This document shows, one piece after another, positions 1-64,000 of a stretch of 64,000 bases of DNA; the first letter of the stretch is position 1, and each line of letters starts with the position of its first letter. The translations under genes and the position numbers were made by a program. The stretch comes from Cycloclasticus pugetii PS-1 (GTDB taxonomy: Bacteria > Pseudomonadota > Gammaproteobacteria > Methylococcales > Cycloclasticaceae), in NCBI RefSeq assembly GCF_000384415.1, contig NZ_ARVU01000001.1, forward strand, positions 434,001 through 498,000. The letters are read 5' to 3'. The notes beneath the pieces were generated by a model that was not told the DNA's origin, searched no databases, and worked only from the letters and a program-made list of their open reading frames with translations.

Positions 1-238
1 CAGGGTGAAAAGCTTCAGCTTGGTAGCAGATAGATAAGTCGGCCATGATGATGCCCAAGCCAGCAATGTTTGACTCTTGCATACCAACGTGAATAAAAAA
101 TTGGGCGCGAGCTTCATGCAACATTGAAATGAGTTTGTCATGTGCTAGATGCTGGCCATAATTAATATCGCCGATGCGCACAGGTAACGTACAACTGAAT
201 AAGGTGTGTTCTGGGTACGTGATAGATAATCTGGTCAT
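1..238 (-). CDS. acyl-CoA thioesterase-like hotdog protein (3' part missing)
   Basis: The gene starts with ATG at 238 on the minus strand and runs off the left edge, leaving about 79 N-terminal residues. The visible part contains VRIGDINYGQHLAHD followed by LHEARAQFF and GLGIIMADLSICYQAEAF. This is the 4HBT hotdog pattern: an Asp in the first turn, then a helix, then the central strands. The family hydrolyses acyl-CoA thioesters in the cytoplasm. It diverges from the EamA transporter gene, so the two starts share a leader of under 90 bases. The specific substrate cannot be told, and the C-terminal half lies outside the window. Confidence 0.7.
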   Translation of the reverse strand, partial: MTRLSITYPEHTLFSCTLPVRIGDINYGQHLAHDKLISMLHEARAQFFIHVGMQESNIAGLGIIMADLSICYQAEAFHP

Positions 239-323
239 GTCGCCCTCAATATTGATTGGTGATTCACATTATAGAGGAGCATTATGTAATGCTATATTGT
301 ATTTTTATAAATGGGCCAAGAAT

Positions 324-1208
324 GTGAATAAATTATTATCTTCTGCATGGGTTTTATTGATCTTAATAGTGATTATTTGGGGGGTAAATTGGCCGATTAT
401 AAAAATTGGTTTAAGGTCGATAGATCCCCTTTGGTTCGCGGCTGCACGATTGGGTATAGCGCTGGTTACTATTTCGGTTTTACTTTTATTCTTGGGACGT
501 TTAAAGCGGCCGCATCGGCAGGATATTCCTATTGTTTTAGGTGTCGGGGTGATGCAGTTTGCTGTCTTTGTAACCTTAATAAATATGGGCTTAACTGAGG
601 TGAATGCTGGAAGGGCCGCGTTACTGGCTTATACCACGCCATTGTGGGTGACGCCTGGCGCCTATTTTGTTTTAAAAGAACCGGTCTCGCGAATAAAGTT
701 GGTCGGGGCAGCTGTTGGAATTTGCGGTCTATTAATTCTGTTTAACCCCTTAGGTTTTGATTGGAATGATGCCTCGGTGGTTAAGGGCAATATATTATTG
801 CTAGTGGCGGCGATGGTTTGGGCAATATCTATTTTGCATATTAGACAACATAAATGGAAAGGCAGTGTGCTGGAGTTAACGCCCTGGCAAATTATGGTGG
901 CTTTACTGATCGTGGTGCCCTACGCTTGGTTTTCTAATACACAAGCTGTTGTTTGGAGTGCTGAGCTGGTGCTTATTTTGTTATATAACGGCATGCTGGC
1001 GACGGCGCTGGCTCAATGGGCATCCATAAGGGCAACGCAAATTTTACCGGCGATGACTGTTTCGCTAGGTTTGCTAATGGTGCCATTAATGGGGATATTA
1101 TCGTCAACCATATGGCTTGGTGAGCCGTTTACCATGACTTTAGGGCTAGGAGCGGCGCTTATTGTCGGGGGGTTGCTGTTGCAAATTAATTTTAGGAAGC
1201 AGCGATAA
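324..1208 (+). CDS. EamA/DMT-family transporter
   Basis: This is an integral membrane protein of 294 residues with about ten hydrophobic segments in two repeats, the layout of EamA (drug/metabolite) exporters. WGVNWPIIKIGLRSIDP near the N-terminus is the usual first-helix signature (WGxN). The second repeat begins around residue 150. The frame is open further upstream, but those residues are hydrophilic and would overlap the divergent thioesterase. The GTG at 324, which starts just before the first helix, gives the family's usual length, so I chose it; no strong ribosome binding site is visible. The cargo is unknown. It converges on the CDF transporter gene, with two bases between the stops. 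Confidence 0.75.
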   Translation: MNKLLSSAWVLLILIVIIWGVNWPIIKIGLRSIDPLWFAAARLGIALVTISVLLLFLGRLKRPHRQDIPIVLGVGVMQFAVFVTLINMGLTEVNAGRAALLAYTTPLWVTPGAYFVLKEPVSRIKLVGAAVGICGLLILFNPLGFDWNDASVVKGNILLLVAAMVWAISILHIRQHKWKGSVLELTPWQIMVALLIVVPYAWFSNTQAVVWSAELVLILLYNGMLATALAQWASIRATQILPAMTVSLGLLMVPLMGILSSTIWLGEPFTMTLGLGAALIVGGLLLQINFRKQR

Positions 1209-1210
1209 AC

Positions 1211-2143
1211 TTAACGCTGCGGGGTTTTGGTTACTGATGAGCTGATGGTGTGTGCTTCAATAAACACGCGTTTAACAGGCGGATATTTTTGTTTGATTTG
1301 CAAATCCATGTTGGCAATGGTTTGTTCTAGTTGTCCAGTTGATAGGTCGTCTTTAAAGTTGACGTTTAGCGTCGCTATAATGAAGTCTGGCCCCATATGC
1401 ATGGTGAGTAATTCATGAATCGACTCAACAGTGTCATAATGACTAACAATACGTCGAATATCACTGACTAACTCTGGATTAGCACTTTCACCGATCAATA
1501 AACTTTTAGTTTCGTAAGCAAGCCAAATGGCAGTTCCTGCTAGAATTAAGCCAATAATGACAGAGGCGATACCATCGAATAATGGGTTGCCAGTGTAATA
1601 AGAGGCGGCTATGCCTAGAAAGGCAATCAACAGGCCGAGCATGGCAGCAGAGTCTTCAAATAATACAACAAACATAGACGGGTCTTTGCCACGCTGTACG
1701 GCTTCAAGGTATCCCCATTTGCCCTTGCTGCGAGTGAATTCATTTAAGGCAAAAAACCATGCGACACCTTCAAAAACGAAGGCTAGGCCTAAGACCCAAA
1801 AGCTTAGCGTTGGGTCGCCCATTGGTGTGGGGGCAATAATATGGTGAATACCTTCATATATAGAAACACCCGCGCCAACCGCAAAAATAAGGATGGCGAC
1901 GACAAAGCTCCAAAAATATATTTCTTTGCCGTAACCGAAAGGGAATTGTTTGTCAGCAGGTTGTTTGGCCTTTTTTAAACCGTGTAACAGTAGCACTTGG
2001 TTGCCCGTGTCGACCAGCGAATGAATACCTTCAGAGAGCATAGCAGAGCTGCCCGAGTAGAAAGCAGCAATAAATTTAGTAATGGAGATGAGGCTGTTGC
2101 CAATGAGCGCCGCGTAGATAACTTTCTTAGAAGATGAGGACAT
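1211..2143 (-). CDS. cation diffusion facilitator family transporter
   Basis: The protein has 310 residues and six predicted membrane segments, then a cytoplasmic C-terminal domain, as in CDF metal/proton antiporters. The TM2 motif reads SEGIHSLVDTGNQ and TM5 reads LFDGIASVIIGL. The inserted FGYGKEIYFWSF loop is typical of the subgroup that includes eukaryotic ZnT9. Zn, Mn or Fe efflux is the family role, and the metal is not predictable here. I start it at the ATG at 2143 (MSSSSKKVIY); an upstream TTG at 2173 in frame only adds ten residues. It is convergent with the EamA gene. The residues replacing the canonical HxxxD pair make zinc specificity uncertain. Confidence 0.8.
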   Translation of the reverse strand: MSSSSKKVIYAALIGNSLISITKFIAAFYSGSSAMLSEGIHSLVDTGNQVLLLHGLKKAKQPADKQFPFGYGKEIYFWSFVVAILIFAVGAGVSIYEGIHHIIAPTPMGDPTLSFWVLGLAFVFEGVAWFFALNEFTRSKGKWGYLEAVQRGKDPSMFVVLFEDSAAMLGLLIAFLGIAASYYTGNPLFDGIASVIIGLILAGTAIWLAYETKSLLIGESANPELVSDIRRIVSHYDTVESIHELLTMHMGPDFIIATLNVNFKDDLSTGQLEQTIANMDLQIKQKYPPVKRVFIEAHTISSSVTKTPQR

Positions 2144-2472
2144 GGGCCAAATAAGGTGATAATAATGCAGCAAGTGTCACCATATTTTGTTTGCTTGTAA
2201 AGCCTTATGCAATTTGCAAGGACAGCAATAAAAGCGCTATTGGGTATAAGGAGAATAAAACAGAAAGAAAACTGCGTAAATAATCGTAACGGCGCTATCT
2301 TCTAGCATTTATGTGCTGCTGGCGATGAGATGGCTAAAAACAGGTTATGATATAAGGGGTCGGCATCAGTCGGTAGTCAACGAATAAATCCATTTGGGTA
2401 TGTTGATCAATTGTGTGGGGTGATCAGTAGGATGTCTGGGGTTGTTGGGTGTAACTAAATTTTTGATGCGAT
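2144..2472. other. intergenic region with no gene seen
   Basis: This is about 330 bases between the CDF gene and the AI-2E permease, which diverge. No open frame with coding character was found on either strand. A TATGAT-like -10 lies in the segment near 2346-2352 (gttatgatataa), reading toward the permease, but no convincing -35 accompanies it. No known RNA family was recognised. Confidence 0.4.
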
Positions 2473-3543
2473 ATGGAAAATATAAAACAGTGGTTTAATC
2501 GAGTGCTGACAAATCCCGAAGCTTTGGCTTTGTTAGGAACTTTATTATTTGGGTTGTTAGCCATCCTCTGGGTGGGTGAATTGTTATCACCAGTGTTGGC
2601 CAGTATAGTGATAGCTTACCTACTGGAAGGGGTTGTTGCTAAATTCCAATTTTTGGGCTTGTCCAGAAAGTTAGCGGTTATCAGTTCGTTTAGCTTATTT
2701 ATGGCGCTGTTGTCTTATATGATATTTGGGCTGATTCCTTTGTTATCCATACAAACAGTTCAATTGGCTCAACAGTTACCCAATATGTTAAATCAGGGGG
2801 TTCACTTATTTACGGCCTTGCCTGAAAAGTACCCAAACTTTATTACCGAAGCTCAGGTTAAATTAATTTTTGATCAAGTCAGTACAGAAGCGGTTAAATA
2901 TGGGCAAAATTTATTGTCGTTTTCAGCCGCCTCGGTCCTAAATGTTGTGGCGTTAATTGTTTATCTGCTTTTAGTGCCGATGATGGTGTTCTTTTTCTTA
3001 ATGGACAAGGCAGAAATTTCACAATGGTTTGCCAGCTTTTTGCCCACCAATCGACGTTTAACAATAGAAGTTTGGTCAACAGTGAATGAGCAAATTGCTA
3101 ATTATGTTAGAGGCAAGGTTTGGGAAATTTTAATTGTTTGGGCGGTCTGTTTTATCGCGTTTAATTTAGTGGGCTTGCACTATGCAATGCTTCTAAGCTT
3201 TTTAGTCGGGTTATCTGTATTGGTGCCGTATGTCGGTGCTACCGTTGTGACGATCCCTGTGGTGCTAGTTGCGTATGTTCAATGGAAATGGGGAAATGAA
3301 TTTATTTACCTGACAAGTATTTTTCTAATTATTCAAGCGCTAGACGGCTATGTTCTTGTGCCGCTGTTATTCTCCGAGGTTGTTAACCTTCACCCTGTTG
3401 CCATTATTGTGGCCATTTTATTTTTTGGTGGAATATGGGGCTTTTGGGGCGTTTTCTTTGCAATTCCGTTGGCTACATTAGTTCAAGCAGTTTTAGTGGC
3501 GTGGCCCACTCGTTATAATGTGCTTGATAGCCCAATCAAATAA
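2473..3543 (+). CDS. AI-2E family transporter (PerM/YdiK-like)
   Basis: This 356-residue membrane protein has about eight hydrophobic segments. Two lie near the N-terminus (roughly residues 18-60 and 68-92), then a soluble stretch follows (about 95-155), then a bundle of C-terminal helices with SFLVGLSVLVPYVGATVVTIPV and GFWGVFFAIPLATLVQAV. These are landmarks of the AI-2E/UPF0118 family (PerM, YdiK, TqsA). Members have been proposed to export autoinducer-2 or act as Na+/H+ antiporters, so the substrate remains open. The BON-domain gene follows 22 bases downstream, and the two may be co-transcribed. Confidence 0.75.
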   Translation: MENIKQWFNRVLTNPEALALLGTLLFGLLAILWVGELLSPVLASIVIAYLLEGVVAKFQFLGLSRKLAVISSFSLFMALLSYMIFGLIPLLSIQTVQLAQQLPNMLNQGVHLFTALPEKYPNFITEAQVKLIFDQVSTEAVKYGQNLLSFSAASVLNVVALIVYLLLVPMMVFFFLMDKAEISQWFASFLPTNRRLTIEVWSTVNEQIANYVRGKVWEILIVWAVCFIAFNLVGLHYAMLLSFLVGLSVLVPYVGATVVTIPVVLVAYVQWKWGNEFIYLTSIFLIIQALDGYVLVPLLFSEVVNLHPVAIIVAILFFGGIWGFWGVFFAIPLATLVQAVLVAWPTRYNVLDSPIK

Positions 3544-3565
3544 TTTAATTTTAAAAAGGATCCTC

Positions 3566-4264
3566 ATGAAATTGCTCCAACTTGCTTTTTGCACATCATT
3601 ATTTGCTGCCACAACGGTGCATGCATTTGAATTATCAGATATTTCTGACCGTCTTTTTGAAGATAATGCGACAGGAATAGAGGGTCAATTAAAGGATGCT
3701 GCGTTTGAATTTAAAGTAGATTCGGCATTATTACGTAATAAAACTTTGCGTCAAGGAGCGCATATTGTTGTGTCACGTAATCGAAATTCGGTATTAATTG
3801 CCGGTCAAGCAGCGACAGAAGAAATAAAAAATAAGGTGTTGAGCGTGGTGTTGTCCGAGGCACATTTACAATGGACACAAGGCGATGTTAACCATGTGGA
3901 ACCTTCGAATGCCCAAGTATGTGGCGAGAAAGCATCTAAAATGGCCGCGAACGATCGTCGTCGTTTTAATTTAAAAACGGCACAAGAGTGTAGTACGGTG
4001 AATCGTTTCTATAATGAGGTGAGGGTGTCCACGCCAATTAGCGAAGTGGCTCGAAGTGACGATGATCTACTTCGCGCCAGCATTGTTAATAAGCTTTTGC
4101 ATGCATCGATTATTGATAAAGCAGAAACAATTAAAGTGGTGGTGTCCGACGGCTATGTATACCTATTGGGTGACCAGTTAAGCCAATCAACCGCGCAGCA
4201 AGCAACGCGGTTTGTGAATGACATGGCTGGAGTAGAAAAAGTCGTTCCGTTGTTTCGGTTTTAA
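3566..4264 (+). CDS. secreted BON-domain protein
   Basis: This is a 232-residue protein with a cleavable signal peptide (MKLLQLAFCTSLFAATTVHA, no lipobox Cys) and two BON-like repeats, at roughly residues 60-165 and 180-232. The second repeat carries IKVVVSDGYVYLLGDQLS and a final MAGVEKVVPLF, the characteristic BON ending. BON domains bind phospholipid or peptidoglycan-associated partners (OsmY, DolP), so a periplasmic envelope-stress role is likely. The ATG at 3566 follows an AAGGA ribosome binding site and directly begins the signal peptide. Its stop overlaps the end of the convergent bcp gene by four bases. Confidence 0.65.
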   Translation: MKLLQLAFCTSLFAATTVHAFELSDISDRLFEDNATGIEGQLKDAAFEFKVDSALLRNKTLRQGAHIVVSRNRNSVLIAGQAATEEIKNKVLSVVLSEAHLQWTQGDVNHVEPSNAQVCGEKASKMAANDRRRFNLKTAQECSTVNRFYNEVRVSTPISEVARSDDDLLRASIVNKLLHASIIDKAETIKVVVSDGYVYLLGDQLSQSTAQQATRFVNDMAGVEKVVPLFRF

Positions 4265-4734
4265 GTATTTAAAGCCTTTACAGCGTCTAAGACCTCGGTG
4301 ACATGTTCTTTGACTTTAACTTTACGCCACTCGTGAGTGAGTACGCCGTCGGCATTAATGATGAACGTGCTGCGTTCGATACCCATGTGCTCTTTGCCGT
4401 ATAATTTTTTTAGCTTAATTACGTCAAATAATTTGCATAAAGACTCATCAGGGTCGCTGATCAACTCGAATGGAAAGTTGTGTTTTGTTTTAAAGCCGGT
4501 ATGAACGCGGACGGAATCGCGTGAAACACCAAAAATTTCGGTGTTGGCCGCTTGAAATTCTTCGTAGTGATCACGAAAATCTTGCCCTTCTTGTGTGCAG
4601 CCAGGTGTGTTGTCTTTAGGGTAAAAATAAATGACGATGTTTTTACCTGCCAAGCTGCTCAGCGTTAATGATTCGTCAGCTGTTGTGGTGCAAGAAAATT
4701 CAGGAACGGTTTGATTAAGTGTTACGGTGTCCAT
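4261..4734 (-). CDS. bcp: peroxiredoxin, thioredoxin-dependent thiol peroxidase (Bcp)
   Basis: This 157-residue atypical 2-Cys or 1-Cys peroxiredoxin of the Bcp/PrxQ group reduces H2O2 and organic peroxides using thioredoxin. The peroxidatic cysteine lies in DNTPGCTQEGQDF, and FYPKDNTPGCT matches the family motif PxxxTxxC. The PrxQ-type resolving Cys five residues later is absent: Gln-Glu-Gly-Gln-Asp follows the catalytic Cys. It may therefore act as a 1-Cys enzyme or use Cys115 or a later Cys. C-terminal motifs GIERSTFIINADG are intact. It is divergent from dapA, a common arrangement in gammaproteobacteria. Confidence 0.9.
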   Translation of the reverse strand: MDTVTLNQTVPEFSCTTTADESLTLSSLAGKNIVIYFYPKDNTPGCTQEGQDFRDHYEEFQAANTEIFGVSRDSVRVHTGFKTKHNFPFELISDPDESLCKLFDVIKLKKLYGKEHMGIERSTFIINADGVLTHEWRKVKVKEHVTEVLDAVKALNT

Positions 4735-4812
4735 GATTAATAACCTTATAAAAATTTATTGAAATTGGAAGTATTTTAGCAGACTGTTTTTTAGTTGTAG
4801 CATTGATGTATG

Positions 4813-4864
4813 TATAATATCCTGCTGATCGAGACTATCTTAAAGAAAGGTCTTTAAGATAGTC
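4813..4864 (+). promoter_or_regulatory. dapA leader: -10 box followed by a perfect 14-bp inverted repeat
   Basis: A TATAAT -10 element lies at 4813-4818. Fifteen bases later a perfect inverted repeat begins: GACTATCTTAAAGA at 4833-4846, loop AAGG at 4847-4850, and its exact complement at 4851-4864. If transcription starts about seven bases after the -10, the hairpin would sit almost at the 5' end of the dapA mRNA. No T-run follows, so it is not a classical terminator. It could protect the 5' end or be a DNA operator. No lysine riboswitch core was recognised. Confidence 0.5.
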
Positions 4865-4894
4865 GTTAAATTTCCGTTTAAATTGGATTCAACT

Positions 4895-5764
4895 ATGTTT
4901 CAAGGCAGTATTGTTGCACTCGTCACCCCCATGCATGCAGATGGGTCGCTTGACGAAGAGAGTTTAAATAAATTGGTTGAATTTCACATCGAACAGGGTA
5001 GCGATGCCCTTGTGGCGATGGGTACAACCGGTGAATCAGCGACCTTGAATGAAAAAGAGCATTGTCACTTTATTCGTCAGGTAGTCCGTATTGCAGCCGG
5101 TCGTATTCCTGTTATTGCTGGCACCGGTGCAAATTCAACAACCGAAGCGATCGACTTGACACGTTGCGCCGCGCAGGCAGGGGCGGACGCCTGTTTATTA
5201 GTAACGCCTTATTATAATAAGCCAACACAAGAGGGCTTGGTGTTGCATTTTAAAGCGATTGCAGAAGCGGTAGATATTCCACAAATTTTATATAATGTAC
5301 CGGGCAGAACTGCCTGTGATATGTTGCCTGAAACGGTGGCTAAATTAAAAAATATCCCCAATATAATAGGGGTTAAGGACGCTACGGGTGACATGGCCAT
5401 TGGGCAAGCATTAATTGATTTAAGTGATGAAAATTTTGCAGTTTATTCTGGCGACGATGCGACCTCATGTGAGTTAATTTTAATGGGCGCAAAGGGCTCT
5501 ATTACAGTTACAGGTAATGTCGCACCAGCAAAAAACCACCAAATGTGTATGAAAGCATTAGCTGGTGATGCCGAGGCTGCAAAAGCAATAGATGCCACGC
5601 TTCAACCCTTACATCGTGATTTATTTGTTCAGTCGAGCCCGATCCCAGTGAAGTGGGCTGTGAGTGAAATGGGCCTTATCAAAAAAGGTATCCGTTTGCC
5701 GATGACTTGGTTAAGTCCAGAATGTGAAGAGGTTGTTAAAAAAGCGATGCTGGCTGCTCAATAA
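4895..5764 (+). CDS. dapA: 4-hydroxy-tetrahydrodipicolinate synthase
   Basis: DapA condenses pyruvate with aspartate semialdehyde, the first committed step to lysine and meso-diaminopimelate. At 289 residues it is close to the usual 292. The Schiff-base Lys is in IIGVKDATGD, the catalytic Tyr in LYNVPGRT and the Thr pair in MGTTGES; all are present. The ATG at 4895 (MFQGSIVALVTPM) matches the family N-terminus; an in-frame TTG twelve bases earlier is less likely. It leads a tight run with bamC (20 bases), an MBL hydrolase and purL. The dapA-bamC pairing is conserved in gammaproteobacteria. Confidence 0.97.
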   Translation: MFQGSIVALVTPMHADGSLDEESLNKLVEFHIEQGSDALVAMGTTGESATLNEKEHCHFIRQVVRIAAGRIPVIAGTGANSTTEAIDLTRCAAQAGADACLLVTPYYNKPTQEGLVLHFKAIAEAVDIPQILYNVPGRTACDMLPETVAKLKNIPNIIGVKDATGDMAIGQALIDLSDENFAVYSGDDATSCELILMGAKGSITVTGNVAPAKNHQMCMKALAGDAEAAKAIDATLQPLHRDLFVQSSPIPVKWAVSEMGLIKKGIRLPMTWLSPECEEVVKKAMLAAQ

Positions 5765-5784
5765 ACGTATTAAAAATTAAAATA

Positions 5785-6408
5785 ATGAAGATAAACGTAA
5801 TGGTTAAATTGATTTTAATAGCAATGTTAATGGCTGTTTTAAGTGCATGCGGCATGATGCCTTCAGTCGATGAAGTGTTTGTTGATCAACGAGAAGCGTA
5901 TAAGCGAGCGCACGAACTGCCTTCGCTTGAAGTGCCGCCTGACTTATCGGGCAGCGTGATTAAGGATGAATATGATGGTGGTGTAAACAATAATGATGTT
6001 AGTCCCTCAGCGTATAGCAATGTTGTTCAAACAACGCCGCTAAACGAGAGTCAACCCAGCGCTGAATTAATACAAGATGGGGTGGATAGTCATTTACTTG
6101 TGCGCGATAGTTTACGAAATGCTTGGCGTAAAACGATCTCTGCGTTAGAAGAGAAAAACTACGACATAGAAGACAAGAATCGCCAAACGAGTTTGGTTTA
6201 TTTGAATATTGCAAAAAATAGTGGTTCGAGCAGTATGTTGTCTAGTCTTTCTTTTTGGAAGAAAGCAGAGACTGATGTGTATGTGGTTGAGTTACAACGA
6301 GCCGAAAATGGCATCACAGTGCGTGTTTTAGATGAAGAAAGAAATCGTATTGATAACGCTACCTCTCAAACACTATTGACTGATTTATTAGCCCAGTTAG
6401 CACCGTGA
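5785..6408 (+). CDS. bamC: outer membrane protein assembly factor BamC
   Basis: This is a 207-residue lipoprotein with a short signal peptide and lipobox LSAC (Cys near residue 22). It is followed by the BamC lasso region (EAYKRAHELPSLEVPPDL), which contacts BamD in the BAM complex. One helix-grip domain follows (roughly residues 108-205, from SLRNAWRKTISALEEKNYDIEDKNR). E. coli BamC is about 344 residues with two such domains, so this is a short form with a single domain. An alternative ATG at 5800 would also keep the signal peptide. The end overlaps the next gene by four bases. Confidence 0.85.
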   Translation: MKINVMVKLILIAMLMAVLSACGMMPSVDEVFVDQREAYKRAHELPSLEVPPDLSGSVIKDEYDGGVNNNDVSPSAYSNVVQTTPLNESQPSAELIQDGVDSHLLVRDSLRNAWRKTISALEEKNYDIEDKNRQTSLVYLNIAKNSGSSSMLSSLSFWKKAETDVYVVELQRAENGITVRVLDEERNRIDNATSQTLLTDLLAQLAP

Positions 6409-7193
6409 GGTTTGCCTCCCTAGGCAGCGGCAGCCGAGGGAATTCAACGCTCGTCCAGTTTGACGAGACCTTGTTGATGATTGATAACGGGTTTTCTATC
6501 AAGGAAACTGATAAACGGATGCAACGCTTAGGCGTTGCTGGTAGTGATGTTAGCGCTATTCTTGTAACGCATGAACACGGCGATCACGTGGGCGGTGTTG
6601 CTCGATACGCTCGTCGTTACAATATCCCTGTTTGGGCCAGTTATGGCACCGCGGCGATGATGAAAAATATTGACTCAGTACAGTGCTTTAATAGTCATAA
6701 ACCCTTTGAATTAGGGAATGTTTCAGTCGAACCTATTTTAGTGCCGCACGATGCACGCGAGCCGACACAATTTGTTTTTAAATCGAATCATTTGAAACTC
6801 GGTGTTATGACCGATACGGGGTCGATAACCCAGCATATGGTTGATGTGTTGAATGACTGCGACGCCTTGATACTTGAATGTAATTATGACCGGGAGATGC
6901 TGTTGAATGGTGTCTACCCAGAGTCGCTTAAACAGCGGGTGATGGGTGATTGGGGGCATTTGGATAATCAACAAGCGGTTGAATTATTACAGCACCTGAA
7001 TACAGCGACATTACAACATTTAGTACTGGCTCACGTCAGTGAAAAGAACAATAGCCATGATCTCGTTTTAGATAGCGTGAGCAAGGCGATACAATGCGAC
7101 CGAGCTTGGTTAGAAGTGATTGATCAAGAGATGGGTATGGCTTGGCGCAACCTAACAACAAACATTAAAAGTAACGAGACTCTACATGCTTGA
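6405..7193 (+). CDS. metallo-beta-lactamase fold hydrolase (YycJ/WalJ-like)
   Basis: This 262-residue MBL-fold protein contains [12 protein letters not shown], the HxHxDH dinuclear metal motif, and starts with [15 protein letters not shown], the signature of the YycJ/WalJ/VicX exonuclease-like subfamily. Downstream metal ligands include [16 protein letters not shown] and GHLDNQQA. The start is a GTG overlapping the bamC stop by four bases, which implies translational coupling, and the end overlaps purL by eight bases. Family members have been reported as 5'-3' DNA exonucleases linked to repair. No direct cue to function exists here beyond the position before purL. Confidence 0.8.
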
Positions 7194-10100
7194 ACTTATT
7201 GGCAGCACAGCACTATCTGCTTTTCGTAAACAACGACTCTTAACAAAAATCAGACAATCTGTTCCACACATCACTGATATTAGTGCGGAATTTATTCATT
7301 TTGTTGATATTGAACAGACACTATCGAATAGTGAGCTAGAAACGTTAACGCGTGTTTTAACATACGGACCCAAGAGTGACGGGGTTGAACACGTGGGTGA
7401 ACGTTTATTGGTTGTGCCACGCGCGAATACGTTATCACCATGGTCTAGTAAGGCCACCGATATTGCACAACATTGTGGATTGGATCAAGTCAAGAGACTT
7501 GAGCGAGGTGTTGCGTATTATGTGCAAGGTGACCTTAACGAGCAGCAACTCGCTCAAGTCGCTGAGCAACTTCATGACAGGATGACAGAGCGGGTTTTAA
7601 AACAAGGGGAGCGGGCAGATGATATGTTTGCTCATGCAGAACCCGGCACCTTGGCATCGGTTGATATCTTGTCAGAAGGTAAGCAGGCCTTAGTAGCGGC
7701 TAACAAAACAATGGGGTTGGCTTTATCAAGCGATGAAATTGATTATTTGGTTGACAATTTCACGGCCCTAGGTCGAAACCCTAATGACATTGAATTGATG
7801 ATGTTTGCTCAGGCAAACTCGGAGCACTGTCGACATAAAATTTTCAATGCAGATTGGACGATAGATGGTGATGAACAAGAAGAAACCTTGTTCGGTATGA
7901 TAAAAAATACGGCCAAGCACAGCCCAAAAGGCATTATTTCTAAATACAGCGACAATGCTGCGGTAGCAGAGGGTAGTGACGCAGATGTGATGATTCGTGA
8001 CCCTGAAAGTCGTTCATATCAGTTTGTTGAAGAGCATGTGCCGTATCTCATGAAAGTAGAAACGCATAATCACCCAACAGCCATTTCGCCTTACCCTGGT
8101 GCGGCAACAGGTTCTGGCGGTGAAATTCGTGACGAAGGGGCGACTGGGCGAGGCTCACGCACTAAAGCGGGTCTAACGGGTTTTACCGTATCACACCTAA
8201 ATATTCCTGAGTTTTCACAACCATGGGAGCAAAGCATTGGCAAGTCAGAGAGGATTGCTTCAGCGCTTGAAATTATGTTGGAAGGCCCACTCGGCGGGGC
8301 GGCGTTTAATAATGAATTTGGGCGTCCAAATTTAACCGGTTATTTCCGTACCTTTGAACAAAATGTACCAAATGAAAACAGCCTAAAAGCGCGTGGTTAT
8401 CACAAACCAATTATGCTTGCAGGTGGTGTTGGTTCAGTCCGTCCGATGCATGCTTTAAAGCAAAAAATAGAACCGGGCTCACCGATTATAGTATTGGGTG
8501 GTCCATCGATGTTGATTGGTTTGGGAGGCGGTGCGGCGTCATCACAAACCTCCAGCGAAGGTTCTGAGGCCTTAGACTTTGCATCCGTGCAACGAGAAAA
8601 CCCAGAAATGCAGCGCCGTTGCCAAGAGGTGATAGAAGCGTGTAATGCGATGGGCGAAAAAACCCCCATTATTTCTATTCATGATGTAGGTGCAGGTGGT
8701 TTATCTAACGCGGTACCAGAAATCATTCATGATTGTGATTTGGGTGGTCGCTTTGAATTGCGTGATATCTTATGTGCAGATAGCAGTTTATCGCCGATGC
8801 AAATTTGGTGTAATGAATCGCAAGAACGTTATGTTATTGCGCTAAAGGCAGATCGGTTAGAAGAATTTAAAGCATTATGTGCACGAGAACGTTGTTTGTA
8901 CGCGCACATTGGTGAAGCAACTCAAGAAGAGCAATTAGTTCTTAATGATCGCTTGTTTAATAACCGACCAATTGATTTGCCGATGTCATTATTATTTGGC
9001 AAACCGCCCAAAATGGAACGCTCGGTTGAGCATATTCAATGTAATGTGCCGGCTTATGATGCAAGCACAATTGACCTAAAAACGGCGGCATATCAAGTTT
9101 TACGCTTTCCGGCGGTTGCTGATAAATCATTCCTTATTCATATTGGAGACCGTTCAGTAACGGGGCTGGTTGCACGTGATCAAATGGTCGGGCCGTGGCA
9201 AATTCCAGTGGCTGATGTGGCGGTCACAACGAGTGGATTTAATCATTACACGGGCGAAGCTATGGCGTTAGGCGAACGAACTCCGTTGGCCGTTATCGAT
9301 GGGCCTGCATCGGGGCGCATGGCCATTGGTGAAGCCTTAACTAACCTTGCAGCCTCAAATATTCGTGGTTTAGATGAAGTTTGTTTGTCAGCCAATTGGA
9401 TGGCTGCTTGTGGTGAAGCAGGTGAAGATGCAGCATTATTTGATACGGTAAAAAGCGTTGGTATGGAACTGTGCCCAGCCTTGGGTTTAGCCATTCCAGT
9501 GGGTAAAGATTCAATGTCGATGAAAATGGCATGGAAAGAAGATGCGGCAGAAAAAGTCGTCAGCTCACCACTATCGTTAATTATTACGGCTTTTTCACCA
9601 GTAAACGATGTACGTAAAACACTGACCCCTGAGTTAAAAACAGATATTGATAACAGTTTAATTTTGATTGATTTGGGTGCAGGTAAAAACCGTATGGGTG
9701 GCTCGGTGTTAGCGCAAACCCAGCAGATGATGGGTGAATCGGTGCCCGATTTAGATGATGCTAAAGCATTTAAAGCCTTCTTCAATACGGTTCAGCAACT
9801 TAATGAAAAGGGTCAGCTGATGGCCTACCATGATCGTTCGGATGGTGGTGTATGGGCAACCTTATGTGAAATGACATTTGCTGGTCGCTGTGGGGCTATT
9901 ATTGATATTGAAGGCGATCTACTTAGCAGCCTGTTTAATGAAGAGCTTGGCGCTGTTATTCAAGTATCCAAAACAGATGAAGCTTCAGTAATAGACGCCT
10001 TTAATAAACAAGGATTGGCAGATTGCGTCAGTGTTATTGGTACGGCGTATACATTTCAACGTATCATTGTTACGCAAAACGGGGAGACCGTTTTTGAAGA

Positions 10101-11043
10101 GTCGCGGGCGAAGTTGCAACAGGCATGGTCAGAAACATCCTATAAACTTCAGGCATTAAGGGATAACCCAAGCTGTGCTCAACAAGAGTTTGAGCGAATT
10201 GCCAATAATGCGGATAAGGGCTTATTTAGTGAATTAAGTTTTGATCCAAGAGAAAACATCGTTGCCGAGTTAACAGCAACTAAGGCTCGACCAAAAGTGG
10301 CTATACTACGAGAACAAGGCGTGAATGGTCATGTTGAAATGGCGGCTGCCTTTGATAAAGCTGGTTTTGAATCTGTTGATGTTCACATGAGTGAATTGAT
10401 TTTGGGTCAACGTGACCTTGCAGAGTTTGTAGGGTTGGCAGCGTGTGGTGGGTTTTCTTATGGTGATGTTTTAGGTGCTGGGGAAGGCTGGGCTAAATCT
10501 ATTTTATTTAACGAGCATGCACGTCAAACCTTCAGTGACTTCTTTAACCGTAGCGATACGTTTGGCTTAGGTGTGTGTAATGGCTGTCAAATGTTGTCGA
10601 ATTTGCGTGAATTGATTCCCGGTGCGCAAGCATGGCCACATTTTGTTAGAAATGAGTCTGAGCAATTTGAAGCGCGAGTAGCGATGGTAGAAATTCAACC
10701 ATCACCTTCTGTTTTATTATCGGGTATGGAAGGTTCACAAATGCCTGTAGCCGTGGCGCATGGTGAAGGTCGGGTAGAATATACTAAGGCTGATGAGCAA
10801 GGCCATGTGGCGTTGCGTTATATTGATCATGATGGTGACGTGACAGAGCAGTTCCCCTTTAACCCAAATGGGTCAGTGCAAGGCATTACCGGGCTAACAA
10901 CAGATGATGGCCGTTTTACAATTATGATGCCGCATCCAGAACGTTGCTTTAGAACCGTACAAAATAGCTGGTCACCAGAAGAGTGGGGTGAGGATGGCGC
11001 GTGGTTAAGAATGTTTAGAAATGCGAGAAAGTGGGTAGGGTAA
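7186..11043 (+). CDS. purL: phosphoribosylformylglycinamidine synthase
   Basis: This is the large, single-chain PurL of 1285 residues, typical of gammaproteobacteria. It uses ATP and glutamine to convert FGAR to FGAM in purine synthesis. The domains run in order: N-terminal PurS-like region, linker, two AIRS-type ATP-binding halves ([13 protein letters not shown] and [11 protein letters not shown] near residues 310-515) and a C-terminal class I glutamine amidotransferase. The amidotransferase nucleophile sits in [11 protein letters not shown] and the catalytic His/Glu in MMPHPERC. It overlaps the upstream gene by eight bases and ends the dapA run. Confidence 0.98.
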
Positions 11044-11059
11044 AAACCGCTTTAAACGC

Positions 11060-11266
11060 TCATAATTCATTGATTCGCCGTTGATGTTCTTCTGTAGTTA
11101 TTTCACCTTCAGCTAGCCGCTTGTCGAGTGATTTAATCATCACATCACGTGGGGCGGGGCTTTTTTTGCCTTTCTTGCTGGCCCATTGAATAGCTAAAAA
11201 TATACCGCCAATGGCGCTACCCCAAAAGGCCAGCATAGCCCATAAGCCAAAGTCGTCAGTATTCAT
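11060..11266 (-). CDS. small membrane protein with SHOCT domain
   Basis: This 68-residue protein has one N-terminal membrane helix (LWAMLAFWGSAIGGIFLAIQW) followed by a basic linker (SKKGKKS). A C-terminal SHOCT motif follows (KSLDKRLAEGEITTEEHQRR). SHOCT is a short helical oligomerisation motif usually found at the ends of membrane or stress proteins; the function here is unknown. It is convergent with purL, 16 bases from its stop. Confidence 0.6.
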   Translation of the reverse strand: MNTDDFGLWAMLAFWGSAIGGIFLAIQWASKKGKKSPAPRDVMIKSLDKRLAEGEITTEEHQRRINEL

Positions 11267-11481
11267 TGTTAGTCAGTTTCATTATTAATGGCTTTAGGGG
11301 CGAGTGATAGTTAGCTGATAAAAGGGCTAAGCGTTTGATGCTCAGAGAATGCTGTATAACATAACGTTTAATTGCGGTTTCAGTTTTAAAGTTTTCTTTT
11401 GTTTGCGCTGTTTCAACATAGCGTAAGGAGTATAAAACGATGTGTTTAATCATAGCGACGTAGAGTAATGAAGTGAGTTGC

Positions 11482-12465
11482 TTATTTGGCAATAACAACT
11501 TGATTTTTACCATTTTCTTTAGCTTGATACATAGCCTTGTCTGCTCGTTTAATAAAACTGTTAGCGCCCTCTTTTGTTAGGTAGGTAGCAACGCCTGCAC
11601 TTACCGTGATGTTAACGGTTTTGCCTTCGTCAGTTACAAAGTTTTTCTGTGCTAGCTGGGTGCGAATTTTTTTAACGGCAATCGCTGCTTTATTTGCAAT
11701 AACAAAGGGGAATAAAATAACAAACTCCTCACCACCATAACGAAAGGCTACATCGACGTGACGAATGTTTTCTTTGATGATGTCTGCAAAGCCTGTTAGC
11801 ACAGTATTGCCAAACTGGTGACCATAGGTATCATTAACCTGTTTGAAGTCGTCTAAATCTAACATGCAGATGGATAAAACCTGTCGATACCTATCGCAAC
11901 GACTGACCTCGCTGTTAAATTCTGAAAAGAAATGTCGTGCGTTATACAGTTGAGTTAAATCGTCCAGCGTGCTGAGTTCTCGGTATTTTTGTTGGTTATC
12001 GAAAAGTCTTTTTTCACTGTGTTTTTGCTCACTAATATTAATCAGTGTTTCAACGGCTCCAATAATATCGTGGTTGGCATTTAATATGGGCGCCGCAGAA
12101 AAAAGTAACCATTCACCGGAGCCTATGGTTGGAAAAAAATCTTCAGCTTCAAAAGCATTGTCTAACACGTTAGACCGATGATATTTATTGGTATAGAAAC
12201 GCTCAACGGACTCATCCTTTGCGCCTTCAATAATAAGGTCTGACAATGTTGGCCGAGGGTTTGGGTAAAACGGTTTCCATTGTTTTTTAGTGCCAATCAT
12301 ATCGACAGCTAGAAAGCCGGTGGCTTTCTCAAGTGCTTTATTCCAGTGTGTTATTTCGTGCTGGGTGTTAATGGCAAAAGTGGGAATAGTAATACTATCG
12401 AGCAGATGGAACGTAAATAAGTTCTCATGGCTCGTTGTTAAGCCTTTGTCAGGATGAGTACTCAT
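11482..12465 (-). CDS. PAS-GGDEF diguanylate cyclase
   Basis: This is a soluble 327-residue protein. A PAS-like sensor with its PAC tail occupies about residues 20-150 (FAINTQHEITHWNKALEKATGF). A short coiled linker follows, then a GGDEF domain at about residues 165-325. The active-site motif is GGEEF, preceded five residues earlier by RHVD, which matches the RxxD inhibitory site; feedback inhibition by c-di-GMP is therefore expected. Fold landmarks DLDDFKQVNDTYGH and ADKAMYQAKENGKNQV are intact. The product would be c-di-GMP, in the cytoplasm. It appears monocistronic, with no partner phosphodiesterase next to it. Confidence 0.88.
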   Translation of the reverse strand: MSTHPDKGLTTSHENLFTFHLLDSITIPTFAINTQHEITHWNKALEKATGFLAVDMIGTKKQWKPFYPNPRPTLSDLIIEGAKDESVERFYTNKYHRSNVLDNAFEAEDFFPTIGSGEWLLFSAAPILNANHDIIGAVETLINISEQKHSEKRLFDNQQKYRELSTLDDLTQLYNARHFFSEFNSEVSRCDRYRQVLSICMLDLDDFKQVNDTYGHQFGNTVLTGFADIIKENIRHVDVAFRYGGEEFVILFPFVIANKAAIAVKKIRTQLAQKNFVTDEGKTVNITVSAGVATYLTKEGANSFIKRADKAMYQAKENGKNQVVIAK

Positions 12466-12534
12466 TATTCATGGTAGTAAACATATATGCTGATTATGCG
12501 CTGATTGACTGAAGAATCAAGAGAAATGAATTTT

Positions 12535-13017
12535 TTATAATGCGTGACAGTGTTTAAATTTTTTGCCACTTTGACACCAACATAGATCATTTCTTTTTAG
12601 CTTAAGGTTGGTGCGGTAAATGTTGGGCTCTCCATCAAGGTAATACCACTGGTCTTGTTCTCTAATAAATCGTGACTTTTCGCGTAACTCAAAAAATTCA
12701 TTGTTTTCGTTAAAAAAAGCAGAAAATTCAACTTGGCCCGTTTGGTGTTGCTTATCACCGTGTTTTACTTGATGGATGATTAACTTAATCCAATGGCTTG
12801 TTTCTTGGCTGTTTTGTAAGCTTGTTAATTCATTGGCTTCGCGTTGGCTTGGATGATGCGTATTGACTAAATATGGGTGTTCGTTGAAATAGAAAGCAGT
12901 AAACCTTGAACGCATCAATTGTTCAGCTGTTTCAGGCATTAATGATGCGGTTATAAAAAGAGCGCAGCACTGTGAGTACAATCGACCCGAACCGCAAGGG
13001 CATAAAGAATTATTCAT
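12535..13017 (-). CDS. ychJ: YchJ-family SEC-C motif protein
   Basis: This 160-residue UPF0225/YchJ protein has two cysteine-rich SEC-C zinc motifs, one at each end: CPCGSGRLYSQCC at the N-terminus and CWCQSGKKFKHCH at the C-terminus. An NTF2-like middle contains RSRFTAFYFNEHPYLVNTHHPS. Its biochemical role is unknown. It starts eight bases inside the end of greB, so the two are likely translated from one transcript. Confidence 0.85.
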   Translation of the reverse strand: MNNSLCPCGSGRLYSQCCALFITASLMPETAEQLMRSRFTAFYFNEHPYLVNTHHPSQREANELTSLQNSQETSHWIKLIIHQVKHGDKQHQTGQVEFSAFFNENNEFFELREKSRFIREQDQWYYLDGEPNIYRTNLKLKRNDLCWCQSGKKFKHCHAL

Positions 13018-13504
13018 AATCGATGCTAGTAATCATGTAGGTTATTTTGCCAGCAGGTGTGGTAACGGTCACTTCATCATCGAGTTGTTTCTTGAATAAA
13101 GCCTTGGCAACTGGGGAGTCCATACTGATGTAGTGGGGTTGGTGATCCAGTTCGTCTGGGCCTACAATGCGATAAGTTTTTTCTTCGCCATCAAGGTCTT
13201 CTAGGGTAACAATACTGGAAAAAAATACGCTGTCTAAGTTGCTTGGTTTTTCATGAATAACGTTAAGAATGGGCAGGCGTTTTTGTAAATATCGGATACG
13301 TCGGTCGATTTCACGCAGTTCTTTTTTGCGGTAAATATATTCAGCATTTTCAGAGCGATCACCCTCGGCGGCTGCGGCTGATAAAGCTGCGACAACGCTG
13401 CGACGCTTTAGCCACAAATCCTTTTCTTCGGCTTGTAAGCGTTCAAAGCCTTTTTTGGTAATATAGGCAGATTTCGGTGGTGAAGGAGGTCGATAACGAC
13501 TCAT
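13010..13504 (-). CDS. greB: transcription elongation factor GreB
   Basis: GreB enters the secondary channel of RNA polymerase and stimulates cleavage of backtracked RNA. The 164-residue length, the N-terminal coiled coil (about residues 10-85) with acidic tip (AAAEGDRSENAEYIYRKKEL) and the C-terminal FKBP-like domain (MDSPVAKALFKKQLDDEV) identify it. The basic KSAYITKKGFERLQAEEKDL start and RKKELREIDRRIRYLQKRL stretch are GreB- rather than GreA-like. It is divergent from the luciferase-domain gene at 13553. Confidence 0.95.
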   Translation of the reverse strand: MSRYRPPSPPKSAYITKKGFERLQAEEKDLWLKRRSVVAALSAAAAEGDRSENAEYIYRKKELREIDRRIRYLQKRLPILNVIHEKPSNLDSVFFSSIVTLEDLDGEEKTYRIVGPDELDHQPHYISMDSPVAKALFKKQLDDEVTVTTPAGKITYMITSIDYE

Positions 13505-13552
13505 ATATTAGTGTAAGCTAGTTAGTTTTTGAATTAGATTATAAGGCAAAAT

Positions 13553-14029
13553 ATGTTGCAGATATCAACCCGTGAGGGCGAACGCCCTGAAACGACTAAT
13601 ACTAATCCGCATGAGCAATTAACGCAAAACCCAAGTGTTGAATGCCATCAATTATTTAAAGAGAAATTATTTCATTTTGATAAGGTGAGTCGTCGTCCGA
13701 GTATTATTTCTGTGCCCGGTGCTGAAGCGCTATGGCTAGAAGAAGGTGAGCCATGTAATTGTACGAATGGGTTTATGATCGAGCGAGAATTTGCACATAT
13801 TCATCCGGCGTATGATGGTAGTCTACATATGGCGCTATCCGAAGAAGATTTTAAAACAGTGATTGATAAACAATGGGGTGAACGACACCCATTAGCAGGT
13901 AAGGGGCCTATTCCAGAAACCATAGCGCTCGTTTATGCGCCAAGAGATATAGAAGAAATAGATACCGTCATGAAGATCGTAAATGCGTCATTGAAGAACG
14001 CTAAAACAACAAAGGGGACAGCATTATGA
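13553..14029 (+). CDS. luciferase-domain (DUF5519-like) protein
   Basis: This is a 158-residue soluble protein. The core REFAHIHPAYDGSLHMAL, then GERHPLAG and IALVYAPRDIEE, resembles the 'luciferase' domain family (DUF5519), which is common as an uncharacterised companion gene in bacteria and fungi. Light emission is not implied. The N-terminal 40 residues are polar and variable. It overlaps the aromatic-acid transporter start by four bases (ATGA), so the two are translationally coupled. That suggests a role linked to uptake or handling of the transporter's substrate, which is inference only. Confidence 0.55.
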   Translation: MLQISTREGERPETTNTNPHEQLTQNPSVECHQLFKEKLFHFDKVSRRPSIISVPGAEALWLEEGEPCNCTNGFMIEREFAHIHPAYDGSLHMALSEEDFKTVIDKQWGERHPLAGKGPIPETIALVYAPRDIEEIDTVMKIVNASLKNAKTTKGTAL

Positions 14030-15354
14030 ATCAAAAACCATTAGATATGAGCGCTATTATCGAAGAAAACCCGCTAGGTAAATTTCAGCAATTAGTGATG
14101 CTTTTTTGTGCCTTGATCATTATTTTTGATGGTTTTGACGTGTTAGCCATCGCGTTTGCTGCGCCAGACCTTAGTAAGGCGTTAGAGATAGCTAACAGCG
14201 ACTTGGGTTATGTCTTTGCGGCAGGGTTGTTCGGTATGATGTTGGGGGCATTAATATTAGGCCCGGTTGGCGATAAGTTTGGCCGTCGTAATGCGGTTAT
14301 TTCCAGCGTTTGTATGTTTGGTTTGTGTACCTTGTTGACGGGTTTTATAGAAACCTATAACGAACTTGTATTGTTGCGTTTCCTCACCGGTCTTGGACTT
14401 GGTGGTGCTTTGCCAAATGCTATGGCATTGATGACTGAATATGTATCAACACGGTATAGAAACATTGCCATAGCAGTGATATTTCTGGGCATGCCGATTG
14501 GTGGTATAAGCGGCGGAATAATTGCTTCAGAAATTATTCCGGCTTATGGTTGGGCGTCATTGTTCTACGTAGGTGGAGTTTTGCCCCTGCTATTGGTTCC
14601 CGTGTTAATTCTATATTTACCTGAGTCACCTCGGTTTTTAGTGGAGCATGATAACGATAATGATAAGTTGCTTTGTAAGATTGCCCAAAAAATAGAGAGT
14701 AGGCGAGAGGTTCCATCTAACAGCGTGTTTTATCATCACCCAGTGGAAAAGCACTTTCCTGTTAAGGCGTTATTTATGGAAAGAAGGCAGGCAGACACCT
14801 TGTTAATATGGGTGGTCTTTTTCTTTAATTTACTGGTGGCTTATTTCCTATATAGCTGGATTCCAACGCTACTGGTTGAGGCGGGCTATCAGCTAAGTGA
14901 AGCTACAAAAACAGTCATTGTTTTAAATATTGGCGGTGCCATCTCGCCTTTTATTTTAGCTAAATTTATATCTTACTGGGGCTCTAAGAGGGTCTTGGTG
15001 GTTTGTTTTGTATTGGCTGGGTTCAGTATGATGGCTGTAGGCCAATTTGGTTCATCGATTAATATGGTGATGATTTTGTCCTTCTTTGCTGGCTTTTTTG
15101 TTGTGGGTGGGCAGGTCAGTTTGAATGCACTGAGCAGCTATATGTACCCAACACATATTCGTTCTACTGGGGTAGGTTGGGCCTTAGGCATTGGACGGAT
15201 CGGGTCTATTGTCGGTCCGTTATTAGCGGGTGCTTTAGTCGCCGCATCGTTTGGTTTAGATGTGAACTTTATTGTGTTTGGTTCGTTCTGTTTTGTCACG
15301 GCAACAGCACTTTTCTTTATTAAAAACCACGAAAAAGTGCAAGATAAGTCTTGA
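14026..15354 (+). CDS. MFS transporter, aromatic acid:H+ symporter family
   Basis: This is a 442-residue protein with twelve predicted membrane segments. TM1 carries IIFDGFDVLAIAFAAPDL, the DGFD motif that marks the AAHS group (PcaK, BenK, VanK). The TM2-3 loop reads GPVGDKFGRRNAV and the motif-B region reads RFLTGLGLGGALPNAMAL. These proteins import benzoate, 4-hydroxybenzoate, protocatechuate or vanillate with protons. The exact substrate is not predictable. It is coupled to the upstream luciferase-domain gene. Its stop codon lies within the -35 region of the hsp20 promoter. Confidence 0.85.
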   Translation: MNQKPLDMSAIIEENPLGKFQQLVMLFCALIIIFDGFDVLAIAFAAPDLSKALEIANSDLGYVFAAGLFGMMLGALILGPVGDKFGRRNAVISSVCMFGLCTLLTGFIETYNELVLLRFLTGLGLGGALPNAMALMTEYVSTRYRNIAIAVIFLGMPIGGISGGIIASEIIPAYGWASLFYVGGVLPLLLVPVLILYLPESPRFLVEHDNDNDKLLCKIAQKIESRREVPSNSVFYHHPVEKHFPVKALFMERRQADTLLIWVVFFFNLLVAYFLYSWIPTLLVEAGYQLSEATKTVIVLNIGGAISPFILAKFISYWGSKRVLVVCFVLAGFSMMAVGQFGSSINMVMILSFFAGFFVVGGQVSLNALSSYMYPTHIRSTGVGWALGIGRIGSIVGPLLAGALVAASFGLDVNFIVFGSFCFVTATALFFIKNHEKVQDKS

Positions 15355-15405
15355 AAAAATGTTCATGCCTCCCTATTTAAATACTGTAAACAACTTAAAT
15401 AGGAG
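15350..15405 (+). promoter_or_regulatory. sigma32-like promoter overlapping an SD-masking inverted repeat (hsp20 leader)
   Basis: CTTGAAA at 15350-15356 matches the heat-shock sigma factor -35. After 13 bases, TCCCTATT at 15370-15377 resembles its -10 (CCCCATNT). The -10 segment is also the left arm of an inverted repeat: 15369-15380 can pair with 15395-15405, with one bulged C and a 14-base loop. The right arm contains the AGGAG Shine-Dalgarno of the Hsp20 gene. Only transcripts begun upstream of 15369 would carry the left arm. Confidence 0.55.
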
Positions 15406-15412
15406 AATTGAT

Positions 15413-15850
15413 ATGGCAATTGCAAGATATGAACCATGGAACCTTTTAGGGCGTTATGGAAACGATTTAAGTCGCAGGTTTTCAGATGATGAAGACAGTG
15501 TTTCTTCAACATCAACTTGGACACCAGCAGTGGATATTAAAGAAGAAGATGATCGCTTTGTTCTTCACGCTGATGTGCCGGGTGTAGACCCACACGAGAT
15601 TGATGTGACAATGGAGGATGGCATTTTAACCGTACGAGGTGAACGTTCTAGTGAATCAAAAGAAGAGAAAGATGGCTATAAACGTGTAGAGCGTTTCAAT
15701 GGTACTTTTTATCGACGTTTTGTATTACCCGATACAACCGATGAAAATAAAGTGAGCGCAAATTATGAAAAAGGTGTTCTTGAATTAATAATTCCAAAGA
15801 AGCCGGCGGTATTGCCAAAACGTATAAAGGTTAATGATAAAGATAATTAA
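15413..15850 (+). CDS. small heat shock protein, Hsp20/alpha-crystallin family
   Basis: This 145-residue holdase chaperone binds unfolding proteins as large oligomers in the cytoplasm. A short N-terminal arm is followed by the alpha-crystallin domain (about residues 42-135) with VDIKEEDDRFVLHADVPGV, DGILTVRGER and the signature ANYEKGVLELIIPK. The C-terminal tail has a LPKRIKV anchor (IxI-like). ATG 15413 follows AGGAG by eight bases. The frame is open far upstream into the transporter gene, but that sequence is not part of the family. A terminator follows at 15873. Confidence 0.93.
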   Translation: MAIARYEPWNLLGRYGNDLSRRFSDDEDSVSSTSTWTPAVDIKEEDDRFVLHADVPGVDPHEIDVTMEDGILTVRGERSSESKEEKDGYKRVERFNGTFYRRFVLPDTTDENKVSANYEKGVLELIIPKKPAVLPKRIKVNDKDN

Positions 15851-15872
15851 ATGACATAGTCTTATGTTAACA

Positions 15873-15896
15873 ACGGGGCCTTGGCCCCGTTTTTTT
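15873..15896 (+). terminator. rho-independent terminator after hsp20
   Basis: The stem ACGGGGCC at 15873-15880 pairs with GGCCCCGT at 15883-15890, closed by a very short loop and followed by a run of T to 15896. It lies 23 bases after the Hsp20 stop codon. Confidence 0.85.
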
Positions 15897-15957
15897 GTCT
15901 GAAAGGTTTTACGGTACGATAGGGTCTATAGTGTTGAGGTATAAGAAAAGGACTCTC

Positions 15958-16926
15958 ATGGGTATTAAAAAATTGACATCTCTTACCGATAATGATGTTA
16001 CTCCGAAGGCTGATTTTGATAAAAGTCGTGCACTCATATCCGCTTCTCGACGACAATTTCTAACGCGTAGTTCAGGATTTATGGTAGCGGGTGCTTTAGC
16101 GCCTGATGCCTTATGGGCTGGTAATAAAATTGAAAATTATGTGACTAGCCAGTTTTCATTGAAAGAAAAACTAACACCTTATGAATATGTGACCGGCTAC
16201 AATAATTTTTATGAATTTGGGACAGCAAAGAGCGACCCAGCATTAAGAGCACATCTATTGAAAACAAAACCTTGGAGCTTAACAATTGAAGGCGAGGTGG
16301 CTAAACCAGGAGTTTACAATTTAGAAGATATTCTTAAGCAGCAACAACTCGAAGAGCGTATTTATCGCCTACGATGTGTAGAGGCATGGTCAATGGTGGT
16401 GCCATGGATTGGCTTTTCATTAGCTGAATTGATTAGGCAGATGGAACCCACGTCAAAAGCGAAATATGTTGAATTTACAACGCTGTATGATCCTAAGCAA
16501 ATGCCAGGGCAAAAAAGCCGTATTCTAAAATGGCCATATGTAGAAGGGTTACGAATGGACGAAGCAATGAACCCGCTTTCACTGATGGCCACCGGTTTGT
16601 ATGGTGAAGAAATGCCCAATCAAAACGGTGCACCGTTGCGCTTAATAGTGCCTTGGAAATATGGTTTTAAGAGTATTAAATCGATCGTCAAAATTAAATT
16701 TACAGAACAGATGCCCAAAACATCATGGAATGAATCAGCAAAAAATGAATATGGCTTTTACGCTAATGTTAACCCGGATGTTCCTCATCCAAGATGGAGT
16801 CAACGTAGAGAAAGGGTGATTGGCGCGTCATTGTTTACGCCCAAGCGTGATACCGAACTATTCAATGGTTATGGTGAGCACGTGGCTTATTTGTATAAAG
16901 GGATGAACCTTCGCCAGTTTTTTTAA
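15958..16926 (+). CDS. msrP: protein-methionine-sulfoxide reductase catalytic subunit MsrP
   Basis: MsrP (formerly YedY) is a periplasmic molybdopterin enzyme that repairs oxidised methionines in envelope proteins, with electrons from MsrQ. At 322 residues it is full length. The Tat signal is SRRQFLTRSSGFMVAGALAP, with cleavage expected after ALWAG. The Mo-ligating Cys is in YRLRCVEAWSMVVPWIGF, and VPWKYGFKSIKSIVKI is a family landmark. The ATG at 15958 follows an AAGGA-type site and gives the usual N-terminus before the Tat motif. It lies 16 bases before msrQ. Confidence 0.95.
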   Translation: MGIKKLTSLTDNDVTPKADFDKSRALISASRRQFLTRSSGFMVAGALAPDALWAGNKIENYVTSQFSLKEKLTPYEYVTGYNNFYEFGTAKSDPALRAHLLKTKPWSLTIEGEVAKPGVYNLEDILKQQQLEERIYRLRCVEAWSMVVPWIGFSLAELIRQMEPTSKAKYVEFTTLYDPKQMPGQKSRILKWPYVEGLRMDEAMNPLSLMATGLYGEEMPNQNGAPLRLIVPWKYGFKSIKSIVKIKFTEQMPKTSWNESAKNEYGFYANVNPDVPHPRWSQRRERVIGASLFTPKRDTELFNGYGEHVAYLYKGMNLRQFF

Positions 16927-16942
16927 AAAAACTATAATTAAA

Positions 16943-17551
16943 ATGCTAAGAAAGAAAGCTTCAAAACAGCAGATAAGGCTATTAAAAACGATAGTTTTTA
17001 ATACCTGCTTAATTCCATTTTTATTGATTATATGGGATGGGTTTAATGATTTATTAGGCGCTGATCCAATCAAGACCTTGCATGTTAGAACAGGAGATTG
17101 GGCGTTAAGGTTTTTATTAATTACCTTGCTAATGTCACCACTACAACGGGCATTTAACGTTTCTTTGCCAATACGTTTTCGACGAATGTTTGGTTTATTT
17201 GCGTTCTTTTATGCCAGTTTGCACCTGGCTGTTTGGCTGGTTTTAGATCAATCATTAAGGGTTGAGCATATGCTAGAGGATATACCAGAAAGCCCGTACA
17301 TTATGCTGGGCTTGTTGGCCTACTTAATGCTAATACCACTTGCGATAACCTCCACCAAAGGCATGATGCGTCGGTTGGGTAAGCGCTGGGTTGAGTTACA
17401 TAGAAGCCTTTATTTGATAGCGGTAATGGGTGTTGTACATTTCTTTTGGTTAACAAAACTAGATGATACAGAACCATTTATTTACGCTGTCTTGTTAGCA
17501 GTCTTATTATTATTTCGTTACTTAACGAATAAAAAAATTAATAAGCTTTAA
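16943..17551 (+). CDS. msrQ: protein-methionine-sulfoxide reductase heme-binding subunit MsrQ
   Basis: This is a 202-residue inner-membrane cytochrome b partner of MsrP (formerly YedZ), with about six hydrophobic segments. It passes electrons from the quinone pool or a flavin reductase to MsrP in the periplasm. Family landmarks are TGDWALRFLLITLLMSPL, FRRMFGLFAFFYASLHLAVW (heme-ligand His) and LGKRWVELHRSLYLIAVMGVVHFFW (further His ligands). Position directly after msrP confirms the assignment. Confidence 0.95.
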   Translation: MLRKKASKQQIRLLKTIVFNTCLIPFLLIIWDGFNDLLGADPIKTLHVRTGDWALRFLLITLLMSPLQRAFNVSLPIRFRRMFGLFAFFYASLHLAVWLVLDQSLRVEHMLEDIPESPYIMLGLLAYLMLIPLAITSTKGMMRRLGKRWVELHRSLYLIAVMGVVHFFWLTKLDDTEPFIYAVLLAVLLLFRYLTNKKINKL

Positions 17552-17953
17552 GCGGCAATAGCTTCGTAGAGATTACTGACTTTAGCATTAAGGTGCTTGG
17601 GTACTTTGTGGTATTAAAAACGTCGTTTATTTATTTTAGGCACTTTAATTTGTATAGAAGGTTGCAATATTTGTGGGCATAACGCTTTATGCTTGGGTAA
17701 TAAAAAGACATGTATTGATACGGTTTTCTGTCTATGATTTATCTGGAGGCGCCTCGATAATCAGTTTACGTAGAGCTAGATTAGCGTTATCTTGAAAATG
17801 GCCAATTCATCTAATCAAGTCGCTGGCGAGTATTCAAATTCATGGTTAAACAATAAATTTAAACGGTGTAATAAAACTAAAATATTTTTTTGATTAATTA
17901 GTATTCAAAATTCAGCATCGTTCAAGAAGGGGTCTCAAATTAAAAAAAAGAAC
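17552..17953. other. intergenic region with no gene seen
   Basis: This is about 400 AT-rich bases between msrQ and the sensor kinase gene. I found no open frame with coding character, no recognisable RNA family (including the c-di-GMP riboswitch core) and no clear terminator. It presumably carries the promoter of the kinase gene. Confidence 0.4.
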
Positions 17954-20785
17954 TTGAAAAAACCAATCATCAAGTCGCTGAGCTTTAGTCTTAATGCGAA
18001 AGTCATGTTTAGTGTGGCGGCTTTGATGAGCCTTTCCTTGTTATTAATGGGGGGGAGTATTTATTTTAGTAGTATGCATTTAGCGGAAAAACAAGCCCTT
18101 GGTTTATTGTTGGAGCAACAAGAGGACTATTCAGATGAAATTACAAGCGTATTAAAAAATTCGAAATCAAATTTATTAACGTTTGCCGAAATACCTGCCG
18201 TTGAAGCTACTTTAAGAACAAATCAAGACGGTGGTATTGAACCTGTATCAACGGAAGGAGCAAAGGTTTGCGCGAGTGGGTTAAATCAAGTGGTTCGGGC
18301 TTTTCTTGCGAATTATCCTAATTACCTTAGTCTTGCGTTGTTAAATGCTGAAGGGAAGGTGTTGGCGGGTGCGCTGCACTTAGCGGCTGATCAAGAAGTT
18401 ATGAGGTTAGCTGATAAGGCTGTTTATTATTCAGATATTAAGCATCAACAGGCCGATGGCTTGCCTATATTAACGGTATCAACACCTATTTATATCAATG
18501 GGCAAGTGGAGGGTGTCGCCGTGGCAGAAATTTCAGCTTTGCCGTTGCTTAATTCTGCGATTGAAAAAAGAAAGGGAATTGATACTTATATTATTGATAA
18601 TAAAGGTAAGTTTTGGGTTGGGCCTAATGAAATTACTGATTTTAGTGCTTACTTTTTAGCCAATGAACGACAACAAAACGAGTATGTTCTCATCAACGAT
18701 AAAAGGAACAGTGTCTTAGCTGTCCACAAAATTTTATTTGATGAACAAAATCCTCAACGCTATTGGGGGGTCATTCATGAATTGCCTAAAAGTGTTGTTT
18801 TTAAGCATCTAGATCAAGCACGCGACTCGATGATTATTACCGGCTTAATGATTGTATTGCTGGCCGTTTTTTTTGCATCAATGCTTGTATCAAGAATTAT
18901 TATTAATCCTATTGTTCGATTGGTAGAGGGCTGTCGTGCCGTAGGCGATAGGAACTTTTCAGTTCGGCTTGATGAAACAAGTGTTGATGATGAGTTTAAG
19001 GAATTATTTCAGGCATTTAATGAATATACCGAGCAGTCTGAGGTAATACTAAAAGAAATGAAGAAACAGGCCGATTCCAGCGCCAAGTCGTTAGAAAATG
19101 TTGTTGTTCATATGGAAGACGCGTTAATAATGATGGATGAGTTTGGAACGATTAAGTCTTGTAACCCAGCGGTGATTGATTTGTTTGGCTATGACGAAAA
19201 GGAGATGGTCGGTAACAATATCAATCTGTTGATACCAGAGCTGTTTAAGGAAGAGCATGAGAAATCTGATGCTGATTATAAGGGCACAGGCGCGTCAAAA
19301 GGAATAGAACATAATGGGGAAGTGGTTGGCCGACGAAAAAGTGGTTCAGTTTTCCCGATGGGCTTATCTATAAACGAGTATAGGGTTAATGAAGAACAGC
19401 ATTTTATAGGTATCTTTCGTGACATAACGGTTAGGAAAGCGATGGAGCTGGAAATTCAGCAGACCGATGAACGTTTAAAGAAGCAATATAATAGCTATTT
19501 ATCACTCAGTGATTTTGTTAGAAGGGCTTCGACCAATTTTGAGGAAGCATGTAATAAAATTTTACAAGAGTGTGCTGAAGTACTTCAGGCAGATTGGGTG
19601 GGGCTTTGGTTATTTAATAATAAGAGGGATGCGCTGTTATGTCAGAATTATTACAGCGGCAGAGAAAAATCGTATTTTACATTACCCTCATTGTTGGTGT
19701 CAGAGCATGAATATTATTTTTCTGAACTCTTAATGGAAGGCGGGTTGCTGTCTAATGAGACAACACCCTTATTATCTCATTTTCCTGAGCAAGCTCATTC
19801 TCCAGTATCTACCCTCCAGCTCCCTGTTACAAAATATAAAAGCATCGCAGGGGTGTTTAATGTTGTGAACCAAGATGAAGCACGAGTATTAAGGTCTGAT
19901 GAAGCGCAATATGTTAAGTCACTATCAATGTTAGTGGAGGTCTTGCTTGAAGAAGAGAGTAGAAGGCGTGTTCAAGAGCAATTAAAAGAGACAAATAAAG
20001 AACTAGCATTGGCGAGTCAGATGAAATCGCAATTTTTGTCAAATATGAGCCATGAGCTAAGAACACCTTTGAATGCTATTATCGGTTTTTCAGAGCTCTT
20101 AAAAGGTGGTGTGCTTGGCCCATTAACGGAGGAACAGAGCCAATATTCAAAAGAAATATTTGATAGTGGTTCGCACCTATTGGACTTAATAAACGGTATT
20201 TTAGATTTATCAAAAATAGAAGCTGGGAAAGAGCAATTGGCATTAGATGAAGTCTCTATTCAGTCATTATTGCAGAGCACTGTTTATATGCTCAGGGATA
20301 AAGCGAATGCGCGTGGTATTAGTATTACAGAGGAAGTAGAGGAAAAAGTGACGGTTTGTTTGTTGGACGAGCGGAAAACAAAGCAAATTGTAATTAATCT
20401 TTTGTCCAATGCCGTTAAGTTTACTCCAAAAGGTGGCTCCATTGTTATATCGGCAACAATAGATAAGGTGCTTCATCCTGATTTTAGATTAGACGATAGC
20501 GAGTTGGCTCAGTGCGAAACTCCTTATTTAAAGTTATCTGTTAGTGATACAGGAATTGGTATATCTGAAGAGAATATTGGTAAGTTATTTCGCCGGTTCG
20601 AACAGATTGATGGCTCCTTAGCAAGGGAGTTTGAGGGAACGGGGCTAGGACTAAGTTTGGTCAAAGCAATGACTGAGCTTCATGGTGGTTTTGTCACGGT
20701 TGTATCAACACTTGGCGAAGGTTCTACCTTTAGCGTTTATTTACCATACAAAAAAGTAGACTTAGAGACTGATTATTTAGTTTAG
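17954..20785 (+). CDS. membrane sensor histidine kinase (Cache-HAMP-PAS-GAF-HisKA-HATPase)
   Basis: This 943-residue sensor has, in order: TM1 (about 17-37), a periplasmic Cache-like domain (about 40-280), TM2 (about 290-310) and HAMP (about 312-365). These are followed by PAS (about 380-495, VVHMEDALIMMDEFGTIKSC), a GAF-like region (about 520-670), HisKA with FLSNMSHELRTPLNAIIGFS (about 693-760) and HATPase (about 800-935). The N box reads KQIVINLLSNAVKFTPKGG and the G boxes SDTGIGIS and GTGLGLSLV. The kinase lacks its own receiver. The proposed start is a TTG. Downstream lie a decayed receiver and an HD-GYP regulator, the likely output. Confidence 0.85.
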   Translation: MKKPIIKSLSFSLNAKVMFSVAALMSLSLLLMGGSIYFSSMHLAEKQALGLLLEQQEDYSDEITSVLKNSKSNLLTFAEIPAVEATLRTNQDGGIEPVSTEGAKVCASGLNQVVRAFLANYPNYLSLALLNAEGKVLAGALHLAADQEVMRLADKAVYYSDIKHQQADGLPILTVSTPIYINGQVEGVAVAEISALPLLNSAIEKRKGIDTYIIDNKGKFWVGPNEITDFSAYFLANERQQNEYVLINDKRNSVLAVHKILFDEQNPQRYWGVIHELPKSVVFKHLDQARDSMIITGLMIVLLAVFFASMLVSRIIINPIVRLVEGCRAVGDRNFSVRLDETSVDDEFKELFQAFNEYTEQSEVILKEMKKQADSSAKSLENVVVHMEDALIMMDEFGTIKSCNPAVIDLFGYDEKEMVGNNINLLIPELFKEEHEKSDADYKGTGASKGIEHNGEVVGRRKSGSVFPMGLSINEYRVNEEQHFIGIFRDITVRKAMELEIQQTDERLKKQYNSYLSLSDFVRRASTNFEEACNKILQECAEVLQADWVGLWLFNNKRDALLCQNYYSGREKSYFTLPSLLVSEHEYYFSELLMEGGLLSNETTPLLSHFPEQAHSPVSTLQLPVTKYKSIAGVFNVVNQDEARVLRSDEAQYVKSLSMLVEVLLEEESRRRVQEQLKETNKELALASQMKSQFLSNMSHELRTPLNAIIGFSELLKGGVLGPLTEEQSQYSKEIFDSGSHLLDLINGILDLSKIEAGKEQLALDEVSIQSLLQSTVYMLRDKANARGISITEEVEEKVTVCLLDERKTKQIVINLLSNAVKFTPKGGSIVISATIDKVLHPDFRLDDSELAQCETPYLKLSVSDTGIGISEENIGKLFRRFEQIDGSLAREFEGTGLGLSLVKAMTELHGGFVTVVSTLGEGSTFSVYLPYKKVDLETDYLV

Positions 20786-20954
20786 ATTGTCGGTTATTTG
20801 TTGATGTTACTGAACTTAGTTAACGCGTTTTTGAGTGATGGACGTATTGATAAAAATTGATTTGCAAGAGCTATTTAGCAATTGAGAGCTACTTCACACA
20901 TATGACCACCCGCATTAAAAAAGCTTAGTTGTAACAGATAATATGGTTAGCATG

Positions 20955-20984
20955 CCTTTAGTAATAGTTTTTAATTACTAAAGG
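20955..20984 (+). repeat. 11-bp inverted repeat after the kinase gene
   Basis: CCTTTAGTAAT at 20955-20965 is perfectly complementary to 20974-20984, with an eight-base loop. No T-run follows on either side, so it is a weak terminator candidate or a protein-binding palindrome. It lies between the kinase stop and the receiver remnant. Confidence 0.4.
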
Positions 20985-20995
20985 TGGGTGGTTGA

Positions 20996-21172
20996 AGAGA
21001 GGTAACCACGCTGAGGTTTAAATCGCTTAACAATCATCATCTTTATTTTAACTACAAACACTATGGGGCGGAGCTAGCGGCTGCTTGTAATGGTTCCATG
21101 ATAAAACTAATAAGCCCTAAAGTGTTTATAGAAAAGATTGATGAGCTGTTAAAAATGATTCGTGAGACGTGA
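20996..21172 (+). pseudogene. decayed response-regulator receiver, C-terminal remnant
   Basis: One frame stays open from 20996 to the TGA at 21170-21172 and has no usable start codon. Its last third reads ACNGSMIKLISPKVFIEKI followed by DELLKMI. This matches the end of a CheY-type receiver (GCNGYMTKPISPKVFIEKI pattern), keeping the beta5 Lys but with Pro changed to Leu and Tyr to Ser. The phospho-accepting Asp region is not recoverable upstream. The stop overlaps the start of the HD-GYP regulator (TGATG), as expected if an intact receiver gene was once coupled to it. The upstream part of the frame is unrecognisable. Confidence 0.5.
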
Positions 21173-22236
21173 TGATTGATACAAAAGGTTCCAAAATACT
21201 CATCGTAGATGATGAAAAAAGAAACAGGGTGTTACTCAGGAAACTGATGGAAGAAGAAGGGTATCAGATTGAAGAAGCCTCTAGTGGCAGCTTGGCGTTA
21301 GCGCAAACCAGTATGTTTTCGCCAGATTTGGTTTTATTAGATGCCATGATGCCAGAAATGGATGGTTTCGAAGTTGCGACGCAACTTAAAAGTAATGATA
21401 AAACAGAGGGTATTCCGGTGATTATGGTCACCGCTCTTGATGATCAGGCCTCTCGTGAGAAAGGGCTTTCAAGAGGGATTGAAGAGTTTATTACCAAGCC
21501 AATTAAAGCCAATGAAATTCAAATTAGAGTTCGCAATCTGCTAAGGCTGAAAATTGCGAATGATATTTTGAAGAACCATAATCATCTTCTGGACGAGAAA
21601 GTAAAAGCACGCACTCAACGGCTAAAGGCGTCATTTGAAGAGAGCATATTTTTATTAATGCGTGCCTCAGAATATAGAGATGATGAAACCGGTGCGCATG
21701 TTAAACGCATTAGTCACTATTGTAGGCGTTTAGCGGAAATGCTTGGAATGAATAAAATTTTTTGTGACACCTTGTTTTTAGCCAGTTCGATGCATGATAT
21801 TGGAAAAATAGGTATACCCGATAGTGTTCTTTTAAAACCGGGCGGGTTTGAGCCTGGTGAATGGGAAATAATGAAAAGTCATACCACCATTGGCGCTGAG
21901 ATTTTGAAAACAAGTGAGCATAGTTCGAGCTATATCAAAATGGGTAAAAAAGTGGCCTTATGTCATCATGAGAAGTGGGATGGAAGTGGTTACCCAAATG
22001 GTTTAAAAGGTAAGGAGATTCCACTGTCTGCTCGTATTATGGGCCTGTGTGATGTATATGATGCGTTACGAAGTGAACGGCCTTATAAAAAGGCGTTTGA
22101 TCATAAAAAAGCGGTAGGTATTATAGAACATGGCGATGAGAAAATTAAGTCAGGCCATTTCGATCCGACAGTTAAAGAAAAATTTGTGGCTAATCACGAA
22201 GTATTTAATGAAATATTCGAAACCTATAAAAGCTAA
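21172..22236 (+). CDS. response regulator with HD-GYP c-di-GMP phosphodiesterase domain (RpfG-like)
   Basis: This is a 354-residue two-domain protein. The receiver (about residues 5-125) has the acidic pair in ILIVDDEKRN, the phosphorylated Asp in LLDAMMPEMDG, the Thr in MVTALDD and the Lys in FITKPIK. A helical linker follows, then an HD-GYP domain (about 155-345) with ETGAHVKRIS, SMHDIGKIGIPD, CHHEKWDGSGYPNGLKG and CDVYDALRSERPYKK, all metal and substrate motifs intact. Phosphorylation by the upstream kinase would control c-di-GMP hydrolysis. The ATG at 21172 overlaps the stop of the receiver remnant; a GTG three bases earlier is also possible. Confidence 0.93.
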   Translation: MIDTKGSKILIVDDEKRNRVLLRKLMEEEGYQIEEASSGSLALAQTSMFSPDLVLLDAMMPEMDGFEVATQLKSNDKTEGIPVIMVTALDDQASREKGLSRGIEEFITKPIKANEIQIRVRNLLRLKIANDILKNHNHLLDEKVKARTQRLKASFEESIFLLMRASEYRDDETGAHVKRISHYCRRLAEMLGMNKIFCDTLFLASSMHDIGKIGIPDSVLLKPGGFEPGEWEIMKSHTTIGAEILKTSEHSSSYIKMGKKVALCHHEKWDGSGYPNGLKGKEIPLSARIMGLCDVYDALRSERPYKKAFDHKKAVGIIEHGDEKIKSGHFDPTVKEKFVANHEVFNEIFETYKS

Positions 22237-22327
22237 GACGAAAGCGGTTTACTTTATATTGCTGGGCCAAGGCCTAGTATTTTTGAATATTCCCTAATGG
22301 GCAGATTACTTTAAAAAGTCATTAAAA

Positions 22328-22403
22328 TGGAGCCAATGAGCGGATTCGAACCGCTGACCTACTCATTACGAATGAGCCGCTCTACCACCTGAGCTACATC
22401 GGC
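22328..22403 (-). tRNA. tRNA-Thr (anticodon CGT)
   Basis: This is a 76-base tRNA read on the minus strand, with acceptor arms GCCGATG and CATTGGC, D-loop motif TAGCTCAGGTGGTAGAG and anticodon loop TTCGTAA with CGT at the anticodon. The T-arm reads GGTTCGAATCC, and CCA is encoded at 22328-22330. It lies between the convergent HD-GYP gene and the Fur-like gene. Confidence 0.96.
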
Positions 22404-22451
22404 TTTATGGGCGAGAAAGTATAGGGAATTGTTGAAGGTGAGACAAGACGT

Positions 22452-22865
22452 TTACTGGTTGTTAACTTTAATAATAACTTCAACAGAGTGAAAATCAGTA
22501 CCTTTGGGTAATGCGGGAAGGTTTTGAATGGTGATCTCGCCATCGTTAACATCAGTGAGTGTGTTGGTGTCTGTATTGTAGAAATGGTGATGGTGTTTGG
22601 TATTAGTATCGTAGAAGACTTTGTTAGGGTCAATAATCACCTCACGTAATAAGCCTTTATTAGCAAACAAGCCGAGGGTGTTGTAAACGGTTGCTTTTGA
22701 AACGGGTTGTTGCCCTTGATTAATGGTTGATAAAATTTGGTCGGCGCTCACGTGCTGTTGTTTCTTAAACAGAAAATTAGCGATTTTAATGCGTTGTTGA
22801 GTGGGCGTAATGCCATGCGCATTAAGTAAGTATTTAACGTGTTGTTCGCCTGTTTTTTCAGCCAT
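22452..22865 (-). CDS. Fur-family transcriptional regulator (Irr-like)
   Basis: This 137-residue regulator has an N-terminal winged helix (about residues 15-85, GITPTQQRIKIANFLF and VSKATVYNTLGLFANKGLL). The dimerisation domain carries the histidine cluster TKHHHHFYNTDTN. The CxxC pairs that bind structural zinc in Fur and PerR are absent: the protein has no cysteine. That, with the HHH cluster, resembles the Irr branch, which senses haem/iron status. The ATG at 22865 follows AAGGTG at good spacing; an ATG nine bases upstream would sit on top of that site. The regulated genes are not evident. Confidence 0.8.
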   Translation of the reverse strand: MAEKTGEQHVKYLLNAHGITPTQQRIKIANFLFKKQQHVSADQILSTINQGQQPVSKATVYNTLGLFANKGLLREVIIDPNKVFYDTNTKHHHHFYNTDTNTLTDVNDGEITIQNLPALPKGTDFHSVEVIIKVNNQ

Positions 22866-22919
22866 TATCATCACCTTGATCTCTTGGTCTCAGTATAGCA
22901 CAAGGTTTTTAGTGGGTAG

Positions 22920-24002
22920 TTAACGCTGTAATTGGTAGGGTGTTGGGTCTATTTTACAGCGTCTATTTAACAAAATATCGCTCATTAATTCGGCACTTGC
23001 CGGTGCTGTAACAATACCATTTCGATAATGCCCAGCATTGAGACTTAGGTTGCTGAGAGGGGCGACTCTACAAATATAAGGGATGCTGTTGGGTGAAGCA
23101 GGTCGAAGCCCAGCCCAGTGTGCATCAGGTTCAATGCTTGCTAAGGCGGGGTATAACTGTTGGGAAAAATGCTTAAGTTCGTCGAAAGCGGCCTGTGTGG
23201 TACTGGCATCGAATTGAGTGTATTCGCGTGTGCTGCCAACGACAATTCGCTTATCTTTCCTAGGAATAATATAACGGTTGCCATCCATGACCATGCATAG
23301 GTTGGTGATATCTGTTGGTGGGAAACAGATCATTTGACCTTTAACAGGCTTGATATCTGGTTGCGGGCAAAGCTTGGGTACTAATTGTGTACTCCAAGCG
23401 CCTCCACAAAGGATGTATTCATTAGCGCTAAGAGTAGTTTTTCCAATCTCGGCACCTGTAACGGCATAATCAGTATGCTGTAATTTTGTTACTTCTTGGT
23501 CGTTATAAAATGAGACACCGTTAAGCGTTAAATACTGGGTTAACGCAGCTGACAGTTTGTGGGGCCGGATGGTGGCAACGTCTGGCCGGTAAATGGCAGA
23601 TTCTGTAAAGGGCGCTAAGTGCTCGAATTGGCTGTTGAGCTCTTCGACAGATAACACTTCAACGGGTGAATTATTTTGTTCGCACCATTGGATAGCCTGA
23701 GGCAGTTCATTATCCTCAAGTACTAACATGCCAGATAATAACCATTCTGGATCTATTCCTGTTTGATCACGAAGCTCGATGGAAAGTTGCTGATAGACCG
23801 ACTGGCTAAGTGAGCTGATTGCATTAACAGGTTCGGAATATAACCAAGGCCGCATCGGGGATAAAATGCCACCGGCTGCCCAAGTAGCTTGTTGGCCGCG
23901 ACTGTTTTTATCAACCACCGCAACCTTTGCCCCCGCTTGCTGTAGTTCCTTAGCTGTTAATAAACCAAGTAGGCCGCCGCCAATAATAAGAAAATCGAAC
24001 AT
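22920..24002 (-). CDS. thiO: glycine oxidase ThiO / FAD-dependent amino acid oxidase
   Basis: This is a 360-residue FAD oxidoreductase of the DAO family. The N-terminus FDFLIIGGGLLGLLTAKEL holds the Rossmann GxGxxG dinucleotide site. AAGGILSPMRPW and the C-terminal LNAGHYRNGIVTAPASAELM are typical of ThiO, which oxidises glycine to the imine used to build the thiazole of thiamine. No thiG, thiS or thiE neighbours are present, so assignment to thiamine synthesis rests on the sequence pattern. It is divergent from the iminopeptidase gene. Confidence 0.85.
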   Translation of the reverse strand: MFDFLIIGGGLLGLLTAKELQQAGAKVAVVDKNSRGQQATWAAGGILSPMRPWLYSEPVNAISSLSQSVYQQLSIELRDQTGIDPEWLLSGMLVLEDNELPQAIQWCEQNNSPVEVLSVEELNSQFEHLAPFTESAIYRPDVATIRPHKLSAALTQYLTLNGVSFYNDQEVTKLQHTDYAVTGAEIGKTTLSANEYILCGGAWSTQLVPKLCPQPDIKPVKGQMICFPPTDITNLCMVMDGNRYIIPRKDKRIVVGSTREYTQFDASTTQAAFDELKHFSQQLYPALASIEPDAHWAGLRPASPNSIPYICRVAPLSNLSLNAGHYRNGIVTAPASAELMSDILLNRRCKIDPTPYQLQR

Positions 24003-24093
24003 AATGAAGTGGGGTTTTAAAAAGCCGTAGTATAGCGTAGTCTAACTTGATATTTGCTGAGCCTGATCAGCTTTTAAGTGATGAAAACGAAGG

Positions 24094-25041
24094 ATGTTAA
24101 TATTGAAAACGTTGTACCCTGAGATTGAACCCTTTGCCCATGAATGGCTTGATATGGGGGATGGGCATGAAGTGTATCTTGAGCAAGTAGGTAACCCTAA
24201 AGGGGTGCCGGTTATTTTTTTGCACGGTGGGCCAGGTTCAAGTTGTAAGGCGCATCATCGCTGCTTTTTTAACCCTAATAAATACCATATTATTTTGATG
24301 GATCAGCGCGGTGCTGGCCGTTCGAGACCCTTGGGGCGGTTGAAAAACAATACAACGAATCATTTATTACAAGATATGGAGTTGATTCGTAAAAAACTGG
24401 CCATTGAAAAATGGTTGCTGTTTGGTGGCTCTTGGGGCGCAACATTAAGCTTGTTGTATGCCCAACAATATGCAAATAATGTATTGGGGTTGGTTTTACG
24501 AGGTACATTTTTAGCACGTTCTAAAGATGCAGATTGGTTTCTTAAAGAGGGTGTGAACAGGTTATACCCTGAAGCGTGGCAGCGTTTTACGGGCCATATT
24601 TCAAGCAATGAACGTAAAGATGTGTTGAAGGCATATTATCATCGTTTAAGTATTGATGATGAGCAGGTCCTTCAAGAAACAACCCGTGAGTGGGATGCAT
24701 GGGGTGGTGCTGTGGTGTTAGGTGATGATTTTAAGGCAGAAGCGTTGGATGGAGCGGTGCCTGAAAAAGCCATCGCGCAAGCACGTATCGAAACGCACTA
24801 CGCGATGAATAACTACTATATTCGAGAAAATCAAATTTTGGATAATGCTATTCGCATACAAGAGATACCCTGCACTATTATCCACGGCCAAAAAGATTTT
24901 ATGTGTCCGATTGAGTCGTCATTTTCGTTGGCGCAAGCACTTCCTCTTGCACAGTTTATCCGTCTGCCAAATTCAACGCATTTAGCGCATGGTGATGAAA
25001 TGATTGATGCGTTGGTGTCGGCGACTGATCAATTTGTATGA
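24094..25041 (+). CDS. pip: proline iminopeptidase
   Basis: This 315-residue alpha/beta hydrolase of the S33 family removes N-terminal proline from peptides. The oxyanion region is FLHGGPGSSC, followed by DQRGAGRSRP. The nucleophile is Ser in FGGSWGATLSL, the Asp is in IIHGQKDFMCP and the His in NSTHLAHG. The first residues LKTLYPEIEPFAHEWLDMGD match the family N-terminus, supporting ATG 24094 (preceded by AAGG). It is convergent with the formaldehyde dehydrogenase gene, with 22 bases between them. Confidence 0.92.
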   Translation: MLILKTLYPEIEPFAHEWLDMGDGHEVYLEQVGNPKGVPVIFLHGGPGSSCKAHHRCFFNPNKYHIILMDQRGAGRSRPLGRLKNNTTNHLLQDMELIRKKLAIEKWLLFGGSWGATLSLLYAQQYANNVLGLVLRGTFLARSKDADWFLKEGVNRLYPEAWQRFTGHISSNERKDVLKAYYHRLSIDDEQVLQETTREWDAWGGAVVLGDDFKAEALDGAVPEKAIAQARIETHYAMNNYYIRENQILDNAIRIQEIPCTIIHGQKDFMCPIESSFSLAQALPLAQFIRLPNSTHLAHGDEMIDALVSATDQFV

Positions 25042-25063
25042 TCCTGTCAGACAAAACTGCGTA

Positions 25064-27283
<2,220 letters not shown>

Positions 27284-27309
<26 letters not shown>

Positions 27310-27559
27310 TATTGAGCGCGGTAGTTAAGAAATGGGTAATATCGTTTTTAATACCCGTTGTTGAAAATTTTACTTCAAGTACTGAAACAATATCGTCAAG
27401 TGTGTGCTGGCCATCGCAGAGGCTTAAAATTTCAGCAGAGCTTTGGTTTAACTCAATAAGCCCTTCAGGGTAGAGCAACACAAACATATTTTGTGCTTCT
27501 TCCCATTGCAAGCGGTAGCTTGTTAACAACTGAAAGGGCTCAGTGAGTTGCAGGCTCAT
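27284..27559 (-). CDS. pqqD: PQQ biosynthesis peptide chaperone PqqD
   Basis: This 91-residue winged-helix RiPP recognition element binds PqqA and presents it to PqqE. The sequence [23 protein letters not shown] followed by [18 protein letters not shown] is the family pattern. It overlaps pqqC by four bases and pqqE by 26 bases, so the three are translated as a block. Confidence 0.95.
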
Positions 27560-28281
27560 GATTCAACAGTAAAGTAAGGTGGCATTTCATGAACATAAGC
27601 CAAGTGCATTGCATCAGCCATGGTCCATAGAATATCCAGTTTGAATTTTAAAATACGAATCATTTTTTCTTGTTGTTCACGGGTTTTATACCAGCTTAGG
27701 GTGATGCGTAGGCCATGCTCAACATCACGGCGGGCTTCGCTTAAACGTTTTTGAAAGTAGCTCAGCCCTTTTGGGTCAATCCAAGGGTAATGCGCTGGCC
27801 AATTATCTAACCGTTGTTGGTGAATTTTTGGTGCAAATAATTCTGTTAATGAAGAGCTAGCAGCCTCGTGCCAATCGGCTCTACGTGCAAAATTAACATA
27901 GGCATCAACAGCAAAGCGAACGCCCGGTAAAACATGTTCTTCAGACAAGACTTCTTCACGTGTTAAACCTACTGCTTCCGCCAATTGCAACCAGGCTTCA
28001 ATGCCACCAGCTTCACCAGGCGCGCCATCGTGATCAATAATTCGTTGAACCCACTGCGCGCGGGTATCACGGTCTGGGCAGTTTGCCATAATTGCCGCGT
28101 CCTTTAATGGAATGTTAACTTGGTAATAGAATCGGTTAGCTACCCAGCCACGAATTTGCTCTTTAGATAACGCACCTTCGTGCATCATCACATGGTAAGG
28201 GTGGTTGATATGGTAAAAACGCTCCATATCGCGAATGCGTGTTTCAAATTCTTGCAGTGACCAAGGTGCTTTTTCTGTCAT
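27556..28281 (-). CDS. pqqC: pyrroloquinoline-quinone synthase PqqC
   Basis: PqqC carries out the final ring closure and oxidation that yields PQQ, without a metal cofactor. The 241-residue all-helical protein shows [38 protein letters not shown] and RIIDHDG near the active site. A C-terminal [18 protein letters not shown] segment completes the family pattern. It is one base downstream of pqqB and overlaps pqqD by four bases. Confidence 0.97.
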
Positions 28282-28282
28282 A

Positions 28283-29191
28283 TTATAGTTCGATATTCAT
28301 AGTGTCATACGACACCTCAATGCCGTGTTGGGTCAGTATATCGCGTTCCTCAGACTCTTCATTCAAAATAGGGTTAGTGTTGTTGATATGAATTAAAATT
28401 TTGCGCGGCTTTTCAAGGGTATCTAGAAACTCAATCATGCCACCTTTGCCAAATTGCGGTAAGTGCCCAATTTTTCTAGCCAATAAGGGTCTACCAACGG
28501 AAGCAAGTTCATCATCTGACCAGAAAGTACCATCAACCAATACACAATCAGCGTCCTTCATTGCTTGTTCAACGTGTGCTTCTATTTTACCTAATCCAGG
28601 TGCATAGAAGGTTGTTTTGCCGGTGGAGATTTGCCGAATAATCATACCGATATTATCTCCCTCGTGTGGGTCATTACGATGGGGTGAATAAGGCGGCGCT
28701 TTGCTTTTTAACGGCAAGGCGGTGAACTCTAAATCTTGAATATTGGGAATTATAAACGCATCACCATTTAATGGAATGATGTGCTCTTCAACACCACAAA
28801 AGTGTTCCAAAATGTTAAAAATTGGAAAACCGGTTGTTAGGTCTTGCCTTACCATCTCGGTACAATAAATGGTTAATGGGTCGCCTTCGCGTAAAATCAA
28901 TAACCCTGTAGCGTGATCAATTTGAGAATCAAACATCACAATGGCTTCAATACCGGTGCCACGTACTTTATTTTTTGGGTGTATTTCAGGAAAGCTCTCT
29001 AATTGAGCGCGAACGTCAGGCGACGCGTTAAATAAAGCCCAGTGTTCACCGTCAGATGAAACGGCAATGGAGGATTGGTTTCGTGCAGTGGCTTTAATCG
29101 TGCCTGCTCGAAGTGCCTTACAATTGGGGCAGCTACAATTCCATTGTGGAAAACCACCACCGGCACCTGAGCCTAAAATACGAATTTGCAT
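28283..29191 (-). CDS. pqqB: PQQ biosynthesis protein PqqB
   Basis: PqqB is a 302-residue metallo-beta-lactamase-like protein that hydroxylates a PQQ precursor. The N-terminus [17 protein letters not shown] with SCPNCKALR is diagnostic and includes the zinc-binding cysteines. The histidine motif is changed in this family to SQIDHATG, which is seen here. A terminator-like hairpin separates it from pqqA (29226-29253), so pqqB-E would be expressed by read-through at a lower level than pqqA. Confidence 0.97.
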
Positions 29192-29225
29192 ATTAAATAA
29201 TGGACCTTAATGAGTGCTGATAAAT

Positions 29226-29253
29226 AAAAAAGGGGCTCCTATTGGAACCCCTT
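29226..29253 (-). terminator. attenuator-like hairpin between pqqA and pqqB
   Basis: On the minus strand, AAGGGGTTCC pairs with GGAGCCCCTT (one G-U pair) around an AATA loop, and a run of six T follows. It lies 22 bases after the pqqA stop and 35 bases before the pqqB start. A partial terminator here would keep PqqA peptide, a stoichiometric substrate, in excess over the enzymes. Confidence 0.8.
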
Positions 29254-29274
29254 GTGTATCTGTAAATTTGTTAT

Positions 29275-29349
29275 TTATCGGTTGTAAATGTACATCGTTA
29301 CTTCAAAACCGAAACGTAAGTCTTTGTATGTTGGCGTTTCCCACTTCAT
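29275..29349 (-). CDS. pqqA: PQQ precursor peptide PqqA
   Basis: This is a 24-residue peptide beginning MKWETPTYKDLRFGFE. The conserved Glu16 and Tyr20 (E-V-T-M-Y) are the residues fused into PQQ. It starts at ATG 29349, preceded by a GGAG ribosome binding site at good spacing. A TATAAT -10 candidate lies at 29385-29390 on the minus strand. It is followed by the hairpin at 29226-29253, then pqqB. Confidence 0.96.
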   Translation of the reverse strand: MKWETPTYKDLRFGFEVTMYIYNR

Positions 29350-29496
29350 GTTGGATCTCCTGCGGTTATATTTTTTTAATATTTATTATAATTAATGGTG
29401 CGCTGAATGAATCTAAGTATAAGTTTTCTGCGGCTGAATGCAAGTGCTTGTATTTCCTTGCTGTAAAGCATTACCGCGATTGTGTTTATCACTTAA

Positions 29497-29646
29497 AACG
29501 CTTGCCAGCTGCTCAAGCGTTATGAGGTAGCTGGGCACTACGCTGATTGCTCACTAGAATCGGCGAGTAAAGATGCTTTTATCGCGCTAGCTCATGATTT
29601 AGGGCAGGGGCATAGAGCTGCGCCTTACTTTTTTGCTAGTTGTTAG
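29497..29646 (+). other. possible decayed coding remnant, unrecognised
   Basis: Between pqqA and the PMP3 gene one plus-strand frame is open for about 50 codons, ending at 29644-29646 (...HDLGQGHRAAPYFFASC). It has no start codon. An overlapping frame ending at 29525 carries similarly protein-like residues (AAECKCLYFLAVKHYRDC). Together they look like a frameshifted gene, but I do not recognise the family and the frames may be chance. Confidence 0.2.
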
Positions 29647-29660
29647 ACGCGGGTATTAGC

Positions 29661-29822
29661 CTATTTTGTTACAAGCCATAAAGCATGAGCAACACCAGGA
29701 ATATAAAATACTAAACACAGCAGGATATTGATAATAAGGTCTTTGCCGGCCCCCTTTTTAAGAAATACAGCGATGGGGGGAAGGAATATAGCCAAAATTA
29801 TTTGTACGATTTTGTTATCCAT
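29661..29822 (-). CDS. PMP3/YqaE family small membrane protein
   Basis: This 53-residue protein has two hydrophobic helices. The first contains ILAIFLPPIAVFLKKG, the PMP3 family signature, and the second is DLIINILLCLVFYIPGVAHA followed by LWLV. Homologues (yeast Pmp3, YqaE, plant RCI2) affect membrane potential under salt and cold stress. ATG 29822 follows GAGG at good spacing. It stands alone between the pqq cluster and moeB. Confidence 0.9.
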   Translation of the reverse strand: MDNKIVQIILAIFLPPIAVFLKKGAGKDLIINILLCLVFYIPGVAHALWLVTK

Positions 29823-30083
29823 TTTATAACCTCAATTTAAAAATTTAGTTAACTTAACGGCCCAACCTTATCTATTTTAAGTGTCTAACAACCATTGTCG
29901 CTCAGTGGACAATCGTTAGTCGTATTAAGCCGCTTTATCCATATAGTATGTGTACGGTTTAAATAATAAAGCAATTTGAGTCGATGTGATAGGCGTGCCG
30001 TTGTTTTATGCGTCTTAGGCTATAAAAGGGCTAATGAAATGTCATTGGTTATGTTAATGTTTTTAATAAGCAATAGATTAGCT

Positions 30084-30830
30084 TTAAGAATTTGAGCAGG
30101 TAGGGCAATTTGGATTGCGAGGTAGTTGCATGCTCTGCCACTGCATTGATAGCGCATCAAGCAATAAAACGCGGCCTTGTAAGGATTGGCCGGCACCTGT
30201 GAGTACTTTAAGGGTTTCAAGCGCTTGTGTACTACCGATGATGCCAGTAATGGGTGCGATGACGCCATTTTCTGAACAGTTTTGAGCAACCGATCCGTCA
30301 CGTGGGTAGAGGCAGTTATAGCATGGGCAGGTTGCATCGCGGGCATCAAAGACGGAAATTTGCCCCTCAAACCGAATTGCCGCGCCAGAGACTAAGGGCG
30401 TTTTAGCGGCAACACAGGCATCGTTAATGGCAAAGCGGGTTTCAAAATTGTCACAGCAATCGACAACAATATCAGCGAATTCAACTTGTGCTAATAACTC
30501 ATCGCCTTCTAACTTTTTATTGATGGCGGTGATTTCAATCATGGGGTTGATTTGCTGAAAGGACTGTTTTGCTGATTCAACCTTTGGTTGACCAATGTGC
30601 TTAGTAGTGTGGGCGATTTGGCGTTGTAAATTAGATAGGTCTACTTCGTCAAAGTCACTAATGACCATGTGACCGATGCCAGCGGCAGCAAGGTAAAGTC
30701 CAACTGGGCTACCGAGACCGCCCATGCCGATGATAAGGACCCGTGCATCCAATAAAGCTTGTTGTCCTTCAATATCAATTGAAGGCAGCATGATTTGTCG
30801 GCTGTATCTAAGAAGTTGTTCGTCATTCAT
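30084..30830 (-). CDS. moeB: HesA/MoeB/ThiF family adenylyltransferase
   Basis: This 248-residue E1-like enzyme adenylates the C-terminal glycine of a small sulfur-carrier protein (MoaD for MoeB, ThiS for ThiF). The ATP site reads VLIIGMGGLGSPVGLYLAAAG. The catalytic Asp is in DCCDNFETRFAIND and the zinc pairs are CPCYNC and CPTC. MoeB and ThiF are hard to separate by eye. The MsrP gene in this window shows that the cell needs molybdopterin, and a ThiO gene is also present. I favour MoeB only by sequence feel. Confidence 0.8.
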   Translation of the reverse strand: MNDEQLLRYSRQIMLPSIDIEGQQALLDARVLIIGMGGLGSPVGLYLAAAGIGHMVISDFDEVDLSNLQRQIAHTTKHIGQPKVESAKQSFQQINPMIEITAINKKLEGDELLAQVEFADIVVDCCDNFETRFAINDACVAAKTPLVSGAAIRFEGQISVFDARDATCPCYNCLYPRDGSVAQNCSENGVIAPITGIIGSTQALETLKVLTGAGQSLQGRVLLLDALSMQWQSMQLPRNPNCPTCSNS

Positions 30831-31027
30831 GGTCAGCTGTATAGGTTATTGTTGCCAATAATTATGGTAACTGAGTTTTATGATTATTAACCATAAGTTT
30901 CGTAGAAGATAAGCAAAAGACGCTTATTTGTTGGTTCAGCAGGTAGGCTGAGGCGACAGTAGTTAAGCATTTTTATGCTGCAGTCTTCAAACTTTTAAAA
31001 AAGCCATAAAATTTTTCATATTATGGG

Positions 31028-31055
31028 GTTGATTTAGTTGAACATCACCCCATAT
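31028..31055 (+). promoter_or_regulatory. putative sigma32 promoter of groESL with palindromic leader
   Basis: CCCCATAT at 31048-31055 matches the heat-shock -10. GTTGATT at 31028-31034 is an approximate -35 with a 13-base spacer. Two palindromes follow or overlap: CCCCATA/TATGGGG around 31048-31063 and TAGCCAT/ATGGCTA at 31065-31079. No CIRCE element was found, so HrcA control is unlikely. Confidence 0.6.
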
Positions 31056-31110
31056 CTATGGGGCTAGCCATAATGGCTATATCAATATTAAACAATAGGA
31101 GATTCAATAA

Positions 31111-31398
31111 ATGAACTTACGTCCATTAGGTGATCGCGTCATTATTAAACGCGTTGAAGAAGAAGCGGTTAGTGCAGGCGGTATCGTGCTTCCAGATTCG
31201 GCAAAAGAAAAACCAAGTCAAGGCAACATTGTTGCTGTGGGTAATGGTGCTATCAATAGTAAAGGTGATGTTCAGCCGATGTCTGTAAAGGTTGGCGATA
31301 ACGTGATGTTTGGCAAATATTCCGGTACTGAAGTTGAAGTAGGCGGTGAAGAATTATTGGTGATGAGCGAAGGCGACATCATTGCAGTTGTTGAATAA
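31111..31398 (+). CDS. groES: co-chaperonin GroES
   Basis: This 95-residue subunit of the heptameric lid closes the GroEL folding chamber. [15 protein letters not shown], the mobile loop region ([12 protein letters not shown]-like: [18 protein letters not shown]) and [18 protein letters not shown] are typical. The ribosome binding site AGGAG is 9 bases before the ATG. groEL follows after 32 bases. Confidence 0.99.
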
Positions 31399-31403
31399 TT
31401 TAA

Positions 31404-33092
<1,689 letters not shown>

Positions 33093-33132
33093 ATCATCCG
33101 CATATTTCGCTAATACTGGTTCGTAGCGTTTT

Positions 33133-33169
33133 AAAAAGCCTGAAAGTGGTTCACTTTCAGGCTTTTTTT
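33133..33169 (+). terminator. rho-independent terminator of groESL
   Basis: The stem AAAAAGCCTGAAAGTG at 33133-33148 is exactly complementary to 33152-33167, with a three-base loop and a run of seven T. Confidence 0.95.
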
Positions 33170-33309
33170 ATGCTTAAGCGGTTAAAAAAGTGCTGTGAGT
33201 AGACGTAGAAGCCTTTAGAGCCTAGGTCTAAAGCTTTTTAAAATTGTCTGGCTCTTCCCTGCTTTAAATTTTTCTTGATTCTTCCCTTTACCGAAAACAA
33301 GCCTGTGTT

Positions 33310-34371
33310 TTAGCTTACCTGTGAAACCAACGGATAATCGGTATAACCTTTGCTGCTTGAGGCATAAAAGGTTGTTGGGTCAGGTGTGTTGAGAGGGGCG
33401 TTGTTTCGAAACCTTTCTACCAGATCCGGGTTCGCAATATAGAGTTGGCCAAAGGCGACTGCATCTGCTTGATTTGAGTTTAATACAGCACTGGCGCTTT
33501 CTTTTGTGAACCCTTGGTTGGCAATGTAAACGCCGCCAAAAGCTTTTTTTAATGTAGGGCCGAACCAATCATCACTGTAGGCCTCGCGCGAGCAGATAAA
33601 GGCAATTTTTCGTTTACCCAGCTCTTTTGCAACATAGCTAAAGGTGCCTAGTAAGTTGGAATCGCCCATGTCGTGTGCATCCCCTTTTGGAGCCAAGTGC
33701 ATCCCCACTTTGTCTGCACCCCAGACGGAAATAACAGCATCGGTCACGTCCAACATAAATCGAGCACGATTTTCTATACTGCCACCGTATATATCTGTTC
33801 TATGGTTGGTGCTGTCCTGAAGAAACTGGTCCAGTAAGTAACCATTCGCACCATGAATTTCTACGCCATCAAAGCCTGCCTTTTTAGCGTTTTCAGCCCC
33901 AGTGCGAAACTGCTCTACGATGTCTTGGATCTCATTTAGTTCCAACGCATGTGGTGTGACAAAAGGTTTTTCTGGGCGAATTAAACTAACGTGGCCTTTG
34001 GGTTGAATGGCGCTAGGGGCCAGTGGTAATTGACCATCGAGGAACATCGGGTCAGAGATTCGCCCAACATGCCATAATTGCATAATGATTCTTCCGCCTG
34101 CTGAATGTACCGAGTCGGTAACCTTTTTCCAAGCTTCAACCTGTTCATCGGACCAAATGCCGGGTGTGTCTGCGTAGCCAACGCCCATGGGTGAGACGGC
34201 TGTCGCTTCGCTGATAATTAAACCAGCTGAGCTGCGTTGTACATAATACTCAATCATCAATTCGTTAGGAATACGGCTGCTTCCTGAACGTGAGCGGGTA
34301 AGGGGGGACATGATAATACGGTTTGGTAGCTCAAGCGCACCAACCTTTATGGGGTCAAATAAATCAGCCAT
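33310..34371 (-). CDS. nemA: old yellow enzyme family ene-reductase (NemA-like)
   Basis: This is a 353-residue FMN/NAD(P)H flavoenzyme that reduces activated double bonds and often nitro or maleimide compounds. The N-terminus ADLFDPIKVGALELPNRI, the MQLWHVGRISDP segment, DGVEIHGANGYLLDQFLQD (His-Gly-Ala-Asn substrate motif) and RTDIYGGSIENRARF are NemA/OYE class I landmarks. ATG 34371 follows AGGAG by six bases. Electrophile stress is the usual inducer; no nemR-type regulator is adjacent. Confidence 0.9.
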   Translation of the reverse strand: MADLFDPIKVGALELPNRIIMSPLTRSRSGSSRIPNELMIEYYVQRSSAGLIISEATAVSPMGVGYADTPGIWSDEQVEAWKKVTDSVHSAGGRIIMQLWHVGRISDPMFLDGQLPLAPSAIQPKGHVSLIRPEKPFVTPHALELNEIQDIVEQFRTGAENAKKAGFDGVEIHGANGYLLDQFLQDSTNHRTDIYGGSIENRARFMLDVTDAVISVWGADKVGMHLAPKGDAHDMGDSNLLGTFSYVAKELGKRKIAFICSREAYSDDWFGPTLKKAFGGVYIANQGFTKESASAVLNSNQADAVAFGQLYIANPDLVERFRNNAPLNTPDPTTFYASSSKGYTDYPLVSQVS

Positions 34372-34725
34372 CTGTTTCTCCTGATAAGGTGAGTAATCGG
34401 TTTTAAAAGATTTTAGCATTGTTCAAAGCGATTAAATAAAACTTACAGCACGCTTTGCTAGCTTGTTTGTTAGCATTAATGCTGTTTTTGAGGGCTACCA
34501 AGGTTGATTTAACAGTCGGTTATTTAAATCGACAAGGCGTTATTTTCAATGAAAAAATGAGGAGCGGCAATTTCTTGTAGAAAGCAGTTCTCAAAGATAT
34601 CAGGCTTTCGTTGATTCAGGCCATACTGCTTTATAGGTCAAGCTAATAGAGAGTGGTTTCGCTTAAGCAAAACCCAAGGGAGTGATACACTTCGCTTGTT
34701 GAATATTACTTGGAGAGGTAGATGT
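34372..34725. other. intergenic region with no gene seen
   Basis: This is about 350 bases between the divergent nemA and yebC genes. There is a small palindrome AGCATTAATGCT near 34472-34483. I found no open frame with coding character and no recognisable RNA. It should hold the promoters of both flanking genes. Confidence 0.4.
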
Positions 34726-35472
34726 ATGGCGGGTCATAGTAAGTGGGCGAATATTCGTTTTCGTAAAGGCGCACAAGATGCGAAACGAGGCAAATTATTT
34801 ACTAAGCTTATTCGTGAAATCACCGTTGCAACCAAAGCAGCAGGCCCTGACCCAGATAATAACCCTCGATTAAGAGCCGCTGTAGACAAAGGCCTATCTA
34901 ATAATATGAAGCGGGACACCATCGAGACGGCGATTAAAAAAGGCAGTGGTACAACTGATTCAGAGAATTTCGATGAGATCCGTTATGAAGGGTATGGTCC
35001 TGCAGGAATAGCGATTATCGTCGATTGTTTAACCGATAATAAGAATAGAACGGTTGCTGAAGTGCGTCACGCCTTTAGTAAAGCAGGTGGTAACTTAGGG
35101 ACCAGTGGATCGGTTGATTACATGTTTCAAAAACTTGGCGTGATTAGCTTGTCGAGTCAGTTAGATGAAGATCGTTTGATGGATGCCGCTATAGAGGCGG
35201 GTGCGGATGACGTTATTACACATGATGACGGATCGTTTGAGGTGTTGACGCCAGCAGAAGATTTTATGATGGTGCGTGATGCCTTGGTTGAATCGGGTTT
35301 TCCGTATGAGCATGCCGAGGTAACGTTGCGGGCAGATAATTTATCGCCGGTGAATGAAAAAGATGCCGAAAAGGTATTGCGATTGTTAGATGTGTTGGAG
35401 GATTTGGACGATGTGCAAAACGTTTATTCAAATGCAGATTATCCAGATGAAATAATGAACAGCGCTGAGTAA
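34726..35472 (+). CDS. yebC: YebC/PmpR family DNA-binding regulatory protein
   Basis: This is a 248-residue protein of the TACO1/YebC family. The N-terminus [19 protein letters not shown] is diagnostic. Internal motifs include [19 protein letters not shown] and [12 protein letters not shown]. Members bind DNA as regulators and are now also linked to ribosomes and proline-rich peptide translation. ATG 34726 follows GAGAGG at good spacing. It starts the conserved yebC-ruvC-ruvA-ruvB block. Confidence 0.96.
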
Positions 35473-35482
35473 GTATAGTTAG

Positions 35483-35977
35483 ATGCGAATACTAGGTATT
35501 GATCCGGGCTCTAGAACCACAGGTTATGGTGTTATAGAGGTGTCTGGGCGAGAAGTTAAATACGTCGATAGTGGGTGTATACGAACCGGTGGTGGTGCAC
35601 TACCTGACAGGTTAAAAAAAATATACCTTGGTGTTCGTGAAATAATGCAGCATTATCAACCCCAAGAAATGGCGGTAGAGCAAGTTTTTATGGGGCGTAA
35701 TGCCGATTCGGCGTTGAAGTTAGGGCAAGCTAGAGCCTCAGCAATTTGTGCGGTATTTGATCATGATATTAAAGTGTTTGAATACGCAGCACGTCAGATC
35801 AAACAAGCACTGGTTGGTAGAGGCAGTGCCGATAAAACACAGGTTCAACACATGGTTAAAATTTTATTAAAGCTACAAGGCGACCCGCAAATGGATGCCA
35901 GTGATGCGTTAGCAGTGGCGTTGTGTCATTTCCATACGGATCAAACAAATCAAGCAACTTCGAAGGTGTTTGCATGA
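35483..35977 (+). CDS. ruvC: crossover junction endodeoxyribonuclease RuvC
   Basis: RuvC cuts Holliday junctions symmetrically. The 164-residue protein keeps the acidic catalytic residues: Asp in [13 protein letters not shown], Glu in [14 protein letters not shown], and the Asp pair near [12 protein letters not shown]. Its stop overlaps the ruvA start in ATGA. Confidence 0.98.
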
Positions 35978-36573
35978 TTGGTTTTTTACGTGGCACGGTA
36001 GACGAAAAGCAAGCGCCACATGTTGTGATAGATGTAAATGGGGTGGGTTACGATGTTGAAACACCTATGTCGAGCTTCTTTAACCTACCAGCATTAGGCG
36101 AGACAGTATCTCTCCGGACTCATCTTGTCGTTCGAGAGGATGCCCATGTATTGTATGGTTTTTTAACGGAGCAAGAACGGGCGTTATTTAGAAGCCTGAT
36201 TAAAGTAAATGGAGTGGGCCCTAAAGTTGCCTTGGGTATTTTATCAGGCGTGAGCGTTAGTGATTTTTGTTTGTGGGTGAGTGATAGCAATGTAGCCGCT
36301 CTAGTGCGTTTACCCGGTATAGGCAAAAAAACGGCGGAACGATTAGTGATTGATATGCGTGATCGTTTGCCAGAGGAAACAGTTACGACCACGCCACCAC
36401 CGTTGGGCGTGTTGATGCAAAAAACATCAGCTGTTGAAGAAGCGATTAGCGCTTTAGTGGCGTTAGGCTATAAACCGCAAGATGCTGAAAAGCGTGCACG
36501 AGCCGTAGCCAGTGATGATGCTAGCAGTGAACAAATTATTCGTTCTGCCTTACAATCAGCCGCAAAGAAATAA
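35974..36573 (+). CDS. ruvA: Holliday junction DNA helicase RuvA
   Basis: RuvA is the junction-binding tetramer. The 199-residue protein has an N-terminal OB fold ([13 protein letters not shown]), two helix-hairpin-helix motifs ([16 protein letters not shown] and [16 protein letters not shown]) and a C-terminal domain III that contacts RuvB ([17 protein letters not shown]). The ATG at 35974 overlaps ruvC; longer in-frame starts inside ruvC are not family-like. Confidence 0.98.
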
Positions 36574-36584
36574 AAGTAACCGAC

Positions 36585-37631
36585 ATGATAGAAAGCGATC
36601 GACTCATTAGTTCTGACAACTTGCTGGATGATGAAGCAATAGACCGAGCTATTAGACCTAAAACCTTAACGGATTATATTGGTCAGCCGGCAATCCGTGA
36701 GCAGATGGAAATTTTCATGTCAGCTGCTAGGTCACGTTCAGAAGCGCTAGACCATGTACTGATTTTTGGCCCACCGGGCTTAGGTAAAACCACCTTGTCA
36801 CACATCATCGCCAATGAAATGGGGGTGAACTTACGTCAAACATCTGGCCCTGTGTTGGAAAAGGCCGGTGATTTGGCTGCGCTACTAACTAATCTTGAAG
36901 AAGGCGATGTATTATTTATTGATGAAATTCATCGCCTAAGCCCTGTGGTAGAAGAAATCTTGTACCCAGCGATGGAAGATTATCAGCTAGATATTATGAT
37001 AGGTGAAGGTCCAGCAGCGCGTTCAATTAAGCTGGATTTGCCTCAGTTTACTCTAGTGGGAGCGACTACTAGAGCTGGATTGTTAACCTCACCATTACGT
37101 GATCGGTTTGGTATTACGCAGCGTTTAGAGTTTTATAATGATGCCGATTTATCACACATTGTTCAGCGTTCAATGGATATATTGGCCTTGCGGTCAGACG
37201 CTGAGGGGGCTAGAGAAATTGCCGTAAGATCACGAGGAACACCGCGCATTGCAAACCGCCTGTTAAGACGTGTTAGGGACTATGCGGATGTCAAAGGTGA
37301 TGGTGTGATTACGGCGGATATAGCAAATAAAGCGTTGTCGATGTTAGAGGTGGATAAAAGCGGATTTGATAAATTAGATCGCCGCTTATTAAATACCTTA
37401 GTGGATACGTTTGATGGTGGTCCAGTGGGTGTAGATAGTTTGGCCGCTGCATTAAGTGAAGAACGAGGCACGGTTGAAGATGTGTTAGAGCCCTACCTTA
37501 TTCAAAAAGGTTATATTATGCGAACGCCTCGTGGTCGAATGGCAACACGTCATGCCTATGAACACTTGGGCTTAAAGGCACCGAATAAATTGAACATAGA
37601 TGCAGACGATACAGTGTCTGAGGCAGAGTAG
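36585..37631 (+). CDS. ruvB: Holliday junction branch migration ATPase RuvB
   Basis: RuvB is the 348-residue AAA+ motor that drives branch migration with RuvA. Walker A is [13 protein letters not shown], Walker B is [10 protein letters not shown], sensor 1 is [11 protein letters not shown] and the arginine-finger region is [10 protein letters not shown]. The C-terminal winged helix includes [15 protein letters not shown]. It starts 11 bases after ruvA. Confidence 0.99.
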
Positions 37632-37655
37632 GGTCAGCTGATCCAATAGCAATAT

Positions 37656-38066
37656 ATGATGCACGATAATCATCAATGGCCAATACGTATTTATTACGAA
37701 GATACGGATATGCAAGGGATTGTGTATTACGCTAATTACTTGAAATACTTGGAACGAGCACGGACGGAGTTTTTGCGTAGCAATGGCTTTGAACAAGATG
37801 TATTGATAAGCGAACAAAATGTCGCATTTGCAGTAAGGGCGGTTCAAATGGATTACTTGAAGCCAGCAAAGTTTAATGATAATTTGCTGGTGCTTACACA
37901 AATAGCAACATTAAAACGTGCCTCATTAGTTTTTCAGCAAGCAATTGTGCGGGCAGACAATAACCGTGAAATAATAAACAAAGCCGTTATAAAGGTGGCT
38001 TGCCTTGATGCGCAAAGTATGAAAGTCAAAGCCATTCCACAACAAATGATTGAGCAATTAACATGA
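37656..38066 (+). CDS. ybgC: Tol-Pal associated acyl-CoA thioesterase YbgC
   Basis: This 136-residue hotdog thioesterase has IRIYYEDTDMQGIVYYANYL, including the catalytic Asp, followed by YLERARTEFLRSNG. It hydrolyses short acyl-CoA esters and interacts with acyl carrier protein. It begins the tol-pal cluster and overlaps tolQ by four bases (ATGA). Two successive ATG codons (37656, 37659) could serve as start. Confidence 0.95.
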   Translation: MMHDNHQWPIRIYYEDTDMQGIVYYANYLKYLERARTEFLRSNGFEQDVLISEQNVAFAVRAVQMDYLKPAKFNDNLLVLTQIATLKRASLVFQQAIVRADNNREIINKAVIKVACLDAQSMKVKAIPQQMIEQLT

Positions 38067-38764
38067 CAAATGATTTATCCATCGTTCACCTGATAACACA
38101 AGCGGGGCCCATCGTAAAACTGGTGATGTTGATGTTAGTTGTGGCCTCCGTTATTTCGTGGACCTTTATTTTTGCAAAATACAAAGAATTTCAATCTGCA
38201 TTTAAGGTAACTAATACATTTGAAAAGCGGTTTTGGTCTGGGATTGATCTTAATGAATTATCGCGCCAAATAGGTTCGGCTCACCATAGCCGATGTGGTA
38301 TGGAGAGCATTTTTCATATGGGCTTTCAAGAGTATAAGCGTCTGAAAGAACAATCTGGCATGGAGCCGATGCATGTTGTTGAAGGTGCACGCCGTGCAAT
38401 GCAGGCTCAGTACACACGAGAAATGGATGTGCTAGATAACCATCTACCTTTTTTAGCGACAGTCGGCTCAACAAGTCCATACGTTGGTTTGTTTGGTACG
38501 GTATGGGGCATTATGAGCTCATTTCAAGCATTAGGTAATATGAAGCAAGCAACATTGGCCTTAGTGGCACCAGGTATTTCAGAAGCGCTGGTGGCGACGG
38601 CAATGGGTTTGTTTGCGGCCATTCCAGCGGTTGTTGCATATAATCGGTTTTCAAACAATGCTGACCGCTTGGCCACACGTTACGAAACATTTATGGACGA
38701 TTTTACAACCGTGTTGCAACGCCAGGCACATGTCAGCATGAATGAGAAAAGCAGTGGCTCGTAG
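38063..38764 (+). CDS. tolQ: Tol-Pal protein TolQ
   Basis: TolQ is the 233-residue inner-membrane stator of the Tol motor, a MotA/ExbB-family protein. It has one N-terminal helix (about residues 16-38) and two later helices in the ExbB-like core (TVGSTSPYVGLFGTVWGIM and EALVATAMGLFAAIPAVVAYN). With TolR it uses proton flow to energise TolA for outer-membrane constriction. It overlaps tolR by 23 bases. Confidence 0.98.
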   Translation: MTNDLSIVHLITQAGPIVKLVMLMLVVASVISWTFIFAKYKEFQSAFKVTNTFEKRFWSGIDLNELSRQIGSAHHSRCGMESIFHMGFQEYKRLKEQSGMEPMHVVEGARRAMQAQYTREMDVLDNHLPFLATVGSTSPYVGLFGTVWGIMSSFQALGNMKQATLALVAPGISEALVATAMGLFAAIPAVVAYNRFSNNADRLATRYETFMDDFTTVLQRQAHVSMNEKSSGS

Positions 38765-39173
38765 CACAAAACGTCGGCCGATGGCTGAAATTAATGTGGT
38801 GCCTTATATCGACGTTATGTTGGTATTACTGATTATTTTTATGATTACCGCGCCACTTATTCAACAAGGTGTAGAAATTGATTTGCCGCAAGCCGATGCT
38901 GAGCAGGTTGACGATGATAATATTCAACCATTAGTCGTAACAGTAGATCAGCAAGGGCAATATTATTTAGACGTAGGTGAAAAGACGGATGAGCCAATTT
39001 CAACAGACACCTTACAAATTAAAGTAGCAGCTGTCTTACGTAATAAACCTAAAACGCCGGTGATGATACGGGGTGATAAAGGCGTGCTATATGGTGAAGT
39101 GGTACGAGCAATGACTAGCTTGCAAGCTGCAGGAGTACCAAGCATTGGTCTGCTAACGGACCCAAATCAATAA
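38742..39173 (+). CDS. tolR: Tol-Pal protein TolR
   Basis: This 143-residue ExbD-family protein has a single membrane helix, VPYIDVMLVLLIIFMITAPL, carrying the conserved proton-path Asp. A periplasmic domain ends VRAMTSLQAAGVPSIGLLTD. The ATG at 38742 lies within the end of tolQ. Confidence 0.97.
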   Translation: MRKAVARSTKRRPMAEINVVPYIDVMLVLLIIFMITAPLIQQGVEIDLPQADAEQVDDDNIQPLVVTVDQQGQYYLDVGEKTDEPISTDTLQIKVAAVLRNKPKTPVMIRGDKGVLYGEVVRAMTSLQAAGVPSIGLLTDPNQ

Positions 39174-39184
39174 CAACAATAACG

Positions 39185-40051
39185 ATGATGGATTTATTTA
39201 AAAAATATCCAGTTGCGGTCATATTGTCTGTTGTTTTTCATTTGCTGCTAGTGGCATTCTTTATGTTTAGTGCTGACATTTTTAGTGAGAAAAAAATTAA
39301 TCCAAAACCAACAGTTAATGTTGTAAAAGCAACCGTTATTGATGAGTCTAAGATTAAAGCCGAGGCGGAAAAGCTTAAAAATATAGAAAACAAAAAGCGT
39401 CTACAAGAGCAGGCACGTTTAAATGAGATTAAAAAGAAAAGGTTAGCGGAAGAAAAAAGAATAGCTGATTTGAAAAAACAGCAAGAACTACAAAAACAGA
39501 AGCTCGCTAAACAAAAAGCCGACGAAGCCGCCAGACAAGCGAAGTTGAAAGAGAAAAATCTATTAGCAAAGAAAAAAGCTGAAGCCGCAGAAAAAAAGAA
39601 ACGGGCGGATGAAAAAAAGAAGAGAGAGCGTCTGGCTCGTGAAAAAGCCGAAAAATTAAAAGCAGCAAAAGAGAAAGCAGCAAAAGAGAAAGCAGCAAAA
39701 GAGCAGGCTCAAAGAGAGCAAGCATTGCGCGAGTTGGCAGCTCAAGAAGAGCAGGAGATTAGAGCGCAAGAAGCCGTTGCGAGCTATACTGATTTGATTA
39801 GGCAGAAAGTAGAACGAAACTGGATTCAACCGCCTGGAGATATTACCGGCTTAGATTGCGTGGTTCGTGTTCGCTTAATTCCAGGTGGGGATGTGATTGA
39901 TGCGCAGGTGATAAAATCCAGTGGTAACGCACTTTTTGATCGTTCGGTTGAGCGAGCAACAAGAAAAGCCGCGCCTTTACCATTGCCCAATGACCCTAAG
40001 ATGTTCAATTTTTTTAGAACGCTTGAGTTTTACTTTAGGCCAGGAGATTAA
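39185..40051 (+). CDS. tolA: Tol-Pal protein TolA
   Basis: This 288-residue protein has an N-terminal membrane helix (YPVAVILSVVFHLLLVAFFM) holding the SVVFH-type motif that contacts TolQR. A long Lys/Ala/Glu-rich coiled coil spanning the periplasm follows (about residues 50-195), then a C-terminal domain (about 200-288, VERNWIQPPGDITGLDCVV) that binds TolB and Pal. It is shorter than the E. coli protein because the coiled coil is short. It contains three perfect 15-base repeats at 39659-39703. Confidence 0.95.
   Translation: MMDLFKKYPVAVILSVVFHLLLVAFFMFSADIFSEKKINPKPTVNVVKATVIDESKIKAEAEKLKNIENKKRLQEQARLNEIKKKRLAEEKRIADLKKQQELQKQKLAKQKADEAARQAKLKEKNLLAKKKAEAAEKKKRADEKKKRERLAREKAEKLKAAKEKAAKEKAAKEQAQREQALRELAAQEEQEIRAQEAVASYTDLIRQKVERNWIQPPGDITGLDCVVRVRLIPGGDVIDAQVIKSSGNALFDRSVERATRKAAPLPLPNDPKMFNFFRTLEFYFRPGD
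39659..39703 (+). repeat. three 15-bp tandem repeats in tolA
   Basis: AAAGCAGCAAAAGAG occurs three times in a row without mismatch. The repeats sit in frame and encode Ala-Ala-Lys-Glu-Lys-like units of the coiled coil. Slippage here would change the span of TolA in steps of five residues. Confidence 0.9.
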
Positions 40052-40057
40052 TAAAGA

Positions 40058-41356
40058 ATGCAAAAAATGATTAAAACGGTTTTATTTTTAAGTGCTTTTG
40101 TAACTTTTTCGGCGATGAGCGAAGCCTTAAGAATTGAAATAACGCAAGGTGTTTCATCTGCCCAGCCGATTGTGATTGTGCCTTTTTCAAGTGAACAAGT
40201 CATCGGAGGTTTGCCGGTTGATATTGCTCAGATAGTTAGTGATGATTTAGCGCGCAGCGGTCGATTTAAACCCCTGCCCCGGACAGATATGTTGAATAAA
40301 CCATCATCAGCAGAGCAGGTTAATTTTCGTAATTGGCAATCGCTGGGGCAAGACAATTTAGTAATTGGTAGGGTGACACCCACCGCAAATGGCATGTTGA
40401 CGGTGCAGTTTCAGCTATTTGACGTATATAAAGGCGAGCAATTAACGGGGTTTAGTATTCCTGCTAACACAGCTAATTTACGTGGTGTCGCGCACCGTAT
40501 CAGTGATTTGATTTACGAAAATTTAACTGGTCAACAAGGTGCCTTTAGTACACGCATGGCATATGTCACATCAATGATGGGGGCTAATGGAAAGCAGGAG
40601 TATAAAATTCAAGTCGCGGATGCAGACGGATACGGTGCAAAGACCATTGTTACTTCAACTGAACCGTTAATGTCGCCTTCTTGGTCACCAAGAGGAGATA
40701 AAATTTCTTATGTGTCGTATGAAGGACGGCGGTCCTCTATTTATACGCAAACATTACGAACCGGTCAGCGTGAAAAACTGCGCTCGTTCAAAGGGATTAA
40801 TGGCGCCCCTTCTTGGTCGCCAGACGGCAGCCAATTAGCGTTAACTCTTTCGAAAGATGGCAGCGCTGATATTTATATTTATAATGTGATTACTCGCTCA
40901 TTTCGTCGTTTAACCAGAAGTTATGCAATTGATACTGAGCCTGATTGGTCACCTGATGGGCGGCACATTATTTTTACCTCTGACCGAGGTGGGAAGCCGC
41001 AAATTTATCGCATATCGGCTAGTGGTGGCCAAGCCGCTCGCGTAACATTCGAGGGGTCGTATAATGCCAGAGCCAGTTATTCGCCAGATGGAAAATATAT
41101 CGTCATGGTACATCGGGTTAATGGCCAGTACCGCATAGCAACGCTGGATTTAAAATCAGGTTTTACCAATATTCTTACTAATGGAAGCTTAGATGAATCA
41201 CCCAGTTATGCGCCTAATGGTAGTATGATTCTATATTCAACGAATGATGGCTTGAAATCGATATTGGCTGCGGTATCATCTGACGGTAAAGTACGACAAA
41301 AACTTCGCCTGCAAGAGGGTGAAGTTAGAGAGCCAGCCTGGTCACCTTTTAAATAG
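40058..41356 (+). CDS. tolB: Tol-Pal beta-propeller protein TolB
   Basis: This 432-residue periplasmic protein has a signal peptide (cleavage near residue 20), an N-terminal two-lobed domain (about 25-165) and a six-bladed propeller. The propeller repeats read SPSWSPRGDKISYVS, APSWSPDGSQLALTL, EPDWSPDGRHIIFTSDRGG and RASYSPDGKYIVMVH. It links TolA to Pal. It lies between tolA (6 bases) and pal (16 bases). Confidence 0.98.
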   Translation: MQKMIKTVLFLSAFVTFSAMSEALRIEITQGVSSAQPIVIVPFSSEQVIGGLPVDIAQIVSDDLARSGRFKPLPRTDMLNKPSSAEQVNFRNWQSLGQDNLVIGRVTPTANGMLTVQFQLFDVYKGEQLTGFSIPANTANLRGVAHRISDLIYENLTGQQGAFSTRMAYVTSMMGANGKQEYKIQVADADGYGAKTIVTSTEPLMSPSWSPRGDKISYVSYEGRRSSIYTQTLRTGQREKLRSFKGINGAPSWSPDGSQLALTLSKDGSADIYIYNVITRSFRRLTRSYAIDTEPDWSPDGRHIIFTSDRGGKPQIYRISASGGQAARVTFEGSYNARASYSPDGKYIVMVHRVNGQYRIATLDLKSGFTNILTNGSLDESPSYAPNGSMILYSTNDGLKSILAAVSSDGKVRQKLRLQEGEVREPAWSPFK

Positions 41357-41372
41357 TAAATTGAGGAATAAA

Positions 41373-41906
41373 ATGAAAATGTATAAAAATGTAGTAATGG
41401 GTCTTTTGCTTTCAACAGCGTTGGCAGGATGTAGCATGTTTGGTGGCGATGATGTTGCTACGGGAACTAGCGATGGAGTTAATGGTGTATCAACTGGCGG
41501 TGCAAGTACTTCGGGCGTAAGTGATGGAAGTAGCTTTTCAGGCCATCCGCTTGATAACCCAGCAAGTCCTTTGTCAACAAAGGTTATTTATTTCGCATTC
41601 GATAGCAGTGCAGTAGAACCACAATATGAAGCTGTTTTGGCCGCTCATGGTGCTTATTTAGCAGCTAATGTAGGCGTGTCAGTGATTGTTGAAGGGCATG
41701 CTGATGAGCGTGGTACACGCGAATACAATGTTGCGCTTAGTGAAAAACGTGCAAAAACAGTACAAAACTTATTGTCACTCCAAGGTGCTGGCGAAAGCCA
41801 AACAGAAGCAGTAGCACTTGGAGAAGAAAAACCAGTTGCTATCGGGCATGATGAATCGGCTTGGCGTTTAAATCGTCGCGTTGAACTTATTTACCCAGCG
41901 CATTGA
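41373..41906 (+). CDS. pal: peptidoglycan-associated lipoprotein Pal
   Basis: This 177-residue outer-membrane lipoprotein has the lipobox LAGC (Cys near residue 20), then a low-complexity Gly/Ser linker and an OmpA-like peptidoglycan-binding domain (about 68-177). The domain includes VIYFAFDSSAVEP, VEGHADERGTREYNVALSE and AWRLNRRVELIY. ATG 41373 follows TTGAGGA. The stop overlaps the start of cpoB by four bases. Confidence 0.98.
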   Translation: MKMYKNVVMGLLLSTALAGCSMFGGDDVATGTSDGVNGVSTGGASTSGVSDGSSFSGHPLDNPASPLSTKVIYFAFDSSAVEPQYEAVLAAHGAYLAANVGVSVIVEGHADERGTREYNVALSEKRAKTVQNLLSLQGAGESQTEAVALGEEKPVAIGHDESAWRLNRRVELIYPAH

Positions 41907-42697
41907 TCAGTAAAAAAATATTAGGGCAGTTTGCTGCTCTTCTAGTTGTCAGTGGGGCTGCTTCGGCAGCCCTACCGCCAGTTGTTGATGGAAGTGGTCG
42001 CGTAATAGCATCTCCTGCACAGCAAGCATCAGCTTCAAGTATGCTGGGAATGTATAACCGATTGGAACAATTGCAACGTGAAGTTCAGCAAATGCGTGGT
42101 CAGATTGAAGAACAAAATTACCTGATCGAAACATTAAAGAAGCGTCAGCGTGATTTATATTTGGATATAGATGGTCGAATCGCACAATTAGAATCGGGTA
42201 ATTCATCAGCCTCAATCACTGCATCATCGGGTTCGCTAGCACAGGCAGTAAATAGTGGTATATCGGCTCAAAGCAGCCCTTCAGCACCTTCGCAAACGAA
42301 AGTAAGCAGTGGGCAAGATAAGGTTGCATACGACGAAGCGTTTTCAAGTTTGAAATCAGGCGATTATCAGCAATCAATTGCTGATTTTTCTCAGTTTGTT
42401 ACCACGTTTCCAACCAGTGTTTATATACCCAATGCTTTGTATTGGTTGGGTGAAGCTAGCTACGTTAGCCGAAACTTTAAGCGCGCACTAGACGAGTTTA
42501 CTAAAGTTGTTTCGCAATACCCAGCTCACTCAAAAGCTAAAGACGCGATGTTAAAAATAGGCTTTATTCAATATGAGAATAAACAGTGGCAGCAAGCCCG
42601 TGAAACACTAGGAAAGGTCATCGCTTCTTATCCTGATACAACGGTTTCAAGCCTTGCACAGAAAAGACTTGAACGTATGCGTCAAGAAAAGCATTAA
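41903..42697 (+). CDS. cpoB: cell division coordinator CpoB (YbgF)
   Basis: This 264-residue periplasmic protein has a signal peptide (ending near GAASA), an N-terminal coiled coil that trimerises (about 45-95, LEQLQREVQQMRGQIEEQN) and a C-terminal set of TPR repeats (about 140-260, YDEAFSSLKSGDYQQSI and AKDAMLKIGFIQYE). It couples peptidoglycan synthesis with Tol-driven constriction. The most plausible start is a TTG overlapping the pal stop by four bases; no upstream ATG is in frame. Confidence 0.93.
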   Translation: MISKKILGQFAALLVVSGAASAALPPVVDGSGRVIASPAQQASASSMLGMYNRLEQLQREVQQMRGQIEEQNYLIETLKKRQRDLYLDIDGRIAQLESGNSSASITASSGSLAQAVNSGISAQSSPSAPSQTKVSSGQDKVAYDEAFSSLKSGDYQQSIADFSQFVTTFPTSVYIPNALYWLGEASYVSRNFKRALDEFTKVVSQYPAHSKAKDAMLKIGFIQYENKQWQQARETLGKVIASYPDTTVSSLAQKRLERMRQEKH

Positions 42698-42727
42698 ACA
42701 ACTTCTTAATTTCTAGTTTTAATCGCT

Positions 42728-43375
42728 ATGCCCAAAGATACTCTTCGGATTACTGAAATTTTCTACTCACTTCAAGGCGAAGGGAAAACAGTAGGCCTGC
42801 CGACAACCTTTATTCGTTTAACAGGTTGTCCCTTACGGTGTGGCTATTGTGATACAGAGTATGCTTTTTATGGTGGGGAAACGCGGAGTATTGATGAGAT
42901 TGTGCAACAAGTGAATGAATTGGGTGCGCACTATATTAATGTTACTGGTGGCGAACCGTTGGCTCAGAAAAGGGTACATGAGCTGATGAAAACGCTGTGC
43001 GATGCTGGTTATCATGTTTCGCTGGAAACTAGCGGTGCCTTAGATGTGTCCGGCGTTGATCCGCGGGTTATTAAAGTGTTAGATGTGAAAACACCGGCAT
43101 CTGGTGAAATGGCTAAAAATCGCCATGAAAATTACGATTGTTTAACAAAACAAGATCAAGTGAAATATGTCATTTGTGATAGAGACGATTTTCAATGGTC
43201 GAAACAACACCTGCAAGAATATGCCTTAAGTGATAAATGTGAGGTACTGTTTTCACCGGTGCAGGGTGAGCTGAAAGCAAGCGACCTTGCTAACTGGGTA
43301 TTAACTGATAAATTACCAGTCAGATTTCAAATTCAATTACATAAATACCTATGGGGCGATGAGCCCGGTAAGTAG
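42728..43375 (+). CDS. queE: 7-carboxy-7-deazaguanine synthase QueE
   Basis: This 215-residue radical SAM enzyme makes the ring of the queuosine precursor. The cluster motif CPLRCGYC (CxxxCxxC) is near residue 36, preceded by [33 protein letters not shown] and [11 protein letters not shown] complete the pattern. It lies 31 bases after cpoB, a common adjacency, and is followed by queC. Confidence 0.96.
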
Positions 43376-43395
43376 ACAGTTATATACGGTTCAGA

Positions 43396-44070
43396 ATGTT
43401 AAAAAAAGCAGTTATATTAGTGTCAGGAGGTCTTGATTCGGCTACTGTATTGGCTATTGCCAAGTCGCAAGGCTATGAGTGTTATGCGCTTAGTTTTGAC
43501 TATGGGCAACGCCATGACTCAGAATTAGAAGCGGCTAGTCGACTCGCCAAAATTTATGATGTGCAAGAGCATAAAATCATTGAATTAGGGATGGGAGAGT
43601 TTGGTGGTTCTGCGTTAACAGACGACGAAATAAACGTTCCAACCGAAAAAGCAACGGGAATTCCCGTCACTTACGTGCCAGCTAGAAACACTGTATTTTT
43701 GTCAATCGCACTAGGGTGGGCCGAAGTTCTTTCGGCATGGGATATTTTTATAGGTGTTAATGCGGTGGATTATTCAGGTTACCCCGATTGTCGACAGGAG
43801 TTTATTAACGCATTTGAAAACTTAGCCAATTTAGCGACTAAGGCAGGTGTGGAAGAAGGTGGCTTTAAAATACATACACCGCTCATTAACCTTAGCAAAG
43901 CACAAATAATCCAAAAGGGTGAAGCCTTAAACGTTGATTACAGTGAAACAGTCTCATGTTATCAGGCTAATACTAAAGGTGAAGCATGCGGAGAATGTGA
44001 GTCTTGCCGCTTACGTCAACAAGGCTTTGAAAAAGCAAAAGTACAAGACCCGACACGATATCAGCACTAA
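43396..44070 (+). CDS. queC: 7-cyano-7-deazaguanine synthase QueC
   Basis: QueC uses ATP and ammonia to form the nitrile preQ0. The 224-residue protein has the PP-loop [19 protein letters not shown] and a zinc site made by the cysteines in [36 protein letters not shown] is a family landmark. It works directly after QueE. Confidence 0.97.
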
Positions 44071-44116
44071 ATATTAATATTAGTCTTAAAAGTAACATTT
44101 AAACACTACATTCGAC

Positions 44117-44144
44117 TTGCCTTTTTGCGTCAATCCGGTATCAT
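44117..44144 (+). promoter_or_regulatory. promoter of tRNA-Lys
   Basis: TTGCCT at 44117-44122 and TATCAT at 44139-44144 are separated by 16 bases, a sigma70-type promoter ending about 15 bases before the tRNA. Confidence 0.6.
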
Positions 44145-44158
44145 TCTCGCCTCTTGGA

Positions 44159-44234
44159 GGGTCGTTAGCTCAGCTGGTAGAGCACCGCACTTTTAATGCG
44201 ATGGTCGCGCGTTCGAATCGCGCACGACCCACCA
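44159..44234 (+). tRNA. tRNA-Lys (anticodon TTT)
   Basis: This is a 76-base tRNA with acceptor GGGTCGT/ACGACCC, D-loop TAGCTCAGCTGGTAGAG, anticodon loop CTTTTAA with TTT at the anticodon, T-arm CGTTCGAATCG and encoded CCA at 44232-44234. Confidence 0.97.
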
Positions 44235-44242
44235 TCCTAATC

Positions 44243-44273
44243 AAAAAAAGCCGACATAATCGTCGGTTTTTTT
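44243..44273 (+). terminator. rho-independent terminator after tRNA-Lys
   Basis: A run of seven A, G, then CCGAC pairs with GTCGG and a run of seven T around an ATAATC loop, nine bases after the tRNA. Confidence 0.85.
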
Positions 44274-44423
44274 GTGCCCGTAGGTTGGGTATGCTGCTTA
44301 AACTCAACACGCCAACCAGACACATTGTGATCCAGTACTCTTTGACTGGATCTCCAGCATTTTAGATTTGATGCGCGGCTTTGTACGAGACCAAAATATT
44401 ACTGTTTACCGATTACCGATAGT

Positions 44424-44701
44424 ACAACGAGGTAGTTCGATAGCACTTTATCTTGGGCTGTTTCTTTTTTTGCTACCGCTGTTATTTTATCTGGGTTTGT
44501 AACACTTATATCGAATAGGCCAGATGCTGTGCAGTATTTAACTTAGCTTGATCCTTTGCGTTATTTTTAATTATGATCAGATCTGTTTTTATGAAAGGAG
44601 TAGAACTTGCATTGTTATGGACAAAGTATTGGCCAATGCTGGTTATCGCCTTACTTTCACTGATTACAGCACGGTGGTTAGTTAAATATCAAATGTATTA
44701 A
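44424..44701 (+). pseudogene. decayed ABC-2 type transporter permease, C-terminal remnant
   Basis: Read in three joined frames, this stretch spells the last part of an ABC-2 export permease (YhhJ-like). First comes LGLFLFLLPLL, then after a frameshift LSGFVTLISNRPDAVQYLT. A TAG stop follows where the family has Tyr, then LDPLRYF and a TAA, and after another frameshift IRSVFMKGVELALLW and a last membrane helix to the stop at 44699-44701. The match is to the family pattern SGF..PI..MP..QYLTYLNPLRYF. At least two stops and two shifts make it non-functional. Nothing of the N-terminal half is recognisable upstream to the tRNA-Lys terminator. Confidence 0.7.
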
Positions 44702-44783
44702 GTAGACCTTATTAAATCGTTATATTCTCTTTACATTAGTGTGGAAATGGATATTTAATTGATTATAAAGGCAAGGAGTCATT

Positions 44784-46535
44784 ATGGAACATAGAGACCC
44801 TAGTAAAAGTGTTAACACGTTAGACCGTATTATTCACGCTGCTGAAGGAAAAATAACGGCGGGGATTTCACCAACATCAATGATGTTAGCTTATATCGAT
44901 TGGGCTATACATTTGGCTAATTCGCCTGGGAAACAAGGCGAGCTGATTAAAAAAGCGATGAAAAAAAATAGCCGCTTTTTGAGTTATGTTGTTAAGTGTT
45001 TGACTCACCTTGGAAATGATGTGGACAACCAGCGTTGTATAGAACCGTTGCCACAAGATAAGCGCTTTGAATCAGATGCATGGAAGAGATTACCGTTTTC
45101 ACTTTATGCTCAGTCATTTTTATTGACTCAGCAGTGGTGGCACAACGCGATAACGGGTGTTAATGGTGTTTCTAAGCATCATGAGAATGTTGTTTCGTTT
45201 ACGACACGCCAGTTGCTGGATGTGATCTCTCCCTCAAATTTTTTGCTGACAAACCCGGATTTATTAAAGGTCACCGAACAAGAAGGGGGGCAAAACTTAG
45301 TAAGGGGAATGCAAAACCTCTTGGAAGATTGGGGACGAAGTAGCAGGGGTGAAGGCCCTGTCGGTATTGAAGCATTCAAAATAGGGGAAAACCTAGCCAC
45401 AACGCCAGGGAAGGTTGTGTATAGCAATCACTTGATTGAATTGATTCAATATAGCCCGACGACTGACAAGGTTTATGCGGAGCCGATTCTTTTTGTGCCA
45501 GCTTGGATTATGAAGTACTACATCATGGATTTATCTGAACATAATTCAATGGTTAAGTTCTTGGTCGATAATGGGTATACGGTTTTTATGATTTCTTGGA
45601 AGAACCCAACAGAGGAAGATCGTGATTTAACACTAGAAAATTATATAGACTTGGGTGTAGGGCATGCATTAGAGCAAGTTTCATCAGTGATACCGAATAA
45701 AAAAATTCATACAGTTGGTTATTGTTTAGGAGGGACCTTATTAACATTGGTTGCCGCAGCATTGGCTAAAGAAGATAACAGTATCATTGGTTCAATTACG
45801 TTATTTGCTGCACAGACTGATTTCTCTGAGGCTGGAGAGTTAATGCTTTTTATTGACCACAGTCAGGTTGCTTACTTAGAGGATATGATGTGGGAACAAG
45901 GTTACCTAGATACAAAACAGATGAAGGGAGCATTCCAGTTATTGCGCTCCAATGATTTAATCTGGTCAAGGGTATTACATGATTATTTGTTGGGGCAACG
46001 CGCACCAATGAATGACTTAATGGCTTGGAATAGCGATGCAACAAGAATGCCTTACAAAATGCACTCTGAGTATCTTGAACAGCTTTTCATGAATAATGAT
46101 TTTTCAGAACATCGTTACAAGGTCCATGGTAAACCTGTTTCTTTAGGGGATATTGATTGTCCGCTCTTTGTTGTAGGAGCGGAGAAGGACCATGTGGCAC
46201 CATGGAAATCAGTATACAAAATCAAACACTTAACGCGTACAGAAGTGACCTTTTTACTGACTAGTGGTGGACATAATGCAGGGATCATTAGTCAGCCTGG
46301 TCACCCAAACCGTCATTACCGTGTTTCATTAAAGAAAAAAAGTGATAAGTACCTTTCACCTGATAAATGGTTGGAGTCAACAGGTGTTAAAGAAGGTTCA
46401 TGGTGGTTGGAATGGGAGCGCTGGTTGGTCAGTAAAAATGAGGCGGAAAAGGTCGCACCACCAAAAATGGGTATAAAGGGTAGCGTGGCTAAAAGCTTGA
46501 TAGATGCTCCAGGACATTATGTTTTAGAACATTAA
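44784..46535 (+). CDS. phaC: class I poly(3-hydroxyalkanoate) synthase PhaC
   Basis: This 583-residue enzyme polymerises 3-hydroxyacyl-CoA on the granule surface. The lipase-like box is VGYCLGGTLL, with the nucleophile Cys at residue 314. The catalytic Asp is in VVGAEKDHVAPW and the His in TSGGHNAGIIS. The N-terminal domain has SFLLTQQWWHNAITGVNGV and FLLTNPDLL, as in class I enzymes of short-chain specificity. No phaA, phaB or phasin gene is adjacent, and a decayed gene flanks it on each side. The ribosome binding site is AAGGAG, eight bases before the ATG. Confidence 0.95.
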   Translation: MEHRDPSKSVNTLDRIIHAAEGKITAGISPTSMMLAYIDWAIHLANSPGKQGELIKKAMKKNSRFLSYVVKCLTHLGNDVDNQRCIEPLPQDKRFESDAWKRLPFSLYAQSFLLTQQWWHNAITGVNGVSKHHENVVSFTTRQLLDVISPSNFLLTNPDLLKVTEQEGGQNLVRGMQNLLEDWGRSSRGEGPVGIEAFKIGENLATTPGKVVYSNHLIELIQYSPTTDKVYAEPILFVPAWIMKYYIMDLSEHNSMVKFLVDNGYTVFMISWKNPTEEDRDLTLENYIDLGVGHALEQVSSVIPNKKIHTVGYCLGGTLLTLVAAALAKEDNSIIGSITLFAAQTDFSEAGELMLFIDHSQVAYLEDMMWEQGYLDTKQMKGAFQLLRSNDLIWSRVLHDYLLGQRAPMNDLMAWNSDATRMPYKMHSEYLEQLFMNNDFSEHRYKVHGKPVSLGDIDCPLFVVGAEKDHVAPWKSVYKIKHLTRTEVTFLLTSGGHNAGIISQPGHPNRHYRVSLKKKSDKYLSPDKWLESTGVKEGSWWLEWERWLVSKNEAEKVAPPKMGIKGSVAKSLIDAPGHYVLEH

Positions 46536-46789
46536 GTGTTTGATCAGATCAAATAAAAATACTCACTAGGCTTGAAGAGAACTTAAGGTCAAACAAAGAT
46601 TGTTATGTAGATGGGCTGGCTATTAACACGGAGGTGTTGGAAGCAGAACTTGCGGATACTAAGTGTATATCATCATTTAAGTGAAGCTAAAACAATATTA
46701 AAAGCCGATGTTAGTAAAGTTAATGTAGCTTTATATACGATAACTGCCAAAGAGGTGGTTTCGAGGTTATTGGCGCGGTTGGTGGGGTG

Positions 46790-47164
46790 GTTTTTCTCAT
46801 CTTACATTTATTTGCATTTTTTAATGCGGGTGATATATCTCTAAACCAAAGGCTGGCTCAGTAACTGTTGGCATCATGCTGGGTTTGTTTTTAGGTAAGC
46901 AATTAGTTTTTTTTTGGTTTTAGTTGGTTAGCCATTAAGTTAAAATTAAAGGCACTATCTAGTGGAAGTAATTGGATGCAATTATATGGAGTCTCTATTC
47001 TGACTGGTATAGGTTTCATGATGAGCTTGTTTATTGTCTCTCTAACCTCCACCGATGCCAGCTTGTTTCAATATACTGATAAACTAGCTATCTTGTTGGG
47101 TTCCTTTGCATCGGGAGTTTTTGGTTACTGGATCCTTAATTGTTGCAGAAAACAGTCTACTTAG
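46790..47164 (+). pseudogene. nhaA: decayed Na+/H+ antiporter NhaA, C-terminal remnant
   Basis: Joined across two frameshifts, the DNA encodes the last third of NhaA. HLFAFFNAGDISL corresponds to the LFAFANAG helix and is followed by a TAA. In the next frame comes GIMLGLFLGKQL, then, after a run of nine T, SWLAIKLKLKAL and MQLYGVSILTGIGFMMSLFI in the third frame, continuing to a stop at 47162-47164. The N-terminal two thirds, with the ion-binding Asp pair, is missing. The stretch 46536-46789 before it is not recognisable. It ends 12 bases before a different antiporter gene. Confidence 0.75.
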
Positions 47165-47176
47165 AAGGGTAGAGAT

Positions 47177-48859
47177 ATGTCATCGGGTTATCTTGAAGAT
47201 TTAATTATTCTACTGGTGGCTGCCGTAGCGGTGGTGCCGATATGCCAAACGTTAAAACTGGGTGCTGTTCCTGGCTTTTTGATTGCAGGTTTAGCTGTTG
47301 GTCCATCCGGCCTAGGGCTCATTCATAATCTATCTGAAATCCGTCACTTTGCTGAAATAGGCATAGCCTTTCTTTTATTTGTGATTGGGATTGAGCTTAA
47401 GCCGTCGCGACTCTGGCAGATGAAACGAATGGTTTTTGGTTTAGGTACGCTCCAAGTGCTGATAACAGGCTTGGTCCTTGTTGCAGTGAGTTACTATGTT
47501 TTTGAAGTTCCATTACAAGCAGCAGCTATTATTGGTCCGGCATTAGCGCTGTCATCAACAGCTTTTGTTTTGCAACTTTTAAGTGAACAACGTTTGTTGA
47601 AATCAACATACGGTAGAACATCATTTTCGATTCTCCTTCTTCAGGATTTGGCCGTTGTGCCGTTACTGGCATTGGTCAGTCTTTTAGGCGTGTCAGAAAT
47701 AAGTATGGGGGATGATATTGGTTTAGCGCTGGCAGAGTCTGTATTTACTCTGTTGATGGTGATTTTATTTGGGCGCTATTTTTTACACCCTGTTCTTCAT
47801 CGGATTGCGTTAACAAAAATTCCAGAAGTGTTTACGGCGTCAGCTATATTGGTTGTTCTTGGTGTGTCGTTGATTGCCGAGAAGGTTGGCTTATCAATGG
47901 CGATGGGCGCGTTTATAGTTGGTATGCTGATGTCTGATTCCTCCTATAAACATCAGGTTATTTCTGAAATTAAACCGTTTAGAGGGCTGCTATTGGGGTT
48001 GTTTTTTATGACAATGGGGATGTCATTAAACCTTGGTTTGCTGATTGATCAGCCGTTGCTTTCAATGGGGCTAGTTGCGTTATTGATTGGTATTAAAATA
48101 CTGATTTTATTCCCATTAACTTATATGTTTGGTTTAAGTAAGGGGAAAAGCTTAGCGGTTTCATTGGTTTTGGCTCAAAGTGGTGAATTTGCATTGGTGC
48201 TGTTTTCCTTATCACTAGACTCAGGCATTTTAGCGCCGGCCCTTCATCAACAACTGTTATTAGTGATCTTAATTAGTTTATTAGTCACGCCAATATTGGC
48301 CGAATGTGCAAGAAAGGTGGTGACGAAGAAGAAATTGATAGGAATAAACCCTTCCGAAGTGCCTAAATCATCGCCAATAATACTAGCGGGTTTTGGTCGT
48401 GTTGGGCATCGGATAGGAGATATTCTAAAGTTAGCGGGAAAGCCCTTTGTTGCTATTGATATCGACCCTAATATTGTTCGAAAATCTCAAGCGAATAACC
48501 TTCCGGTCTATTATGGAGATGTTTGTAATAAAGGATTGCTTGATTCAGTTGGTGTCGGAGATTCGCGCATAGTCATTGTGACGGTTAATGATATGGAAAC
48601 ATCAAAATTAATTGTTGGGTCTTTACGGCAAACTTACCCAGATTTAGCGATTTACGTTAGGGGCGGCAATTCATTAGAGTGTACCCAGTTATTAGAAGTA
48701 GGGGCCTCAGCAGCTGTATCAGACACCATAGAAGCGAGCATTGAATTGGCTGGGATGGGGTTAACTTCATTAAAGGTAGCGGAAAAAGAAAAGAAAAGTA
48801 TTCTGACCAACTACGCTAAACATTATTATGAGCAAATAAAACTAGCGAAGAAATACTAG
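47177..48859 (+). CDS. CPA2-family cation:proton antiporter with TrkA-N domain (KefB/C-like)
   Basis: This 560-residue protein has an antiporter domain of about twelve helices (residues 1-385), followed by a cytosolic RCK/TrkA-N nucleotide-binding domain (about 400-520) beginning PIILAGFGRVGHRIGDILKL. Landmarks include AVPGFLIAGLAVGPSGLGLI, the ALALSSTAFVLQLL segment and LLQDLAVVPLLALVSL (Gln-Asp of the exchange site). K+ efflux or K+/H+ exchange under electrophile or alkaline stress is the family role. The C-terminal regulatory region is short. The position directly after the NhaA ruin suggests one antiporter has outlived another at this locus. Confidence 0.88.
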   Translation: MSSGYLEDLIILLVAAVAVVPICQTLKLGAVPGFLIAGLAVGPSGLGLIHNLSEIRHFAEIGIAFLLFVIGIELKPSRLWQMKRMVFGLGTLQVLITGLVLVAVSYYVFEVPLQAAAIIGPALALSSTAFVLQLLSEQRLLKSTYGRTSFSILLLQDLAVVPLLALVSLLGVSEISMGDDIGLALAESVFTLLMVILFGRYFLHPVLHRIALTKIPEVFTASAILVVLGVSLIAEKVGLSMAMGAFIVGMLMSDSSYKHQVISEIKPFRGLLLGLFFMTMGMSLNLGLLIDQPLLSMGLVALLIGIKILILFPLTYMFGLSKGKSLAVSLVLAQSGEFALVLFSLSLDSGILAPALHQQLLLVILISLLVTPILAECARKVVTKKKLIGINPSEVPKSSPIILAGFGRVGHRIGDILKLAGKPFVAIDIDPNIVRKSQANNLPVYYGDVCNKGLLDSVGVGDSRIVIVTVNDMETSKLIVGSLRQTYPDLAIYVRGGNSLECTQLLEVGASAAVSDTIEASIELAGMGLTSLKVAEKEKKSILTNYAKHYYEQIKLAKKY

Positions 48860-48897
48860 CTAGGTTTGTTTAGATTGAACAGCGCTATCAATCACCT

Positions 48898-48935
48898 AAA
48901 ATAAAACTTTTGTGAGAATAAAAAAGTTTTATTTT
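48898..48935. repeat. 14-bp inverted repeat between convergent genes
   Basis: AAAATAAAACTTTT at 48898-48911 is perfectly complementary to 48922-48935, with a ten-base loop. It sits between the convergent ends of the antiporter gene and the GAF-GGDEF gene and is AT-only apart from one base pair. It may act as a weak bidirectional terminator. Confidence 0.5.
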
Positions 48936-48974
48936 CAGTAGCGGTACTTCTATGGTTTATTTTTTTTAGTTTAG

Positions 48975-49937
48975 TTATTTACGGGACGTATTTTTTTGTT
49001 GGTACATTAATGAGTCGGCTTGGTTTAATAAAGACTCTATTGATGGGGTTTGTTCTAGATTAATGGGGATTATACCTTCACTGAATTCAATGTTATAACC
49101 ACGATTGGCTGTTTTATTGTATAGCCTTAGAGCACGACGAAAACGGGCCATTGTTTTTTCGGCAGGTTGAGCGAAGGTGTCAGTTAATAAAATAGCGAAT
49201 TCATCACCTCCTATCCGTGCAAACACGTCAGACTTCCTGAATGATTTTTTCATTAATTCAGCAAAGGCAATTAGCGCAGTGTCTCCTTCAGCATGTCCAA
49301 ATGTATCATTAATGGGTTTAAAACTATTGAGGTCTAGAAAAGCAATCGAAACAGGAATATTTTGGCGGGTGCATATTGTTAGACTATGTTCAGCTAATTT
49401 AATAAAGCCTCTTCGGTTAGATATTTTTGTGAGTTCATCAAGCGTTGCTAGTTCGATAGCCATCAGTTCGCGTGATGCAAGGTCAGCAAGATCATTCAAG
49501 ATATCTAAGTCTTCTTGACTAATATCTCTGGGCTCTTGATCAATAATACATAACGTGCCCAACATACTGCCGTCTAAGTGCCTTAGTGGGCAACCAGCAT
49601 AGAAACGAATGAACGGGTCATTTAGCACGAGTGGGTTATCTGCAAAACGTGGGTCAACCAGTGTGTCAGGGACGATGAAAATGTCATTACCCAAAATAGT
49701 ATGCCCACAAAACGAAATATCTCGGGGTGTTTCACAGACACTAAGGCCAACACAAGATTTGAACCATTGACGGTTTTCATCTACAAGGCTGACCAGAGCA
49801 ATGGGAACATTAAACATGCGTTTAGCTAGGCGTGTTAAACGGTCAAACCGCTCTTCTGGCGGGGTGTCTAAGACATTGAGTGAATGAAGTGCTTTGAGAC
49901 GGCTTTGCTCATTATCCGGAATGATTGGTTTTTCCAT
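48975..49937 (-). CDS. GAF-GGDEF diguanylate cyclase
   Basis: This 320-residue soluble cyclase has an N-terminal GAF sensor (about residues 10-150, RLKALHSLNVLDTPPEERF and SFCGHTIL) and a C-terminal GGDEF domain (about 165-318) with catalytic GGDEF. RKSD five residues earlier is the RxxD inhibitory site. The GAF half is very close, by eye, to that of the hybrid kinase at 55154, including SVCETPRDISFCGHTIL against SVCETSREISFCGHTIL. It is the last gene of the six-gene signalling operon, 49 bases after the preceding one. Confidence 0.9.
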   Translation of the reverse strand: MEKPIIPDNEQSRLKALHSLNVLDTPPEERFDRLTRLAKRMFNVPIALVSLVDENRQWFKSCVGLSVCETPRDISFCGHTILGNDIFIVPDTLVDPRFADNPLVLNDPFIRFYAGCPLRHLDGSMLGTLCIIDQEPRDISQEDLDILNDLADLASRELMAIELATLDELTKISNRRGFIKLAEHSLTICTRQNIPVSIAFLDLNSFKPINDTFGHAEGDTALIAFAELMKKSFRKSDVFARIGGDEFAILLTDTFAQPAEKTMARFRRALRLYNKTANRGYNIEFSEGIIPINLEQTPSIESLLNQADSLMYQQKNTSRK

Positions 49938-49986
49938 TAAACCCTCTTTAGTTTAAGGTATCTTTATAGAGTATAGGTGTTAGTGT

Positions 49987-52900
49987 CTACTTTACTAGAC
50001 CATTTTGTAGGATTTGTTCAAACTTTTTAACGGGCACAGGTTTAGAGTAAAGGTAGCCTTGACCATAGTCACAGCCCATTTCACTTAATAAGTCTTGTTG
50101 TGCTAATGTTTCAATACCTTCTGCGACAACTTCTATACCGAGGGCGTGAGCCATAACAATAATGGCATTACATAACTCACGTTTGTCACTGTTTTCAACA
50201 ATTTCTTGGGTAAAGGATTTGTCTATTTTTAAGAAGTCAAAGCCAAATTTATTTAAATAGGACAGTGATGAGTAACCGGTTCCAAAGTCATCTAGGGACA
50301 GTTTTACGCCGTTATGCTGCATTTGTTTAAATTGCAACATTATGTTTGGGTCTTCTTGGAGTAATAGACTTTCGGTGATTTCAACGACTAAGCCAGGTTC
50401 TGGGTAGTTTGATGCTCGACTTAAGGTGTCCATCCAATCGGCGTGTTGACTGAGTGATTTAAACTGCACAGGCGATTTGTTAATACTCACTTGGAAGTCA
50501 GCTTGAAAATGTTGACGCCAATGCTTTAGTTGGGCTAACGCCTGTTGAAACACCCAATCGCCAATATCTATGATTAGGCCAGACTCTTCTGCAATAGGGA
50601 TAAACTGTAGCGGACTAATAATGTCTCTTTGTGGGTGATTCCAGCGTAATAAGGCTTCTGCTTTTATAACAGTGTTAGTTTTTAGCGAGATAATGGGCTG
50701 ATAATAGAGCTCTAACTGATTTGACGGTAATGCAGTACGTAGGTCATTTAAAATAGAGGCCCGATAATTTGCATTTTCTTGCATGGTTTTGGTGAAGTAA
50801 CAAAAACGACCTTTCCCCTGAGCTTTTGCGTAATACATTGCTTGGTCTGCATGCCTTAATAAATCAACGATGCTGTCTCCATCATCAGGGTAAAAGGCAA
50901 TGCCTATGCTAGCGGACACATAAGCAATTTCTGTATCGAGCTTAAACGGCCGGCTTAATGATTCAATAATAGCATTAGCGACGCGCTCTACACTGTGCGG
51001 GTTGTTTAAGTCCGTCATAACGATGGTAAACTCATCGCCGCCTAGTCTAGCGAGCAAGTCGGTTTCGCGGACACACTCAGAAATACGTTTTGCCGCGTCA
51101 ATCAATAATAAATCACCGAGATCATGTCCTAATGAGTCATTAACTTCTTTAAAATGATCTAAATCTGCAAAAAGCACGGCAAACGGAATTTTAGTTCGAT
51201 GATATTTGGTTATTTCTTCACTAATGCGTGTTTTTAACAGGTTGCGGTTTGGCAATTTTGTTAGGCTGTCATGATTGGCCTGTTTAATAAGCAGCTCATC
51301 CATTTTTTTCTTTTCGGTAATGTCTGAAAATAATGCCGCACGCTGAAGTACCTCGCCGTTATCATCGTAAATAGTTGTTATCGTTAGCCATTCTGTGTAA
51401 TGTTCGCCATTTTTCCGTTTATGCCAGACTTCCCCTTGCCATTGGCCAGTATCAGCCAATGATTTCCACATCTTGTCGTAAAATTTTTCATCGTGCCGAC
51501 CTGATCTTAAAATATGAGGGGTTTTACCAATTACTTCTTCAACAGAGTATCCCGTCACGGTAGTAAAAGAGGGGTTAGCGGTAATAATTTTATAGTCTTT
51601 ATCAATTAACAACATGGCCTCAACAGAATGTTGGAAAATGGCATTGGCTAGGTTTAGTTGCTTATTAGCTTCGTATCGTTGAATAGCGATTTCAATTAAT
51701 TTGACATAAAAAGAAAATAACTCAATATTTTGAGTCGTCATAGGCATTGCTTTGTCGCGAAAATGTATAGCAATAACGCAAGTGTCGTCTGATGATGAGA
51801 GGTCGATGGGTTCTAACCAGCAGGCATTAAACCCTGTTTCGGACATTATTTTATAGTCAGTTGGCTGCTCGCTACTGGTGGGAATATGCTCTATGACTTT
51901 CCGGCCTTGCTGTATTGCTTGCTTATATAAGCAGTTGCTGGACTCTGTAAAGCTTTGGCTAATAGCTTGTTGGTAACTATCGGGCATTGAAGGGGCCGCT
52001 ATTAGAGATAATTGGTTCTTAGGGTCGGCTAATAATATGCTACAGCGAGTGTTTGGGATTTCATGTTCTAACCCAGTGGCAATTTGCTCCATGACGGTAG
52101 ACAGATTGTGAGAGTCCAATAATTGTCTAAGTACTTCTTTGTGTAGCTTTTCTTGCTGCTCATTTCGTTTACGTAGGCTTATGTCATGAACGGTAGCCTG
52201 GATTAGTAACTGGTTATCAATAACCATTGAGCTGAGCTCGACGGATGCAGGAAATAGCTCGCCATTGAGCTTTTTTAAACGCCATTCGAAAGACTGCTTT
52301 TGTTGTTGAAGAGCTAAGTTAATATAACGTTCAGCGGTTAAGATTGTATCTGAACCGTCTAGTTGAGTGCTGGCAGACCATTCGGTTATCTTGGTGCCAA
52401 TAAACTGGTCTCGGTGACGACAGCCAAAGAGCTTTAAAGAAGTTGTGTTGCAATCTATGAGCGTTTTATCATCACAAATGATGATGGCGGATTGAGACGT
52501 ATCAAACAAGGTTTTGTATTTAATTTCAGACGCTTTAAGGTCTATGGCCTGAATTGCAAGCTTGGTTGAGAGGCTTTGGTTGTATTGCTTCGTTAAATTG
52601 GTTTCATTTGTGCGCGAGACAGCGGGTTCTATTTGAATTTTTTTATCAACGGGTGAGACTATATTTTTAATTTGAATGATAAATTGCTCAGGGTCTGTTG
52701 GTTTGGCGATGAATAAATCGGCGCCAACTTCTTTTGCTAAAGCTTCATCAACATCTTCAGTAAAGGTTGCTGAATAAAAAACAAAAGGAATCTTTTGATA
52801 GCGTTCATCAGACTTAGTAGACAGGCAAAAGCGGTACCCGTCCATTTCTGGCATTAAGATATCGCTGATAATCAGGTCAAAATTTTGTTTAGCCAATTTA

Positions 52901-53025
52901 TCCATCGCATCTTGACCATTTTCTGCGCCAACGGTTTGGTAGCCATGCCCTTTTAAAAGGGTCATCAGCATCAACCGATCATCTTCGATATCTTCTGCAA
53001 TTAAAATGGTGTTTATAGCTAACAT
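49987..53025 (-). CDS. receiver-PAS-GAF-PAS-GGDEF-EAL regulator
   Basis: This 1012-residue soluble multidomain protein has a receiver (about 1-125; Asp in IISDILMPEMDGYRF, variant FYSATF at the Thr site, Lys in FIAKPTD). Then come PAS (about 165-285), a GAF-like region (about 300-455), a second PAS (about 460-580, LLIDKDYKIITANPSFTTVTG), GGDEF (about 590-745) and EAL (about 755-1010). The GGDEF site and an RETD inhibitory site are intact. The EAL domain has KAEALLRWNHPQ, DDFGTGYSSLSYL and EGIETLAQQ, so both activities look possible. It overlaps the upstream receiver gene by seven bases. Confidence 0.9.
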   Translation of the reverse strand: MLAINTILIAEDIEDDRLMLMTLLKGHGYQTVGAENGQDAMDKLAKQNFDLIISDILMPEMDGYRFCLSTKSDERYQKIPFVFYSATFTEDVDEALAKEVGADLFIAKPTDPEQFIIQIKNIVSPVDKKIQIEPAVSRTNETNLTKQYNQSLSTKLAIQAIDLKASEIKYKTLFDTSQSAIIICDDKTLIDCNTTSLKLFGCRHRDQFIGTKITEWSASTQLDGSDTILTAERYINLALQQQKQSFEWRLKKLNGELFPASVELSSMVIDNQLLIQATVHDISLRKRNEQQEKLHKEVLRQLLDSHNLSTVMEQIATGLEHEIPNTRCSILLADPKNQLSLIAAPSMPDSYQQAISQSFTESSNCLYKQAIQQGRKVIEHIPTSSEQPTDYKIMSETGFNACWLEPIDLSSSDDTCVIAIHFRDKAMPMTTQNIELFSFYVKLIEIAIQRYEANKQLNLANAIFQHSVEAMLLIDKDYKIITANPSFTTVTGYSVEEVIGKTPHILRSGRHDEKFYDKMWKSLADTGQWQGEVWHKRKNGEHYTEWLTITTIYDDNGEVLQRAALFSDITEKKKMDELLIKQANHDSLTKLPNRNLLKTRISEEITKYHRTKIPFAVLFADLDHFKEVNDSLGHDLGDLLLIDAAKRISECVRETDLLARLGGDEFTIVMTDLNNPHSVERVANAIIESLSRPFKLDTEIAYVSASIGIAFYPDDGDSIVDLLRHADQAMYYAKAQGKGRFCYFTKTMQENANYRASILNDLRTALPSNQLELYYQPIISLKTNTVIKAEALLRWNHPQRDIISPLQFIPIAEESGLIIDIGDWVFQQALAQLKHWRQHFQADFQVSINKSPVQFKSLSQHADWMDTLSRASNYPEPGLVVEITESLLLQEDPNIMLQFKQMQHNGVKLSLDDFGTGYSSLSYLNKFGFDFLKIDKSFTQEIVENSDKRELCNAIIVMAHALGIEVVAEGIETLAQQDLLSEMGCDYGQGYLYSKPVPVKKFEQILQNGLVK

Positions 53026-53387
53026 GACGCTAATGCTTGGTGGATTTGATCGATGATAGTGTCTGGGTTAATGGGTTTTTCGATATAACCAGAACACCCT
53101 GCTTTGAGGGCTTTATCCTTATCGCCATCTAGAGCATAAGACGTTAATGCAACGACGGGAATGTGGCGATGGGGTGTGGATTGTTTAATTTGTTGTGTCG
53201 CTTCTAAGCCACTCATATCAGGTAGCTGTATATCCATTAAGATTAAGTCAGGTTGCTCATCCAGCGCTTTGTTAACCGCCTGTGTACCATTAACAGCTTC
53301 AATGGTTAGAAAGGCATTGTTTTTTAGGATGTAGGTAATAAGGTAACGGTTATCAGGGTTATCATCGACAATTAAAATAGTTTTCAT
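53019..53387 (-). CDS. stand-alone CheY-like response regulator
   Basis: This 122-residue receiver has no output domain: acidic pair in ILIVDDNPDNR, phospho-Asp in LILMDIQLPDMSGLEA, Thr in VVALTSYALDG and Lys in YIEKPINPD. It is of the DivK/hybrid-receiver style (DNPDNRYLITYILKNNAF). It overlaps both neighbours (4 and 7 bases) and so is probably a phosphate shuttle between the kinases and the GGDEF-EAL protein. Confidence 0.92.
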   Translation of the reverse strand: MKTILIVDDNPDNRYLITYILKNNAFLTIEAVNGTQAVNKALDEQPDLILMDIQLPDMSGLEATQQIKQSTPHRHIPVVALTSYALDGDKDKALKAGCSGYIEKPINPDTIIDQIHQALASC

Positions 53388-54733
53388 TTGCTGGCTCCTC
53401 CAATGGGTAATGTTAAAGAGAAGTTGCTACCTTTATTAGGTTCGCTGGTCATGGTTATTTGTCCACCAAGTTTGTTAGCTAATCGTTGTGAAAGATAAAG
53501 CCCTAAGCCAGTGCCTTTACCTCGTGGATTGTTGGCTTGAGTTGGGTTGAGTTTGCTAAACGGTAAAAAAAGTTTGTTGGCATCATCGTCGCTGATTCCG
53601 ATGCCAGTGTCAGAGAAAGTCACGGTAAAAAACGATTCTCTTTGAGTGAGTGAGATGGCGATTTCTCCCTCATTGGAGAATTTAATGGCGTTATCCAGTA
53701 GGTTAATTAGGATTTGTTTAATACGGCGCTTATCACTAAAACAAGAAAAGCTTTCAGGTAGGTTTGATCGAATAGTTAACTGCTTGTCTAAACAGGCTTT
53801 TGAGAGTATTTGGATAACGTCTTTTATTAACTCGATTAGATCAAAATTATGGTTAGTAATTGACACAACACCTGACTCTATTTTACTGACATCTATCACA
53901 TCATTAATCAGGGTTAATAAGTGAGACGCGCTCTTTTTGACAATGCCGAGTTGTTTAGCTTGTTCATCGGTGATCTCGCCGCTCATGCCTTGCAACATAA
54001 TGCCGGTGAAACCAATGATTGAGTTTAAGGGGGTTCTTAGCTCATGACTCATAGAGGCAATGAACATGCTTTTTATTTGGTCCATTTCCAGTAGTTTTTG
54101 ATTGGCGCTGAGCAGGTCTTTGGTTCGTGATGCAACACGGCGTTCTAAATCAGCGTTCAGTAATTCAATATGCTGTTTAAGTTGTAATTGCTTGGCCATT
54201 TCTTCTTCTAAATCGGTGTTTTTTTGTTCGAGTTCAAGCAGTTTATCTTCTAGTTTATGGACTAATCGGCTGCTGTATTGCCGTAAATACTGCTGTTCAG
54301 ATTCTATCAGCGGGCTTTTAGCATCGGGTGTGATGTTGTTCTTTTCAACTTTAAACGGTTTGGCTAACTCTTCTTTGATGATGTTTAATAAGTCTTGTGT
54401 TTTTTGAGGTTTGATGAGAAAGCGATTTGCGCCAAGTTTTAATCCAAACTCTTTATCTTTTTCATCGGTATACGTGGCCGTATAGAAAATGAAGGGGATG
54501 GAGCAAAAACGATCATTTTGCTGAACTTGTCTGCAAAACTCGTAACCGTCCATAATGGGCATTAAAATATCGCTGATAATTAAATCAATATGGTTAGACG
54601 TAGTGAGTTGTGCTAAGGCATCTTCACCATTCACAGCGCTGAGGACCTTATACCCCTCTCGTTGTAAAATGCGTGACAATAACTCCAAGTTTTCTGAAAG
54701 ATCATCGACGACTAGAATAGTTTGCATGGTCAT
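53384..54733 (-). CDS. hybrid histidine kinase (receiver-coiled coil-HisKA-HATPase)
   Basis: This 449-residue soluble kinase has an N-terminal receiver (about 1-125; DILMPIMDGYEF, variant FYTATYTD, FLIKPQK). A long coiled coil follows (about 145-215), then HisKA with FIASMSHELRTPLNSIIGFT (about 222-290) and HATPase (about 330-445; N box KQILINLLDNAIKFS, G boxes SDTGIGIS and GKGTGLGLYLS). The front receiver closely resembles that of the GGDEF-EAL protein by eye. No sensor domain is present, so input must come from phosphorylation or a partner. Confidence 0.9.
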   Translation of the reverse strand: MTMQTILVVDDLSENLELLSRILQREGYKVLSAVNGEDALAQLTTSNHIDLIISDILMPIMDGYEFCRQVQQNDRFCSIPFIFYTATYTDEKDKEFGLKLGANRFLIKPQKTQDLLNIIKEELAKPFKVEKNNITPDAKSPLIESEQQYLRQYSSRLVHKLEDKLLELEQKNTDLEEEMAKQLQLKQHIELLNADLERRVASRTKDLLSANQKLLEMDQIKSMFIASMSHELRTPLNSIIGFTGIMLQGMSGEITDEQAKQLGIVKKSASHLLTLINDVIDVSKIESGVVSITNHNFDLIELIKDVIQILSKACLDKQLTIRSNLPESFSCFSDKRRIKQILINLLDNAIKFSNEGEIAISLTQRESFFTVTFSDTGIGISDDDANKLFLPFSKLNPTQANNPRGKGTGLGLYLSQRLANKLGGQITMTSEPNKGSNFSLTLPIGGASK

Positions 54734-54756
54734 ACTCTTAAGCCTTATGGCTGAGT

Positions 54757-55164
54757 TTAATCACAACTTTTTTCAGCGTTTTTTGATTGATACATGGCAT
54801 GTAAAAGCTCTATTTTTTCAATCAGTTGGTCTAGGTTAATGGGTTTGGGTTCATAGTGGTCGCAACCCGCATTAATGGCTTTTTCTTGATCTGATGTCAT
54901 AGCATGAGAGGTGACGGCGATAATAGGCGTATGCTTGCCTAGCGGCTTTTCATGTTTACGAATGGTTTTAGTTGCCTGCCAACCATCAATGATCGGTAAA
55001 TTCATATCCATTAAAATGACATCAGGCGATACTGACAGGGCTAACTCAACTCCTTGTTGACCATCTTCAGCAAGGATCATGTGGTAGCCTTTTCTATATA
55101 AGCGTCTACTCAACATATCACGGTTCATTTCATTATCCTCCACCAGTAGAATTTTAAGTGTCAT
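54757..55164 (-). CDS. stand-alone CheY-like response regulator
   Basis: This 135-residue receiver has LLVEDNEMNRDMLSRRL, phospho-Asp in VILMDMNLPIIDGWQA, Thr in IAVTSHAMTSD and Lys in HYEPKPINLDQL. It begins ten bases inside the end of the large hybrid kinase and is followed after 23 bases by the second kinase. No output domain is present. Confidence 0.92.
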   Translation of the reverse strand: MTLKILLVEDNEMNRDMLSRRLYRKGYHMILAEDGQQGVELALSVSPDVILMDMNLPIIDGWQATKTIRKHEKPLGKHTPIIAVTSHAMTSDQEKAINAGCDHYEPKPINLDQLIEKIELLHAMYQSKNAEKSCD

Positions 55165-57547
55165 AGGCTTTTAGAGCACTAGTTTGGATGCGGTTAATAA
55201 TTTGTAGAATGACATCATCGGTATTCATGAGCAGTGATGTTTTGGTAATGATTTGTTGAGTCGAGGTCTTTAAGAGGTCTTTTTCAACGGGGGATAGGTC
55301 TTTGGCTGTCATAACGATGATGGGAATTTCTTTGGTATTGGGTAGTTGGTGTAGTTTTTCTAAGAATGTAAAGCCATCCATTTCAGGCATCATCAGGTCT
55401 AGCAGAATCAAGTCGGGGAAGTGGTTTCTTATTTTATTAACGCCTTCTTTACCGTTGAGTGCTTTTGTTATGGTGCAACCAAAATTTTCGAGGGCTTGTT
55501 CCAGTTTAGCTATGGTGCTTACTTCATCTTCGATAATTAATATCTCAGGCATTTTGTTGTTGCTAATAGCTTTACTGACGACACGTAATAAATTGTTTTT
55601 ATTAACAGGTTTGTTAAGGTAGTCAATTGCGCCCAATTCAAAAGCTTTTTTCTTTTCATCTAAAAAGGTGCTCATGACAACAGGGATATGTGCGGTACGC
55701 TGATCAGATTTTAAAATTTGTAAAACTGTCCAGCCGTTCATTTCGGGCATCATGATGTCTAATATGATGACTGAGGGGGCGTGCTCACGGGCTTTTTTAA
55801 CACCAGCTTTGCCATCTTGAGCGGTAATGATCTTAAATGGCATTTTATTAAGGTGTCGGCTCAATAATGTGTGTACTTGGGGGTCATCATCAATGATTAA
55901 GATGGAGCCTTTAGGGCTACTTTCAGGCGAAGTGTTTTCTTTTGGTTGTTCTGCTAAATAGGTTTTTATTTTAACGAGGGTTGATATATCAATGGGTAAC
56001 GTTACCGTAAATGTTGATCCGCTCCCTTTGGCGCTATTGACCTTAATTTCACCACCCATTAGTTGGCAGATTTCCTCGCTTATCGGTAGACCTAGCCCAG
56101 TACCACCATATTGTCGAGTCGTACCACTATCTGCTTGAACAAAGGGGATGAAAACTTTATCTAATTGGCCGGGTGTCATACCAATACCGGTATCTTCTAC
56201 GCTAAAAATGAGTTGTGAGTTTTCCTTTTGTACAGACAATGTTACTTGCCCCTGTTCTGTGAATTTGCTTGCGTTTGACAATAAATTAAGGAGAACTTGG
56301 CATACCTTTACAGTGTCAGTAATGCAATCACCAAGATCGTCTGGGCATATAACATTGAAGGTGTTTCCATTTTCTTCAATTTGCTTTTGTGCGACTGTCA
56401 CGACCTGATTAATAAGTCTTGAAATAGCAATTTTTTCTGGCATCAATTCAACGCGGCCAGCTTCAATTTTAGCTAAATCGAGCACATCGTTGATTAGGCT
56501 CAATAGGTGATTGCCTGCCGTGTGAATTTTTTCTAAGTCTGCTACTTGTTGTGTAAGACCAACGTCTTGAGCATCTTCAGTTAATAATTCGCTATAACCA
56601 ATAATAGCGTTTAACGGTGTTCGTAGTTCATGTGACATATTGGCAAGAAATTCAGACTTCATTTGGTTAGCTACCTCTGCGGACTGTTTCGCTAATAAGA
56701 GTTCTTTCTCGATCGCTTGACGCTCGGTAATGTCACGCATAATACCGGTATAAAAATGCCGGTCAGCAACAACAGTTTCGCTGACAGAGAGGTCCATTGG
56801 GAAGGTGCTGCCATCTTTACGAAGGCCTGTTACTTCACGGCCGGTGCCGATATGCTCATTGTGATATAGCTCAGGTATTAATATAGTGATGTTTTTGCCA
56901 ATGACTTCTTCTGGCTGGTATTGGAAAATACGTGTGGCGGCGGCATTGAAGCTTTCAAGTGTGCCTTTGGAGTCTAAGGTGATAATGCCATCTACCACGG
57001 TGTTTAAAATGGCATTTAAACGTGCTTCACTTTCTCGAATAATAGTGCTGGCCGCCATGGCTTCGTTATGAGCCAGTTCATCTTGCACCCAGTTTGCTAA
57101 ATCGTTTAGCACTTTTTTTTCAGTGGATGAGAGTTTTTTGGGTTGTGAATCAATCAAGCATAATGTGCCGATAGCATAACCACTATTTGTTTGGAGGGGA
57201 GTGCCTGCATAAAACCGAATATTAGGTGCTGCAGTGACTAAAGGGTTGTCTTTAAATCGTGGATCTAAGAGGGTGTCTTGAACTTCAAATACATCGGATT
57301 GTAAAATAGTGTGGCCGCAGAAAGAAATTTCTCGGGATGTTTCACACACAGAAAGGCCTTGTTTGGATTTAAACCACTGGCGATCTTCATCCACTAAGCT
57401 AATTAACGCAATGGGCACGTTAAAAAACTGCTGAGCAATGTTTGTTATGCGGTCAAAGCGCTCTTCATCAGGCGTGTCAAGAATGTTGAGCTTTTTTAGA
57501 GCCTCAAGACGTTGAGTTTCATTGCTGGGTTGTTTGGGAGCATCCAT
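55154..57547 (-). CDS. hybrid histidine kinase (GAF-PAS-HisKA-HATPase-REC-REC)
   Basis: This 797-residue soluble kinase opens the six-gene operon. The domains are GAF (about 10-160), PAS (about 170-290, VVDGIITLDSKGTLESFNAAA), HisKA with FLANMSHELRTPLNAIIGYS (about 310-380) and HATPase (about 420-530, VCQVLLNLLSNASKFT, EDTGIGMT, GGTGLGLPIS). Two receivers follow (about 550-665 and 672-790). Both receivers keep their Asp (LDIMMPEMNG and LDLMMPEMDG). The last keeps Lys but lacks the usual following Pro (IITKTSLL). No Hpt domain is present. The PAS shares IGKNITILIPELYHNEH-style motifs with the membrane kinase at 17954. Confidence 0.92.
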   Translation of the reverse strand: MDAPKQPSNETQRLEALKKLNILDTPDEERFDRITNIAQQFFNVPIALISLVDEDRQWFKSKQGLSVCETSREISFCGHTILQSDVFEVQDTLLDPRFKDNPLVTAAPNIRFYAGTPLQTNSGYAIGTLCLIDSQPKKLSSTEKKVLNDLANWVQDELAHNEAMAASTIIRESEARLNAILNTVVDGIITLDSKGTLESFNAAATRIFQYQPEEVIGKNITILIPELYHNEHIGTGREVTGLRKDGSTFPMDLSVSETVVADRHFYTGIMRDITERQAIEKELLLAKQSAEVANQMKSEFLANMSHELRTPLNAIIGYSELLTEDAQDVGLTQQVADLEKIHTAGNHLLSLINDVLDLAKIEAGRVELMPEKIAISRLINQVVTVAQKQIEENGNTFNVICPDDLGDCITDTVKVCQVLLNLLSNASKFTEQGQVTLSVQKENSQLIFSVEDTGIGMTPGQLDKVFIPFVQADSGTTRQYGGTGLGLPISEEICQLMGGEIKVNSAKGSGSTFTVTLPIDISTLVKIKTYLAEQPKENTSPESSPKGSILIIDDDPQVHTLLSRHLNKMPFKIITAQDGKAGVKKAREHAPSVIILDIMMPEMNGWTVLQILKSDQRTAHIPVVMSTFLDEKKKAFELGAIDYLNKPVNKNNLLRVVSKAISNNKMPEILIIEDEVSTIAKLEQALENFGCTITKALNGKEGVNKIRNHFPDLILLDLMMPEMDGFTFLEKLHQLPNTKEIPIIVMTAKDLSPVEKDLLKTSTQQIITKTSLLMNTDDVILQIINRIQTSALKAYDT

Positions 57548-57694
57548 CCATGAGTCCTATTCAGCATACCTATGAATTAACTGTAACTCGATAGTATTAT
57601 TTTGTACATATATTTCCCCCTCACTTTTAAGATGTTTGAAATAAAATAAAGTCTTCAAATTAGGTTGATTAGTGTTTTATTTGTGTTGCCCTAG

Positions 57695-58045
57695 TTAGTC
57701 AAAAACTTTTTTGATATCGGTAAATTTTTCGGTAATGGCATGGACATTACGATAGCCCATTTCATGTAGTCTGGCTGCGGCTAAAGATGCACGGCCACCA
57801 CCTGCGCAATGGATAAGAATCAGAGTATCAGGGTCGGTGCAATGGTTTTGTACTTTCATTTCTAATAGGCCGCGAGGAATGTTGATGGCCTGTTCAAGCT
57901 TTGATTCGGTGGTCTCATGTGGTTCTCGAACATCCAAAATAATCAGGTTATTTGACTGCCCGGCAAGTTCTTTAGCTGCAACGGCATCAAGGCAATTGCA
58001 TATTTTTTGGGCTTCTTTAATAAAATCACTGGCGGGTTTGATCAT
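57695..58045 (-). CDS. rhodanese-like sulfurtransferase
   Basis: This is a 116-residue single-domain rhodanese. LIILDVREPHETTESKLEQA and the active-site loop IHCAGGGRASLAAARL with its Cys are typical. It transfers sulfane sulfur, perhaps from thiosulfate or persulfides. The first 25 residues are a non-rhodanese helix. It lies downstream of the catabolic operon but is separated from it by a terminator, so it is probably a separate unit. Confidence 0.88.
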   Translation of the reverse strand: MIKPASDFIKEAQKICNCLDAVAAKELAGQSNNLIILDVREPHETTESKLEQAINIPRGLLEMKVQNHCTDPDTLILIHCAGGGRASLAAARLHEMGYRNVHAITEKFTDIKKVFD

Positions 58046-58090
58046 GAGATTATCCTTTTGAGTAGAAGTTTAATAATAAATTTTTGACAC

Positions 58091-58120
58091 AAAAAAAGCA
58101 GCCGGGAAGGGCTGCTTTTT
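58091..58120 (-). terminator. bidirectional rho-independent terminator at the end of the catabolic operon
   Basis: GCAGCC at 58098-58103 pairs with GGCTGC at 58110-58115, flanked by seven A on the left and five T on the right, so it can act in both directions. It is 23 bases past the stop of the second aldehyde dehydrogenase gene. Confidence 0.9.
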
Positions 58121-58142
58121 AATGTTACTTAAACATAAATTC

Positions 58143-59588
58143 TTAGTGTCCAGCGCTTGCGTCAGGGAGTTGAATGGTAATCCATTTCCACTCCGTTAGT
58201 GCATCAACGTCGACCTCGATTCCTTCTCTGCCAAAGCCACTGTCGCCTGTACCGCCAAAAGGTACGTGAGGTTCGTCATACAAAGTAGGGGCGTTGATAT
58301 GAACCATGCCAGAGTCAATGTTCTCGGCAAAATCTAAGGCTTTATTTAAGTCGTTAGTAATAATAGCCGAGCTGAGTCCATAGGGCGTATCATTTGCCAT
58401 CTCGAGAGCGGCCTCATAATCTTTAACCGAATAGACCGAGGTTACAGGACCAAAAGTTTCTTCGTAGCAAACATCCATCTCTTCTGTGATCCCGGTTAGG
58501 ATCGTTGGCTCACATTTATTACCCTGCCAGTTACCGCCGGTTTCGATGGTAGCACCTTTTTCTACTGCATTGTCTATATGACGGCGTACTCGGTCACGCT
58601 GGCGTTGAGAGATAATAGGGCCAAGGATGGTGGACATTTCACGTAAGTCGCCCATAGACAGTTGGCTTGCCGCTTGTTTATAGGCTGCGATGAATTGATC
58701 ATAAATACCTTCTTCAACAATGATTCTGCTGGAGGCCATACAGGCTTGGCCTTGGTATAAAAACATACCAAAAATAGCCGTTTTGACTGCTAATCCAAGG
58801 TCAGCATCTGCCAAGATAACGAGTGGGCTTTTTCCGCCAAGCTCAAGCACGGCGTGTTTCATTTGTTTACCGCAAATTTCACCAATATGTTTACCTACTC
58901 GGCTAGAACCAGTAAACATCACTGTTTTAACCAGTGGGTGGCTGTTTAAGGTATCACCTACGTCAACACCAAAGCCAGAGACAACATTAACAGAACCCGC
59001 AGGGAAGCCGGCTTCATGCAGTAGTTGAGCAAAACGGAAAGACAGTGTTGGTGCTTCTTCTGAGGACAGTAGTACAACGGTGTTGCCCGTTGCCAAAGGT
59101 GAGGCGACTAACTTTGCTGCTTTAATCAACGGTACGTTAAACGGTGTGATGGCAGCAACAACGCCTAAAGGTTTACGTACGCTCATGCTGAGCCGGCCCG
59201 GTGTGTCAGATGGCATGGTTTGCCCAGTAACACGGCGAGCAACGCCTGCAGCAGCACGTAAATGAGTAATAGCATAGGCAATTTCAAAATTGGCTTTGTT
59301 TATTGGTGAGCCGATTTCGTCAATTAGAATGTCCGTAAACTCAGCACGATCTCTTTCCATTAAATCAGCTGCTTTACATAGCATTGCTTCGATATCTTTT
59401 GCTAATGTTTTGCTATAAGTTTGAAAGCAACGATGTGCTGCTTCTACTGCTTTGTTAATATCTGCATCATTTGACTCAGCAGCTTGGCAGTAGAGAGAAT
59501 CGTCTAACGGGTTGAGAACGTCAAAATATTTTCCACTGTCGGGTTGGGTGTGTTCACCGTTTATCCATAGATCATGTTTGGTAGTCAT
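58143..59588 (-). CDS. NAD-dependent aldehyde dehydrogenase (aromatic-aldehyde type), copy 2
   Basis: This 481-residue aldehyde dehydrogenase has the catalytic Cys in YQGQACMASSRIIVE, the general-base Glu in VLELGGKSPLVI and the cofactor region FTGSSRVGKHIGE. FNVPLIKAAKLVASPLATGN is also present. The HINAPTLYDEPHVPFGG end is common in vanillin and benzaldehyde dehydrogenases. It is nearly collinear, with most positions identical by eye, with the gene at 59645, so the two are a tandem duplicate. Aldehydes formed by the flavoprotein upstream are the likely substrates. Confidence 0.9.
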   Translation of the reverse strand: MTTKHDLWINGEHTQPDSGKYFDVLNPLDDSLYCQAAESNDADINKAVEAAHRCFQTYSKTLAKDIEAMLCKAADLMERDRAEFTDILIDEIGSPINKANFEIAYAITHLRAAAGVARRVTGQTMPSDTPGRLSMSVRKPLGVVAAITPFNVPLIKAAKLVASPLATGNTVVLLSSEEAPTLSFRFAQLLHEAGFPAGSVNVVSGFGVDVGDTLNSHPLVKTVMFTGSSRVGKHIGEICGKQMKHAVLELGGKSPLVILADADLGLAVKTAIFGMFLYQGQACMASSRIIVEEGIYDQFIAAYKQAASQLSMGDLREMSTILGPIISQRQRDRVRRHIDNAVEKGATIETGGNWQGNKCEPTILTGITEEMDVCYEETFGPVTSVYSVKDYEAALEMANDTPYGLSSAIITNDLNKALDFAENIDSGMVHINAPTLYDEPHVPFGGTGDSGFGREGIEVDVDALTEWKWITIQLPDASAGH

Positions 59589-59644
59589 GTTTGTCCTTTA
59601 ATATTAAAGTCTTTAAGTTAATGTTTTAATTGAAAAGCTTGCTA

Positions 59645-61090
59645 TTAGTGGGCTTGATCGTAGCCAGGCATTTGAATCGTAATCCATTTCCATTGTGTTA
59701 ACGCATCAATATCAACATCAACACCTTCACGACCGAAGCCACTGTCGCCAATACCGCCAAAAGGTACATGTGGTTCATCGTAAACACTTGGCGCATTGAT
59801 ATGTATCATGCCTGTTTCTACTTCATGTGCTAACGATAGCGCTTTGTTAAGGTCGTTGGTGTGAATAGCACCGCTGAGTCCATAATGTGTATCATTTGCG
59901 AGTGCTAACGCCTCTTCAGCGTTTTCAACAGAGTAAATGGAAGTCACCGGGCCAAACGTTTCTTGGCGACAGACAATCATGTCCTCGGTGACATTGGTAA
60001 GAATAGTCGGCTGACAACGGTTGCCTTCCCACTCACCACCGGTAACGAGAGTCGCCCCTTTTGATACGGCATCTTCAATATGTGTGCGTACTCGGTTGCG
60101 TTGGCGTGGTGAAATAATGGGCCCTAAGATGGTCGACATCTCATGTAAGTCTCCCATTGATAACTGCTTGGCCGCAGCGCTATACATTTCAACAAATTGC
60201 TCGTACACAGCTGCTTCTACAATAATACGGCTGGATGCAATACATGCTTGGCCTTGATAAAAGAACATACCGATAATGGCATTTTGTACCGCTAATCCAA
60301 GGTCGGCATCAGCTAAAACGATATAGGGGCTTTTACCACCGAGTTCTAGAACACAGGGTTTCATGTTACGGCCACAAATTTCGCTGATGTGTTTACCGAC
60401 TACACTGGAACCGGTGAACATAACGGCTTTTACTAGAGGGTGGTCGGTCAAAAAGTCACCAACATCCACACCGAAACCAGACACGACATTTAAGCTGCCT
60501 GCAGGAAAGCCTGCTTCTTCTATCAGTTTGGCAAAACGGAAAGAGACCGCAGGTGCTTCTTCGGAGGTTAATAATACGACAGTATTACCAGTCGCTAACG
60601 GTGAGGCAACTAATTTTGCAGCTTTTAATAAGGGAACATTAAACGGAGTAATGGCAGCAACAACGCCCAATGGCTTACGCACACTCATGCTTAAACGACC
60701 CGGTGTGTCGGATGGCATGGTTTGACCTGTAATACGACGTGCGCTACCAGCAGCAGCGCGGAGCTGGCCAATTGTTTGAGTGACCTCAAATTGTGCTTTG
60801 TTGATTGGAGAGCCGACTTCATCAATTAGGATTTCAAGGAATTCTTCACGGTCTCTTTCGAGCAGGTCAGCGGCTTTTGTAAGCATTGCTTCACGGTCTT
60901 TAGCTAAGCATTTTCGATAGCTGGAAAAGCAAGCATGAGCAGCATCTACTGCTTTGTTGATATCTGTTTGATTAGACTCGGCGGCTTTGCAATAAAGGCT
61001 GTCATCTAGCGGGTTAAGGACATCAAAATATTTTCCAGAAGCTGGTTTTGTGTGCTCTCCATTAATCCAAAGGTCATAGGTTTTAATCAT
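59645..61090 (-). CDS. NAD-dependent aldehyde dehydrogenase (aromatic-aldehyde type), copy 1
   Basis: This 481-residue paralogue of the next gene has catalytic Cys in YQGQACIASSRIIVE, Glu in VLELGGKSPYIV and the same HINAPSVYDEPHVPFGG end. It lies 141 bases after the flavoprotein gene and 56 bases before copy 2. Equal length, without gaps, indicates recent duplication. Whether the two differ in substrate is not visible. Both belong to the group with vanillin, benzaldehyde and salicylaldehyde dehydrogenases. Confidence 0.9.
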   Translation of the reverse strand: MIKTYDLWINGEHTKPASGKYFDVLNPLDDSLYCKAAESNQTDINKAVDAAHACFSSYRKCLAKDREAMLTKAADLLERDREEFLEILIDEVGSPINKAQFEVTQTIGQLRAAAGSARRITGQTMPSDTPGRLSMSVRKPLGVVAAITPFNVPLLKAAKLVASPLATGNTVVLLTSEEAPAVSFRFAKLIEEAGFPAGSLNVVSGFGVDVGDFLTDHPLVKAVMFTGSSVVGKHISEICGRNMKPCVLELGGKSPYIVLADADLGLAVQNAIIGMFFYQGQACIASSRIIVEAAVYEQFVEMYSAAAKQLSMGDLHEMSTILGPIISPRQRNRVRTHIEDAVSKGATLVTGGEWEGNRCQPTILTNVTEDMIVCRQETFGPVTSIYSVENAEEALALANDTHYGLSGAIHTNDLNKALSLAHEVETGMIHINAPSVYDEPHVPFGGIGDSGFGREGVDVDIDALTQWKWITIQMPGYDQAH

Positions 61091-61231
61091 AATAAGTATC
61101 TACTGTTAGTAAGGTTTGAAGAATAAGTTAATTAAAATAACTCGGCGTATTGTTACAACTCAATTATGCTGAGTCGTGCATTAAACAAAATGCTTAGTGA
61201 CACGACTCAGCAATAATAATATGGAGCAGTT

Positions 61232-62668
61232 TTAACCAAAAACAGACTGCGGATCGAGTGCTTTTTTAACACGGTTTTTAAGTGTTTTGAGTCCATCTAG
61301 ACTGACGGCATCAACGGCTTCTTGCATGTCCGCATCCACTAGGCAAGTAGGGTATCCTTGAGCTGAAAAGTCGTCAATAAGCTGCTTAGTGAGTTGACGT
61401 GCTTGTGCTAGTTTTTCAGCATCACCTGTAGGGTAGAGCACTTGAAGCTGCGTCATCATGGTACGCCATGTCAGCGCAAACTGACCGATGATGTTAAGCT
61501 CCGCTGGGTTGTTAACGCTTTGTAGCAGCGTTTGCATCTTAACTGCATCGTCACCATCAATTGGGCTAGCAAAATGTACATTGATGGATGAGTAGCCTGA
61601 TAAGTTTGGATTAATTGTATTGAATTTTCCATCCATCTTCATTTCACGCTGAGCCCAGATAGGGTTATTGGCAGTTTCCTCAGGCATTAAAAATTTAGCC
61701 CCTTCAATTTGGCTGAAGGCGCCATTAATAGCTTGCCATAAGAAATCAACGTTGGCTGGCATGTTATACAAAGCACCGTACATATTCCAAGCACCCAATT
61801 GGTGTTTTGTCGCCGCTTCATCGTTGTTACCAATGTCTTCCAGCGCTTCAGTAGAGAATTGCGAGGCGTCAGACTTTGCGGAAGCGACAGTTACCGTATT
61901 TGGAACCAGCATATTAATTTTCATGTCGCGCATAATCTCAACGGCTTGATTCATGGCTGCTTCGTTTGGCAGTTGAATGGCAAACGGTCTATAAGCTGGT
62001 GCCTTGGGCATTAGCCAGATACCTACTTTGGTAATAATGCCTAAGCTTGATTGGGTAAAGGTGCCGTCAATATAGGGACCAAAACCATATTTAAATAATT
62101 GCCACGAGTCGCTGTTTGGCATCGCCCCCATACCTGTACGTATTAAACGACCATTCGCAAGCATCACTTCCATACCACATTGCATCATGAGGTGGTCACC
62201 ATACGGCGTGTAGCCATAACTTCTATTGCTGATCCCACCTGAAACCGATTGAGTTGAGTTTTTATCAAAATCAACGATAAAAGGAATGTTATTGGTTTCT
62301 AAGTATTCATTGAGTTGAGCATAGCTAACGCCAGGCTCGATCAGTGCATAAGCAGCTTGAGTGTTAACTTCGATAATACTATTAAGCTTTTTAAGATCAA
62401 TAACTACGATGGCACCTTTTGCGGGAATAGGCGCGGTGTTTATTTCTCCAGGGCTTAATAGATTGAACAAGGAATAGCTTTCATCTGTGGAAGAGACCAG
62501 TAGATTTTTTAATTCATCTAGATTGCTAGGCGTTACCACGGCGATGAATTCACGCTCACCATTATTGATGCGGTCTGTTAGAAATTGATATTCTGTAGGT
62601 TGATCTGAAGCGCTAATGACGTTGTCAGCACCTAATAAGCCGTTAAGGTTTTCTATAATATTTTTCAT
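61232..62668 (-). CDS. VAO/PCMH-family FAD-linked oxidase (4-cresol dehydrogenase-like)
   Basis: This 478-residue FAD-binding protein of the vanillyl-alcohol oxidase family has the PCMH-type FAD domain (about 30-230; YALIEPGVSYAQLNEYL, STQSVSGGISNRSYGYTPYG). GMGAMPNSDSWQLF, YGFGPYIDGTFTQSSLGI and TKVGIWLMP are very close to the p-cresol methylhydroxylase flavoprotein. The protein is shorter than that enzyme (about 520). Such enzymes oxidise the para side chain of phenols to alcohols or aldehydes. The covalent-flavin residue could not be pinned down. No cytochrome c partner gene is visible in the window. Eugenol, vanillyl alcohol or p-cresol are candidate substrates. Confidence 0.75.
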   Translation of the reverse strand: MKNIIENLNGLLGADNVISASDQPTEYQFLTDRINNGEREFIAVVTPSNLDELKNLLVSSTDESYSLFNLLSPGEINTAPIPAKGAIVVIDLKKLNSIIEVNTQAAYALIEPGVSYAQLNEYLETNNIPFIVDFDKNSTQSVSGGISNRSYGYTPYGDHLMMQCGMEVMLANGRLIRTGMGAMPNSDSWQLFKYGFGPYIDGTFTQSSLGIITKVGIWLMPKAPAYRPFAIQLPNEAAMNQAVEIMRDMKINMLVPNTVTVASAKSDASQFSTEALEDIGNNDEAATKHQLGAWNMYGALYNMPANVDFLWQAINGAFSQIEGAKFLMPEETANNPIWAQREMKMDGKFNTINPNLSGYSSINVHFASPIDGDDAVKMQTLLQSVNNPAELNIIGQFALTWRTMMTQLQVLYPTGDAEKLAQARQLTKQLIDDFSAQGYPTCLVDADMQEAVDAVSLDGLKTLKNRVKKALDPQSVFG

Positions 62669-62678
62669 GCTGATAAAC

Positions 62679-62912
62679 CTATTTATATTGAGCCGGAGGC
62701 ATAATTATTGGATATGGTTTTTCAGGATCAACCCTGAAAAATGCTTCCCGTTCCTCGTAATCTATGGAAGTAGCAGGCTCACTATCTCGCCATGTAAACT
62801 CACAGGCGCTACAATGAAAGATTGTCCAAACGAGTTCACCTTGAGCATTGTGACCTTTATGTTCAACTCGGATTTTTTCTTCGGCGGCTTGGCAGCGTGG
62901 GCATAAACTCAT
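62679..62912 (-). CDS. vdcD: VdcD/BsdD-type small subunit of hydroxyarylic acid decarboxylase
   Basis: This is a 77-residue zinc-ribbon protein. The pattern CPRCQAAEEKI, then WTIFHCSACEFTWRDSEP, matches the D subunit of vanillate/4-hydroxybenzoate non-oxidative decarboxylases (CxxC...CxxC, TWRDTEP). Its role beside the UbiD-type C subunit is not fully known. It overlaps the end of the decarboxylase gene by four bases and lies ten bases before the flavoprotein gene. Confidence 0.85.
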   Translation of the reverse strand: MSLCPRCQAAEEKIRVEHKGHNAQGELVWTIFHCSACEFTWRDSEPATSIDYEEREAFFRVDPEKPYPIIMPPAQYK

Positions 62913-64000
62913 GATTGACCTCCATTTTGTAATGATTGAATAACCTTAGCTAATTCATCAATATTTGCCCCCGATGGTGGGGTAACAATTTTTGAGTCGG
63001 AACCCAATTTATCGGGTGGCATAAAGCTTGTTGCATCAATAATTAAGCGATGACCTTTGCCCGCAACTTCTGCTGCCGGATCAATCGGAATCAATGGCAT
63101 ATTGGGGATAACAATCGTGTCATCAGCCCGGGTACGTGTTGATAAGGCCCACATCACTTCGTTTAGGTCGAAAGGATCAACATCATCATCAACCATGATT
63201 AAGTTTTTAAGGTACATGGTGCCATGTGGCGTGCCAAGTGCTCGCATGGCCACTGATTTTGCGAAGCCAGCAAACCGATTCTTAACCGATATTACGCCGG
63301 TAAGGCCATGCTGATACAAGGCGTTAACAGCAACAACTTCAGGAAAGTCTTTTTTAAGTTGTGCGTAGATTGGTGCTGATGTGTTTAGGCCAATTAAGGT
63401 GTCGTGCTCTGTCCAGCCGCGACCAATGTAAATATTTTCAAAAATAGGGTCGTTGCGGTGTGAAATAGCCGTTACTTTAAAGCGAGGTATTTTTCTAACG
63501 CCACTATAACTGCCAGGGAACTCACCAAAAGGCCCTTCAAAGCTACGCACACCATTCATTAGTTCTGCTTCGATAACCATTTCTGAATCAGCCAAAATAT
63601 CCATGCCGTTGCCTGATTTTGTTAGTCGTAGCGGACTACCCATCATTTGAGATGCATAGGCAAACTCAGACTCTTCATAACCAACAGGTGTTGCTGCAAA
63701 CATACACATAGCTGGGTGGTTGCCGAGCATGACGGATATTTTTAATGGTACATTTTCTTGTTCAGCAGCGACAATGTGACGACCCATATCATGTGCAGGA
63801 ACTGACAGCAGGGTAAACTCGCCCGGTGCTTGCACTTGAATACGGTAAATCCCGACGTTTTGCTTACCAAAGTTTTCGGGGTCTCGTGGGTCACGGCTGA
63901 CAACATTAGCCTTGCCGATATAAAAGCCACCGTCATATTCATTAATACGATAAAGCGGTAATAAATCATAAAGGTTGAAGTTGTCAGTCAGGCGATTTTC
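62909..64000 (-). CDS. UbiD-family prFMN-dependent decarboxylase (VdcC-like), 5' end missing
   Basis: The reading frame is open to the right edge, so 363 codons plus the stop are visible and the N-terminus is outside the window. Signature stretches are GGFYIGKANVVSRDPRDP and YRIQVQAPGEF, with FEGPFGEFPGSYSG carrying the Glu pair of the E-R-E catalytic set. VDDDVDPFDLNEVMWALSTR is also present. UbiD enzymes use prenylated FMN to decarboxylate or carboxylate aromatic acids. With a D-type subunit next to it, it belongs with vanillate or 4-hydroxybenzoate decarboxylases. The UbiX-type partner that makes prFMN is not in the window. Confidence 0.88.
   Translation of the reverse strand, partial: ENRLTDNFNLYDLLPLYRINEYDGGFYIGKANVVSRDPRDPENFGKQNVGIYRIQVQAPGEFTLLSVPAHDMGRHIVAAEQENVPLKISVMLGNHPAMCMFAATPVGYEESEFAYASQMMGSPLRLTKSGNGMDILADSEMVIEAELMNGVRSFEGPFGEFPGSYSGVRKIPRFKVTAISHRNDPIFENIYIGRGWTEHDTLIGLNTSAPIYAQLKKDFPEVVAVNALYQHGLTGVISVKNRFAGFAKSVAMRALGTPHGTMYLKNLIMVDDDVDPFDLNEVMWALSTRTRADDTIVIPNMPLIPIDPAAEVAGKGHRLIIDATSFMPPDKLGSDSKIVTPPSGANIDELAKVIQSLQNGGQS

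Follow-up and report, generated by a model that had tools for sequence, protein, structure and literature searches.

The -10 element of the hsp20 heat-shock promoter in Cycloclasticus pugetii PS-1 probably doubles as an RNA lock on the Shine-Dalgarno (SD) sequence of the same gene in read-through transcripts, which would insulate hsp20 translation. At the DNA level, nucleotides 15371-15378 would serve as the -10 element. At the RNA level, and only when transcription comes from the transporter gene upstream, the same bases would pair with the hsp20 SD and lock it. Transcripts of the heat-shock promoter would start past the left arm of this hairpin and have a free SD. The predicted outcome is that heat-shock transcripts yield hsp20 protein, and transcripts that run in from an upstream gene expressed for unrelated reasons do not.

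A wider reading, which we hold more tentatively, is that in this gammaproteobacterial order the hsp20 -10 element has been reshaped (CCCC to CTCC or CCCT, together with its flanks) into an anti-Shine-Dalgarno sequence that is a promoter in DNA and a lock in RNA. Such an element may recur irrespective of the kind of gene upstream, would tend to be absent with a divergent neighbour, and could be a general means of insulating a stress gene that sits in another's operon.

The hsp20 locus and its promoter

The window is the whole 64,000-nucleotide stretch analysed here, from the 2.38-Mb genome of a member of a genus of marine hydrocarbon degraders. The features relevant to the argument are as follows.

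13553..14029, + strand: gene for a 158-aa protein with a PF17648 "Luciferase domain" match, likely the first gene of the upstream operon
14026..15354, + strand: MFS transporter gene, stop codon TGA at 15352-15354; the nearest model is aromatic acid/H+ symport
15350..15356, + strand: sigma32-type -35 element CTTGAAA, read from the sequence and seen in relatives; overlaps the transporter stop codon
15370..15380, + strand: hairpin left arm from the fold; the perfect part, CCTATTTAA (15372-15380), lies largely in the -10 element and runs two bases past it
15371..15378, + strand: sigma32-type -10 element CCCTATTT, read from the sequence and also present in relatives
15383..15387, + strand: expected sigma32 transcription start region, placed by spacing; 15385 is assumed in calculations
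15395..15406, + strand: hairpin right arm from the fold, with the perfect part TTAAATAGG at 15395-15403; contains the SD
15401..15405, + strand: Shine-Dalgarno sequence AGGAG, read from the sequence
15413..15850, + strand: hsp20, 145 aa (PF00011, 86.7 bits)
15872..15891, + strand: terminator-like hairpin after hsp20, with an 8-bp stem, six G-C pairs and a T tract

The stop codon of the PF17648 gene overlaps the transporter ATG, and its product (13553-14029) has no NCBIfam match. The transporter, which scores 398.1 bits against TIGR00895 (slightly below the cut-off of 418.55), is supposed to be the origin of the read-through mRNA. No terminator-like site was found between its stop codon (15354) and the hsp20 ATG (15413), and there is no room for an intrinsic terminator because the -35 box overlaps the stop codon. 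A search of the + strand from 13000 to hsp20 found no sigma70-like promoter, so that no promoter for the read-through mRNA was identified in this interval. Rfam models at gathering score detect two tRNAs and nothing else in the 64-kb window. The methionine sulfoxide reductase genes msrP and msrQ follow at 15958-17551, downstream of hsp20 and its terminator-like hairpin.

This hsp20 gene is the sole PF00011 match in the genome. Within the family of Cycloclasticus an hsp20 match occurs in only 6 of 18 genomes, and four of the genomes lacking one are 98-100% complete.

The consensus sigma32 promoter is CTTGAAA / CCCCATNT. It is given as NNCTTGAA-N(13-18)-CNCCATAT in the available part of PMC3669281. 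Both elements ahead of hsp20 agree with the consensus, their 14-nt spacer is within the allowed range, and the genome encodes RpoH (TIGR02392, 382.8 bits; cut-off 323.1). The promoter pattern has five matches genome-wide, versus none for a reversed control pattern. The heat-shock promoter that the preliminary description had placed ahead of hsp20 is thus borne out as a sigma32-type site at 15350-15356 and 15371-15378, and we infer that sigma32 uses it.

A hairpin over the Shine-Dalgarno sequence

The segments CCTATTTAA and TTAAATAGG form nine perfect pairs around a loop of 14. In the computed fold the stem continues past a bulged A15404 with the pairs C15371-G15405 and T15370-A15406. Of the AGGAG sequence, AGG lies in the right arm and the final G in the stem extension. 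A left arm had originally been placed at 15369-15380 and equated with the -10 element. That placement is accurate to one to three bases, and the two do coincide, with the arm running 2 nt beyond the octamer, so that a promoter element lies within the 5' strand of an SD-masking hairpin. This anatomy also fits the earlier suggestion that promoter and hairpin exclude each other. The left arm is upstream of the expected start, and a transcript begun at least five bases past the -10 element therefore cannot contain it.

The 47-nt fold has an energy of -7.8 kcal/mol versus -2.96 ± 1.68 for shuffled sequences (3/200 as low), and a 103-nt fold is unremarkable (z = -1.46; 16/200 shuffles as low). No stable structure is predicted for the 59 nt from 15384 onward (-2.1 kcal/mol, z = +1.40). 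In the modelled short transcript the openness of the SD is 0.69 or 0.37, depending on the length of coding sequence that is folded.

The promoter with its overlapping SD hairpin is confirmed as a real observation. It could still be a by-product of its parts, since a C-rich sigma32 -10 element and a purine-rich SD about 30 nt apart are partly complementary and an A/T-rich leader might add the rest, with no function at all. When the 21 bases between the fixed promoter and SD are shuffled, 1.7% of the leaders pair as well as the native one (698/40,000), and a 9-bp stem is reached in 609/40,000. We compared 75 genes with a recognisable SD, taken from the window and from a further ten 20-kb stretches and two small loci of this genome. 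Among them hsp20 alone has a perfect stem of more than 6 bp over its SD, and it ranks fifth, behind four others, for predicted SD unmasking. Taken alone, the hairpin is a 1-2% coincidence and a single suggestive case, and the argument consequently rests on relatives.

The preliminary description offered an RNA thermometer as a fallback, in which a longer transcript carries the hairpin and heat melts it to open hsp20 translation. Small heat-shock genes can carry such elements, for example the ROSE-like leaders of Pseudomonas ibpA described in the accessible sections of PMC3669281. At the C. pugetii gene, however, the SD in the modelled long RNA is 0.15-0.19 free from 4 to 65 °C and the hairpin stays shut, with no melting at physiological temperatures. 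The left arm falls within the -10 element and not inside the expected heat-shock transcript, and no sigma70-like promoter was found just upstream on the + strand. No curated family fits either: Rfam at gathering score has no match in 20 hsp20 loci, and a lax scan of 161 bases around the hairpin returned four matches, all below gathering score and none of them a thermometer. On these models a thermometer at this gene is unlikely, and we give it a small probability.

Still less probable is a DNA operator, in which the inverted repeat overlapping the -10 element would be a repressor site. The position and symmetry of the repeat would suit such a role. However, a repeat with these 8-bp arms is found once genome-wide, and in relatives the sequence and spacing of the arms vary and the pairing is kept. 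Neither the recurrence nor the conserved sequence and spacing of a repressor operator was therefore seen.

Pairing between the -10 element and the SD in relatives

Relatives of hsp20 were drawn from overlapping sets of 61 genomes (43 with a match), 18 genomes of the family (6), 311 genomes of the order (125 with a match, E 1e-35; five partial matches left out) and 42 genome_contigs loci. Upstream regions were compared at 159 loci, after omission of duplicates of the window and relatives (L001, L074, L032-L034), sequences that are not hsp20 (L075-L078), a locus with 43 bases upstream (L050) and an archaeal one (L073). A loose scan run with no shuffled control reports a sigma32-like promoter before hsp20 in 146 of the 159, and a few of these calls, with leaders of 10-11 nt, are surely false. 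The pairing set excludes the 13 loci with no promoter match and 15 with a leader of <22 or >75 nt or no SD. It comprises a short-leader class (67 loci, up to 46 nt) and a long-leader class (64 loci, 47-75 nt), which similarity reduction brought to 41 and 29 representatives. Loci are called "same order" if they come from the searches of the 61 genomes and of the order; the 12 other representatives are from genome_contigs.

In the 41 short-leader representatives, the -10 region pairs with the SD region of its own locus at -8.16 kcal/mol, versus -6.99 ± 0.28 when partners are swapped, and 1/20,000 permutations, which ignore the tree, do as well (0/20,000 in a repeat). Swapping within GC classes gives 23/20,000 (three classes) and 69/20,000 (five classes), so GC content accounts for part of this advantage and not all of it. 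The advantage holds with CTCC loci removed (102/20,000, n = 31) and is less clear within them (836/20,000, n = 10). There is no effect in control windows taken from the spacer (6119/20,000) or further up (3456/20,000), in the 29 long-leader representatives (3545/20,000), or in the 12 genome_contigs representatives (8932/20,000). In 20 other sigma32 genes, own pairs are slightly worse than swapped ones (18535/20,000). That set derives from 22 searched genomes, in which 52 promoter-like sites with an ORF were found. N-terminal sequence assigned 33 of these to heat-shock genes (presumably DnaK, HtpG, ClpB, HtpX, DegP-like, GrpE, FtsH and GroES), and capping the leader at 60 nt and discarding near-duplicates left 20.

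Swaps within a genus are weak and point the same way: 32/720 for Cycloclasticus, 902/40,320 for genus g6, 4/24 for g17 and 168/720 for g4. The four non-redundant Cycloclasticus loci that carry the transporter give 2/24 permutations. One right-arm base of L004 has changed with no compensation, and its left arm reaches -14.5 with the right arm of the window versus -10.2 with its own.

Covariation extends beyond the motif itself. The flanks were compared in 13 non-redundant loci with the -10 element CTCCATAT (CTCC), after three near-duplicates had been dropped from 16. The three bases 5' of the motif can pair with the three after GGAG in 28/39 cases versus 22.9 ± 1.8 (15/5,000), and counting Watson-Crick pairs only, in 22 versus 14.6 (28/5,000). 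Exchanges of C-G for T-A, of G-C for A-T, and among T-A, C-G and G-C occur. The three inner positions are uninformative here, as their left bases are invariant.

The CTCC form is itself characteristic of hsp20 in two families. In f5 and f6 it occurs at hsp20 in 10 of 11 genomes and at 0 of 16 sites of other recognised heat-shock genes, all 16 of which have CCCC; f6 has another CTCC site, G042:C66, to which no recognised gene belongs. These hsp20 orthologues share ancestry, so that CTCC in 10 genomes does not represent 10 independent events. With f4 genomes included, the counts become 15 of 16 versus 1 of 20, and we restrict the tally to f5 and f6 because the five f4 genomes were chosen after CTCC had been noticed there. 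A second hsp20-like gene at L187, L240 and L217 has an apparent sigma32 promoter, a leader of 28-31 nt and a plain CCCC -10 element.

Taken together, the swap tests and the flank covariation indicate that arm pairing survives sequence change in a good share of the relatives. Loss of this pairing had been named at the outset as grounds for abandoning the idea. The conservation goes beyond what the motifs alone demand, with exceptions in genus g4, at single loci and in the 12 genome_contigs representatives. The by-product explanation is in keeping with the lack of effect in those 12 representatives of the wider scan and with the lack of strong pairing in g4. Against it, the swaps retain the motifs and own pairs are favoured all the same, own pairs have a slight disadvantage in other sigma32 genes that carry these motifs, and the covariation lies outside the motif. 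We regard it as rather unlikely, if appreciably less so than a thermometer.

A lock directed at read-through should matter only behind a co-directional gene. The 46 same-order short-leader loci divide into 41 with a co-directional neighbour (>250 nt away in three cases) and 5 with a divergent one, by hand assignments that for L004 and L164 run contrary to the coding score. The median pairing is -9.4 kcal/mol for the 41 versus -3.3 for the 5 (p = 0.011). The difference persists when collapsed by genus (17 versus 4, p = 0.018) and is weaker when measured as excess over swapped left arms (p = 0.025; p = 0.06 by genus). The six Cycloclasticus loci all have msrP downstream, and five have the transporter upstream. 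Pairing at these five is -10.6 to -5.8, and at L005, where greB replaces the transporter, it is -2.2. An hsp20 protein tree of 10 sequences puts L005 between L004 and L006/L007 (support 74 and 53), in which case the transporter loss would be secondary; a tree of the six msrP sequences does not settle the placement. Some loci depart from the trend. Six loci of g4 behind a co-directional gene pair weakly (-2.0 to -5.2), as do L094, L159 and L167 despite co-directional neighbours, and L151 reaches -8.5 despite a divergent, distant one.

The genes upstream of hsp20 are of diverse kinds. A co-directional gene that we take, from its C-terminal sequence, to be purL-like precedes hsp20 at L008, L021, L030, L086, L094, L100, L131, L147, L155, L164 and L167-L169. 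On the same assumption, a gloA-like gene is upstream in 8 of 10 genus g6 loci (L022-L029). A hairpin for processing or stability of the transporter-hsp20 mRNA, with no part in translation, would explain why the structure closely follows the transporter stop codon. This role seems highly improbable, because the covariation concentrates at and beside the SD and the pairing recurs behind unrelated upstream genes.

Folding of whole transcripts shows the effect less strongly. In the short class (29 same-order representatives), the sigma32 transcript is predicted to leave the SD more accessible than read-through RNA does, with a median difference of 0.12 (Wilcoxon p = 0.007). In the long class (19 same-order) the difference is 0.03 (p = 0.18). 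The SD is freed by >0.2 in 11/29 short-leader versus 4/19 long-leader representatives, and this difference between the classes is not significant (p = 0.24). Masking is not predicted for L006 and L007. Full-fold unmasking is a noisy measure, and the argument is therefore based on swap-controlled duplex energies of fixed segments.

Comparison with known systems

The proposed arrangement resembles that of phage T4 gene e, as far as anatomy and conservation can be compared from sequence. As related in the available part of a review (PMC3014915), long early transcripts of gene e fold over the ribosome site, and late promoters lie within the DNA of the hairpin 5' strand; soc, 49 and I-TevI are named there with gene e. 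Long gene e transcripts with both strands are poorly translated, and short ones, which come from promoters immediately upstream of the ribosome site and lack the 5' strand, are translated well (same part of PMC3014915), and we propose that hsp20 transcripts behave alike. In T4 the promoters are phage late promoters, the control concerns the timing of lysis, and a 100-fold effect has been demonstrated experimentally (PMC3014915, same part). The hsp20 case differs in that it involves a cellular sigma32-type promoter, a chaperone gene and arms that differ between lineages, and in that the evidence for it is sequence-based.

IS10 is protected from outside transcription in a related way, as read-through mRNA folds over the start site and mRNA from its own promoter does not. 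The folding of read-through RNA is common to both models, whereas IS10 encodes a mobile-element transposase and has no link to stress. The available portions of PMC4265352 and PMC8450116 contain no useful passage on read-through folding of transposase mRNA. A limited literature search with little coverage of subscription journals turned up no heat-shock gene described with such an arrangement, which is weak negative evidence; the mechanism itself is already known from T4 gene e.

If the lock operates as proposed, a heat-shock gene could close a house-keeping or catabolic operon without leaking and would need neither a terminator nor an additional regulator, since its own promoter would supply the lock. 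The arrangement would then be a cellular equivalent of the phage trick, spread across a lineage. A deviant -10 element could then be selected as RNA, RNA-seq signal over such genes need not equal protein, and covariation between -10 elements and SDs would be predicted at other internal promoters.

Pseudomonas ibpA is similar to the hsp20 case in being a small heat-shock gene with a sigma32 promoter and an SD paired in a hairpin. According to the accessible sections of PMC3669281, both arms of the ibpA structure are inside a sigma32 leader of 61-62 nt and respond to temperature, whereas the hsp20 left arm is upstream of the expected start. Among hsp20 genes with leaders of 47-75 nt, the predicted accessibility of the SD within the sigma32 transcript itself is lower than in the short class (median 0.27 for 19 loci versus 0.40 for 29, p = 0.003). 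Examples are L010, L012, L014, L019, L102, L107, L111, L120 and L140. An Rfam scan of 14 long-leader loci returned no match, and on these modelled folds it is possible that such loci are undescribed RNA thermometers.
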